Positions 1 through 64,000 of a DNA stretch of 64,000 bases are shown piece by piece. Source of the DNA: Mastigias papua. Lineage: Eukaryota; Cnidaria; Scyphozoa; Rhizostomeae; Mastigiidae. Position 1 is the first letter of the stretch. Each line of letters opens with the position of its first letter. The notes beneath the pieces were generated by a model that searched no databases, was not told where the DNA came from, and was given only the letters and a program-made list of their open reading frames with translations. The stretch is taken from NCBI GenBank assembly GCA_964019165.1, contig OZ025283.1, forward strand, positions 5,484,001-5,548,000, in the 5' to 3' direction. Made by a program: the position numbers and the translations under genes.

Positions 1-63
1 AATAGTCGAACCAATTATAGAGTGCAGACAAGTATCGTGATGCGTGCTGCGCAGTCTATCTAT

Positions 64-646
64 GGGACCATACATATATGACGTCGGAAAAAAGGGGGAG
101 GGGTACGATGAGTTTAAGGCTTTTTTAGATGTTGCAGAGAAGGAGGGGAGGGGGTCTTTGAGAATTTAGACGTCCCTTTTCTCTCTTTTTATTTTACATT
201 CAAAACTTTTTTCCAAAAGTAAATCATTGCCATACTTTCCTCCAAGCAAAACTAAACAAGTATTACAAGAATATTCCTATGCGCATAACACCTGGCCCTT
301 GATTTAGGCCTGCCTAGCTTTATGCCACCGGTCCCTCATCACTTAGCCATACCTAGTCTAGCTCTTCCTCTTTAGTGGAGTTTAGTTATCTCAACTACTA
401 GAAACTATCATATTTCATTTAGTTAAAACATGCCCTACAATTGATACTACCTGTCAACTATACTATCTTCTTAGTGACAAATTTAATCTCTTTATTGGTC
501 ATTTTCATTTTGTTTGGGTATCAGGAGGGGGGCAGCAGTTTAGTAATCGTGAAGAGGAGGTGTATGGATTTAGGACTATGCCAGACAAGGGGGAGGGGGT
601 GTTAAAAATTGCGAGTTTTTCCTAGACGTCATAAATGTATGGTCCC
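64..646. mobile_element. Non-autonomous DNA transposon (MITE) with about 22 bp terminal inverted repeats
   Basis: The ends read GGGACCATACATATATGACG at the left and, inverted, GGGACCATACATTTATGACG at the right, continuing to a shared GACGTC. TAT stands directly outside both ends (61-63 and 647-649), fitting a 3 bp target duplication; CTATG is an alternative 5 bp reading if the ends are set one base in. The interior has no coding capacity, with G-rich and C-rich blocks just inside each end. A decayed relative starts near 6155 in ETHE1 intron 6. Confidence 0.7.
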
Positions 647-650
647 TATG

Positions 651-2370
651 TATTCAAACGTAAAGTCAGCCTTTTCGCAAATTTGTCAGTTTCATTTCAT
701 TTCATTTTACATTCTGTATACACGGTAACTTGGTCAGCTAAGGCTGCTTTCAGGGGGGTCTAGACAAAACATTACAATTTTCAATAAACACGTAATTAGC
801 ATTTAAGTACAATGAAATTAAATCGCCTAATTACAAGGCTAGAATAAGGTAGAAATAAATACATCCTTGCTTTTCAACGAAGTCAATTGTACTTCCTCTT
901 TCTAGGAGTCACGTTTCTATTCTACGAGGTAGGTGCAGTGCCTTTGAGCTGCCACACCTTCTCAACAGTACTGAAAGAAATATAATTACCTTTAGTGCTT
1001 TAATATTTTGTTAGAGTACTAGTTTTATTGTTATCTTTTGCTACGTCATATTTCGTAACGTTCGGTTTGTGTTCATGTTCGTTCCGTCTCCAATTGTCTC
1101 GCCTTCTATATTTTGTGTTACTACTTCATTTATCTCCACATTTACTGCTCCCATCCTTTTGTTCTAAGTGTTTTAAGTTGTTAATACAATGTGCATAAGT
1201 TGTCCATGTGATATCTGTAATGTAATTGTTTGTAACGGCAGTCCTGTTTCAGTTACCGTTCGGTAGGGCGTGTTCGAGTTGCCATGAATAATAGCTGACA
1301 TGAAGTTGTCGTTACATACAGTCTCTATCGAAATCGTGTTCGTGTTACCGTTTTTGAGTCAACGTTGTCTTAGATTCCCGTGTAAAACGTTAGCTGCTTT
1401 ACATTTGTGCCTTTATTGGGTAGCAATTGGAATGCTTAAACTACTGGTCATCCAGTGGCCCAGTTAGCTAATCCGCCCATGCACGCCAATTCCAAGTGCC
1501 TCATAGACGAACGAACATTATTCTATACCAAAGCACGTGGTCCTAATGGCTGTGGTCAGTCAAAATCCTCCAGCATGTGATTGGTTGCGCCTCCTCCCCA
1601 GGGACGCTGGAAGCACAATAGTGCAGGGGGGCTAAAGGTTGGAGAAGGACACTTGTACTAATAATGACGTCATAATGTCGTCAGAATTTTAATTTAAGTT
1701 TTGCTTTTCATAAACATTACTCTTATTCAAGAGCTTGAGAGAAGAGTATATGTAACCAGACAATAGAGGAAAAGCCTATAAATAGACAGCATGTGAAGGG
1801 CACTTTTTGTCTCCCCTGCCCCCATTATCCAAGGGCATAGGGCGCTGCCCCCTTTCGCTAGTACTTCAATGTTTCATTTCTATGTTGAAATTTTAGAGCA
1901 GGTCAATCTGTAGTGAGACACTTTTCAAAGCATGATGGTGTTTTTATTCATTTTTTGTTTTTCCTCATATTCTTTCCATACTCGTGCTTATTCAGACAGC
2001 ATACCTTTTATCAATAGGGAGCGAATGCCCCCCTCGCCCCCTCTTGCTACGCCGCTGACATTCAAACGCTATTGTTGGTAAACAGCGTCCTCGCCTTTCT
2101 TTTCTCATTGACATTCGAAGAATATAAGAAGGTGGAGTCCTAGCTTGCTTTACTGCGCATGAGCTACAGATGTTTCGTACGAAATGGCAGGCCAAAGGAC
2201 AAACCAGGATGTCCAAGGTCATCAAACGGCCACTTTCGTGTAAAAAGGAAGTGAAGGAAGTCCTTGAAATACGAAAATGGGCGTAGGGTGGTAGTGGACA
2301 CGCATGCGCAAGGAACAACCATAACAAATCATCGGCGACTTTACTATACTCCAGTGTATACGGATGAGAA
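651..2370. other. Non-coding stretch upstream of ETHE1
   Basis: No exon was recognised. Near 2014-2054 a C-rich segment ends in GCTACGCCGCTG, which resembles the right end of hAT-type MITEs (compare 43434-43446), but no matching left end was found. The ETHE1 promoter should lie here; no TATA box could be assigned. Confidence 0.5.
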
Positions 2371-5300
2371 ATGGCCAGTGTAGCAAGACGCAGTGTGTTC
2401 AGACAGGTTTGTATTTTATATTTACTTACACTATAGATCGGTCTATTGCTACTGTTACTTACTTTCAACACAACATAAACGAATATTTGAGTTTGCAGGG
2501 GCAGGGCCGCAGGCATCCCATATCTGCGAGCCTGTATGAGCCAGGCCAGCTAGCTTGAGTAAGTAATAGACCTCTCATGGGCTTATAGGAATTCATGTCC
2601 ACAGCTAGTAGAAGAAACTCGATAAAATGAATGTATGCAATAGAAATTCTGGCGTTGGATATTTAACCATCCTGGAACGATGGCTGCTTGAACTCTATTG
2701 AGACACAATCCAGCCCAATGATTTGGCACCTCTAAACGAGAAACGTTTTGTTTACATTTTCGCACGCTCGTCTCCTACCTGGTGCAGGGTAGCTCCCTTT
2801 TTCACGCTGTAGTCCAAACTGCACGTATTGCAGCCGTGGTAACTTGCTACACATTTTTAAAGTGTTTAAGCTTGGAATCACCTTTTCAGTCTATTGCTAC
2901 TATTCAACTACCTGAGTTCGAAAACGCCTTGCATTTGTCCAAAGTATTTAATGGACAGATGACACGTGATCAAGTGCTTCTATTTGCTTGTAATCAATGT
3001 GCATGGACGATATCAATAAATTTATTTAACAATGAACGCTTTTGTTTGTAGTAAGTTTGCAAACTGCCCTATCTGATTGAATAAACAATAGTAGGGCCCA
3101 GTGCTATAGGCTATGTCTCATTGTTTATAGAAGCAACGTTTGCCGGACGCCTTGCATTTCATCCCTTATTGGATTTCTTATGTGATTAGGGAGCAGTCAT
3201 TATTTATGGCCGGGGTGGGGACTGAAGAGAAAGTGGCATGTGACCTCAAAAAAATTTTACCCCACCATTTGTTAAAGTCAAATTTTCCTTACCCCACCGA
3301 AGGATAATGGTAAAATTAGGGTGCAGTTATGCTTAAATATGGTATATGTTTTTATGCTACCCCTGTGGTCAAAAATTATTCTTCTACCCCACATAGCACA
3401 GCTTATTTTTTCAGTTACCCCACCATTTTATCTTCAGTCCCTACCCCGGTCATAAATAATGACTGCTCCCTTATCAAGTTGAGAATATACATCTTGTATG
3501 ACAATATTTCTTTTAACACAACAGCTGTTTGACATTGAGTCCTGGACATATACATATCTCCTTGGATGTCAAAAAACAGGAGAGGCTGTTCTCATTGACC
3601 CAGTTGATAAGCAGGTATGTCCATTCCAAGAACAACAATATTACTGCCAGGGCCACATTTACCAATAGACCAATGAGCACAGGCCAGGTCCCTAATATTC
3701 TTAATGCTAGGGGGCCCCATGCAAAACCTTGTCAAGTCCTATGAAGTACTTTTGAGCCCAGTCTTTGTTTAAATTACATATTGATGATGAAATGGTACCA
3801 TTCTTTGATAGTACCTGAAAAAGTGCACAAGCCCCATTTTATGTCTAGCAAAAGAGTTTTGAAAATTTTTTAGGTATGTTTCATGGGGCACTGTCAGTTT
3901 TGGGCCTAGGGCCCCAATAGGCTTGAATGAACCCATGCTGTTTGTGCAAGATGAATTTTTTATTGGTTTATTTATTCAAAGGGAGCTATTAACTTGTCTT
4001 TTCTGTATTTGGCTAATATTACTATAGTGTGAATTCCATTGGTTTCTAGGTTGAACGGGATTTGAAATATGTTCAGGAACTTGGCTTAACTCTTAAATAT
4101 GCCAGTAAGTTTAATTCGTTTTTCATACATTATGTTACCTGAAGGCCAGTGTTATAGAAGCAAGGCAAAAGACTGAGAGAAAGCAGGGAGGCTGGCTGCG
4201 CCCCTTTTGCTTCATGTTGAGACTTTCAGCCCCACAAGTTATCTGGACATCAATTTCTATGATATAGTATGTACTTATAATTAGCTATTTTTTCTTCTAT
4301 TGAACCAGTTGATATGTAGGTTTGTGAATTATGCACATAAATGCTTTTTTCCCATAGTTTTCTGCTCCCTCACCCCCTTCCCCTCTACCACAAAATCTCT
4401 TATAAAGCTTCTGACATTGCTACTTGATTTCTGCAATATCATGAAATCCGTGATATTTCTTTTTACTTATTTTAGTGTATTTTGCACTGAAATGCTGTAA
4501 ATGTTGTCTTTAATAATATGGTGGTGGATTAAAGCTATGAAAGCTGGTTTCTATGTATTACACTACTACAGCTTGTCCCCAACAAGCTCACACATCCACA
4601 ACAAGCTCTCATCTTCTGTTTATTCATTGTGAGATCCACACAAGAAAAATATGCCCTTGAGAGAAGAACAATTGTAGCTTTGGACTGCACCTTGCACTCA
4701 GTACAAAGCAATGTGGCCTTACAGAATGCAAGACTGCTGAACACAAGCACCAGCCCTCACAAACAGCACCACAATCAAACATAGGTATTTGTTAAGATGT
4801 CACAAACAATCTCTCCTTTAGTGCACCGCTGTATAAAAAATTTAGTTGTACACTGACTTCTTTTTGGGGCACAAATCATTGTCTGTGTTGTCAATCAGTT
4901 GGTTGTATTTCTTGTCTTTTTCATAGTCAAATGTTGAAAATTTCTTTTCTTGCTTTGTCAGTTAATACACATTGTCATGCTGATCATATAACTGGGAGTG
5001 GAATTTTGAAGACACTTGTCTCATGTCAAAGTATTATATCAGCAAAAGCTGGTGCTAAGGCAGACATTCTTCTCAATGATGGAGATATGATCAAATTTGG
5101 AGAGCAGGTGGGTTTTGAATAGGTGTTGGTGTAGGCATGCAGGATATTGGAATGCCCTTGAAAGTGATCATTCTAGTGTGTCACATTTTCAGAACATCTG
5201 AATGTACCTTCTTGTTTCATTATGCCATTTGCTTCTCAGAGCAGCAGCATTTCTACTATCTAAACCTTTATTACATATCATCATATTTTTCATCACTTTG

Positions 5301-8300
5301 TTTCGTTCTTTTAAACTCTTCCTGGATTGTTCTTCTGTGGTTTTAGGTTCTTGAAGCAAGATCTACTCCTGGACATACTGATGGTAAGATGGAACTTTTG
5401 CAAGTATCTTTGAACCAGAATTTTAGAGTTTGTGCTTTTTATCTACTTTACGTGTATTTAAACTCGCGCAGTATTATATTGCACGCACTCTTTTGTGCGT
5501 GAAGTTGAGTACTGCGCGAAAATTCGTACACAAAAATTCGAAAATTCGTGCGCGAAAAGACACTAAACTCAGCACCATCAGACCTCTGCATGCGAAGTGG
5601 ATTACCTCTTTCTTCGATTACATACAGAGCAACAAATTTATCGTGAAAAATAACTGGGAGAGATGCAGCTTTTTAAGTGTGAAGATCGATTTATGGAAAT
5701 TGAAATTCAAATAGAATAAAAAGGGTGATATTTGAATGGAACGATGGATTGTCATTGTAATTTTTTGACAGAAAACAGGTTGTAGCCTTTGATTTTTATT
5801 TAATTTTAGTGTGCTTGCCTGCATTTAAGGTGCGCCAATTTAAATCCCCGGAAATATATCGATTTTCGGTCCGCGAATTTAAACCACACTAATTCAGGCC
5901 CGCGCGCAATATAGCACCGCACGAATTCAAATTCTAATAATATCTTTCATTAAATGAAAAGTACACTTGGTGTATGTTTTTTAGGCTGCATGACTTTTAT
6001 CGATGTCTTCAACAAACGTGCGTTCACTGGTGATGCCTTGCTCATTCGGGCATGTGGGAGAACAGATTTTCAGCAAGGTACATATACAATGTCCTCGAAA
6101 GTGATTACTCTGCTCAGTACAGTATGGAGGTCATTAGCTATTTGAAAGTTGCATTATTAGGGATCATACATTTATGAGATCTAAAGCTATTTTAGTAATG
6201 TTTGATCCCCTTCCTCCCTTGTTGGGCATAGTCTAAATTCTATGCACCCCCTCCTTTACGACGTCTAAACTGTTTTACCAACCCCCCCCCCCGCCACACT
6301 CAACATAAAGCAACCAGAGAAAACATTAAATCTGTTACAAAGAAACTGGACTGCAATAGGACTGAGAGTACCAAGCTAGTAATGCACCCCCTCCTTTACG
6401 ACGTCTAAACTGTTTTACCAACCCCCCCCCCGCCACCCTCAACATAAAGCAACCAGGGAAAACATTAAATCTGTTACAAAGAAACTGGACTGCAATAGGA
6501 CTGAGAGTACCAAGCTAGTAATGAGAATTTACATGAGCATTTTGCTTACATCTTTGAACATGGCAGTAATGAACTACAAAAACTTCTACAAAATCTTTTT
6601 GGACTCATCGTTTTGTCAAATAGGCTGTTGACTAAGTTGTTAAATGTCAAAGAGCCGCATGTAATTCACAAGCCTCTGTGTGGCCACCCCTGACTTGGTA
6701 TGTAATGATTTTTGAAATGTGTTTTTTGGAATTATTAGCGGAGACATTACAATTTATTTTCTGTTTATGATATTTTCACTTAGTTTCATATCTTTATCGT
6801 CGTTCCCATAAATGTTTAGCTGTCTAGCCGTTCCTTCTCATTTTTCTCTTATATTTTATCCTGAGCTGTTGTTATTAATATCACCATAGTACAAAAGTGT
6901 TTCTGTACAAAACTACAAAAAATGTCCAGACCTTTTATGATTAGCACTTGGAAAGGTATACAGTAGCTCATTATCATAATAATAAAAGTTAATTTACAAA
7001 TTCACAGCACAGGACATCAACATTATGATCGAGAGTAGTAGGCCTATACATATAAATACACAAGCACAATAATTTACACTAGTCATTGAGATAAGAGTGA
7101 ATATTAGTCAGTTATTGTCGCAAAAAAAGGAGTCCTAGAATGAAAGTGAACTATTCCTGTGTGTATAGCAGCAAGTTTCTTGCTTTGTTTGAAAGATCCT
7201 CCGATATTTTGACTGAGTGCTCTTTGTAACCAAAATGACATTGACGTCATATTTGACAGGCGAAAACACTTTTTTAACAATTTTAGTCCTTTTATATGAA
7301 GCCACGATTTTTTGATGAACTTCATTTGATTCTCTCTGTTACTCAAAAGATTAATTAGTCAAAAAACCTAGTTTTCTCTCAACTCCTTCCTTCTTTCTTC
7401 TTATCATTGCCATTCCTTTAATGGAGCTACTTCACATTAAATTTCTTCCCCTTTTCTATCCGTCATCATATTTCCTATTCTTGATCTATTTCACACTCAA
7501 CTTCTCACTTCCTGCTTATAATCTCCGTTCTTATACGGAATCTATGTCGCATCCAACTTTTTACTTCTTTCTACCTGTCATCGCCTTTTCTTTGCTTGAC
7601 CTCTTTCACCCTCGACTTTTTCATTTTTTATGCATGTCAACATCTTTCCTGCTTTGGATCTATATACCCTCCACTTATCTTTCACACTTCCCCTATTCTA
7701 TGTCTGTCTTTGGCTTTTTTGCTACCAGCTCTCTTTCATAAGTGAAGTATGTCCCAAACAATTGGATTTGTTCTTCGACGCCACCTTTATTCCCACTAAT
7801 GCAGCGAATCTCATCCGCCGTCACAAGGATTCGCAAACAGTACTAAGAAGTTAAATTTATCTTTTCTAGCAAGAAAACTAAACTGTTTTTTTAATTCCTT
7901 ATTCCGAAGTACATTTTAGCATTTTTTGTGCAGGTGACCCGAGGCAGTTGTATGATTCCGTGCATGAGAGAATTCTCACCTTGCCATCTGAGTTTCTTCT
8001 TTATCCAGCTCATGATTACAAAGGTAAAATTTTTGTGAGCTTTTTCTGCATCTTCAGCCTGGAAAAATCCCATGCAATTTGGATCTACCTAGAAGTTCAA
8101 TTAAACGACTGCTCTTTTTGATTGCTTGGCATTTCATTTCTTTGCAGCTCATTTTATTGATAGCAACAGAATAATGTTTTCCACTTTTTATCACCTGTTT
8201 GACTTCTGCTGCATGGATTTTATTGACGGGCAAGTAAAGGTTGATGTGCGCTGATAATTGTTCTCTGCTTTCCAGAGATAGGGTACAGTGATATAGAAAC

Positions 8301-10426
8301 ACAACGGAAATCACACAGTGTTTGTGCTTCAGATAGGAAGCTACTAATAATCTTAAGTTGTGGGAGCACATTTTCCACAATAGGAAAATACAGTTGCTGT
8401 AGATCAACGAAGAAGTAAGACGAGGAAATTGATGGAAAGACTGAGAAATAAACTCAAAGAGGATGGAAGATATGGGTAATGATGCTGGGTGTTATGTCGT
8501 AATGAATATATAGCCAGCTAAGAAAGATAGAGCTGATGAAGAATACCAACCCTTGAGATTGAGGGGTCTACAAAACTCGATTGCCCACGCTTTAACCCAG
8601 ACGTATATATAATCATGGGAGAAAGACTACTGAACAGCAACGGCATTGAAAATTTAGGGAAGAAGGAGATCAAGGAGACTGAGATGAAGGGGGACATTGG
8701 CATTTTGACTGTGTCATAGAAAACTTTTGATTGAAGGGATCCCTAACTGAAGCTGAGCATGAATGATGGTCTTGATCACGAATGGCAACTTTGCTAGAAT
8801 CTCGAAAATAGGCATGTAAGAATGGGAATGAACAGTAGCTCAAGAGCACATTGAAAGATACGCAATGTTATGGAAAATGCACTAGTTATATACCAAGGTA
8901 TATAGTTAGAAACGGGAAGGACGTATCAGTGGATGGTTTTCTTGTATTGGGGATAATAAGTTATCATTCATTCTTCTTAGCTACTTGACCATAATGACAT
9001 TCACTTTACAGTATGACACAGTATCGGAACTGAGATAGATTAGGGCTAGTTTATATATTCAAATGTATGAATTCTTGCCTTTCGATAGTTTTATCGACAT
9101 TGTTTTTATTTTGTCATCATCCACATTGATTATAGGGTGCAGTGTAACAAGTGTTGAAGAGGAGAAGGCATACAATCCACGACTTACAAAATCAAAAGAG
9201 GAGTTTGTGAAAATAATGGAAAATCTTGGTTTGGCAAGACCAAAGAAGATAGGTTGGCTATAATCGACTCAGTTTATTGTCTTTGCTATAATTCAACGTT
9301 AGTTAGTTGCCCTTGAATCAAACTTACGTAGCATGTAAATTCTGTCTACCTTTAAGTAACTATCTACTGATTTTCATAGTGGGAAAGGCGTACTTTCTAG
9401 CACTATATATAATCCATTCCAGAGCCGATGCTTTTGATGAATGCAAAGGTGAAGGCCTCTCCTATTAGATTGTCTGTGGACAGATCTGAATGCTAGACTT
9501 TTATTATTTTGAATTTTCAACAGATCTTTTCAATTCAGCAAAAGGGCAACTGCCTCGCGAGGGAACTGTCTTCATGTGAATTCTAGTCTTTCTGGTTGCA
9601 AATTCTGCCACTAGACTCATCCCATGCACACTCTCATTCAAGTAAAGCGGGAACATTCTTTAGGCATATTGAAAATCTTTTTTAAACTCATCAGACTGTG
9701 AAACGTCGGATAACGACCGAAAGGTGAACCGAAATATATAAAGCATCTAGTTGACCCTAGATAGCATTGTAGAGTATTGTGAAGATAGCAGTAATTGAGA
9801 GTCTGTTAGAACTACAGAACTTCACTATTACACCAAGCAGGAACAGTTTTTAAGCACACTGAAAAGCCTTTTTCGTCCGACACTCGTCAGATTATAAAAC
9901 GTTGGACAACGACCGAAAGGTGAACTGAAATATATAGCCAGATGCGGATACACGTGATATGACGAGAAATGTGTCTATATGATGCAATCATTGGCCAATT
10001 AGCCCCTATTCACCATTGTTTACTTGAAGAGTCCATGGGGGAAAGTGAAATCTTTTGTTTATACTTAGTTTCACCTTTCGGCCGTTATCCGACGTTTCGT
10101 ACTCTGACGGGTGTTGGACGGAGAAAACTTCCCCGTGTACTTAAAGAATGTTTTCTCTTTTCGAGCTATATTGAAGTTCTGTAGTACCAACAGACTATTA
10201 CCATGGCCTTATTACTACTTCTGCTTTTGTTTTCACATTCTACAGTGGCAAACTTTGTAACAGAAGCCCAGTTTTCGGTTTATTGTTTTTATATCTTTAT
10301 TATATGAAAGTTCTATAAACATATATTGTTATTTCCTTGTTTTAAGATGAGGCACTGCCTTGGAATGTCATGTGTGGTCCTAGCCAGATGGGACAAGTGG
10401 ACAAGGACAAGCAAGATTTTTCTTGA
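2371..10426 (+). CDS. ETHE1: ETHE1 persulfide dioxygenase, nine exons, complete
   Basis: Mitochondrial sulfur dioxygenase: oxidises glutathione persulfide to sulfite in hydrogen sulfide detoxification; metallo-beta-lactamase fold with one iron. Exons read from GT/AG borders and frame continuity: 2371-2406, 3525-3614, 4050-4104, 4962-5107, 5347-5383, 5985-6077, 7934-8023, 9136-9252, 10347-10426 (744 nt, 247 residues plus stop; the human protein is about 254). Visible motifs: HCHADH at residues 64-69, metal ligand His119 in TPGHTDG, Asp138 in FTGDALLIR, Arg147 in GRTDFQQ (the position mutated in human ethylmalonic encephalopathy), His179 in YPAHDY, and a family-typical [13 protein letters not shown] stretch. 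Exon 1 has 12 codons ([12 protein letters not shown]), is basic like a short mitochondrial leader, and its ATG follows GAGAA. Residue 61 (Ile, Val in human) is split across exons 3 and 4. No frameshift or stop is seen, so the gene looks functional. Exon 1 is the least certain part because it is short. Confidence 0.93.
3189..3473. mobile_element. Harbinger-like MITE in ETHE1 intron 1
   Basis: Inverted ends GGGAGCAGTCATTATTTATG at the left and the same sequence inverted at the right, extending through CCGGGGT or CCGGGGTAGGGACTGA for roughly 38 bases with few mismatches. TTA flanks both ends, matching the TWA target duplication of PIF/Harbinger elements. It is 285 bp, non-coding, and contains repeated CCCCACC motifs. 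Superfamily is inferred from target duplication and end sequence. Confidence 0.8.
3640..3930. repeat. Possible repeat in ETHE1 intron 2
   Basis: CCAGGGCCACATTTACCAAT on the left and GGGCCTAGGGCCCCAATAGG on the right look like the GGCCC-rich ends seen in widespread DNA elements, but the two do not form a clean inverted repeat here and no target duplication is visible. Confidence 0.3.
5458..5930. mobile_element. CpG-rich inverted-repeat element in ETHE1 intron 5
   Basis: The left end carries GCGCAGTATTATATTGCACG and the right end, inverted, GTGCGGTGCTATATTGCGCG, about 75 percent matched over some 25 bases. Both ends are rich in CG dinucleotides (GCGCGAAAATTCG motifs) in otherwise CpG-poor DNA. 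The element has no coding potential and occupies most of the intron between exons 5 and 6. Confidence 0.55.
6155..6530. repeat. Decayed MITE with 140 bp tandem duplication in ETHE1 intron 6
   Basis: The left end (GGGATCATACATTTATGAGA) matches the terminal repeat of the 64-646 element, and the following TTGGGCATAGTCTAAATTC block matches that element's interior in inverse order. A unit beginning ATGCACCCCCTCC at 6242 is repeated almost perfectly at 6382 (period 140). Each unit carries GACGTC and a run of about 11 C. The right inverted end is missing. Confidence 0.7.
9646..9745 (-). repeat. Solo arm of the foldback family in ETHE1 intron 8
   Basis: Shares CATTCTTTA..ATTGAAAA, then GAAACGTCGGATAACGACCG and AAAGGTGAAC with the arms of the foldback element at 9800-10196. 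On the minus strand a CTGATGA core is kept, but the following GAA block is lost, so this copy is decayed. Confidence 0.65.
9800..10196. mobile_element. Foldback element with hammerhead-like arms in ETHE1 intron 8
   Basis: Two arms of roughly 130 bases face each other around a 120-base centre. The outer ends pair as AGTCTGTT and CTACAGAACTTCA against TGAAGTTCTGTAG and AACAGACT. The left arm read on the minus strand (9920-9867) holds CCTTTC, then CTGACGA, a GTGTCGGAC stem II candidate, GAA and AAAGG, which is the order of a type III hammerhead core with stem III CCUUU/AAAGG. The right arm on the plus strand (10074-10130) has CTGACGG and a disrupted GAA. No coding capacity. Confidence 0.65.
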
Positions 10427-10783
10427 GAACATTACCAAGTCACACAGACAATATTGATAGTTGACACGGAAAACGGTAGTTCTAGGCATAACGACAATAA
10501 TAGTTGTTTAAGCTGTCTCACTGCACTTTTTATCTAATGCTTATAGTATGACGGGACATATTTTGGTACGCAATATTGAATTTTCCGTATCATATTTGCA
10601 TGCATCAAGATTTCAAGGTCATTTCCCAAACACACCTAATTTGTATATTTCATGTAGAAACATTTAAAGAAATTTTTAAGTAATTGTAGAATTGCAGAAT
10701 CAAACAATCACCATTAAATTACAAATTCTTGCACACATTTGTTTAATCTTCTGTCATTTTCTATTTAACTCCTGTGAAATACA

Positions 10784-10789
10784 AATAAA
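10784..10789 (+). terminator. Candidate poly(A) signal of ETHE1
   Basis: An AATAAA hexamer lies about 360 bases after the ETHE1 stop codon. It is the first exact match I noticed downstream on this strand. AATAAA is common by chance in DNA this AT-rich, so the assignment is tentative. Confidence 0.3.
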
Positions 10790-11949
10790 CACTGGTAGAC
10801 ATTTCGAAAGTTGCATCGTTTATTGATTTTTGTTTCGTGATACGACAGGAAAGATTGGAGACACTTCGTCATGTCATGTGCAAAGATTGAAGACGTTCTA
10901 TCCTGTGCAACAAATTCATCCATGGTAGACAAATGTACTCGAAGCATTTGCAATACAAAGCCGCATGCAAAGCTCTTTGGCAAATCGTCAAACAGAGAAT
11001 TTAGTGCATTGTACACATTTTGGCTCTCCCCAAATCACGTTTATCAAATCTGAGTGTGAACATTACAATATCTATAAGGGATTTAGATTAATAGAGAATG
11101 GGACACTCATCAAGTGAGTGCAATGAGAATAAATCTGATATTATGATATTGCTCGTTTGCCAGACTTTAAAGTATATATGGATAATCTAGCTAAGGCGAA
11201 TTTTATATGAATTTAATCTTTTCCCCTTTTTATCATTATTCAGGCAATTTTAACATTACACCTTGATACATTTTAGGACAAACAATGTGAGAATCACTGA
11301 ACTGAATCATATGACGAAGCTAATGATGAAAGTAGGACTGTATGATTACTTTGGCATCACAGTAGTTACGAATCCGTGTACAAATTATTTGTTCTCGCTG
11401 GTATGGTTGTAGTGGTGGCATCTTTCAGTTTCTGCAATCATGAGCGTAGTCATCCTATTTTGAAACAATTGCAATTAAGAGCACATTCTAGGCGCGGGTA
11501 CTTCCAAGGTTCACTTCTGGTGTCCAGGTTGTTAACTGATATGCATAGAAACTATCTGCCTGATAGAATCCCACAACTAGAACATTATTTAAGTTGGTGA
11601 TCTTATATTTCATTTTGTATAAGAGCGTGTCTACGGCAAATTTATGAGTGCACCAATACACGATTTGCATATTGAAATAAAGTAGTGTTAGAACAATTCC
11701 CAATATGATAAGATGATTGCCTCTAGAAGGAAGATGCGAGCAGGTTGTATCATATGTGAAAACAAAACCACTACTGTAGTCTGCACACAGCTAAAGAACT
11801 GACGAAACACCAAAGTAAAACGAGGTTATAACATGCTATGATGCAATGGCTCGAAAACTAGAAGCATTTATGTCCACTAATAGTTGCTCAAGCAGATATA
11901 TGTTTCAGTTCATTTTTCAAAAATATACTCTTTCACTATTGCTTGAAAA

Positions 11950-12216
11950 TGTTGGAGCATTCTTTAAGAATACTGAAAAGCTTTTTTCGTCTGACTCGTA
12001 AAGAGTATGAAACGTCGTCGGGTAACGACCAAAAGGTAAAACGAAATCTATTTACGTGATCTATTTAGCAAAAAATTTTGCGTGACAAAGGCAAATACTG
12101 TCTGCGACTAGACGTATAGTTGACCAATGGGCACCCATTCACAATTGTTCAGTTGAAGAGTCCAGGAGGCTCCCTTGTGCCTGAGAATATACCCTGTTTT
12201 GTAGTACCAACAGACT
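11950..12216. repeat. Second copy of the foldback family, right arm truncated
   Basis: The left arm matches 9838-9935 (CATTCTTTAAGAATACTGAA, then GAAACGTCGTCGGGTAACGA) and the centre keeps CAGTTGAAGAGTCCA. Only the outermost right end, GTAGTACCAACAGACT, survives, so the inverted arm is deleted. On the minus strand GTCAGACGAAAA keeps a stem II-plus-GAA arrangement. Confidence 0.6.
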
Positions 12217-12540
12217 GTTCACCGATATTGTTTGATGTATCTGTTCTGCTCACATTGAAGAAAGGCTTTTTTGTCCATTACCAAACTATTGCAGAAAATT
12301 GGAATCCTGTGCTAACACCCTGAAAGACCTTCCTAGCAAGTAATGAGATGAGACATTTGAAAGACAAAAACTATGAGGAATAAAACCCACTTTAATATCT
12401 TGCATTATTTTTCAAGTGACAAAACTATAACTTTTTCCGAATACAATTCATAGTTTCAAATGAGTTCCTTCTCATTCTCAGAGTATGTTCAACAGTTGGT
12501 AATATATGACAGTATATTTACAGAAAACCCTACTCAAGTC

Positions 12541-15500
12541 TTAACTCCATATCTTAAATTTTCCTTTGCTTCCATCCTCAAAAAGTCCCTTTACAATGAA
12601 AACTTGAAGAATTCCAACAGCAATCATGATACCACAAGACATCAATGAAAAACCATTCACCCTTGACAAATTGCTCCCCACAAGGAAGTAATGGCGCTTT
12701 TGCTTAGCAGCATAAATCTCGTGATAACGTACAAGCTTTTCTGCATTCTTCAACAAGAGTTCGGATTTTTTCTGAAAAAAAATAGAAAACTTCATGACAG
12801 AAACTCCCTGGAATTTGACAAATAGTAGAACATTAATGCTAAAGAATGTTAAGTTCCAAGGGCTAAGCTCCCTAGGTATTTTCTGTGATTTAGGAATACT
12901 AACAGGCAAGTGAGAAATAACTTTAAATCTATGAAAAGCAATTTCACAAAAGCAATTGGCTACCATTGATGACCTGCTCATGCAACTAAAGTGAGATTCA
13001 CTTTGTAATTGTTTGTATGGCAGTGAACTGCAAGAATTGCTCACCAGTTCAACTCAGCTGTACCCAGTAACCACAAAACCAGTCACAGTGTTACTGTGAA
13101 CAGTCAAAGACCCAGCTATTCATTGGCATGACCATTAAGTATCCCCCTTGTATTAGGAACAAAAGAGTATCGTCTCTGGGCATTGACAGTTTAGACTTTA
13201 CTGCTAAGTATTATGAGGAAAAAATGAGTACAAATGGTCCTTTTGAAAACAACGTCTTTTTCCAACTCAGTCTGTTTTAAAATTATTTGCATATTTTAGT
13301 ACATATAAATATTTTTTAAAAGCTACATTTTGGATACAATGCATTTTCAAATGTCCGACAGGGCATCATCCCAACTTTTGAAAATATGCCCATAAGCTTT
13401 AGGCCAAAATTTTATCAAAGAAAACGTTTGCTCTTAATGTACATGGAAACTGGCCTCTAATGAGTCTTCACTGCAACTTGAGCAATATACATCATTTGCC
13501 ATAGCACCTTCTTTAGAGCCATGTGTACTGTCACATACATTCTGCTATAGTTGAAACTTTGTAAATGCTAAAGTTTTGAGTGTACTACCACATTTGGAAT
13601 AATTTTTGTGCCCCAGGAGGATCTGAACTCACAGACATGCATTATGATTGTGACAAGACACTGCTTGCTATTCCACTGCATAAATCTACATTCAAATCTT
13701 CAAATAGAACAATATAGGAATGAAGCCACACATGTGTATCAACTGAACATGCCTCATCTATTGATAGTGGAATCTTAAATACCATATTTCCTCAAAAGTA
13801 AGCCAGCCCTAGAAAATAAGCCAATTCAAAAACAAGCTGAGATATTTTAGTAGATGCAAGAAAAGTAAGCCCATCTCAAAAATATGCCTAGAGAATGAAA
13901 AGATGTAAAAGATGATAGTGACAAAACTACTTGTTCAAAAGACCGAAGATCTTTGCATGACAGTAAATCATAACTTCATGAATTGATGAAACAAAGTCCT
14001 GATTTAACAGACTATGAGCAATTAAAGAGAAACGAGGTGTTCAAAAGCAGTATTTGCTTAGAAAATGAAGCTGATGCATGGAACAAAGATCAAAATGGAA
14101 TTGTCATTGACAGTTTGCTAGACATTTCATAAGAGGAAATTAGCATTGTGCTACAAAACTGATAATTTAGAAGATTTTTGAAAATTGCTGCTTAAATTAT
14201 ATTTTCTTCATTTTAGAACATACCTTGAAAATAGGCAGATTCAAAAGTAGGCCAAAAATTTCATTTCAAACAAAAAAGCAAGCAGTGGCTCATTTTCAAG
14301 GAAATATGGTAAACTGATTCTGTCCTGCAACAAGGGAGTTGTCCACAAACAATAATACTGATAGCTTCTGAAACAAGTGTATACATACAACCAAATTATT
14401 AGAGCCTTCTGAATTATCTTGAGTTCTTGCAAGTTTGTCAAAAAGTACTGTCATCTCATCAGGTGTTTGGTGATCCACTACTAGTGTTACTACTTTATAT
14501 TCACTGCTAAATGAGTTGTCCAGACATATCTTGTAATCACCACCATCTTTAACATCAAATTCATGATCAGCAGCACTGATACGCTCTTGAGATATAAGTT
14601 CTCGCCCTTTGGGATCTAAAATCTTCCAATTTATCTGTGCATCTCCACCTCTGCTGACCTGTTTACAAGACAAGAAATTCTAGAAATTAGCTGAGATCCT
14701 ATTGACATTAAAGAACTTCCTAAAAGTAATCTTTACAAAGAGACATACCATAAACAATATCATACAACATTCAAATAAGTGGCTGTATAACAATAGGCAC
14801 AACAACAGATTCATTTATTATGAAATCACTTATAACTTATGGTGAGGTAACTAACTCTGTCACTTCTCTCATTTATTGAAAAAATGATTCTCTGGCATAT
14901 AAAACATTTCAATTTTCTCAGTTTCATCCAGATCTTGCCTGGAAAGGTGCTAAATCAAGTGCAAGTGCCCAGAGCATGCCTAAAATTATGCATAGAACAC
15001 AATACATGAACCACCCAAATTCTTGAAATCAAAGGTATGCATTCTTAGAAGGGGTGCAAATCGAGTACCTAACTCATACAAGGAGCTCATTTATTAGAGC
15101 ACCTTTGTTTTCCTCAGGGCAAAGCCTGGTCTCATCTCATCCCAACTCCAGAAACATAATTCATACCATGTTTTTTCATTTTAGTTAGTTGGCACAGCTG
15201 AAATGCAAGTATGTCAGACAAGTCTTACTAGAAAAACCTAGAACTTTAAAAGTTGACAGAATGTAGCATATCAGGTGTATTTTCATCATTTTTTATTCAT
15301 TCATTGTAATCATTTGCTATTCATGTTGTGGGTTTAAATCACTTGTTTACAAACAAACATGTGTGTTTGTCAAGTCCCCTATTGTGTCAGTGACACCTTT
15401 TCTGGCCAATGTGTTAGTCTTTTGTGATTTATGGTATTGCATGCTGATTAGCTTTCAGTTTTATGGTGTCTGCTTTAGTTAATTATTCAAATTCATATAC

Positions 15501-16892
15501 GGTATTTGCTCTAATATTCCCGCCTCTCTAGTAATCCTGCCTTAATGTCATAGTTTGAAAGAATGATCCTGCCTGCCCAGTAATCCCACACGCGGGATTG
15601 CTGTATAAATTATTTTAAATACATTTATTCACTGATCATAGATGTTTAAATTTTTGCTTAGAATGTCCAATGTTATGTTTCGAATGCCATGTACCAACTT
15701 GAAATGAAAACTTAGCATCATGACATCGGGCATGATCATGGTTACTAAATTGAACACTCTTGATGTAATGCATTGGTTTTGTGATTTTACTGAAAAATTT
15801 TGTTGTTCTGAACCTTCTTCAAATTCTGCTTTTTATTCTGGTTTGCCAAGATCATTTTTGAGAGCCGTTTTTGGTTGAAACCGTATCCTCAAATTAGACT
15901 TCAAGGCATTGAAAAAATAATCCTTCCTCTCCAATATACCCACCTCTCTAATAATCCCGCCTTTTTTTCTAAGGTTGACACACTAGTCCCGCAGTGGGAA
16001 TATTAGAGAAAATATGGTAATACCAAGTCAGAGAGCAGATTGGCTGAGAATTCCTTTGTGTAGTATCTACTTCAGGCCTAGAGCTATGGACTAGACTTAA
16101 GCATGAATATATTGCTGTCAAAGCCTGCTGCCACCAAAAGGAACCCTACATTAACAGATTGCTACAAGAATAAATTGCAAATTACCTTCAGTTGCAATAA
16201 CGAAAATCTTCATGCTTACGGCATATAGCATAAAACTGGAGTAACTCAGCTCAAACCCTATGCAGTGCAAATCATAAGCCTTCCTTTAATAGAGAAATGT
16301 TAAAGTACCCTGTCGTTTTCATTTAATTTTCTACAAATTCCACGTAATAAAAATTTTCTAAAACAGCAACTAACTACAATACTAAACTACAATAATTATA
16401 AAACTATAATTTAACAACAAATATACATGACTAACATAGAAAATTAGTACGAAGAGGAATTCTTAAGGAGGAGCTCTCTCAGTAACTATGCTAATCGAGG
16501 AGAGAGGCTACCCTTTCACAACATGCAACGAAAAGGAGTCAATACGTAATGGAAGGCCTCTCTAACTGTAATGCAATCGTGGCTTAGCTAGATCTACTGC
16601 ACTTCATACGTCCGTCCGTTTCTCTTCAATAAATAAGCTGTATGTTTGCTCCCTTCATTCCTTAAATGGTTACGGGGTCCCGAGTTCAAAGCAAATGGGC
16701 TACATTTCAAACTTAACCTTAAAATACCTGAATATCAGCAGATACTTCACCAGCATCCTTTTCAAAATTATATCCAAAACAGGCTTTTTCATGTTCATCG
16801 ATCCGAAGAGTAACTACACCTGTATTGACTGGAAGAAATTCCACTACACTCATAATTATAGCAATGATGACTATTTTCGGTGTACCCATCAT
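12541..16892 (-). CDS. TMED: p24/TMED cargo receptor (TMED1/5-like), three exons, complete
   Basis: p24 proteins are type I membrane cargo receptors of COPI and COPII vesicles cycling between ER and Golgi. Exons on the minus strand: 16892-16728, 14658-14389, 12771-12541 (165, 270 and 231 nt, all in phase 0), giving 221 residues, normal for the family. Order: hydrophobic signal peptide 1 to about 25; luminal GOLD domain about 27-110 with the paired cysteines Cys38 (EKACFGYNF) and Cys100 (YKICLDNSFSS); helical or coiled stretch to about 180; one transmembrane segment about 186-205; cytosolic tail KGLFEDGSKGKFKIWS. The LFED tail start and FDNTFS-like motif resemble the gamma (TMED1/TMED5) branch. 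The tail has one aromatic and scattered lysines but no classic C-terminal KKXX. Two ATGs stand in tandem at the start (16892 and 16889). Each intron carries a MITE. Gene identity is firm; the subfamily is inferred. Confidence 0.9.
13782..14309. mobile_element. Tc1/mariner-type MITE in TMED intron 2
   Basis: Ends read CCATATTTCCTCAAAAGTAA and, inverted, CCATATTTCCTTGAAAATGA, each directly flanked by TA, as expected for TA-targeting elements. It is 528 bp long. The interior has degenerate short frames with stops but no complete transposase. A truncated second copy lies at 26723-26951. Confidence 0.8.
15500..16017. mobile_element. Tc1/mariner-type MITE in TMED intron 1
   Basis: Ends read CGGTATTTGCTCTAATATTC and, inverted, CCATATTTTCTCTAATATTC, flanked by TA on both sides, 518 bp. 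Subterminal blocks such as CCGCCTCTCTAGTAATCC recur inside both ends in direct and inverted order. No transposase frame. Confidence 0.8.
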
Positions 16893-17131
16893 ATTTTACG
16901 AGTTTCAGAGCATTAAAATCAAATTTCATGCTGAACTAATGCTCCAAAGCTTCCAGCCTCGTAACAAACCACAGCCTCGATGTTTGCAGTCACCGTGTCA
17001 TGGTCACAAGGTGTCAAGGTAGTTAACTTGTGAAGCAAACCACAGGCTCTGTGCCACAGGTCTGTAAAGCAGTAACAGACAGGCCTAAACCTAGCTGTGG
17101 AGCTCACGTGTAGTCACAATCCTGCTTACTG

Positions 17132-17197
17132 ATTGGTCAAATGGGTTGGGAGAAAATAGAATTTGCCAGTGCCCTCAACCAATCAAACATTTGGCGG
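17132..17197 (-). promoter_or_regulatory. Possible TMED promoter: paired CCAAT boxes
   Basis: An ATTGG at 17132-17136 and a CCAAT at 17179-17183 stand about 45 bases apart in opposite orientation, some 240-290 bases upstream of the TMED start codon, followed by TTTGGCGG at 17190-17197, which resembles an E2F site. Paired CCAAT boxes are common in promoters of housekeeping secretory genes. No TATA box is evident. This is inference from motif and position. Confidence 0.3.
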
Positions 17198-17639
17198 CTA
17201 TGCTGTAACAGACACACTTAGTGAAAAGCATGCGTTGAAGCAAGAATACCAAAAAATTTGATAATCTTGGTTCATCACTGCGTCTGCTTCACCCTTACTT
17301 TACTCTTGCTCATAAAATTGCAAGCAGCATGCTCAAGACGCTTTTTGAAATGAATAGAAAACCTAGTCATGGGGAAAAAAATTCAAAGTAACAAGAGAGG
17401 CCTTCGAAGGCTGTAAGAAAATGCCCTGTTCTATACAGTAAATCTGGCAAATTTGAAAATCATGAGGACAATAGTTGTTTTATAAGGAAGGTTTTGCCAA
17501 GTAGGTTGGCTTTTAAAAACGACGAGCTTGTCACTCCAGCTTTTAGGTTTGCCTCATAAAGGGCCACTTTCAAGTTTCAAAAATCCAGCTTGGTTGTGAT
17601 TACCACACTGTACATGTGTGACCAAGATTTACAAATTGT

Positions 17640-19080
17640 AGTAGAGAATGTCTCTTTGAAAACATCTCTTTGAACGTAATACCATAGTTCTCTGACAAGT
17701 TCCTCAAGCTAAATGAGGATAAATGCCATTTTTTAGCATTGGGTGCCTCTTGTGACGAACCTGTTACCATCAAGATCGGTAATGCATCTGTAGAAAAATA
17801 ACAACTAGGGAAAGTTGCTAGGCATTACTATAAACAATAAAATAACATTTAAGAATCATGTTGCCAAGCTCTGCCAAAGGGCTTTCATTTCATTTCATTT
17901 TCATTTTAAAATTCTTTGTCTCCCAACAACCTTTGTCAGATCTTCTCTCAATTATCTGGTGTTCACAATCGGCTCTTACGAAATACGAAATGCGATCTAG
18001 TTAAACCTCGAATGAGAACAGCATATGGTTAAAGCTCGTTTGCTTTGCGCGGAGTTGATACATGGAACAAACTCCATTCTGATATTAAGTTAGCTCCTTC
18101 CATCCAGTCATTTAAAGCCAAACTCAAAGCTCAAGATTGAAAATATTCAGGGAGAGCTGGCTTTAATTTTTCATTTTTCTATTCAAGTTTTTATTAATAG
18201 GTACTTTGTATACTTGTAGGTTTAGACGATTATTGTGATAGGTTATTTTTATATTTAGTTGCAGGATATATTGTAAAACAGTTATTCAAACTGAATTGTA
18301 TTCCTGGGTAAAGAATTTTAATAAGTTGCATGCTCTCTCACGTATTCCCCGTTATATGAATCATGGGAAATTAAGTCATTTAATGAAAACTTTTATAAAC
18401 ACTCAGATTCAATATTGTCCCTTGGCGTGGATATTCCAAAGCCGAAAGCTTAATCAAGAAATTCATAAAGTACAAGAGAGGGCACTAAGAATTACTTATA
18501 ATTATCAGGACTATGAATCCAGTTATGATGTTTTAATGGAAAAGGATAGATCGTTAACAGTGCACCAAGGAAACGTGCAGATTTTTATGAATGAAATGTA
18601 CCAAATGCATTAAACCAAAAATGGCTTAAATCCAGCGTTTAAGAAAGAGATATTTTGTGAACATACTAATCGATGCCATGTGAGGAGCGTTGGCGACTTT
18701 TCCCTTCCTAGCATTAAAACTGTCATATATATGGCTCAGAAAACATTCGCTATAAAGGCACTCAAATCTGGACTACTAATCCACACTCTATCAAAGATTC
18801 AACATCTCTTACTGAGCTTGAAAACAAAATTAAATCTTGTTCTGGAAAAACCTGATACTGCCGACTGTGTCAAACTTTCATCCCAAACGTAGGCATAGTG
18901 TGATTTCATTCTAGCTTTTAGATTTTGTATTCATAACTTATTTTCTGTATTTTACTTATACTTTATATTTTTGCATATTATACATTTTTAGTTGGCCTAA
19001 ATTAGCTTTTATTATACCTACTGTATGTATTTTTTAGCCAACATTTTTAAGTAAATAGATAGTAATAATAATAAAAATAA
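17640..19080 (+). mobile_element. LINE 3' portion (RT C-terminal region), interrupted by a nested insertion
   Basis: Conceptual translation shows the post-RT region of a non-LTR retrotransposon: KLNEDKCHFLALG, a KIGN motif, an in-frame stop, then KLLGITINNKITFKNHV before the interruption. It resumes about 18309 with NFNKLHALSRIPRYM, QYCPLAWIFQSRKLN and VQERALRITYN. One stop follows at 18611, then further decayed sequence to about 18890. The end is an AATAAT-rich tail at about 19053-19080. The 5' part, including the RT core, is missing, so it is a dead 5'-truncated copy. A different LINE tail sits at 17884-18308. Confidence 0.8.
17884..18308 (+). mobile_element. LINE 3' fragment nested inside another LINE
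   Basis: Begins with a TTTCATTTCATTTTCATTTT simple repeat. A frame from about 17908 reads SGVHNRLLRNTKCDLVKP, then RTAYG, one stop, and FALRGVDTWNKLHSDIK, the C-terminus of an L2/CR1-like ORF2. Its 3' UTR (ATATTGTAAAACAGTT) resembles that of the element at 20205-21948 (ACATTGTAAAGCAGTT), so the two belong to one family. Confidence 0.7.
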
Positions 19081-19659
19081 TGACTTTGATGAAAGTCGCG
19101 CCAGAATTACTTGCAGCAAAGCTCTACTTTGAAACGTCGCCGCTAAATGCATCTGCTGCTGGAATTTGCACTCAGGTTTAGCTTGGTCGGAACTCGATCG
19201 CTAAGCGGTCACAGGAAGAGTTTTTGCTCAAAATATTTTTGCCCCTAACACCCCACAAAGTGACGGAGTTTCCAGCTAAGAAACCTCTCAAAGTTTAAAC
19301 TGTTGTAACTGAAAAGCGTTCTTAAAACCAGTCAGGTGGGCATCCTCGCTGCTAGCAACAAATGAGTTATGATTTACTTACTGGTACGTAATCAATTATG
19401 TAATTTACTTTTGCTAAAGATTAGTTGCTAGCGTACAATAAAATGCAGCTAAAGGTTGACAAACAGCTAAGCAAACGGCAATGATATGATATAACAAAGA
19501 ATTGTACTTTTCTGTAAATCTCTTACATCTTCAAGCCTGCTTCACTGGATCTCCATATATGGATAACAGAAAATTGAGAACCTATAGGAGGGCATAACAA
19601 GTCGATTTCAAGACTGTCCTTACTCTAGATGTTTCACAGCAGGCAGCTAAATAACACAA

Positions 19660-20095
19660 TTATAAAATATAGGGAAGGGTTTTCGGAATTACTTATAAAT
19701 GCGTAGAATCTAATTATAATGAACTATTAGAGAACGAATGTGCCATCACTATTTACACTAAGAATGTGCAATCCCTTGTGACTGAGATGTAAAAAATTAA
19801 AGATTATATGAGCTCTTCTTTCGTGCAGAGATTTTCTGTAGTAAAGAAGGTCAGTACAATTTACGAAACAATCGTGAATTCCTTCAACCTAGAGTAAAGT
19901 TGGTTAACTGGGCCACAGATAGCATCAGTTTTAATGGTCCACAGCTTTGGTGAATGCTATCACAAAGTATACTTAACTCACATTCTCTTTATCAGTTTAA
20001 AACAAACATAGAAAATTGGAAAAGGAAAATTGCCCGTGCAAACTATGCAGCGTTTTTATTCCACACCCAGGTTTTTCTGTTAACTATTTTAGAAT
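19660..20095 (+). mobile_element. LINE C-terminal relic
   Basis: Across one or two frame breaks the translation gives RNYL-like and NELLENECAITIYTKNVQS, then CSKEGQYNLRNNREFLQP, WATDSISFNGPQLW, a stop, and YQFKTNIENWKRKI. This is the typical end of CR1/L2-type ORF2 proteins. It is a separate, more decayed copy lying just upstream of the better preserved LINE. Confidence 0.7.
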
Positions 20096-20204
20096 TTTTT
20101 TGTCTTGTATGTCATCAAAATTTCTAGTTAACATTCACTTATGAAGAAATGGCGTCTAAAATATCTCATATCATTTACCACGCGCTCGGCATATGTCTGT
20201 AGGC

Positions 20205-21948
20205 TATGTAGTTTAAGACTTGGAAGACTATTAATCAGCTGGTTAATAAGCGGTCTAAAACCACAGATATTTCTTCGCTACAAGAAGACAACAAAATCTT
20301 AACGAGTAGTGATGAAATAGCCGAATCAATGTATCAGTATTTCTGCAGTATTGGACAAAAGTTAAGTGAAAAGATCCCTTATGCAGAAAGCCCACTTATG
20401 CGAGGAGATTTTTCCTTGAAAAAATTCAACTAGGTTTCAGTTTAGAACGATAACCCCGACAGACCTTATGAAGGCAATGCAAAAGTTTAAGGTATCAGAG
20501 AGCTTTGGGATAGATGGCATCTCCAGCTATTTTCTTAAAATAGGGATGCCTGTTCACGCACCAGCGCTGAGTACCATACTTAATAAATCGATTTCGGAGG
20601 GCTTATTTCCAAACAACTGGAAAGTTGCTAGAGTAGCTCCTATCTATAAAGAGGGGCTTACTGAAAACAGGTCAAACTACCGGCCTATATCCGTGCTCCC
20701 GGTTGTTTCACGTCTTTTTGAGAAGACAATTTACCAACTTTACGCCTACTTCGATGGTAATAAGTTGTTCCATTCACATCAGTCCGGCTTCAGGGCCCTG
20801 CACTCAGTTTTGACGTGCTTATTAAAAAGTAGTGATGACTGGTACCATGATTTTGACAAAGGATTCCTTTCATCTGTAGTATTTATTGACTTGAAAAAGG
20901 CCTTTGATATTGTAGATCTAGCAATTCTCATTCAAAAGCTTTGTCATTATGGAGTGCGGGGAAAGGAGCTGGATTGGTTTAAATCATACTTATAGGATCG
21001 TAAGCAATGCTGTAAAGTAAATGGACATACATCAAAAATAGCAAAAGTGAACTGCGGCGTACCGCAAGGATCGTGCCTTGGTCCACTACTATTTTTGATA
21101 TACATAAGTGATTTGCCCTGTGCGTTGCAAAGCACAAAAGTGACCATGTACGCTGATGACACAAGCATTTCGTAAGATTTCCAGAGCAATGGGCATGCTT
21201 AAGTATGCTAAAAAATATCTCCCCCTAGAAATAGTAAAAAACATGTATACAAGTATAGTTGAGCCGCATTTCAGAAACTGCTGCTCGGTGTGGGGTTGTT
21301 GTGGAGAAACCCTGCTTGATAAGCTGCAAAAGCTGCAAAACCGTGCCGCACGAATCGTTACCAACAGCTCTTATGATGCATCATCTCTTCCTTTGATTGG
21401 AAGCTTAGGGCAGTTAACTATAAAAGAAATGATCGAATTTGAAACTGCAACTACAGTTTACAAGTCTCTCCATGGATTAGCTCCTGAATATATGCAGTTA
21501 ATGTTTACAAAATTGTCGGAAAACAATTCACGGTCTCTCCGTAACACCGATACGGATCTAAAAATACCTCGCTTTGCAACCTCTTATGGGCAACGTAGTT
21601 TCTCATATCGAGGTGTGACTGTGTGGAATAAACTATGCACTGAAATAAAAAATACCCCTTCACTGGCTACATTCAAAAATTTGCTGAAACATTCTTTGAA
21701 AAATCAAAGGGTTTGAAAGTTCTTGTACAGCATCAAACTTTTCTTTTTTAACCAGATTATATTGTATATTGAATTTTGTTTATTTTTTGTTACTGATTAG
21801 TATGTACATTAGCGTAGGTTTTTTGACAGGGCACATTGTAAAGCAGTTTTTTATTCTTAATCACTGAATGTATTACCCTGTATAAATAAATAATAATGAA
21901 AATGAAATGAAATGAAATGAAATGAAATGAAATGAAATGAAATGAAAT
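20205..21948 (+). mobile_element. 5'-truncated L2/CR1-like LINE with AAATG tail
   Basis: The sequence starts within the linker between endonuclease and RT (KTWKTINQLVNKRSK at about 20216), continues through the RT and C-terminal region, then a 3' UTR, and ends in AATGA/AATGAA repeats (about 21890-21948). A pentanucleotide tail instead of poly(A) is typical of L2/CR1-related elements. The endonuclease domain is absent. Cannot be autonomous. Confidence 0.85.
20216..21715 (+). pseudogene. LINE ORF2 reverse transcriptase pseudogene
   Basis: RNA-directed DNA polymerase of a non-LTR retrotransposon. Visible blocks in order: SSDEIAESMYQYFCSIGQK; a one-base frameshift at about 20430; [66 protein letters not shown] (catalytic Asp block); a TAG stop at 20993-20995; GVPQGSCLGPLLFLIYISDLP-like block split at the 20-residue limit; MYADDTSIS with the catalytic YADD at about 21149. 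Directly after that, about 100-120 residues normally present are missing and the frame jumps to FRKISRAMGMLKYAKKYLP, KLQNRAARIVTNSSYD, and SYRGVTVWNKLCTEIKN before the natural stop at about 21716. Defects: one frameshift, one stop and one internal deletion, so it is inactive. Confidence 0.85.
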
Positions 21949-24900
21949 GTAGTTGCTTGGTTGCAAGATAATGCAAAGACACCTCTATCATATTGTCTAC
22001 TTTCCCCGTAACTTATTTAGCTCCATTCGCTGCATCGTAGCCATTATGTGAATGCTACGATGCAGCAAAATATCGAAGATTAGACTTACTTTTAAAGATC
22101 ATAGCCAAGCTTTCAGCTTTATACCAATGCAGGAATTCTATTTCAAAACTTGACATAAGCCTTCACGAGTTTCAATTAAACAATGTTTGCAATCTGCAGG
22201 TTTGGGTCTCGTTATAAGAAACATTCAACAACCACATTTGGAGGAAGAAAACCCTTCTAGAAGATAAAAATCACCTTGATGCAAGTCACCTTAATGCAAA
22301 ATCACCTTACTGTCCTTGCAAAATCACTTTAATGCAAGTAAGACTTGCAACGGTACTTCTTACAAAAACTTTTCCATGCATCACTTGCAAATGACAAGAG
22401 TACAAGGTCATGCTAGGAACTATCATACTCCTCTCCTGGAATTGTATTAGGCCCTAATCTTGATACCAAGAAAACAAAACGCGAAATAGCAAATACAAGG
22501 AAGATGAACTGTCCCTCTCAGCACTTTCAAACCCTCATGCTAGCTGGGATTTTGAGATCAATTTGCTGTAAATCTACTTCTGTTTACTTCACTTTCCGTT
22601 TCTATTACCATATTACAATGGCTCATGAGGGCCACACAAAGCTTTCTTTGGATTGGAAAAAACATTCTTTTGACAGGACAAAGCTTTCTTCTGACTGGAC
22701 AAAACTTTCTTTGCCTCGTTCGTGTTTACGCAGTGGACCAAGGATGATGGTCCGAAAGACTAAGTTGGTCTCCAAACAGTATCACTTCTTTTCAACTGTA
22801 TTTATTTTTCAAGAGCATGTATTAACACCTCTGTTACCTAAAGCAATTAAGTGGCACACGTAAATTTGATTCAATACGATTTCTATCATTGGCAACAAGC
22901 ATTTTACCAAATGTTTCGAACTAATTCTTAGAGATACGTTGTTAAAAAATTAGACTTTGTTTTTTTGAGCAAACGAATGCTACTTTGTTATAGACTACTT
23001 TTTATAATAAATAACATACATGATGTTAGTTAATGCAATACATAATACCTCTGTCTTAAGTTATGTAAATTCCACAACAGCTGATTTGGAATGCAGGTAA
23101 CGATTGGCTCTTTGTTCTTTCATTCACACTTTTAATGGGGCATCCTAAAGGAGGCGGGTAGTTTAGAAAACATCTGAATCTCCATTGATAGCAGGTATTT
23201 GCGAGGAATTTCTAAATTTTTTATTAAAAGTGAGGTATTCATTCAAATTTGCACAGATAATTCCACTTTATCTCAAGCCACTGTCTCTCACAGTAATGCA
23301 GCAATTCTTATCTACAAGGACACCTCCTACATTTGATCTTTATCTGCTCAGACTACCTAGCCACTTTGAACCGCACTACAGCATTTTATAATCAATATGA
23401 CATTGAAAAATTTTACTCTCCTCCTAGTAATTTGACGAGAATAATGACAAGACCTTAATTACAGTCCCGTTATCCTTATTTTGAGAGATTCCATAGATTG
23501 ACTTTCCTTACCTAGTCTTTACCATCAAAGAGTACATTTGGTTAATTCTAACTGATAATGGACTTTAATGAAAGCATCTTTAACTCAACATACTTCTAGC
23601 CCTCTAACCTAACATACCCCTAGCCAAAGGGTATAGTATACTACCAAGGTTGAGAAATTCACCAAAGGTTACATTGCAGGACTCTACCACTTGACATTAT
23701 GACATTGAATTTGGACCACAGTTGAGGCACCACCTTTATCTGGTACAATGATTTCTGATGCTATTGTGATCCATCAGGTTTTCACCATTGGCTCATTAAA
23801 GAACATTGGCTTGCCCAAGGGAAGGAATAGGAGTCAGAACCCTCAATTATCTAAAATATGGCACTTGGGAGTTTTCTGAAAACATTCTAAGATTAAATGG
23901 GTAGAGTGAGCAGATTGCATTGTTCTTTGAAGCGATGTGAACGTTATGGGAAATGCGGAACATAAATGTTCATACAAATTATTGATCCCTAGCATTTTGA
24001 GAAAGATGCTGCAGCAAAGTAGCATTTGTAGACAGTTATCTACGAGCAGCAATGAATGAATAGCGACTGGAAGTTTTATAGTTATCAGCAGTGGGGTAGG
24101 TAACGCCTTATCCATTGAGCTTCCAATATTGGTAGACGAGTTTGCAATTAAAGCCAAGAAAGTACTTCTACAAGTTAAGCTGTTTTATGCACTATTTGTG
24201 CTGTTTCTTTCCTTGATCATAGATGAATGTAAAAATGTTGTCCCTTTCTTTCTCTGCTGCAGAGTTCTAGTATAGAGCAGATTATTACAAATCTACACAA
24301 AAGTGAGCCAGGTGTAACTTTAACAATACTAGGATAATGGAGATGCTAGTCATAGTCTTTCATTTATCAAATACTTCAGTATGTGTCAGTGTGAACACAA
24401 GCGAGAAGGTACTGTTAATAAAGGGGCTCTTGAATGTAGCCAACTCCCCTCCCACCCTCAAGGAACGCTGGGTTTTATAGAAAGGTCATTGCCGCACTGT
24501 ATTGTAAGAGATAATGCAGTTACATCACAGTTACACAGCACTGTGTGGCCAGTGTGGGAGAGGAGGAGGAATGCAATGGAATTTGCGAGGATTCTGCAAA
24601 GTATTCCAACTATTTAGACAAAGATTGTAGCTAGGTTCATAGTAAAGAACTGGTATAGATCCTTACAGTAAGTGCTGAACCAAAAAGCCTTTCAAGTAGG
24701 TACGCGCCTAGAGGTTAACACGTTTTTAGTATAACGAGGTCCCGACTGACGTTGGAGAAGGCCAAACCACACCTCCTGTGAAAAAATATGGATGCAGTGA
24801 GGACGTCGTGTGCTTGGGAGGAGAAAAGTACGCCACAGAATGAAAGGCATTTTCAATTATTAGCATTGGAAACTACATAGCATAAAAGGATGGAATGTTG

Positions 24901-26722
24901 TGTAGGTGGAATGTTAGAATATAAAGTGTTATCAGCAGATCGTTATTCATTATTACTTATAAAATGCTCCTAATAACATTAACTGATTAAGGATAACAGA
25001 CAGACAAAGTTGATATTGTTTCCAATTTCAAATGGTTGCCTTTGGTATAGCATTTCATTCTCGTGCGTTCGAAAGTAACGAAACTGAATTGAGGCCCACT
25101 GCTCTAGTCTGCACACTTAATAGCTGGGAAAACACTTGCTCACTGTCATTTGACTTTTCAATAAATAATCTAAGTGTGACTCTATCATGTTACTGATAAA
25201 AGAGGTTATTAATTTCTGTTATTTTCATCGAGTGGTATTGTGGCTTTGAATAATAAGTTATTGAGTTCCCATTGACTTTAATTCGTTTAGGATATGAAAC
25301 CTCCTTTCCAATTTCTCACCTTTCCTTAATCGTCTGACCAAGATGGTGGGTCTATTTCTATGCAGAATAAAACCATGACTTTTCTCACATTTAGATTAGA
25401 TTAGAATACACGTATATACAGAAAATTCAGTTTTGCAACGAAATTTTGGCACCATAATGTCTGAATGAAGTTAGTAAAGCAAGAAGGAAAGAGCCTGATA
25501 TAAATAATAAAACTGGGAACCATTTGGGGGGGGGGCAGTTGGGGCACGGGCTCCACAATGGCTCCATATATATTTGGGAAAGTGACCGAAAGATTTCAAG
25601 ATTTACCTGAAGACAAGCTTTGAGAGACTATCAAAAGCACGAAGTGCCCTCCTGTATATGTTTTGAAGCAAACCAAGTTTGTTTACACTGTATATGATCT
25701 CGCCTGTACTTCCTTGCCTTTCTCTGTTTTTAATAAATGGATTAGCATGATACTCACATTGACAGGTGTGGGTGTGGTACCCCTCATCTCCTTTACCACA
25801 GGCCCGTAGCCACGTGGTGGCATAGCGGCGCATGGGGTGGCATGAAGTGGCAAATGCCACCCTGGGTAACAGGACGCCAGCCTTTTGCCATCGCTAGGGA
25901 GTTTTTTTGCAATCTTTTTACTATCGCCTTACTTTGTAGCTAAGGAGAAATCTCTTGAAATTTTCAATGATCTCAACTATGGCCTTCGCGATTTGCGAGA
26001 AAGTTCATTCTTTCCTAAACACACAGTATCCAATTGGTTGTAATAACATAAAGTATAAAATGAATTCTCTGATTTTGTACCACGTGATTTCTCCCGGGCC
26101 ATTTTTCCATCCCTGAAACTCCTGCCCGGCTGCGGGTTTGCTGCACTCTTCCACATTTCCAGTTGCTTCCTATGTTTTTTGTCTTGGGTCTGTATCTGCA
26201 TTTTCATCACCTTTCATGCTTGTTGGTGGCAATCGTAATACACAGAGTGCTTTACAAGATACATTTCTCTAAGCACAAGATCAGCAACTAATGCTGTGTA
26301 TAGCGGTTGCATTCGTGAGAACTGGTTCTTTTTTGCAGCTAGAAAGATCAAAATTAAATTTTTTTTACTCTAACGAAGACGATTTGACTCAAGGTGCCAT
26401 CTATACGATAGATTTAATCCAATTTTGCTTCACAGTGTTACAAAAGTGAAATTCTGTTGTGCCAACAGACTGTCACAAAACTTTGAGACTCGGATCATCA
26501 ATATCCACAACTGATTTTTGCATTAATTTTCTTTAAGTGATCCTATTTGGATATCGCCAAATGCCTAGCTCCAGCATGTGGACATAATGTTTGAAGCATT
26601 AAGCCCATTTGAGAATTTATCAATCTGTCAAAGACAGGTTTTAGACTAGAGAGGGATATCTGCTTGCCACTGGGAAGGTTGCATCTTGCAAATGGTCAGC
26701 CTGGTTAATGATTCATGAGAAG
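21949..26722. other. Non-coding stretch with two small tandem repeats
   Basis: 22269-22350 has degenerate 16-17 bp repeats around AATCACCTTAATGCAAG. 22628-22715 has about three degenerate 27 bp repeats around CAAAGCTTTCTT, which in one frame gives TKLSxDW-like peptides. Near 25530 there is a G10 run and at 25800-25812 GGCCCGTAGCCAC, which resembles an hAT-type terminal repeat without a partner. Otherwise I see nothing in it. Confidence 0.5.
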
Positions 26723-26951
26723 AAGAACAAAATGGAATTGCCATTGACAGTTTGGTAGACATTTCACAAGAGGACATTAGCATTGTGCTACAAAACTTAC
26801 TATTTAGAAGATTTTTGAACTTGTTGCTTTTCTAAATCATATTTTCTCTCTCTTCAGAACACACCTCGAAAATAGGCCAGTTCAAAAGTAGGCCAAAAAA
26901 TTTCATTTCAAACAAAAAAGTAGGCAGCGGCTCATTTTCAAGGAAATCCGG
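26723..26951. mobile_element. Truncated copy of the TMED-intron Tc1/mariner-type MITE
   Basis: GGAATTGCCATTGACAGTTT onward matches 14097-14309 of the copy in TMED intron 2 at high identity, down to the terminal CATTTTCAAGGAAATCCGG and a flanking TA at 26952-26953. The left half is missing. Confidence 0.8.
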
Positions 26952-26981
26952 TATAATGTGACTCTTTCGAGGAGTGTCAGT

Positions 26982-27113
26982 TACACACTTTTAATGCTCT
27001 AAAATTGCCAAAATTTAAGAATAATTAAGGAATGTTCTTAGGCCGATAATCAAAGACAGTTAAGAATATTGAGGCTCAGCGAAAAGTTAGGTATTCTCAT
27101 AAAAAAGTGTGTA
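26982..27113. mobile_element. Short MITE of the TACAC family
   Basis: Left end TACACACTTTTAATG, right end inverted TACACACTTTTTTATGAGAA, both starting with TA. The interior has GAGGCTCAGCGAAAAGTTAG, which recurs at about 47160. It is 132 bp and non-coding. Confidence 0.55.
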
Positions 27114-28589
27114 TTTCAAGTGGTGATAAATTGTAACATTGTTAACAATGTCGGTATTGAAGTTGATGATAAGGATATTCCATAATTTTACCATTAGCAA
27201 GTACATAAGCTATAAACGAGAAGGCATTGTAGCTCACCTACAAGGATACCAAATTAGATTTCCAAACAGCACTGACAGTATCAATAACTCTCTGAGCCAG
27301 TTAACGAACCTTACAGCTCCTTATGACTGAAAACTTGCTTACCTAATTTGCTAGAATTCATTAAAAGCATACCTAATTTTAGTGTGCAAAGTTGACCAAG
27401 CTATGCTGCAATAAACAGTAAAAACAAGCAATGATTAAACAATTTAACTGTTCAAAGTGACTTCACATGACGCTTTGCATCACCAATAGCTTTACTTTGC
27501 AGATTGATTAACTTTGCAGAAGATTTCTTATGATTTGGTAACATGAGAGGTATATTGATATATTGAGAACTTTACTTGGTTATCTGTGACAGGGTATAAT
27601 CGCAAGTATCATGAAACTTAAGTCCATATACTTGTACCATGGCGAAGATTCCGCAAGATTTATGCTAGACTAACTTTGACAGCATCTGCTCCCTGTCATT
27701 AAAGAAACCAGTTGCCTAAAGGATTTCAATATCTTCGATTAGCTGGTGTAACATAAGCAGTCAACTTTAAATATTGTATTTATTATTACATTAGATAATT
27801 ATTATACTTATAAGAAACTCTCCAGCTTCGTCTAACATCCATGATTATGAACCTTGCTGTTCGTTCTACTTATTACATATTTTGCAGATGAAAAAAAGAA
27901 CTGGGCTTGTTTGACATTATTTGACTTCTTATTGTGTCTTATCATCTTTTCCTTCCATTACTTTTTGTTAATGTTAGCGAATTGCCTACCAATGCTGAAA
28001 CATTCAATTTTACACTACCTGTTATTAGGGGGGGGGGGTATGATCGTAGTAAAATTGCATAAGTCAAAAAAGATGTTTTTAAAAACATCCTTTACATTAC
28101 CATGAAATTGTTGGCTCTAGTCATATTGACTATTTTTCCTTCCCTTTCTACCTATATTCCCCTCATGTTTCAACAGCTGCAGCTAATCCAGCAATTGTTA
28201 TTATCTGTTTAGAGAGCAGCATTAGAGAGTTTCAGAAAAGCGCAGCATTATCTTCCATAGGATTATGGGGTGTAGGCAATTTAGACAGTACACAATACGC
28301 AAGACAACATTGGATTTTTCACCAAGGGCAAATGGTTCATGAAAATCAAACAGAAGTGAGAAAGTCGTGAACTCTTCTCAAGCTAACAAGGAAATGACAT
28401 TTCATGTCAATATGTCACTGGAAAGCGTATGAATCGTTGTCCAAGAAAACAATTTACGAAAGTGCTTCAGCCTCAGCTTGTTCTAAATTTGCTTTTAATT
28501 TCCCGTCATTTTTTAGGCTCGTGTTCCAATAAAATTGCATATACATATAGAGACCACATCCACACAGTGGACAATATGATTAAGCATCC
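27114..28589. other. Non-coding stretch
   Basis: Contains one dispersed repeat at about 28458-28550 (GCTTCAGCCTCAGCTTGTTC, AGGCTCGTGTTC) matched by a second copy at about 36398-36480. A G9 run lies at about 28028. No gene recognised. Confidence 0.45.
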
Positions 28590-29165
28590 AATGTTCTGTC
28601 AATAATGAAACAACCACATAGTGGATAGTAATTTAATTATCCACTTCATGGATGTTTTATGAAAGGACAATCCAGGGTAAAACAATTTACAAGAAAAAGC
28701 TCTGCGACTGGTTTGCAAAGACAGTGATACTGAACTAAACGAAGAAAAACTTAAGCCTGTCATTCCTGAGGAGTATTTTCGCGGAGAGAGATAGCTACTA
28801 CAGTTTAAGGAGTGAAAATCATTTGCTATTACCAAAAGCAAATACAACGACATATGGCATAGATAATGTTCAATACAGAGGTTATCTTTTGCAGTCCGCA
28901 TTGCCAAAGTGAAATCAAAAATTCTAACCCAGTTTCTGAGTTCAAGAGGAATATTAAACTATGGACAGTAAATACTTGCTCCAGAAGATTGTGCAAACTT
29001 TTATTAAGGATTTAGGGAATTTATGAACATTTTTTATAGCTTTTAGAAACTAGATTTGTTAACTTGTTATTTTTACTTCTTGTTGGCGTTAATTAGCTGT
29101 TAGCTATTTCTATGTAGCCAACTTTGAATAAAATGTTACTAATAATACTAATAATACTATTAATG
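28590..29165 (+). mobile_element. LINE C-terminal fragment
   Basis: Frames give LQEKALRLVCKDSDTELNE, then SLRSENHLLLPKANTTTYG with DNVQYRG, and after frameshifts FKRNIKLWTVNTCS-like sequence, the classic end of a CR1-type ORF2. Several stops and shifts. The 3' end is an AATAATACT-rich tail at about 29127-29165. Confidence 0.75.
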
Positions 29166-32100
29166 ACAATAATTCGTTTTTGCCAATTATATTAATCAAT
29201 GGCTTTTGGCTGGTTGCTGAACGGTTGACTTCAAGTTGCTTTCCAAGTATCTTGCCTATTCCCTCTTTGTTTTTGTTACCACTGAGGTGGTTCTTTTTCA
29301 ACATTATTTCGTACTCATTTTTACTTGTACTCAATTACTGTTCGAATTTTTGCACTTTTGATTTTCAGAAATAGCGAGCCCCCCCTGTGGGCAGAAGATA
29401 CGAAATAACTAAAAGGAATCTTGCAATCATACAAAACAGATATGTATGAATTTATTACATTGTGTAAAATGCGTATCATATAAATTATAGTTGAAACCTG
29501 TTAAGCAATTAATTTTTGTCACTCTCTTCCTCCGATAATGTGACATTTTACAAGTAAAAATGTAACAAGTTCCTCAACATTGGGGACCTTTTCATCTCTC
29601 CATGGGGGGAGCATTAGGCGTAGGAGTGCAACTTTCCTGTAGTCAAAATGTTAAAAATGCTCTGTTATATTATCTAAATTTATTATTCACATCTGTGTTC
29701 AACTTTTCACTAATGGTGCGCAATGCGAATCGAAGAAGCTTTGTCATTTCTTTGCTTGAAACATGCAACTTTGAATCGGTAATATTGTGAGACCTAGAGG
29801 TGCTTCTATAAGGTGGAAGGTACTTTCATCGCTTTCAATTATGATAACGTATGAGAGCGAGTGAGAGGGAGAAATATATTGCTTCGTGCATACAAGCAAT
29901 CATTTGTCATATTTAGGCACTGTCATGCTTGGCATTACGTTGCATAAATAAAATGGTTTTGATTCACTTTTGCTCACAATCTGCTTCATTGTGCCCACAC
30001 AGTAAAGAATTTAAAATATCTTACCACCCAAATTATGAAGCTCTCAAATTCTAAAGCATTAACATGATTCTTTGGAAGAGGGAATTGAAATCTATTTACA
30101 TTCCTTTCTATCAGGGACGGGGCCATCCAACACAGACTGGGGAATTTTGGTAGACCACGCCTTTTGTATCACGCCCTTTGGTACAATATCCAATGAAATT
30201 TGTAACTAATAGGAAAAACAGCTATGGAAATGGGACTGATATAAATAAAAATGAATTATATGTTGCGTCTCCCCCCTCCTCAAGCTTTTACTACTCCAAT
30301 TTGGAAGAATCAAGGATCACAAAAGCAATATTTGAGAAAATTGGGGGCCATATCCCCAGTCCTACAGTCCCTCCGTGTCATCGGTTCCGATGTCCATAAG
30401 CGAAACTGAAGTTAAATTTATTACACGATAAGAAAGACGAGAGAAGACGACGAGGTCGAGAACAAGCAATGTTCTTTAGAACGAGGCAAATTGCTCCTCC
30501 TCATTATCAATTGGAGTGGATCCAAGTGGATCTCTAATTAAAAATTTTCTTCTTTACCCGTTAAGAAATTTCCCACGTCCTGTCTGTTGTGGTATTGCTT
30601 GATTCTGAAGAGATGAACCGTGTTCACCATTGTTTTGCATACCCATGAGTTTATCAAATGTACTGAAATGTTTATCTTCTAGGCGTTTTGCACCCCATGA
30701 TGTTCTTGCAGGTTTCTGTAGACAAAACGTGTTCTAGTAGACATTCATATAGCCAAATGCGCTCATCTTTGTAAAAGTGAACAAGGCTGAGATGAGTAAC
30801 TGGATGGTAATTCTTTATTTAACATAAAGGTAAGCCTTCATTTCCTGTTGCACGCAAAATTTCGATCATATTCGCCTGAATAGGAAGCGGATTGGCAAGA
30901 TGTTGCCTACAAAGATTAATTTTAGCTGAGAACATATTTTTCATGGATATTGATTTTGACTTAGCCCTGGGCATCCATCTAAATATATAAAACCTCGGTC
31001 AATATATAGATTATGGATTAACTTCTAACGGCCCATACAAAATAGCATTGTCCTCTTTCGATCATGGAGCTGAAAGCGATAATCTGCTAACAAATTATAC
31101 GTAAATAAAAAGTACAGACAAAAATAAATGAAAAGAGTAATTGCTGCCTATGCATAAACTCTTTAAACAGATTATAAAACTTTGTTAAAAGACCATTGTG
31201 GATTGTATATGCAACGATGGAAATCCCTTAAATAGGCATGATTCCCATGGAATAAGCATTTCTGTGGTTTAACACCAGAAATCCACGATTACAAATATGT
31301 GACCTCGTAATCATGGTTAGGCTCTACGTAGTTTATACTGGACTTTAACTATACGGAAAAGAGGCGTAACCAACCTTGCAATGGAAATTGGTTCATTGTA
31401 TTTTAGCTGAGCTGAGTAAACTGATTAGTTCATTTGGCACTTGAGAAATTTTATTGGTGGCTTTTGCGTATTTCAGAATAGGAAAACAATGTGGAATAGA
31501 ATAGTTTAGCAGTAGTACCGACAGGGGCTTTAGTAAGGATCGAAAATCCAGAAAATACTAGTGAGATTTTAAAAGAGTAAAGCAGAAAACATTATTTAAT
31601 CATGGTTAATTCCTTCTTGCACAAGTAGAGTCTTCAAAACATTTTACTAGATCATGTACTCTAAGCTTCAGTGATTCCTTTGTGGCTACTACCCTTGTCC
31701 TACTACCTTTCTCATCGAACTGGGACAAATTTTATGGACCATCTGTTTAGATACTGAGGTTACATGCCCCTACTTGGTCCTTTCTAGATGCAAGTGTTGT
31801 TTATGTTGTATGGTTGTCAACCTAGATTGCTTTAACGGTTTGATGATAGATATTTTTATGCAAAGTTTTATTACGAGCATACTGGAATGCTTCATCGCCA
31901 CTTAAAGTCACAACTGTACGAAATTCTGTACTTTATGCAAGCCTCGTTTGCAAGTTTTTTTGCAGAAATGACTTGCTTGGTTCATATTTGAACTGATAGT
32001 GGGCCTTTCACACAATGGCTGCAAGGTTAGCTTTTAACACAATGATTCATATCACAGTTGCTCTTAAACAAAAACTGAATAATTTGTCAAAGTAGACTAA

Positions 32101-32313
32101 TAAGTGTCACATTAAATACGGTACTTGGAAATCATCTCACTACAGCAATTTATGAAGTACGTATGCTTTGATGATTTTGCATTTATACTATTGCCTTTGG
32201 TATCAAAACATCCGAGGGATACCAAACTTTAGCAAATGACATTCTGGCTTGCAAGGACTAAGGCCACCAGGCCCTTGAAGCCAGTGATTCTCCTAAGTGA
32301 GCAGGCATTCACG
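29166..32313. other. Non-coding stretch
   Basis: Around 30112-30195 GGGACGGGGCC and GACCACGCC motifs resemble fragments of DNA-transposon ends seen elsewhere in the window (37378, 41515, 57915), but no element could be bounded. No gene, RNA gene or array recognised. Confidence 0.4.
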
Positions 32314-32494
32314 TGGTGTATTTATTCGATCATAAGCCACCTTCGACTATGAGCCTGAACCGCATACCAAGCGAAGATATGCAAATGGAACCTGATTGTA
32401 CACTTATGCCTTACTAGCCATCCTTGATTATAAACCGCAGTAAAAGTGTCAAAAATAGTTAAAAACGCAGTGGCTTATAGTGGAAAACACAGTA
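32314..32494. mobile_element. Small Tc1/mariner-type MITE
   Basis: Left TGTATTTATTCGATCATAAG followed by CCAC, right inverted TACTGTGTTTTCCACTATAA followed by GCCAC, so about 25 imperfectly paired bases. The end pattern TAC-N-GTATTT...AAGCC is close to that of the elements in the TMED introns. No coding capacity; ends approximate. Confidence 0.5.
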
Positions 32495-35400
32495 ACAAAC
32501 ATCGGTCACAATGACTGCTAAAGTCATTAAACTACTAGTATATGGAATAAAGCTCGGAATAGGCTGTTACTTTCATTACTTTCAATCAAAATCTTAAATG
32601 CAAGTTAGAATTAAGATATGGAAACTTCTCAAATGCAGTGTGAAGTCTCTCTGCAACTTGGCTGTAAAAAGGGGGAAATACATTTTGTGTCGATTCATCC
32701 GATTTCTTCAATGGATGCCCTTCCTTGGTTTTCATTTCAAATCAAGGTTTTGCTTTCATTTCCAAGTTTACTTTGTCATCAATGGTTAGTCATATGTATA
32801 GGTATAGATCTGTATAGTCAATTTGTATGGATTTGTATGGAAGTAAATCAGCTCTTTATGCAATGAGCGCATAGTTTAAAGACACAAAGGTGTTCATGAA
32901 AGAAACATGGCCTAAGGTAGACAATTTGCAACCAGTTCTAAATATGCAAAGAGCAGAAATGATCCATTAAAGGCGGATGGTAGTTTCATGAGAAAAATTA
33001 AGCTTAGGTTCTGTATGCTGAGCTACAGTTGTTCATTTCAAAAATACTAACAAAGAGTTTACTTCGGAATAGCAAAACACACCTGGCTTATCAAAAGATT
33101 GAATATGAGTGCTCATAACTGTTTATCTTGGTAGGACCCTGATTCTACATTTCATATTAGAAAGTACTTATGTCAACTAATTGGTAGGAGCCACAATCTT
33201 TACTCCAAAGCAACGTGATTAGAAAATCTGGAGGCAAATTAAAGGAACAAGTTGGGACCATAGCCGCTGATAACCTCCCTAGAAAAATCAACTCTATATA
33301 TGGGCCTTGCATATACTCACGAGAATGCTTATGCTAAGGTAAATACTGCAATAGAATTCCTAATAACTCCAATGATTTGGGTGGAAGGAGTGGGATTTCA
33401 ATGAGAGTATGCGTCGATAGCCGTCACAGGGAAATTCTGCAAGAGAGCATTAGCGTACTCTGTCAAGTAACTCTTTCCACAGATCAATGTAATATGGCTT
33501 AGGCATGCGATAGTTACGTAATATCTGCACATTGATAACCAGATGATTTAGGAAAGATTACTGAAAAGCTACTTTGAATGGTATCAAGGTTTGCCGATTT
33601 CCTCGTTCACAAAAAAGTCAAAAGTAGAATTGCTCTATATTTACCGTCATATCATTGGATTTGCTCTATTGTCGAAACAGAGAGTGCCTGTGCTTCTATA
33701 TCTGCCACAAGAGGAGTGCCAGGCGCGCAACTAGGACTTTTCGAAGGCAGGAGTCCTGTCCCCACAAAAAGTCACACCAAAAATTCTTTAAAGAGAAAGC
33801 AGCTTGGAATAATATTTTTCAGACTTAGGATAGGCCGTAGCCAAAGGGAATTTTTAGGGGAGAGGGATTGTTACCATTGCTCCATTCGTGGACATCACTG
33901 GTTTGCTAAGTGACCTAGGGGTGGGTTGTGGCAAGGCTCGATGTTTCTTCTAATGACATATGACAACCCACCATGACTGAGTCTGATATAACAGAAAATT
34001 TTTCAAATTTCACTCCTCTAGACTGGACCAGAAAGGCATCTGTCACACTAAAACTTGGCTGATTAGTGTAGTGCTTAATCGCGGTTCCACGAAAAATTTT
34101 ATAATGAAAAGCAAAATAGAGATTAAAAGTTTCATGGAAAAATTTTCCGTTTGAAGCTTCCATCCTCAAATGGAGCCATGCCTGATGGGTGAAAAACAAA
34201 ATAGCTTTGGTTAAACACCATGCCTGTAGAGACTGACGGAGCAGGACGGGCATTTCAGGCCCCCAATAATTTCTGAGATTGTATTTTGAGATGTATTAAA
34301 TAGCTGTTTTATCTCTTAATGTGATACAATGCCCCCTCCCCAATCTGTGTCAGCTGCCTAGAGTAAACAGCAATGGCTTCTCGAAGAGGAAAAATGCAAC
34401 AAAATAGACAAAGAAGTTAAGTTCCAAGCTCTCGCCGCTTAGACTTCCATGAAGTTTAAAAGACAATGCTAGATTCAATTTTTTTCCGTTAGAACCTTCC
34501 TTTCGTATGAGAGATAAGCAAACTCACAGCCTCTGTGGTTGTTTTCATTGAGGAACATTGGAGAAAATTAACTCTTCACAACGCAGAAACCAAACTTCTA
34601 TTTACACAATGACGGATCTCAGCCTAAATATTTAGTCATTAATTCGTAATTTTTTCCAGAAGTGTGAGTAGAAAATTTTTAATAAAATTTCAAGGGTTAA
34701 TTATTTGAATGTTTGTTGGAAACCTAGTCTTATTGAAAAATGTATATGAAGCCAGGGTGAACGACAAAATTTGAATGTGTGAAGAGTGATTATATGCGAT
34801 TCTGTGCTGCCTTGGAATATGTTCACACTGGTCATTGTTCATTTTTTTCGCTTTCATTTGGATCTGTTTTGCACAGTTCACGTTACTTCGGATAAATTTG
34901 AGAACCCCGCAAAAATGAGACATTGCTAGTGTTTTCAAAAGCATCCGTTTTTGCGATTTCAAGTCTCCTTTTTCATAGCGGAGCGATGTGAACGCAAGGC
35001 GAAAACTAATGGTCTTTTATCCGCTTCATATGAATACGGAGCGGTGGGAATGGGGCCTTGCTTTATTGCGCTCTTCTCATTCGTTCTTCCTACGAATCCT
35101 CTAACAAACCCCCTGGGGGTTTATTTGCCTTCAATAGTTTATTGATGGGGGCTTATTTGAAAGGAGGGCTTATTCGAAGGGCCTCACAGAATTTTGTATT
35201 ACATGCCAAATAAAAAGCTTAATCTCTATTCTCTACTAGTAGGCGTGCAACTAGGAATTTTTGAGGGCAAGGTTACAATCAACAAAAAACGGGAACACCA
35301 ACCACTTTCTAAAAACAATGTATCTTCAAATAATATTTTTCAGATTTAGACAGAAAGGAAATCATCCTGGAATTTTAATGATTTATTTACTTCCTAGTGC

Positions 35401-37828
35401 AGTAATGATTATAAGCAGGTCCACTCAACATAAGTACATACGAAATTTCAAAATTATCCAAGAAAAAGGGCACCATTAATATTTTGAGGAGAAGGAAAAG
35501 AATCTATGCCCACAGGACCCACTCCATAAATGCACGACTGATTGTATTCAAAATAGAACAGGCTATATAAAAGCATGCACATGAAGCAAGCAAGTAAAAG
35601 TAAGCCTAGTAATTCACTTAAATCGACACGGGTATGCCTTATTTACAAATCCACAAATTCCATAATCACAGTTGCACAGTTTCAATTGCGTACAATTTCA
35701 CAAAGTGATTCAGATTCACACTTATTTCAAGGCTCTGTTTGTGCTGCACCTTTCCTATGTACCGGTACTTTCTCGGTTATCCTTATCTAACAATCTCCCA
35801 TTCCTTTTAATTATTGTAAATTCCTAATAATCAGTTTTATGCTATCTTTTTTCCAACCACTTAATATCTGTAAGTGGGATAGGTCTGTTTCGAAATGTTT
35901 TTAATCTACCGCAGATTTTCTTTTTATATTCTTAAGCTTTCTAGAACTTGTGAATGGCTTCCCAAAACAAAGCAATTATGGGGGAACTGTCTATTTAATT
36001 ATGAAAGTGATAAAAAATGTATGCTCCATAGACTTTACGAATACACTCTTTTTGATAAGAACCAGTGAAATTGAGATTCAGGCTGGCTGTTCTTAATTTT
36101 TCCAAAGTTTTGAGGCTGAATTGTTTTTAATTTTTTTTTAAATGACTGGGGTGTAAGCAGTGTAGACATTAGAAAAAATACAAGAGCACATTGGATGTTT
36201 ATGACACAGGTACTATTTTCAATGCCATTAGTAGAAGGCAAAAAATATATTCTTACAGATGTATAATCCTTGCTAAAAGTCTTGGTATACTTATGACTTG
36301 TTTTACACACTGATGATTTGGTTGTTTCGAGGACTTTCAGCAAACATTGTTGACCTTAAAAAGTTTTATATCAGGTTATGGTCATTTTATGACAGTGCTT
36401 CAGCCTTAGCTTGTTCTTAATTTTTTCTTAATTTTCCATAAATTTTGAGGCTCGTGTTCTTATAGAATTGTTCTTATAAAAAAGAGTATACTCTCTTAGC
36501 TTGCGTTCGTTGTTGTTCGTTGCGTTCAGGACATACAGTGTTCTAATCTAAGTATTTCTAAAGTATTCAATATGGTATTCAGTCCCATAAGCCCGGGGGG
36601 GATAACTTAGTAGGCTTGGGGTCCGTGGACTTGCTATTATTTCCGGGTACATACCTTTCACCTGCAAAGTGCGGAATTATGGGCATCACTTTTGGAAATA
36701 TGTGAAGAATTATGGGCACCATTTGAAGAAGCATGCAGAATTGGTATATCTCATCATTGAGGTTTATCAGTAAATGACATACAGAAGTTGTTTTATGGTT
36801 CTGTTGTATATTGTAAATTGTTGAATTCTTGACATGGCTTTTATGATGTGTCTGGGATTATGGGTCACATTTTTTCAAAATTGGCGGGATTATGGGTCCA
36901 AATTTTGAATTAAAATGGAACGTCCCCGTCCAAAACTAGGCTAAATTCGTGAAGGCAGTATATTTTGTCTCTAAGTGAAGGCAACTCAAAGGAGGTCTAC
37001 CTAGTATTCAAGAAATCGTACAGTTGAGTTATAAAAAGCAGATGAAAAATGTTATGAAGTTAGGTGCAAAAGCAATTAGGACTATTTTTATAGAGTGGTC
37101 CGTCGAACCAGAGCATGTATTGTTTGAAGAAAATATTAAACCTGGTCGCTTGCCTGAAAATTCCTGTTCGTAACATGATACTGGAGGCATATGACACCTC
37201 CAATGCCTGGTGATTCTGTGCAACTAAATAAGTTTTCAGATTCCAAGTAAAAGAGGTAGAAGATAGTTCGGTAAGGTTATTTAGACATATTTCTTCATAA
37301 CATATATAGATTGGATCTGTCTTCAAACATTCTATATGATAACTTCAAAGCACTTGAATGGCAGAAGCAATTTCGATTAGACCACGCCCTTTTAAACAGT
37401 TGAAAAGTATTTGGACACACCTTCTAGCAAATTCTTCATTCATAATTTCGATGAAGCAAGTCTCCAGGGCTGCCTAGGAGTGCATGCCCAGGAGAGCTGA
37501 TAAGGTCGTATAATGACGGAGGAGAACCCACCATTATTGGGTTTGAAGTGGAAGACAATTTTGCAGTTATGACTTTTAGAATAGATAAAAGCCATCTCTC
37601 CGATTACAATTTCATGGATGATATCTTATACTTAAGCTAGATATCATGATTTTGCTTTGGCTTAAAAGTTCCAGCAGTATTTTCTTCATTCCTCGAAGGC
37701 GTAAAGGTGATAGAAAGACAATTTGACTCTTGAGGATTTTACAAATCAGCTGATGTTTGTGCAGTGACAGAAAGATCCATGTACAGGCTAGTAAATTGGT
37801 ATTCAATTGATAAGAAAAGAACATATCA
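32495..37828. other. Non-coding stretch with dispersed repeats
   Basis: 33721-33840 and 35238-35350 share GGCGYGCAACTAGGA and AATAATATTTTTCAGA, a two-copy dispersed repeat. 35105-35185 has GGGGGCTTATTTGAA motifs typical of MITE interiors. 36398-36490 is a relative of 28458-28550. 36670-36905 contains four near-repeats of GAATTATGGGCACCA or GGATTATGGGTC. No gene recognised; the 111-codon open frame at 33578-33913 runs through repeat sequence. Confidence 0.45.
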
Positions 37829-37897
37829 AGATATCCTCAATAAGAGGTTTAAGATATCCTCAATGAGAGGTTTAATGTTTCCTCAGCAAGTGGTTTA
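37829..37897. repeat. Minisatellite, about 26 bp by 2.7
   Basis: AAGATATCCTCAATAAGAGG is followed by TTTAAGATATCCTCAATGAG and then TTTAATGTTTCCTCAGCAAG: three tandem units, the last one diverged. Confidence 0.75.
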
Positions 37898-40049
37898 GAT
37901 CTAATGATTCATTATACATTTAGTGTCCAGAGAATTTTGGGGTGAAGTGTATTATTAATAAAGATACTAAGAGGTACCACAGTTACCCATAACCTCACTA
38001 TCGATAAAGCAATCTTATGAATTAGGACAAAGAACTCACTCTCACATGGCTGCCTTCCACGTTTAAACATATAATTTACTTATCATGCAAGTTGTGTTAT
38101 GCAAAGGGGACTGGTGAGCCTAGGAAGATTATGCCTTTTATAAGCCATCTTGTTGGGAGTGCTAGAGATGACTAATGAAACAAGAGTGATGAGAGAGAAA
38201 AGGACCTACATAACTATATCAATAATTGAAAAAGTGAATAAAAGATCGAGTATAGAACGAGGAAGAGATACGAATATGAAGTAGGAAATGGCTAATAAAA
38301 ATATGCATGTTTCATCACTGTGAATATTGTCATTGCAATCAGCGTTTCAATCTGTTTTAGGCCAAATTTAATAATTTTGGCATGGTGTAGTGGTAGTTTG
38401 CCTGAAATATAATGCTCAGCCTGTTTCTGAAACTTTGCCTTTTTTTACCTGTTTTCATGAATGCATTGAAAAACTTTTATGTTGATTTTCTCACCTTTGA
38501 GCTCTGTATGTTAAAGTTTGTAATTGTACCAGTGCTCATAAATTATTTATGGATACTTTGAAATAATGATAGACGGCTTACGATGAGGGGAAATAACAGC
38601 ACAGAATAGATTCTGTGATAACAGGATACGAAAGGAGACATGACGAGGTCTTTGTTCGTACACCACACATAGAATTAGCCTTGAGAATCATAACAAATAC
38701 CTGTATTCTTTTTTTTAAGTTGATTACTCATTTGGAATGACAAAAAGGTTAGATAGGCTGTGGATAGAGCAGATAACGTTTACAGCTCTTTATATGAAGT
38801 GAAATGTTAATCCATAGCAATGTCATATTGGACAACATGACAAAGATGCTGGAACTCTTCATTTCCTCTGTGCATACGACAGCAGCCATGCAATTTGCGT
38901 ATTCATGATTCAAAAATATACGTCATGTGGGTTCAATTCTATTTTGGCCTATTTTGATGTGATTTCTCTATTTTTATAGGGCGTTTGGCCTACTCTTTCA
39001 TAGACCATTTGACAACCCTGATTGTTATTATTGACAACGTCATGAACGGCAGATGATTAAAGGTCGGCTAAGCATTGGATGAAGGAATGAAATGATGATA
39101 AAACAAATAAAACGTTAAATAAACCAAAAATTTATCGTTGAATGACTATTGTAGTTTATTCATTATGAAAAAGAATAAAGAGCTTCAATTCAGGAAACAA
39201 TGTGAAAGCTGTAGATGACATTTATCGAACGACATCATATAACGTTATAGATGATATGTGGTCAACAGTGTTAGAGTTCGCATTGTAATGCAATATCCTG
39301 AATGTACCAGAAATAGCTGTTTTGTCATATGTGCGAAGGAATAGGGGAGGACATAGCCAAAAAATAACATTGACGTTTTCTTGGGTTGTTCTTGATCATG
39401 ACGTCTAAACCTACATACTGATTGATTTGCTGATAGGAGACCAGACTTTGGAATGTGACCAAATATGACCGAGTGTGACCAAGATTAATCTGAAAGATAT
39501 ATCCTTCGAATGTTACTTAGAGATTATGATTCAGTTTCAAAGGTTGCTGAGATAAAGGACTATCAGTCAAAAGTATACCGCTCCGTCTTCTGCTGTTGTG
39601 TATCATAGCAGTTATTCCCTGTTGAGAGATGTTGTGAGATATTGTACTGTCTGCAAAATTAAATTGCGATAAAACGTGATTGGTGCATGATTCAACATAT
39701 TCTCAAAATATAAAGCTTTGCCTTGACGAAGAATGAGCAGAAAACAGAAAAATGAAATACAATCACATGTTAATGTTTTGCCCACTTTTTAAAGATGAAA
39801 ATTTTCAAATTTCTGTACTGCTTCAAATTCTATTTTAACTGTTAAATATGAAATTATTGTAACCCACTTGATAACTTCCCTTTTTAAACTTCTAGGTGAG
39901 TGCATACCGTAAATGCGACCGTTTTTTCTCAGTTAGTTGATAGGCTATTCCAGAGTTTCTCACCTCGATACGAGAACGAGTTTTGGCCAATGTTTGATGT
40001 TTTCTTTGGAATCTTCAAATCATTCGTTGTATTTCGAAGAGTACAACAG
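37898..40049. other. Non-coding stretch
   Basis: AT-rich single-copy-looking DNA. I see no exon with a recognisable family motif, no RNA gene and no bounded repeat. Confidence 0.4.
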
Positions 40050-40380
40050 CTGCTAATAGAGTTTCATGTGAAAAGATTGTGCAAGTACTGTGGACTGAGC
40101 AAGCCCATGGATAGACTTGTAGACCATTAATATCGATTCTTCATCTACAAGTTTGCGAATGGTCTTCCAACCGAAACGGTCGAGAAGTGTTCCACTAGGG
40201 TCATTAGAGCTGATTTCCATCAAAATTCTTGCAGCTCTGTTTTGAAGTTTTTGAAGCTGATCAATAGTTGTTGCCCCCAGCAGCCTCATACTGAAAACAG
40301 CAATAACGGAAGTGGGGCTCCAAAATACTTGTGTACAATGTTTTCACAGAAGCAATTGGAGGATGGTTTTTGTCCAAGGT
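40050..40380 (-). mobile_element. LINE C-terminal fragment, left arm of an inverted pair
   Basis: On the minus strand the translation reads LGATTIDQLQKLQNRAARIL, then SSNDPSGTLLDRFGWKTI and LVYKSIHGLA-like sequence, corresponding to the KLQNRAARIVTNSSYD region of the LINE at 20205-21948 but from a related, distinct copy. It forms an imperfect inverted repeat with 40430-40760. Confidence 0.7.
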
Positions 40381-40429
40381 GGGTCCAGGATGAAGGTATC
40401 ACGGAGTTCAAGTTGATAACAGTTTAGAT

Positions 40430-40760
40430 TGGAATACATTAAAGCGATATTTTCCAAAGTTTCCAGAGCCATTGGGTTTCTAAAATATGCAAAAACATCC
40501 TCCCTATTGCTTCTGTGGAAACATTTTACACAAGTATTGTGGAGCCCCACTTCCATTATTGCTGTTTTAAGTATGAGGCTGCTGTGGGACAACTACTATT
40601 TGTCAGCTCCAAAAACTTCAAAATAAAGATGCAAGAATTTTGATGGAAATCAGCTCTAATGACCCTAGTGGAACACTTCTCGACCGTCTCGGTTGTGAAA
40701 CCATTCTCTAGCTTGTAAATGAAGAATTGAAATTAATGGTGAAGTACAATCGATATTTCT
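40430..40760 (+). mobile_element. LINE C-terminal fragment, right arm of an inverted pair
   Basis: The plus strand encodes SKVSRAIGFLKYAK, then after frame breaks the same KLQN-RxARILMEISSNDPSG segment as the left arm. GACCCTAGTGGAACACTTCT is identical in inverse orientation at about 40186-40205. Either two independent opposite insertions or a foldback of one element. Confidence 0.7.
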
Positions 40761-40852
40761 ATTAAAACAGCCAACAGTATTATCAGGAACAGTGTAAACA
40801 CCAACTGAAAACTCCCATAATGCATTGCTATTGCTCTGTTATCTGATTGGAT

Positions 40853-41126
40853 CAGTGGTTCCCAAACTTTTCAAATTATTTTCCATGGCGGTCCCCTAAA
40901 ACATGGTTTTTCGAATCTGGGGGGGGGGGTTCTGGAGGGATAAATGCATGCTTTGATCGATATGATTTCACGGACTACAAATATCAACAATGACTCAGGT
41001 ATATAAAATAACGACTCGAAAAAGCGACGGATGCCTCATGCGATCCCCTGAAACCCTTCGCTGTTCACCCGAGACCTTTCGCGATCCCTTATTAAGGGGC
41101 TACAGACCCCAGTAAGGGAATTACTG
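40853..41126. mobile_element. Possible hAT-type MITE
   Basis: Left end CAGTGGTTCCCAAACTTTT is typical of hAT-derived MITEs. The right end inverted reads CAGTAATTCCCTTACTGGGG, a partial match. The flanking octamers GATTGGAT and GGCTAGGT differ only by transitions at four positions, so the target duplication is doubtful. Confidence 0.45.
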
Positions 41127-42934
41127 GGCTAGGTGCTAATTTGTAAGCAATTTGAATGACATTAAGTTTGCTTGAGAGTCAAGTAAAGTATCTTCACTCT
41201 TACGATCCTTTCATTATCAGCAATGCATTCGTTATTTTTGTTGCAGTTGCACAATGAACAAATAAGAGATATTGCATTTATGTTTAAGCTTTTTGGATTT
41301 ACATATAATTTCCAATTGACAAATTCTCTATTGATAATGAAGGTGAAGATCAGATCCTTTCTGTGTACAAAACAAATGCAAAGATGCATTCGAATGGTAA
41401 CCTAAACGAGTGAAATGACTAAACTGTGGACACCAGAGCCTAAAATAATAATGTGCATACATAACTATGTTTTTGCAAAAGGTGGGTGTGGTGTTTCCTT
41501 ACGATTACACAAAGGGCGTGGCAGAAGCAAAAAACTAGCAAGTTATCTAGGGGGCAATATAATATAGATTTTTAGTGTCGATGAGCCACTTTCAGTAAAC
41601 AGATATGTCCTATTTAGAAATCCACACTTCCCTTATTACAGATACACAGCTACGATTTTCTACTTCATAAAGTAAGTCAGGTCTACACTTACGATAGACC
41701 CTGGAAGAAATAGATAACTCTTGATCTCTAATTAAAATGACACAATTATACATAGTTTAAAAACACTCCATATATTGAGGAGCCATTCCAATGACTTAAC
41801 TGTTTGTCAGCTATATTATTCAATGCTAAGCAGTTTCAATATGGCTCTGGTCTGATTATCCACTGAAGTAATTAAAACCAACGTATGTATGCTCGTGAAT
41901 AGGCAATAGACAACGATTTAATCTATCGCCTGAACAGATTTAACGGAATTGCTGAGAATTTACTCGTTATTACTCTGCTGAAGATCTATAGATTCCGTGC
42001 GGTCCAGCAACTAAGCTAACTTTTACGTCATAATTTCTAGGCTGAATTGAAAACTGTTGTATATTTTGTATTGTTCGTCCATGAGACAGATTTCATATAA
42101 AAGGGCTGTTTTACAATCATTTCAATCACTGCCATTTGTCATGAGACCACCGAATGATGTTTTCTATTGCTGTCACCCAGGTGAGCTAGCATTACAATTC
42201 TATCGACTATTAGCATTTCTTTGAATGAGACAGCAATTCTTTGAATACACTTGACTTTGGTATGCCATGCGAAATAATACCATGTGAATACGGCAATGTC
42301 TCGTTTTATAATGTCTATAAAGAACGCGCAGCCTATCCTGACAGACATTTATCATTATTAGCAATGCTCACTCAAATGCAAAAGATGCAGTGGTATTTTA
42401 CGCAAAAGTTTTAGAGCTATTTCGTTAAGTAAGTTCACTGTATTATCGATTCAGTTTATTTCGCACTGTTAACTGTCTAGCCAGTCTCGATATTTTCGTC
42501 TGTATAATAGACTTCATTAGTAAAGCCGTTACACCAGTTCAGTGAAAGGAATCGTTTTCATTCATACAAATGGAATGAAATTCGGCCATTAGTAGTCAAT
42601 ATTCCATACGCAGTTTGTTTAGATTAATCTATTATTGCATTCTTCTTCCCTTTTGCGGCTATCTTCCTTCGGATTTTATGTATATAAAGAATTCTAGCTT
42701 AATGATGCCTTTAGCCATCATTCCAAGATCGAAATTGAACATACCTACCAATTGGTATTGAATTTAATTGTGGTTAAATGGCCTAGTCGTGTAGAATGCC
42801 AATGTTTTGCAAAGATGACATCACATGCAACAAACCAAATAATTCCAAATGTTTGAAAAGGTAGCCACTGTTGGCAGATGCAAAAGTTAAAGCGGTTTTC
42901 CATAGGACAAGGCAATAATTCAGATGCAATTACC
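41127..42934. other. Non-coding stretch
   Basis: A GGGCGTGGC motif near 41515 may be a transposon scrap. Nothing else recognised. Confidence 0.4.
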
Positions 42935-43446
42935 AAGTGGCGCACCCAGGGGGCAAAGGGGAGGTCGCCCCGCAATCGTGAAATGTATGGCACCTGAAAA
43001 AATTCGAATCTGAGAAAGCATCTTGAAACAAATGGCTTGCACTATCAAAGTTTGAAAATGATACCGCACTACAGTTGCAGCTTCTCAAGACGGAGCTTTG
43101 GGGTTGTACGGATGGGTGAAATACCCCCAGCTTTTCGGCGATGTTGTGAAATTGTATCGTAATATCTTTCAATTTTGAAAAAATAACAGATCTATTAAAA
43201 GTTTCCATGATTTGAACTGCCGTTTTCTATGTAGAAAAGACCTCTCTATGTTTAAAATAGGTGTTCCCCAAGAGTTACAGAGTGGGGTCAAATGTGTTCC
43301 TGGGGGGTGAAGTCCCGAAACCCCAGTCTTTTCTCCTCCCTTCTCAACATTTGGCGCTACAGTTGCAGGGTCCCCATTATCTCTTGCTTCACTCGCTCTT
43401 CTACCCACCCCCTCCCCCCAAAGAAATGATCCTGGCTACGCCACTG
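42935..43446. mobile_element. hAT-type MITE with 8 bp target duplication
   Basis: CAATTACC occurs immediately before (42927-42934) and after (43447-43454) the element. The ends read AAGTGGCGCACCCAGG and, inverted, CAGTGGCGTAGCCAGG, typical of hAT-derived elements. Length 512 bp, with C- and G-rich subterminal runs; open frames inside show no transposase motif. Confidence 0.85.
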
Positions 43447-43798
43447 CAATTACCTTACATTTGCCATTCAGCTGTCGTTTATGATATGTGCCTATTGCAC
43501 ATTGATTTATTATGCATCTTCTTGTCTAATCCTAAGACTTTCCTAACATTTTCTTATCACCAAGACTTTGTTAGGACTTATTTTTAACAAGTAATGCATG
43601 TATGCATGCTCTATGCAAGTGAGTATACATAATTTACATGTGCATATATGCAAAACATGTATATATAATACAAATATATGTGCATATTATATTTTTAGTA
43701 TTTATGCACATTTTTGCTTATATGCTTCTATAAATTATGTATTTAATTGTAAAGAGCATGTTTACATGTAATTCATAATAATTATATATATATATACA

Positions 43799-43909
<111 letters not shown>

Positions 43910-43921
43910 AAAAACACACAT

Positions 43922-43924
<3 letters not shown>

Positions 43925-43957
<33 letters not shown>

Positions 43958-43980
43958 AATATATTTATATATCTGTATAT

Positions 43981-44053
<73 letters not shown>

Positions 44054-44099
44054 TCATATATATATATTTATATATATATATATTTATATATCTGTATAT

Positions 44100-44132
<33 letters not shown>
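43925..44132. repeat. Interrupted (AT)n microsatellite
   Basis: AT dinucleotides broken by TTTATA and CTGTATATT steps. A block ATATCTGTATATTATATATA occurs twice (about 43968 and 44088), showing that a roughly 120 bp AT segment has itself been duplicated. Confidence 0.9.
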
Positions 44133-44516
44133 GTAAAACGATTTATTTAATACAAGTATAATAAACGGTGTATTCCCATAACAACACTCTAAAGATACAC
44201 TAATAATTGACAACTTCGAAACGAGACTTAACTTAAAAAGGCTTTTCCAACACGACTGTACATAACTGCAACTATATCACAACTGGGGTTACAAGTACAA
44301 AACGGATATCCCAAGTACAACACACCAATATGACATTGACACGATAACAACTAGGAACACTCAAAACAAAGAGATGATGACAGCAACTGTGGAGATGAAT
44401 GGTGCAATAACACAATATGCCGATGGCGAAACAACAAAAGACGGAGCCAATAAAACAAAGGACTAACGATACTCAACAAGACGTGACCAATTGATAACAC
44501 TAAAAACTTGTACTCT

Positions 44517-44519
<3 letters not shown>
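44133..44519. other. Unique sequence between AT arrays
   Basis: Non-AT sequence rich in AACA and ACAAC on this strand with no gene motif. Being framed by AT arrays and next to hammerhead-like structures, it could be part of a retroelement, but nothing identifies it. Confidence 0.3.
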
Positions 44520-44581
<62 letters not shown>

Positions 44582-44610
44582 TGATATATATATATATTTA
44601 TATATATATT

Positions 44611-44659
<49 letters not shown>

Positions 44660-44676
44660 GTATATATATATATATA
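44520..44676. repeat. Interrupted (AT)n microsatellite
   Basis: AT dinucleotides with regular TTTATATAT interruptions, ending at the left arm of the palindrome. Confidence 0.9.
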
Positions 44677-44682
44677 GAATAA

Positions 44683-44794
44683 ACCACAAATATACTATCC
44701 TTTGAGTGAACGTTTCGATTAAAATCTTTATCTTCATCAGTACTGATGAAGATTTTAATCGAAACGTTTACTTAGAGGATAGTGTATTTGTGGT
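44683..44794. repeat. Near-perfect palindrome with a hammerhead-like core on each strand
   Basis: Arms of 59 and 53 bases meet at CAGTACTG (44738-44745); they differ by a 6-base insertion and a few substitutions. Read outward on the plus strand: CTGATGA (44743-44749), GATT-TT-AATC, GAAAC, then a self-complementary ACGT. The minus strand reads CTGATGA, a longer stem, GAAACGT. This is the order of hammerhead core strands, with one extra A between CTGATGA and the stem. Confidence 0.75.
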
Positions 44795-44842
44795 GTAATT
44801 CTTTTTATGTAATTTATATACGTTGTGGATGCGGCTTAGGAT

Positions 44843-44847
<5 letters not shown>

Positions 44848-44914
<67 letters not shown>
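44848..44914. repeat. (AT)n microsatellite left of the tandem dimer
   Basis: Pure AT dinucleotides for about 65 bases directly abutting ATTAATTCGGCTAAGG. Confidence 0.95.
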
Positions 44915-44918
<4 letters not shown>

Positions 44919-45093
44919 TCGGCTAAGGCTGACATAGGTAAATACTAAGTCATGAGTGAGCCTTAGCCGAATTAATATTATAAAGTACGCTTGGCTCTGA
45001 AGAAGGCATTATAGCCGAAACATAGAGAAGGCCCTAGATGCGTTGAGGGACTCACGGTAGAATGACCTTAAGATTCCACCGCTATTCTTTTGT

Positions 45094-45167
45094 GCCTGGA
45101 TGGCGCAATTGATTAGCACAGGAGTCTTCTGATCTAAACATCGTGAGTTCGAATCCGCACTGGGGCC
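45094..45167 (+). ncRNA. tRNA-like Pol III promoter segment, unit 1
   Basis: TGGCGCAATTGATTAGCAC matches an A box and GAGTTCGAATCC a B box. The D-arm and T-loop resemble tRNA-Arg(TCT), with CTTCTGA in the anticodon-loop position, but the T stem has mismatches and acceptor pairing is poor. I read it as a tRNA-derived SINE-type promoter, not a working tRNA. Confidence 0.6.
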
Positions 45168-45357
45168 AAAATAAATTTTCCAATTGTGGTAGCCCACTCA
45201 TGACTTAGTATTTACCTATGTCAGCCTTAGCCGAATTAATATTATAAAGTACGCTTGGCTCTGAAGAAGGCATTATAGCCGAAACATAGAGAAGGCCCTA
45301 GATGCGTTGAGGGACTCACGGTAGAATGACCTTAAGATTCCACCGCTATTCTTTTGT

Positions 45358-45431
45358 GCCTGGATGGCGCAATTGATTAGCACAGGAGTCTTCTGATCTA
45401 AACATCGTGAGTTCGAATCCGCACTGGGGCC
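45358..45431 (+). ncRNA. tRNA-like Pol III promoter segment, unit 2
   Basis: Exact copy of the segment 264 bases upstream, with the same A and B boxes and the same defects in acceptor and T stems. Confidence 0.6.
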
Positions 45432-45471
45432 AAAATAAATTTTCCAATTGTGGTAGCCCACTCATGACTTA

Positions 45472-45472
<1 letters not shown>

Positions 45473-45513
<41 letters not shown>
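45473..45513. repeat. (AT)n microsatellite right of the tandem dimer
   Basis: Begins inside the unit sequence at GACTTAGTA, where TATT should follow, so the array replaces the rest of a third unit. Confidence 0.95.
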
Positions 45514-45520
<7 letters not shown>

Positions 45521-48500
45521 TATATTTATATTTATGTATTTATCTATAAATGTAGGTTAATAGGTTCGTATCAAAGGAATATGAATAAACAATTTAGGAT
45601 AACGGTCCATCATAAAAACAGTTTGCATTCAGAAATGATATTCTTCTATTGAAAGAAAACTCCCAATTTTCTTGCTGAATCAGTGAAATTCAAAACTTAG
45701 CATCTTATTTAAAAGAATTTAAAATCTTAAGGTAAGTTAGGTTCTTATGGGAGTGATCAAAATCATACCATTTTAGGACAGAATTTCTTAACAGTTGTGG
45801 GTATTTTATGTGGGCTTTTTACGTCATATCTGAATAAAGTGAATAAAGTTGTGTCTGTGGATCGAAAATATTATAATTCGCTTACACAAGAAGAACTGAA
45901 CTGTTTCTTTTCATGCTGGAATTGAAATTCATTGAACAGAAACTTCTTCCCAAGGTAGCAGGGCATAATTGATTATTCTGATGTGTCAAGATATTTACTT
46001 GAGGGCCAGATTACAACTCAATATCTACGCGATGTTTTGGGGGTCTGGATTGATCCGAACACAAATCTTGTAATGTTTTTCTCCATAGTGCAAGAGAGAG
46101 GTCTCGATTTTCATGTAAATGATTATATGATCAACAATTCTTAGATACTTTGATGAACTATCCATTTTGAATTTTGAACGTCCCACTTCTATTAAGTAAT
46201 CAGTATATCTAATCTTGCATATTTCCATTAATGCTGTGATCACAGCTCAATTTGCATACAAGCAACTATTTGTGAGTATCAGACCTCTTCGAATCTGATA
46301 GTCCAGAATGCTCTAAGTGGTGGATAAATATTCTAGTCACGTGGTTTCTTAAGTTCCCCGGCCTTTGTGTCTCAGTCACTTAGCTCTGCAAATATTAGAA
46401 AAAATAATTGATCGTATCTCCTTCTGTAGGATGGGACATTGAATATACTTCTCCATACTTTCAGCAAATATGTGTTTAGTTTGTTACTTAAATCAATAAT
46501 TAGTTTTAAGGTTAGATGGTGGGTGTCAGAAGGAGGTTTCTTTTGCTACGATGTCCTTACTCTATCGTATCGTCCACATAGCGCTTCTGGATCGCACTAT
46601 ATATTCAGAAAGGTATTCCTACATTTTGGAAATAACTGGTTTCAAAACATTCTTAGTTCTTTCATTATTTCAGTACTGAAGCTTTCTTAAGACCTTAACA
46701 AGACTAGCCGAGTATGCGTAGAACTACAGTGTTACACAGACAGGCACTAACACAACCACAAAATCTACTACTTAGGTTGCCACAACAAATCTATGCAAAT
46801 TAAAAGTAAAGCGATGACTGTCTTGCGTGAATAGTGGATTTTAAAGGTATATGACTTAGCAATTTTCATAGGTCACTTTCTTACTAGACTACGTGTAATG
46901 CAAAGCTCAAACTTCGTGAACGCTTAATTATTTTGTTGATTTGAGTTTTTTTAGAAACAAAACAAGTGCACGTTTCTCTTATCTGGACTGACAGTCATTA
47001 CGAAATGATGAGATTTAGAAGCTCGTCAGGGAGTGTCTGTTGCATGCTTGCATAAGAATATAGCCTGTACGAGTATTAATACTCAAGGTCGCTGAGGTTT
47101 CAAATAAGAATAATTTTAAAATAATCTCTGGCTAAAAAAATCAAAAAAATTTAAGAATATTGAGGCTCAGTGAAAAATCAGGTCTTCATATAAAGAAGTG
47201 TGTACGCTAGAAAGACCTATATTAGTTCTAGCTCAGCATAAGACAGCCAGGGGTGCCATAGGAGGGAATGTATAGTGTCAAACTTTCCACTTTTCACAGA
47301 AGTACAAGCGAGGATCCTAATTTCTCAGTAATTATGGAAACTTTTTGTAAATTATGGAACCTTGTTCATGCCTGTCGATAAATGTCTTTTGGTATACCCC
47401 CACTCAAGAGTCCTTCGGTGCGTCACTGACTACAATGCGCTTGCTTACAGCTACAACATATAAAGCCTATAATTAAAGCAAGAGGAGACTTTGGCTTCGA
47501 ATTGAGAACAACTGCCTAGGCTAGTATCTAGAGAGAATAAAGATATAGCACTCAAGGGGACCCAAACTGTTATTTATCCATCGGGTCTCAACTGTTCACT
47601 TAGCAAACTTGTTGTACACTGTAATCAAATTTAGTGATTTTTGCCATTCAAGCCTCCTTTTGATAATGAGGCTACTAACAAGCATTTTGCTGTACCAGTG
47701 ACAACTAGCAGCATTTTCCATGACATAAGCGGAGAAAAGCAAAATGGCATAATGTAGCTTTAGCAAAACCATTAGGTCTAAATGTATTCTTCCTCGTTGA
47801 GTGCATATATGAACCATAGCAGGAATCCATGCTAAGAAATGCGCTACATTGATTTCTATCCATACAGTTAACTGTCATTTTTACTTGTTCATATACTCAA
47901 ATTCAAATTCTCTGTTAGCTGTACCAAAATATTGCTACCTTTTCCCACGTACATTTCCTTACTTTAAGTCTTCTTGCCATAGGAAGCTATTCGATATGAG
48001 AATGTAAACGTTGAACTTGCAGTTGACATTTAAGTGGTTCTTATGCGTATCTCATTGGCTCTGTCTAGACTAATGATCTGGACTTTATCCTACTGCACAT
48101 ATCGTCCTTGCCTTACAGGGAAATCCAAGTTTCATATCAAACCATTTTTATCTCTTCGCTGAACAGACCAAGATCTACCCTTGTGTAGACACATTGAAAA
48201 ATGTTTTCTTTTCTCGTGACTTTTATTTCAGAGATAGCATTCATATGTTTCAATCACTGACATAGTAACCAGTATTAAACATGGCTCATTTTTTCAAAAA
48301 ATGCATTCTATATTATAATTAATCCAGTTAGTTTCTCTCTAAATGCAACAAACAATAATGTAGACGATAAATGAGACAATGTAAAAAATCATGTCAGTTT
48401 TAGTTTTTAGAACAAACAGGAATTCTTGCCAAGGTTGTGCTGATAAACACATAATTCAACATGTTAACTTCTAGATTGATCTTACATGAATCTTAGAGGA

Positions 48501-49004
48501 TTAAAGGAGTCCCAGACATTAATTTAAACTGTCTTGATTTCTTTGCATCATTGTTCTCTGATCTGTCTCGTTTTGGAATCCATCTGCACCTTCTTCAAAT
48601 ACTATTACAGCCGTGCAGACCTTCTCCTTTATCTGGTTGTGCATGTTTTGGGCCATGAAGTGTAAAATAGCGTCATTGCGCATTCTGTGATTTCGAAAAG
48701 TTTTATAAATCGATCTTCTGCATATTCTCTAACCTACTTCTAATACTCCTTCAGTTTTCTCCCTTCTGAGTCATTTTCCAGATTAATGAATGATCCTGAC
48801 TTCTAACTGTTTTCATCCTCTTATCTAGGCGTGAATCATTAAGGTTCATTAATATAACAGAACACCTAAACCTGTACAATAGTCTGGCTTCAAAAGAAGA
48901 CAGTAGCAGATATCAAATCAATTTAAAGATAGAGGAATTAGAATCTAAGCTTGTTCATTCGTCTAGAAAATCAGTCCACCGCCATGAATCATTCCTCAAC
49001 ACAT
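45514..49004. other. Non-coding stretch
   Basis: A relative of the 26982-27113 MITE ends near 47212 (GAATATTGAGGCTCAGTGAA, then AAGTGTGTA); its left end is unclear. Around 47251-47430 CAGGGGTGCC and CGGTGCGTCACTG resemble DNA-transposon ends but do not pair. Otherwise nothing recognised. Confidence 0.4.
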
Positions 49005-49460
49005 ACATTCCAAGTCTCGCATTTCTTCACGGCAAACTTCCATTTTTTGATTAAATCTCCAGTTCTCTCGTTGTTGATAAGAAGTCTCCCGCTTTTTAAT
49101 ACTTTGTAGTAAAGGCAAATGGGTGAATGGGCAAGTGGTTAGAGCGCTTGATTGCTGAGCAAAGGATGTTTCGAGCCGAACCCTCGGATCATAGTTGGGA
49201 TGCTCGCTCACTGTCCACTCAGCGGTAAATGGGTACCAGGTGGGAGCACTGGGAAAGTTAAAGGCGGCGAGGAAAGGAACTGGCCACCCTACCTCACTAT
49301 GCCGGGGGCTCAGGATAAGTGCTCCTCTGACAGGCACCCCCCCAACATATATGGAACCGTACATGGGATTCACCTTAGTAAAGGCAAAGGGCATTTTTAT
49401 GTACTTTGAACAACAACTTTTGACGTTTCCATATGCTTTTACAGGAAAAGTTGTTTATTG
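49005..49460. repeat. Dispersed repeat interrupted by a SINE
   Basis: CATACATTCCAAGTCTC, AAATCTCC and CACTTTG/ACTTTG-TAGTAAAGGC blocks on both sides of the SINE match 51440-51640 in the same order, defining a second, uninterrupted copy of this repeat there. Confidence 0.75.
49120..49375 (+). mobile_element. tRNA-derived SINE with 13 bp target duplication
   Basis: TAGTAAAGGCAAA stands directly before (49107-49119) and after (49376-49388). The head has a GGGCAAGTGGTTAGAGCGC A box and a degenerate TTTCGAGCC B-box region, followed by a core (AGCGGTAAATGGGTACC, CTACCTCACTATGCCG) and an AT-poor tail with no poly(A). The paralogous repeat at 51440-51640 has CAGTAAAGGCATAAAAGG with no insertion. The 256 bp body is full length or close to it, and open frames across it are spurious. 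Confidence 0.85.
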
Positions 49461-49702
49461 TTTGCAACACTTCCCATTAGAATTGATATTAATGATCGAT
49501 AAAGTTTAAATTTAACATCCATACTTTTGAGACAAGACTGGGCAAAGTATGCTTTGATTGATAGCATTTGGCTAGAAAACAGGACGGTTGAAGCTGGGAA
49601 CAGTAGGCAAATTTTTATGGAGTGCCAAAACTGGAGTCGTCAAAAGAGCCCCTTTTGAAGTGCAAGAAAGCAGCTATTGAGTAAAACGTTGATGATTTAA
49701 AT

Positions 49703-49937
49703 CAGTGGTTCTCAACCTTTATTGAGCCACCGCCCCCTTTCAGGTTTCCCCACTGATCGACCGCCCCCATCTCAGCTCCAACATTTTCACGTTCAATGCT
49801 TAGTAGATACTGTAGAAGCTCGTATAATAATCTGTATATTTCATTGACCCTATGATTTTACTCTAAAGATCTCCAACACCCCCCTAGATCTCAAAAACGC
49901 TCCCTGGGGGCGCTACCGCCCCCATTGAGAACCACTG
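49703..49937. mobile_element. hAT-type MITE with perfect 8 bp target duplication
   Basis: ATTTAAAT flanks both sides (49695-49702 and 49938-49945). The ends read CAGTGGTTCTCAACC and, inverted, CAGTGGTTCTCAATG, typical of hAT-derived MITEs. The interior has GCCCCC-rich blocks near both ends. Length 235 bp. Confidence 0.9.
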
Positions 49938-49945
49938 ATTTAAAT

Positions 49946-51439
49946 ATTGTATGGGCTGGGTGTAAAACACTTTGATTGGTCGTTTCTTTTAAGTATTTTT
50001 GCACATGAATGAGATAATAGTTGTTGAAATTCACATTTAATAAAACACAGCAAAGTGCAAAGAAGAGATAGTGTATCGGTTCTTGTAGTATAAGTAGACA
50101 TTCTCCCATTTTCTCCAGTATTTTTTAAATGAAAATATATGAACCTCCCGCTTTTCCAGAAAATTTGGTTATGATGCTCATCAACACCACTGACTGCTCG
50201 TAGGAATATGGAGTGTGACACCAAATGTAAATATGGCAAAATGCCGCAAAAATGTAAAAGAATCTGGCAAAATGCCGCAAAATATAAAATAACCTGGCAA
50301 AATGAGACTGTGTACATGATAAACATGTGACTAGATAGTTGAAGTGTTTGATTTTCCAACTGGCAGGTTTTAACGGTATGAAACACATTCAACTTGGGGA
50401 GCACTTTTTTGTGTTGTGTCGACAATGCCTGTCTGTTTCCTTTGCAATATTTTTTACCCTACTCTTTCAAATACCAGAGTGTACTAGAGCAGCAATTAAC
50501 ATGGTTAAACAGCTTTCAGTTGTGAAAAAAGACGAAGGGGGCGCTAATTATTATATGGAACTACCTATGCTTTTCTGGTGAGACGGAGTGCACAACCAAC
50601 CAGAAAAACATGACATATGAGACTTTTAAGGGATCACCGAAAATGAACACCTCTGTACACACAGTTGTCGCTTTGACCATAAGCTATGGGATATTTATGA
50701 TAAAGCAATTCTGCAAAGTTTTGACATTGGTACTTATGATGATATTCCAATTCGTGTATTTCCATGCTTATTCATATAGCTAATGACGTAAGTAAAATCA
50801 AGAGATATGTTCACTCCATGGTGTATCTGAGGGCATTCTATAAACTTGATCGTTGACTATCCTACTTTGCCTATAATTCAACCCCTTCTACACATGTTCT
50901 ACACAATATGCCTTTAGCGCAGAGGAAACTAGGCAATTCATGCTAGTTGCGCAGAAAATATTACAGGCGAAAAATCTTGCTGAACGCTGAACGTCAGATT
51001 GCTGGTGTTCACTGGCCTATTTCTGAAGAGCGACGTTTGATAACTGAAAACTTAACTTCCTCATCTATTCATGAAAGTACTGCAGTTCAATTTGCAAACA
51101 TAGGATTTGTTTTTGGGGCCAAACCTGGATTTTCTCTATAAGAAAGGGGGAGTGTGAAGGCATTTTCTATGGTGAAGCAAAGATGCCCACGAAAAATCTC
51201 GGCATCTCTGACAAAAGGACATGTCACTCTTGAAAAAAGTAACTGAGTCAAAGGATGAGAGTAAAAACTACCAAACGTTTAATTCTGTTCGTTTTCTATA
51301 AATGTCATAATACGCTAGTGTAAAGAACATCAGTGAATGAGTTAAGTAAATGAAATCCTCCAGAATTGCCAGACAAATTCACAAGCAGTCCCTCTATACC
51401 TCCAGTAGATTCGTCCCTGTTTTTCATTGTGCGATACCG
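49946..51439. other. Non-coding stretch with a short tandem repeat
   Basis: 50232-50306 repeats GGCAAAATGCCGCAAAA at about 33 bp spacing (two and a half units). Open frames of up to 160 codons on the minus strand overlap it but show no family motif, so I do not call a gene. Confidence 0.45.
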
Positions 51440-51640
51440 TCATACATTCCAAGTCTCCTGCTTTTTCTAAGAGACCCCGTTTTTTGAGTAAATCTCCCGC
51501 TCTCCCATTTTAGATAAAAGCTCCTGTTTTCTAGCACTTTGCAGTAAAGGCATAAAAGGACAACATTGTATACTTTGAATGACAACTATTGAGATTTGGG
51601 CATGCTTTAACATCACAAGTTGTGTAGCAAGATATCTTAG
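51440..51640. repeat. Uninterrupted copy of the dispersed repeat (SINE empty site)
   Basis: Matches the flanks of the SINE at 49120-49375 in order. A C-run at about 51662-51674 follows it. Its full extent is not clear. Confidence 0.7.
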
Positions 51641-52229
51641 GTTGTTGCTTCGGGCATTCAGCCCCCCCCCCCCCAATTTTCGCCAGCCAGTGATTTTTCT
51701 ACCCTTTATCAAGCAATTTATTGTTTGTACCCCTCACTTTTATGTGTAGCCCCACTCCTTATTTTGTAGCGCCGTGCCTGTGTTTAACCGGATTTTGACA
51801 TGACGATATTATTTTGTACCTGCTTTACACTTGAAACTTCTAATTAAATCTGATCGGACATTAGATCCCCTTGCCAGTATGAGATTTCATTTTGGGACGA
51901 AATGAAATATGATCTATTTTCCCCCAACATACCATATCGCGTATTGTTCCATCTCGACCAGAATCTATGACTGTCTTATTTCAGTGAAGCTCCCCCGCAG
52001 AGGCAACTTCCCATCAACTAAGAAATAGAGATAAATGTTTGTCAATCGTGCATGCAATGAGTTCTATGCAAGTAAAAAATGGATGGCCAGCACGGTATGA
52101 GATAAACGATTGAGTATTCTCCTTCTGGAGTTATAAAAAAGTGTAGAAAGTTTTCTCATTTGACAGAAGGGTGTGATAAAATGATAGTGATTTGTAAGGA
52201 TTGCCGATAGTTTTATACTTCTAATAACA

Positions 52230-52580
52230 ATTTGAAACTGTTCCATAGATCAGGAATGCAGGAGGACCAGGAGGTGGCAGTAGACAGATTGTCCCAAGCC
52301 CCGATACTAAGAACGGCTTCAGTCATGAAATGATTATTTGGTAATTGCAAAAACTTTTGAATTTTATAACGACCTATTTAGGGGAAATGATTTCTTATTT
52401 CATGCGGACCCCATGAAAGCTCTGAGTGGGCATGTAGAAATGCACAGGGAGAGAAATTGTAAAAATTGTATATAGTAGGCCTTAATTAGCTGTAATTTAG
52501 CTATTATTTTTATATTATATTATCTACTTAAAATAAATTAATGATGATGACGATGATGACGATGATGACGATGATGATGA
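52230..52580 (+). mobile_element. Probable retroelement 3' end with GATGAC tail
   Basis: A block with CATGCGGACCCCATGAAAGC and ATAAATTA runs straight into (GATGAC)n/(GATGAT)n at 52541-52580, as LINE 3' ends with simple-sequence tails do. No coding sequence recognised upstream. Confidence 0.4.
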
Positions 52581-52833
52581 TTTGGGGCAGATGTTGACGA
52601 CCTGTGGCAAACTGTCCAACCAGACTCCTCCAGTGAAAGTCAGGCACAGCAGCTTCAGGCTGCAGTTCTGATAAGTAGCTGTTGGGGTAACAGAGTGGAT
52701 TGAGTGTAGCCGACTCAATCACCTCTTCTAAACAATTTGAAGGCAACACTGACCTCAGGGTCAGCCTAGGCCCCGTTAGGGGGATACGGGAAAAGACAGA
52801 CAGACGGATGATGATGATGATGATCATGATGAT
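52581..52833 (+). mobile_element. Probable retroelement 3' end with GATGAT tail
   Basis: GC-richer than its surroundings; ends GGGGGATACGGGAAAAGACA followed by GACAGACG and (GATGAT)n at 52806-52833. That string-plus-tail arrangement resembles non-LTR element 3' UTRs. It starts at the end of the preceding GATGAC tail, so it may have inserted there. Confidence 0.45.
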
Positions 52834-53898
52834 TGTGTCTTATGCACCATATACGCGAAGTTAACTTCATTTCAAGTGCCCAACATGATAGTTCACCTCA
52901 GAATGGAAGAATTTTCAAAATATTCTAACCGAAGTACCTCCATTATAAGTAAAATTTCATATCTCAGGTCTCATGTAAAACAGTCTTTAGACAAATGACT
53001 TTGCCACCCACAGTGCATCCAGCAGATCAACAAGGAGTCTGTTAAGGTGTCTTGTGGTCAACTTTCTCCGTGTAGATTTTCTCTTTTTTCATCTGTTGTA
53101 TCTCGCATATTGTGCTTAAAACCCTCATATCCACGTACTTAAGCATACCATGCTAAGCATATCTCATGTTCTTTTGTTTCGACCTCCTAAAGACAGAATA
53201 ACTGGCAGTCCTAGAACTAAGTCTCGAGCAGTAGCCGTAACGAACAGATAGGTCATTATAAATAGAGACCGAAGCTTTAACGTTAAACTGGAGCCTACCT
53301 TTTCATTTACAACTTATACAAAAGCGAAACAATCTGCTTTACGTCACCATGAAATCGATACTTGAACCCAATTGCAAGTGAAATCATATTCTTATTTAGA
53401 TTTATCTGGATAAATGTGGACTTATCTGGATCATTAAAGAACGCCTTTTGATTTGTCGTTTCTAAACGTAAAGGTTTTGATTGATTAATAGGCTATTTGA
53501 TATTGCATTTCAATCAGAGACTGAACAAACCTTGGATCAAATCACTTTGTGCAGTTGTAAATCGAAACTGTGTATCTGTAAGTGGGGAAAGGAAAATGTG
53601 AAGCTAAACGGACTTGTTCCTTTATTGATTAATTGATTGATTAACACTTTATCTAAGTAGCATCCTAGTTTTTAAGTTTAATCAATTTCCATCCCTATTT
53701 CTTACTTTATACACTTTGTATTAACTTCTTTTCCGTTTCAGTTTCGTTAGGCCATTGGGTATGGTTATCCACAGGGGAGCAGCAAGTTTCCACAGTCACA
53801 GGGTTTCCAGATCGGCATTTTAAATGCAAAATTTTTGGCACTCTTTGAAGTAGCGTGGGATGTATAATTTTCCTGCAAATGATTTCTTACTTCTGGCA
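52834..53898. other. Non-coding stretch
   Basis: 53626-53643 has short TTGATTAA repeats. Nothing else recognised. Confidence 0.4.
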
Positions 53899-54060
53899 TA
53901 CACGCTTTTTTGTAAGGATGCAGTACTCAGCTGCTCAAAAGATAGGAAGGATGTTTAGTACTCGATTTCTGAGACCAACGAAAGTTGATAAGTTTTATAT
54001 ACACTTGGGACCTTCTCTTCGTATTTTCTCTAAACAGGAAAATCATCTAAAAGTATAAGC
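53899..54060. mobile_element. TACAC-family MITE, right end missing
   Basis: Starts TACACGCTTTTTTGTAAGGA, then GCAGTACTCAGCTGCTCAAA. The latter matches 62760-62790 (GCAGTACTCGACTGCCCAAA) of another family member. No inverted right end found; boundary at 54060 is arbitrary. Confidence 0.5.
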
Positions 54061-55088
54061 AGCTCCTATGACGGAGGCAAAAATGGCATATTTTGAGTCA
54101 TTCTGGCATATTTTTTGAACGACTCGACATATTTCCGAATAAACAAATCTGGCAACTCTACAGTCCACACAGCCCACACCCACTGATACACCTTGACTCC
54201 GACATGAAAGCCGGCCATTCTTTTACCTGGCTGTTCGAGAATGTCGCTTTACCCCCCGAATCAGTGCACTGAAGAGTTCTCGATTGAGGTTGTTTGTGGC
54301 GTGCTCTTTTGAAAATTATTGTTCCCTATAGACTTTTTGGCTAGTCATCGACTGAGGTTTTGCACGTATATGCAACTACGTAACTTTCTCATAAATTTAC
54401 GACACTTGTCAAATTGTGATTTCATAAACTCACTCTTGGGTGTGTCAATACTAAAACCGAGGACACTGATCCTTTAATTCCAGACAGTTTTGTCAATGAA
54501 CCCTCCAACTAAATGGCGGCAGTCCTATTTTGTGACAAACGTTGTAATCGTAAAATGGCAGCAATTAATAAGCGTGAGCTGTCTACATATGCTGCCAAGA
54601 ATAGAACAGACTTCAGTGTGCCCCATTCTGCATTGCCAGGGAAGTAGTCCCATGGCCCATTTGAACCCCTATATTTATCGTATTGAAGCCAGTGCAGCTG
54701 TTTAAATTGGAGGGGGGTTATGTCCCTGATCACAACTATGAATTCATAGGAGAGAGGGTAACTTTTCTCATATCCAAGGCTTAAAAATCTTACCATAGCA
54801 TTATTGTAAGGGATTTCTACTAACGGAGAAATTTCGGGGAAAAGCTACGTGATCACCCCCTGTAGCCACATTTGTAGAAAACGAAAAGCAATCATTCCTC
54901 ATTTACTAACAAAAAATCATACTTTCTTTTAGATGATGCTAAAATAGCCCTAAAATTTTTTGGTGGGCCTAAATGGCTGAAGAAATTTTCTGATTTTGCC
55001 AGTCACTCCTGAAGAAGGCATTGGGCCACTGGGGACCTTCCCCCAGTAGTTAGTATGCTAAAAATGCCCAGACTCTCTTTCTTTGATT

Positions 55089-55527
55089 TACACGCTTTTT
55101 TGTAAGGAACCACTTTATAAGGAACCTACATGTAGAATGCCAAAATATTTAAAGTACTTATGCTACTAAAGGAAAATTCCCTAAAGGACGTTTCAATTTG
55201 AAAATTTTTTATATCAGCAAACAATCAAGAATTAGGAAACTGATTCCAGTCATTTGCAGCCAAATCCATCATAGATTGTTTCCTATGCTTGTGTCAAATG
55301 TTCCATGTTTCATTGGTCTTAAGTTATAGCTAAATATTGAAGAGCAAAATTCAGAACTTCAATGTTTACTTGTGTCTGCACCACAAGTATGGCACAAAAT
55401 GTGGAGTGAAAATTAAAGAACTATTAAGGAACGTTTAGTACTACAAGTTGACCATTGCAGGTCCAAAAATAAGGAACTTTTGGAACTAGGCCTTCAGCTT
55501 GGTTCCTTATGAAATAAAAAGCGTGTA
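55089..55527. mobile_element. TACAC-family MITE, complete
   Basis: Left TACACGCTTTTTTGTAAGGA, right inverted TACACGCTTTTTATTTCATA followed by AGGAACCA. It starts and ends with TA, consistent with TA target sites. The interior has several GGAAC/AAGGAACTTTT blocks. 439 bp, non-coding. Confidence 0.7.
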
Positions 55528-55767
55528 GTCTCTCTCAAGTTCAGAGGTATGACCAAGCAGAGGCGGCTCCACAGCAAGACTAGGGGGACATATCTCAACA
55601 GCTTTATCCAGGATCAAGATTTTAATTTATCCAAATTCGTGTAGAAAGGTTTGAGGAGATGGGCCCTAGTATAATTCAATATTACGTCATATCACAATGC
55701 TCTTTCCATAGCTATTTGTTACCCTTTCGATGTATATTTTAGTAATTCATTGTACGCTGTACTAAAG

Positions 55768-55851
55768 GGTGTGGCCCAAATGGGTGTCGTCCGTGAAAGC
55801 TCCCCTGTGATGGCTAGTGCCGTCGCTGTGGTCAAGAAGGGGACTGGGGGC
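55768..55851 (+). pseudogene. Possible Ty3/gypsy reverse transcriptase scrap
   Basis: One frame reads GVAQMGVVRESSPVMASAVA followed by VVKKGTGG. This resembles the conserved start of Ty3/gypsy RT (G-V-I/V-R-E-S-x-S-P-x-A-S-P-V-V-x-V-x-K-K-D-G), with two substitutions at conserved prolines and Asp. Nothing downstream matches the rest of the RT. Short, so it may be chance. Confidence 0.3.
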
Positions 55852-57832
55852 AATGCCATCACTTTTGGCGAAAGCATGCATTCGAAATTCTTATAAAATC
55901 CCACTGAAAATATTTTCCTCTCAGCACTCTCTTCTGTAAAAAGGACTGTCACGGAATTTATCAAAGTTCCTTAGTGCTGGTGGCGAGCATGATATCTGAA
56001 GGATACATCCTACCCCAATGTAAAGGGGGTGATTCCGACAACTGTTCTGGGGCACAGCTTCTAGACATAACTGACGATGACAACGTTATTGATGAAGATT
56101 CTTGAAATATACATGATATCACCATAGACAATTTTCTCATATTTCAAAGATTATCAAGCTCCTCTCTCCAATAAGCCCCCTTCTAAATGATATTCTCGCT
56201 AAGAGTGTCTTAAAAAAGCTTAAGTGCTGAAATCATGAGAAAGCTAATAAACTTTCAGTGTTGGGGGAAAAAGTTTTATAGAAGAAAAAACGTGTACTAA
56301 CTCAACTTCAAAGATGATTACTTTGAATTCTTGCGTATTTGAATACTGACTTTAAGATTCTAGATAATAAAAAGCAAAAACATGCTAGGAATTCTTTCAG
56401 CAGAAAAAGGTATTAAAATGTGCTGGTTTTGCCACCAAATGCTGGTAAATCGGCTGAAACCAGATTGGCAATGTTAATGACATTTCTTGTTGAATGCCTT
56501 TACAATCTTCAGTGGTAAAGAGCTCCAGATCGTCATGTAAGGGGCCACCAGCAGCAAGTCTTGTGTTGTCGCTAAAGTAGGGAGCAATAGTGCAGATAAC
56601 TCAGGAAAACAGAGTTTACAATTGCAATAAAGTTATTTGTAAGCAGGGATGGCCTCACACGTCTGATGATTTGTAGCCCGTAGTTAACCTTCACACTTTT
56701 TTGGAAGTTTACCGCTCACGCCAGACAGTGGCAAATTCCACCACCAGTTGACCTATAATTCATCAAATTATGTCTTTCTTCCTTCGTCTCATTACTTTCA
56801 ATCAATTATCTATTTCAATTTCTTGCTTTATATAGAAGCTAGGCAGTTAAATCCACATCCCCTGTTGCGACATCCCTGAATATCAATTTTCCACCAGTGA
56901 GAGTCCTTTAAAAGATCCCCTGGCCAACACCCACTAAAGATATCTCCCCAAGACTACCATATAGTTCCTCCTTCATATATTTTCAGTTTGTCCCTCCCTA
57001 ATTTCTAGAAAAGACAAGCTTTATTACTATGTCATTTTTGTTATAAGAAATTAAGCTATAAAAGCCAAAGTTTGAAAAACTATACGTCTATACTGCTTCA
57101 ACCCTAAGAATCTGGCCAGGTACATATTAAGCAAATTGAGTAATTAACTAATTTCCACGTATCCCACTAAATTATTTGGTATCATATAATGCATACTTTT
57201 TTCATAAGAATACTAACTTTTTTTACTAAGCCTCAGCATTTTTAACATTTATGGCTTTTGAGCCTAAGATTACTAAATTATAATTACATCTTAGCGATTC
57301 TGAGCATTATTATTCGCTTGGAGTATATTCTTTTTAGAAATAGTGTGTAACAGACACCTGAAGAATTGATGAGTTCAGCATAGCGTAATGACCCCCCAGA
57401 CAGTATAAGTGATTTTGTTTTCTGAAATACTCAAATAGACTTTATATCTTCACGAAGGCTAGCATTACTCTTAAATTGTTCTTAAATTTCTATGATATTA
57501 AGCTGCTTGGTATTCTTATAGACTACATTCGTATAAGAGGTGTTTATTGGGTAAACTGTGCGTTTTGTATTATGACACGGCTCAAGCCACTACATATCTC
57601 CCGACGAGGTCAACGGTGTTGAAACTGTTCTCTGTAGTTAATTTGTACGTGATTTAATTCTGATGGATGTTCAGAAAACCAAGAAAATATTTACACTTAT
57701 TTCAAGTTATTTTTGGGCTCCTGCTTCATCCCTAATGTAATAATGTATTGGAGATAGGTGGTGGGCACTAATAACGTTTACTACCTTTTTTACTCCACTT
57801 TGAATTAAGAAACAGATGAACAGAAACAGAAA
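55852..57832. other. Non-coding stretch
   Basis: 57190-57360 begins CATACTTTTTTCATAAGAAT and has AAGCCTCAGCATTTTTAACA, a decayed relative of the 26982-27113 MITE in opposite orientation. No gene recognised. Confidence 0.4.
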
Positions 57833-58647
57833 CCAGGCCCGTCGGAACGAAATTGATATTGGGGGGGCTGTGAATAAAGCAAACTGCACTGGGCTCCGGG
57901 AGAATTTTTGTTCGGCCACGCCCTTTAGATTGCTGGAAAGCAACCTGGCTATACAAATTGCCATTTTTAATGGATGAATTACTATTTACAGAATTAAGAC
58001 AATTTTTGAAATGGAAGTTGTAAATTGGCTGGAATCTACGTATTTGCAGTCACCTACTAACATTACCTGTGGCAGAAAAAGCTAACGGAATACTTTCCAG
58101 TCATTGACAGCAAAACTTTCCTACAGTCTCCGAGCAATGCACGACAGCAATCAACTTAAGAAATCATAAACACTCCCAAAACAAAATTTAACGATCCTTT
58201 TAACACTCTTTTTCAATCACCTATGCTTGTGTGCTTTTGTGTGCTACATTACCTTTAATACACAAATCTCTGTTCGAAAATTGTCCAAAAATCTGCTTAC
58301 CAAATAATCAGGTTATCAAACAATACTATCGATAATGAAGTGTTTTAAGGTTGATGGAACATAAAAGTCAGACCCTGACGCCTCCCAGGATCTTCGCATA
58401 ACATATTCAGTTTTCAAGATTTCACTTTCTTCGCTCATGCTGTTTAACGTTCCTGATCAAGTATACATTGGTTCTTTGAACTCGCAATAAATGATTGAAA
58501 GGAATAGCTGGTAACTGAACTGGTTAATATTTTTGCGAATTTATAGTATGGCTTTGCAATGTTTTCTCGAAAATTTAAAGAGCAAATAGTTGCAAAATAT
58601 TGGGGGGGCTGAAGCCCCCCCAGCCCCCCCGGTTCCGACGGGCCTGG
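57833..58647. mobile_element. Non-autonomous DNA transposon, about 815 bp
   Basis: Left CCAGGCCCGTCGGAAC and right GGTTCCGACGGGCCTGG form a near-perfect inverted repeat, with GGGGGGGCTG runs just inside both ends (57861 and 58600). Flanks are similar (AAACAGAA on both sides within a base or two), fitting an 8 bp duplication, though the flank is low-complexity. No transposase motif in its frames. Probably hAT-like. Confidence 0.75.
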
Positions 58648-60605
58648 AAACAGAAGACACTTGCAAACCCTACATGCACGAAAATTTAAGAATCTTCTGG
58701 CCCTAATCCTCTTCACTAAGTTTCTTATACAAAAATATACGAATAGCAATTCTTCAAACTTTCTCTAAGCACAGAACTTTGCTGCCCAAAAATGGCCTAA
58801 CGTTTATACATAGCAGACGTGTGAATGACGATACTAGGCTACTGCAAGGATATGTGATAAAGAAGCAGCGGATTGTTGCACTTCACCAGCAGAACATTTG
58901 GCAAGAGTTGCATTTAGGCTGTCGGACATTTGAGATGTCAACAGTCTAATTGAACTGTCTTTCATTTCCGGCACTGACCGGAACTATCTAAGTGTGCTCC
59001 TAAGTGTTTCGGTGCGCTTGATTGATATGTAGAAGTGGGTACTGATCGTAGTACCTTGTTGAGAGAATGAAATAATATTTGCAAAGCTCATTTGATGCAG
59101 ATAGCGACCAGAACAGAATCGTAGAAACAGATTTTGCAAAGAATGTAATGAAACCACATTTAGTGGTAGCACGGGGGGCAATCATGTCTTGGTTGTAACC
59201 ACTAACAATATATTGTTCAAGCTTTCGACTATTTTGCATAAACGGCGAGTGTCGTGTAAAGGTCGTGAGGAAACGTACAGTGAACTTACTTTATCGTTTT
59301 TCAACAGAACTGAAGATGAATGTCCTATGTCATCTTGTAATCCTATCATATCTAGAAGCATTTGTATTATGGGATAATTTAGAGGCAAAGTCACTCGTAG
59401 CAATGGATCACATTCTAAATGCCAACATCAACAAGACAAGTGAGTTATTTCGCCTTTTATTTTCGTAGTTTCTTCTGTCATTCAGCTTACACACAGTTTA
59501 TTATGTCTGACATATTGATGCATCTTTGGCCCAATTACAGGCCGTCCTATTTGTAAGTACATTATTTGCCAATGCCACGCAAAGCGTGCTAATAACGCAT
59601 TTTGGTAGATGCCGTTGGCTCGGAGCACAGGCACAGATTCTACTTTTTCTTTGAATCATTTGGCAACTATTTTGTGCATGGTTGTCAAACTTGCCCAGAG
59701 ATAAATCTTCATTCATCTATTAGTGTTATTCCCTATTCTGGGTGTTACTAGCCTTGGCACTTTCCGTTCCTGCTCCGTTAGTTTCATCACTGTTTGCTCA
59801 ATTGGTTTCTGGCATTCCAATGACCCATTCATATCTCACAATCGTTGTAGCGTTCGCGACATTTCGTAACAACAGCATATTTCTCAAGCTTTTTGGCGCT
59901 TGTTCCGTTAAAGTTTCATCATCGTCCAGATTCACTCTGCGATGTATTAAATCCTGTGTTCGGTAGCCATGGAATGCTATGGATCTATTACGATATGAAG
60001 GAGAGGTGAAAAGTATAGATTGGATGTCAGATTTAAAGCGATTTTGATTCCTCACTTATCAGATTTACGGAATACATGACGACTTTTTCTACAGATAAAA
60101 CAAAACAAACAAATAAACAGATTTCTTTTCAGAATATGATATTATTTGTATCGGTTCACAAATGTCTAGACATGTACGTAAGGCTGGTGTTGCTGTGTCC
60201 AGGAAGCACATTTGACAAACTAAATATTAATGGAACCTGGGTTTAGTTTATTTATGGAGAGAACTGTCCCTCCTCTTCCGACTTTTCTTTATGGAGTACA
60301 TCTCTATTAACTGATGTGAACTTGCGTTTGTGAGGTGCAGCCCGAAAACTCGATTGAACCTGTTGTCAAAGCCTTTTCATCTTGTGATTTCAAACGTAGT
60401 GTAGCTCAGATCCCCGGCGCGCCGTAGGTAATTGCTGCCTGGCGTTGTGTGAAAGGAATCCGGGCTTTATTTTATACTTTTTGTATATCACTTAATATGC
60501 CCTGTTTGTTATTGTCCTTCATACGGTGAATTTGCATTGTAGCAAATATTAGTTTCCTGTCTCTCTCAAAAGCGAATTTGAGCGTATAGGTTGGACGTCT
60601 AGAAC
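58648..60605. other. Non-coding stretch
   Basis: Short open frames on both strands (59182-60055) show no recognisable family. The segment is less AT-rich and has no visible repeats, so an unrecognised exon cannot be excluded. Confidence 0.35.
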
Positions 60606-60968
60606 TACACGTTTTTTATATAAGAAACCAGTTTATAAGAAACCATAGTATTAGACAGCCTAAATGTTAAGAAACTTTTGGAATTACAAGGAAAGAGTTA
60701 AGAAACTTTATAAATTTCTGTGCAATCTTTCGCAGTTTCGGAAACACGTTTTTCTCCATAAATTTAGAAGTGTCCACTACAGTGTGTTTTATTGCCAATA
60801 AGACTTATGGGCACTGCAGAAGACTGTTTTTACGTTTTGTTTTCGTTTTCATTACCATCTTTTCAGTAAGTTATGAAGCTCTTAGGAAACTTATAGAACT
60901 ATAATGTGGCTAGAAAAATTAAGAAACTTTTACTCCTCGGCCTTGAGTTTGTTATAGAAAAATGTGTA
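60606..60968. mobile_element. TACAC-family MITE, complete
   Basis: Starts TACACGTTTTTTATATAAGA and ends TTATAGAAAAATGTGTA (inverted start TACACATTTTTCTATAA). The interior has GTTAAGAAACTTTTGGAA, GCAATCTTTCGCAG and CTCGGCCTTGAG, all shared with 62304-62676. Confidence 0.7.
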
Positions 60969-62016
60969 TTGGGACTCCATAATCGGTGAGTTGCTGTTTA
61001 AAAAGCAAATAATGCAAGTGATTGAGTTAACATATAACATTTTTACCCAAAAATTCGGCAGGCTATATCAGGAAGTAGTTTGCGAAAAGTGTGAAGGAAA
61101 GTCAAGGAAATTGTGTCTGACATTGCATTTCATTTGTTACTAAGGACGACTGCTTTTTTATGTAGGTGATCGTTGTTATGTTGTTTCAATTGATATTAGG
61201 AATTCCTTCTCTTGCTTCCTTATTATTGTCTTTCATCTTTCTACATAATATTGATGGTCTACATTAGGTACACTGTTTATAAGAAGCAAATATATAAGAC
61301 ACATAAGGCTCAAATCAGACAAAAATTAAGAAAATTATAAGATGGACAGGCAGGCTGAACTTCAAAAGTAAATTTTTGACAATTAGTGTTGATAAAAAAA
61401 TCTTTTTATTACACTGAAAGCAAATCCTCATCATTTAGGATAATTCACACTGTTACAAAAGAGTTATTTTCATGAAATCAACTGAAACGTTGATTTCTCG
61501 ATTCGTCGTACAGTTGCCTCATCTAGATTATAGCTGTTTTTGGGATTTCGAGAATTTTCAGAAACATTTAAACAATATTTACAGTTGGGGTTGATAAAGT
61601 ATTAAAAGATATACCGGTGGAAAGCAGAAAACTTGTTTCTGAAAGAAAGCAACATGTATTTTGCAGTTGACGATTTGAATTGATCCTAAAGTTTGTCCTT
61701 TTTGATTGTTGTCAATAATGCACTCCTGCTACTTTCCTATCTGCCTTGCGCAACATATTATGCATGGGCATACGTTTAGTCCGATGTCATGGAGTGAGTC
61801 TAACCTCGAAATTCTTAGGAAATTTGTCCAGTAACTACTGATTAGCTCAAGAAAATGCTAAAGTTTACCCTGGAAAGTTTTAGAAAAGGGGCGATCTTGT
61901 CTTAAGTAACCTGAAGTCGACTTGCAAGGATCTACCTTAAATGGTTTTCACTGTTGAGGCATTCAATCCAAAAGCCCATTTATGACGCTACATGAATAAC
62001 CTTTTTATAAGTTAAG
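60969..62016. other. Non-coding stretch
   Basis: 61268-61345 has TTTATAAGAAGCAAATATAT and AAATTAAGAAAATTAT, a probable scrap of the TACAC family. 61473-61496 is a perfect 9 bp hairpin, GAAATCAAC around TGAAAC. Confidence 0.4.
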
Positions 62017-62128
62017 TACACGTCTTTTTATAGGGAAATCTTTTTCGCTTGGTAATGAAACTTTCTTAGCTTTTTGAGCGGTAAGTAGTGATGTCTTGTG
62101 AACCACTTTCTTATGAAAAAAGCGTGTA
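62017..62128. mobile_element. TACAC-family MITE, short 112 bp copy
   Basis: TACACGTCTTTTTATAGGGA at the left and, inverted, TACACGCTTTTTTCATAAGA at the right, with about 70 bases between. Confidence 0.65.
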
Positions 62129-62303
62129 ATTGCATTCTATCACAATGTCAAAGACAGAAATGGATGACATAAATCAACAATCAGACGTAGAAAAGCTCCC
62201 TTTTAGGAGATTGCTCATGGTTCAAAGATATCAGTATACTGAATCAATTTTATGCATTTTGGTTGTCCATCCCTTCATTAAAATAGCTGAGTTCCGATGA
62301 AGC

Positions 62304-62676
62304 TACACGTTTTTTATAAGAAACCTGTTTATAAGAAACCTGGTAATAAACAGCCTAAAATTTGAGAAACTTTTAGAACTGCAAGGAAAGAGTTAAGAAA
62401 TTTTAAAAGTTCTATGCCATCTTTCACAGTATTGGAAACACATTTTCCTCTAAGGATCTAAAAGTGTCTACTACAGTATGTTTATGTGCTTATAAGCCAA
62501 TAAAAAACTTATGGACACTACTAAAGACAATGTTTTTTACGTTTTGTTTTCGTTTTCACGACAATTTTTTTAGTAAGTTAGGAAACTTTTACCAAACTTT
62601 TGAAGCGAAAATATGGCCAGAAACTAAGAAACTTTTACTTCTAGGCCTTGAGCCAGGTTGATTATAAAAACCTGTA
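62304..62676. mobile_element. TACAC-family MITE, complete
   Basis: Starts TACACGTTTTTTATAAGAAA. The interior matches 60606-60968 over most of its length (AAGGAAAGAGTTAAGAAA, GGAAACACATTTTCCTC, CTAGGCCTTGAG). The right end AAAAACCTGTA is diverged. Confidence 0.7.
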
Positions 62677-62722
62677 TTAGGGAAAAGTCAATAAGGTGTT
62701 TTTGTCTAACTATATGTCTAAA

Positions 62723-63042
62723 TACATGATTCTTTTTGTAGGAAAGTGTTTTATAAGAAAGCAGTACTCGACTGCCCAAAAATTTGTAAAGTTCATTACT
62801 AAATCTCTAAGACCTAGGTAAGTTGATAACTTAGCAAACACTTCAAAGTTCATGTGTAACGCAAGCTCATGATCTCTTTTGTTTAATTTACATAGATTTC
62901 ACATGAAAACCTATGTATTTCAGTGGTTGTGTTTGTGTAGTGTCAATCTCTCTGTAGCACTGTACTGTCTTAAGAAAGATTGAGTGCAAATCATGAAAAA
63001 CTTTTGGGGGCAAAAGACTTTCTTCTACAATAAAAACATGTA
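62723..63042. mobile_element. TACAC-family MITE, diverged ends
   Basis: Left TACATGATTCTTTTTGTAGG, right inverted TACATGTTTTTATTGTAGAA. Internal AGTACTCGACTGCCCAAA links it to 53899-54060. Confidence 0.55.
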
Positions 63043-63059
63043 TCCTATTCCGGGGTTCA

Positions 63060-63140
63060 AATTGCCTGGAAAAATCAGGAAAAGTCAGGAAAAGTCAGCA
63101 GAGTCAGGAAATTTTATTGAAACTTGAAGAACGTCGGGAA
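63060..63140. repeat. GTCAGGAAAA short tandem repeat
   Basis: AAATCAGGAAAAGTCAGGAA continues as AAGTCAGCAGAGTCAGGAAA: about four 10-11 bp units, a pattern seen in the ends of some MITEs. Confidence 0.5.
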
Positions 63141-63379
63141 AACTCTGGAGTTTTTTTCATCCATGCAGATGAATTCTTTAGTGCCCAATAGGCAACTATT
63201 GACGATTACAGAAAGTTTTTGGTTTTTTCAAGTTTTTGATGTGTTTTGTTCCTGTTTGATAAAGTAGCTGACCCGAGAGCCTCCTTTCTTTACCCAAATC
63301 GAAAGAGGTGTTCAATTACTTAGTTTTAACAGATAGGTAAGTCGCATCATTTGTAATGCCGGTTGATCAAGAAACGTAT

Positions 63380-63500
63380 TATAGTATGTATTATAATGTA
63401 TTTCTACGTATTATATTTATATATATTATGTATATATATATTATGTATATTTATATTACGTATATATGTTATGTACATATATTATGTATTATATTTATTC
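63380..63500. repeat. TATATTATGTA-type AT-rich simple repeat
   Basis: Repeated ATATTATGTAT and ACGTATT words in a nearly pure AT stretch. Confidence 0.8.
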
Positions 63501-63854
63501 ATTTATTTATATCTATCTACTCATAAGAGGTAGTAGTCACCACAATTCTCGCTTCCTTATTCCTCATTTCTGTTAGCGGCTTTATTGTGTTTTCAATGCA
63601 TTTCCAGTAGACTACGATCTCAATTCATTTGAGGTTAGAATTTATTGCTGAAGGTTCTTATCCCGGAACTGCTTGTTGTGCGATGTTGATACTAATGCTA
63701 TCATCGCAACAACTGTGGAGAATGGAAAATTCTTCCATTTTACGGTTCTATGCAGTTAGTAAGTAGCTACACCCAGTCGAGCCTTTCGTGCGTGCACCCC
63801 ACCCTATCCTCTGGGTACCTTAGCTGTAAAGCTCCCAAGTGCAACTCCTCTGCA

Positions 63855-63920
63855 CTAGGCCATTGGCATGCACACAGCTAGGCCATTGGCATGCACACAG
63901 CTAGGCCATTGGCATGCACA
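63855..63920. repeat. 23 bp tandem repeat, 2.9 copies
   Basis: CTAGGCCATTGGCATGCACA followed by CAG repeats at 63855, 63878 and 63901; the third copy stops after GCACA. The copies are identical, so the expansion is recent. Confidence 0.9.
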
Positions 63921-64000
63921 AGTGCGATTGTAGCTGTTTGTGAGTCGTGTGTCGTAGTGCATTTCCGTAAGTGCGTGCGTTGTGCGTACACGCATTCGTT

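Follow-up and report, generated by a model that had tools for sequence, protein, structure and literature searches.

How did a 264-bp unit that combines a hammerhead-like core with tRNA-like promoter boxes come to lie in two head-to-tail copies between (TA)n tracts? This question is raised by a locus seen in a 64-kb window (the whole stretch of DNA that was analysed), for which an earlier note had proposed a hybrid of retrozyme and SINE. Judged from its sequence, the element is very probably a non-autonomous, Pol III-promoted and hammerhead-processed retrozyme mobilised by Penelope. It is also likely that this Penelope-mobilised hybrid of SINE and retrozyme has left copies whose cDNA 5' ends record both in vivo ribozyme cleavage and the site where Pol III starts. 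Of the earlier proposal, the hammerhead retroelement, the tRNA-like promoter, the tandem arrangement and the Penelope link have all stood, and the part that had to be revised is the type of the ribozyme.

Architecture of the dimeric insert

The direct repeat extends over 44959-45475 (517 nt, 1.96 units), which confirms the two near-identical copies of a 264-bp unit described earlier; the differences between them are confined to bases of the flanks or of the left joint. Both copies belong to the right arm of the insert, where unit 1 (44959..45222, plus strand, 264 nt) has its 5' end at the exact predicted ribozyme cut point and unit 2 (45223..45475, plus strand, 253 nt) ends at a putative reverse transcriptase (RT) start site, site A (unit 253). 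The CTGAAGA, the GGC/GCC hairpin and the GAAAC that had been claimed for each copy were likewise located, with CTGAAGA at 44997 and 45261 and GAAAC at 45017 and 45281. To the left lies a short arm in inverted orientation (44911..44958, minus strand), a 48-nt piece that is the perfect reverse complement (48/48) of the unit junction at 45195-45242 and spans it intact. Its outer end corresponds to a second putative RT start site, site B (unit ~20), with the boundary at 44911 ambiguous by a few bases of TA, and its inner end meets the direct repeat at 44958|44959 with zero overlap.

Unstranded (TA)n tracts, evident from the sequence, border the insert on the left (44848..44910, the presumed target tract) and on the right (45476..45548), and the flanks of the copies are A+T-rich genome-wide too. 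The earlier reading had overlooked the 48-nt inverted piece, the (TA)n on both sides and a relative of the unit near 13430-13690 (minus strand). With tandem hammerhead repeats of 264 bp and a GC content of 43.6%, the unit lies within the limits of retrozymes (~150-450 bp, GC <50%). The longest stop-to-stop frame wholly inside the 264-bp repeat encodes 62 aa, and the repeat holds no ORF with RT and GIY-YIG.

A type III hammerhead across the unit junction

The junction between the units closes as a type III hammerhead, 5'-CTATGT C^AGCC ... GGCT CTGAAGA A GGC ATTATA GCC GAA ACATAG-3', and the complete ribozyme is placed at 45216..45289 on the plus strand by a descriptor scan, flank shuffles, folds and conservation in 66 segments. 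It is composed, all on the plus strand, of a 6-bp stem III (CTATGT/ACATAG, 45216-45221 / 45284-45289), C17 at 45222 with the predicted cut GTC^AGCC at 45222|45223, a 4-bp stem I (AGCC/GGCT, 45223-45226 / 45257-45260), the core CTGAAGA (45261-45267) followed by an extra A (45268), a 3-bp stem II (GGC/GCC, 45269-45271 / 45278-45280) and GAA (45281-45283). Present in this structure are C3UGANGA9, G12A13A14, A15.1-U16.1 and H17, with the three stems in type III order. In unit 1, sequence and scan place a 3' hammerhead half at 44995..45025 (plus strand), which is without the upstream stem III strand, so that the dimer holds one complete ribozyme of the element. The hammerhead-like core of the earlier note has thus held up as a hammerhead with a full core, but it is of type III rather than type I and is complete only across the unit junction. 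As for the doubts raised then, the "ACAT for ACGT" turned out to be the start of ACATAG, a strand of stem III that pairs with CTATGT further upstream, while the extra A is indeed present. A type I reading of CTGAAGA...GAAACAT was rejected, since by eye no stem I can be formed and the descriptor scan gave no type I match there.

In the descriptor scan of both strands, 45216-45289 was the sole type III match in the window. A stem I of at least 4 bp together with a stem III of at least 6 bp around such a core appeared in none of 60 dinucleotide-shuffled windows, and looser type III matches occurred at 0.067 loci per shuffled window. When the flanks of the core were shuffled, the ribozyme was rebuilt in 0/20000 cases with Watson-Crick pairs only, and in 29/20000 with G-U pairs. 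The type III ribozyme in the unit is more than chance.

Folding gave a mixed picture. For a 100-nt stretch the optimal fold has stems II and III, and the complete hammerhead is less stable by 0.4 kcal/mol; when the cleaved unit is folded as a linear molecule without constraints, stem III forms and stem II is absent, and in the circular fold stem III is missing. The extra A after A9 is unusual in a hammerhead core, but an additional core nucleotide is on record for a viroid hammerhead, according to a title cited in PMC4918200. The covariance-model check that had been suggested for the hammerhead came out negative: Rfam scans of the motif with curated models returned zero hammerhead matches, and a search of the genome with RF00163 found no match, its 14 controls being likewise silent. 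The lack of Rfam matches to the motif is perhaps due to the length of the stem I loop and to the additional A. Viral contigs scanned for GCCTTAGCCGAATTAA yielded 4 loci, none with the surrounding unit in the stretches examined, and two further scans of viral contigs, as well as one of genome contigs, gave 0 matches.

The tRNA-like head

Each unit carries on the plus strand a tRNA-like head, at 45092..45166 in unit 1 (A box 45101-45112, B box 45146-45156) and at 45356..45430 in unit 2 (A box 45365-45376, B box 45410-45420). The A and B boxes reported earlier at about 100-160 bases 3' in each copy were found, 104 and 149 nt 3' of CTGAAGA, respectively. Scored against the consensus of the two boxes, the A box has 8/9 and the B box 9/10 of the fixed letters, and the box starts are 45 nt apart, which is the spacing of a tRNA. 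The best pair of A and B boxes in 20 dinucleotide shuffles of the window scored 16 versus 17 in the element, and the margin of the promoter boxes is therefore one letter. By ARAGORN and Rfam no tRNA was detected in the element, in which only the boxes are tRNA-like; in an older subfamily the head appears, by eye, closer to a tRNA. Just 5' of the head, the stretch TTCTTTT (45085..45091, also 45349-45355, plus strand) could possibly function as a weak Pol III terminator.

Genome copies and their 5' ends

A search of the genome (346.8 Mb, 172 contigs) with the unit gave 135 matches, with 40/857 candidates scored, and young copies dominate the sample for that reason. The analysis of arms covered 38 fetched loci and the window, that is, 39 loci with 69 arms (67 arms without the window), after four pieces shorter than 40 nt or below 88% identity (L052 contributed two, L053 and L054 one each) had been dropped before counting. 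The arms measure from 42 to 1872 nt, 49/69 are longer than one unit, the maximum is 7.1 units, and the units inside one locus are nearly identical. Relatives had also been reached through chance minus-strand reading frames in nine ORF proteins (P0121-P0129). The ribozyme codons of P0121, P0124, P0127 and P0128 are compatible with the letters of the window save for two changes: P0127 has one outside the core, and a single junction of P0124 has one at 16.2. The remaining five proteins end or leave the element before the ribozyme region, or were left uncompared, and the genome copies have superseded this comparison as a whole.

The cut point GTC^AGCC was recorded before the other genome copies were seen, and the window was omitted from the test of 5' ends because its breakpoint 44958|44959 was already known and coincides with the predicted cut. 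Arms that start exactly at the predicted bond (unit 1) amounted to 11/67 in the automatic count (P 6e-15), each in a different locus, and to 14/67 after the correction by hand of six arms in which variant bases had halted the automatic walk, with 0.25 expected; when the window is included, the counts become 12/69 and 15/69. The next highest single start position had 3 arms after correction and 5 (unit 26) before it. Since some loci share flanks, adjoining the same repeats, not all of them are strictly independent; with one arm drawn per locus, a mean of 8.8 (minimum 4) of 39 was found at unit 1. Within the arms 104 unit junctions are crossed and 15 arms stop at one (corrected count), so that the copies show reading through uncut junctions as well as stopping at the predicted cut. 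That cDNA ends are overrepresented at the predicted bond suggests a genomic read-out of ribozyme cleavage.

A further group of arms, 10/69, starts at unit 132-144, near the tRNA-like head (3.4 expected, P 0.003). Three of these ten start exactly at 134, the first base of the head, and two are the twin arms of a single locus, L040. At L040:607-2091, two arms that mirror each other, both running from unit 144 to 26, form a large palindrome around a spacer of ~660 nt, and both outer ends lie at site B, unlike those of most other loci. Among L035-L072, small clusters of 5' ends at unit 141-144 and 210-212 are not clearly accounted for by the ribozyme or by the presumed Pol III start.

Conservation and an older subfamily

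In junction-spanning segments, of which 66 from 31 loci were used, namely those aligned over nearly the whole ribozyme, a core change was found once (G12A). Variant cells number 15/2508 in the ribozyme versus 47/3554 among the other cells, and most of the variants are found in the loop of stem I and at the distal stem III pair, which is broken in 7/66.

A divergent and older subfamily (L124-L139 and L123) gave 55 matches, with 40/530 candidates scored. As judged by eye in 16 loci and L123, CTGAAGA is intact in 11/17 readable cores and GAAAC in 13/17, the rest being decayed, and GTC^AGCC is intact in 8/14 readable junctions. The identity to the unit of the window is 90.1% (538/597) in the ribozyme versus 76.0% (2027/2666) in the rest, with 82.7% (153/185) in the B box region and 75.7% (109/144) in the A box region; these values come from local alignments (24 pieces, 16/17 loci), a procedure that flatters the rest. 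The ribozyme is thus kept above background, the B box slightly so, and the A box not. In the L123 copy (minus strand), which adjoins (CA)n, stem III reads ACACA/TGTGT versus ACATA/TATGT in the unit, with both sides changed, and G8 is lost.

The relative of the unit inside the window (13430..13690, minus strand) is an old, decayed and monomeric copy, with CTAAAGA in the core and GAAAC absent. It is degenerate (E 1e-12) and keeps remnants of the tRNA-like boxes; its relationship is statistically secure only over 13507-13632, and homology beyond this core is uncertain. A genome search with this relative returned only itself and L123. The earlier note had held that copies which lose CTGANGA and GAAA while keeping the tRNA-like part would speak against its reading; such a copy does occur, in the old one at 13.5 kb, but not in the young family, where a core change is seen in 1/66.

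3' ends, pairing of the arms and targets

The outer (3') ends of the 69 arms fall at unit 252-261 in 30 cases (site A), at 14-26 in 36 (site B) and elsewhere in 3, and 31 nt separate the commonest positions, 253 and 20. All two-armed loci (29/29) are head-to-head, and ten loci are one-armed. One arm of each end kind is present in 22/26 classifiable two-armed loci (P 0.0003; 3/29 are unclassifiable), one arm ending near unit 253 and the other ~31 nt further. In 64/69 arms, A+T makes up at least 90% of the 30-nt outer flank. A 3' end of the SINE type, with poly(A) or a short repeat and a LINE-like insertion, was not found in this set, in which 66/69 arms end at the two internal sites into (TA)n-rich flanks. 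Sites A and B are AU-rich (UAU-rich) spots able to pair with (TA)n, and pairing with the target alone might fix the two start sites.

The Penelope of the same genome

Animal Penelope inserts have been described as inverted head-to-head pLTR copies, one of which can carry a characteristic 31-bp tail, and as having AT-rich targets (PMC3846280). In vitro, a lizard Penelope is reported to cut AT-rich DNA and to extend both strands, with reverse transcription from two adjacent internal sites that match the tail (PMC11167929). The genome analysed here contains an ORF with an RVT_1 match and a GIY-YIG match that scores 21.1, just under the cut-off of 22.6. For the Penelope end region, 150 copies were scored among 1339 candidates, and neighbouring copies within 7 kb were head-to-head in 27 cases and tandem in 1. 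From these 27 head-to-head pairs 18 were hand-picked and fetched, and 16/18 have one short arm and one tailed arm, each ending at a (TA)n run, the exceptions being L086/L087 and L092/L093. The first (TA)5 run past the hammerhead motif was taken as the arm end, so that these ends lie "in (TA)n" by construction, and one arm without an exact motif (L116) was classed as tailed by eye. The arms end 58-62 nt versus 101-106 nt past the start of the minimal hammerhead motif, and the tail is therefore ~44-48 nt here, longer than 31.

In the window, a Penelope-like element end (44680..44847, unstranded), which belongs to this very Penelope, forms a palindrome in which one arm is short and the other, the right one, has the tail, with minimal type I hammerhead motifs at 44743 (plus) and 44740 (minus). 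In the fetched flanks, Penelope ends adjoin 9/39 loci of the element. Between the RT start region of the element and the Penelope end no significant shared sequence was detected, and a weak GSCTTWG-like resemblance was seen by eye ~16 nt before site B. Because no sequence is shared, recognition by Penelope, if it occurs, would rest on structure, short motifs or target pairing. The Penelope link suggested earlier is supported by the head-to-head arms, one of which is tailed in 22/26 classifiable two-armed loci, as in 16/18 of the fetched Penelope pairs.

Proposed mechanism and alternative explanations

Pol III would start at the tRNA-like head and read through the tandem, which would yield RNA multimers. 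The type III hammerhead, which needs the junction of two units to form, would then cut GTC^AGCC, and the cut ends may be left free, or the RNA may stay multimeric or become circular. As the genomic footprint shows, cDNAs begin at unit ~253 and ~20, flanking the cut point, in (TA)n and on both target strands; they traverse up to 7 units and halt often at the cut point, sometimes near the tRNA-like head. Such stops can be read as run-off of the RT at natural RNA 5' ends. Joining of the two cDNAs 5' to 5' then yields the head-to-head insert. The enzyme is presumably the multi-copy RT/GIY-YIG Penelope of the same genome, whose inserts share this architecture.

An ordinary tRNA-derived SINE with a stem-loop that resembles a hammerhead, mobilised by a LINE and dimerised by template jumping, would account for the A and B boxes and for those arms that start at the tRNA-like head, and a LINE-type RT lies within the window. 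However, the commonest 5' end is the predicted ribozyme bond and not the head, the 3' ends are at neither poly(A) nor TTTT, the head-to-head arms with a tail on one are Penelope features, and the older subfamily keeps the ribozyme positions better than the rest of the unit. Such an origin is quite unlikely. Tandem amplification of DNA by unequal crossing over or palindrome-mediated rearrangement, with no RNA step, agrees with the near-identical units per locus and with the palindromes, but the 39 loci are dispersed, share one pair of outer ends and repeatedly have their inner end at a single bond, which makes it extremely improbable.

It is also conceivable, though unlikely, that the same element was moved by a different RT and that its start sites were fixed only by pairing of the AU-rich RNA with (TA)n ends. 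Both sites are at UAU-rich spots and no significant sequence is common to the element and the Penelope end; yet the pairing of a short with a tailed arm (22/26) matches that of the Penelope inserts of the same genome (16/18 fetched). The 9/39 loci that adjoin Penelope ends point the same way, although a common preference for (TA)n explains that too.

Relation to known systems

The retrozyme moved by Penelope that is favoured here has close counterparts in the metazoan non-LTR retrozymes of the coral Acropora millepora, a mussel and the axolotl, for which Penelope is a candidate helper (PMC7229834). Like the present element, they consist of small tandem units (220-240 bp in the coral) of low GC with a hammerhead per repeat, and Penelope elements occur in the genomes that contain them; their hammerhead, however, is of type I, in contrast to type III here (PMC7229834). 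Penelope is a candidate helper in those accounts; the insert architecture supports it in the present case. According to a 2020 review, retrozymes do not seem to harbour promoters, unlike the present element with its Pol III-like promoter in every unit (PMC7761336). For the combination of a tRNA-derived part with a hammerhead, the closest precedent is given by the schistosome Sm-alpha/Sj-alpha, which are tandem or SINE-like and have both (PMC2770079, PMC8490949, PMC4918200). The Sm-alpha hammerhead is of type I, unlike the type III found here, and the available text of these three sources describes no Penelope-like insert architecture or cut-point footprint for them.

With animal Penelope elements the present one shares head-to-head arms, a tail on one, AT-rich targets, internal RT starts, a hammerhead and partial tandems (PMC3846280, PMC11167929), but it has no ORF, and its ribozyme is of type III, not minimal type I. 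Plant LTR retrozymes are likewise non-autonomous retroelements with a type III hammerhead; they are, however, 600-800 nt long compared with 264 nt here, and belong to another host group with another target (PMC4918200). No LTR arrangement was seen in the element. A type III hammerhead with an unusually long helix I is known in animals from HDV-like agents and dipteran genomes, as here, but in circular RNA replicons or genomic motifs and not in a tRNA-headed retroelement (PMC7936874), and a type III hammerhead with a very large helix I is described in mammalian Clec2 genes (PMC6155905).

In the literature surveyed, most subscription papers aside, neither a type III, Pol III-headed retrozyme nor a demonstration of Penelope moving retrozymes was found. 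The machinery that moves animal retrozymes was left open in the 2020 papers, with Penelope as a strong candidate (PMC7229834, PMC7761336). Since one genome here has both side by side, and their inserts are built alike down to the tail on one arm, the link between retrozymes and Penelope becomes directly testable. If the proposed reading is true, these copies would constitute genomic evidence for the mobilisation of animal retrozymes by Penelope, and a Pol III promoter inside the unit would explain how this particular retrozyme is transcribed.

Other features of the window

An exon with a p24/GOLD (EMP24) domain lies at 12544-13053 (minus strand), and fragments of a LINE-type reverse transcriptase at 20420-21713 (plus strand), with RVT_1 in the first fragment and 1396 protein relatives of the second. 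An animal host is consistent with the p24/GOLD exon, the LINE and the GIY-YIG Penelope. A second two-copy tandem repeat, of 139 bp with a 97% match, is present at 6242-6523, and a perfect 23-bp tandem repeat occurs in 2.9 copies at 63855-63920.
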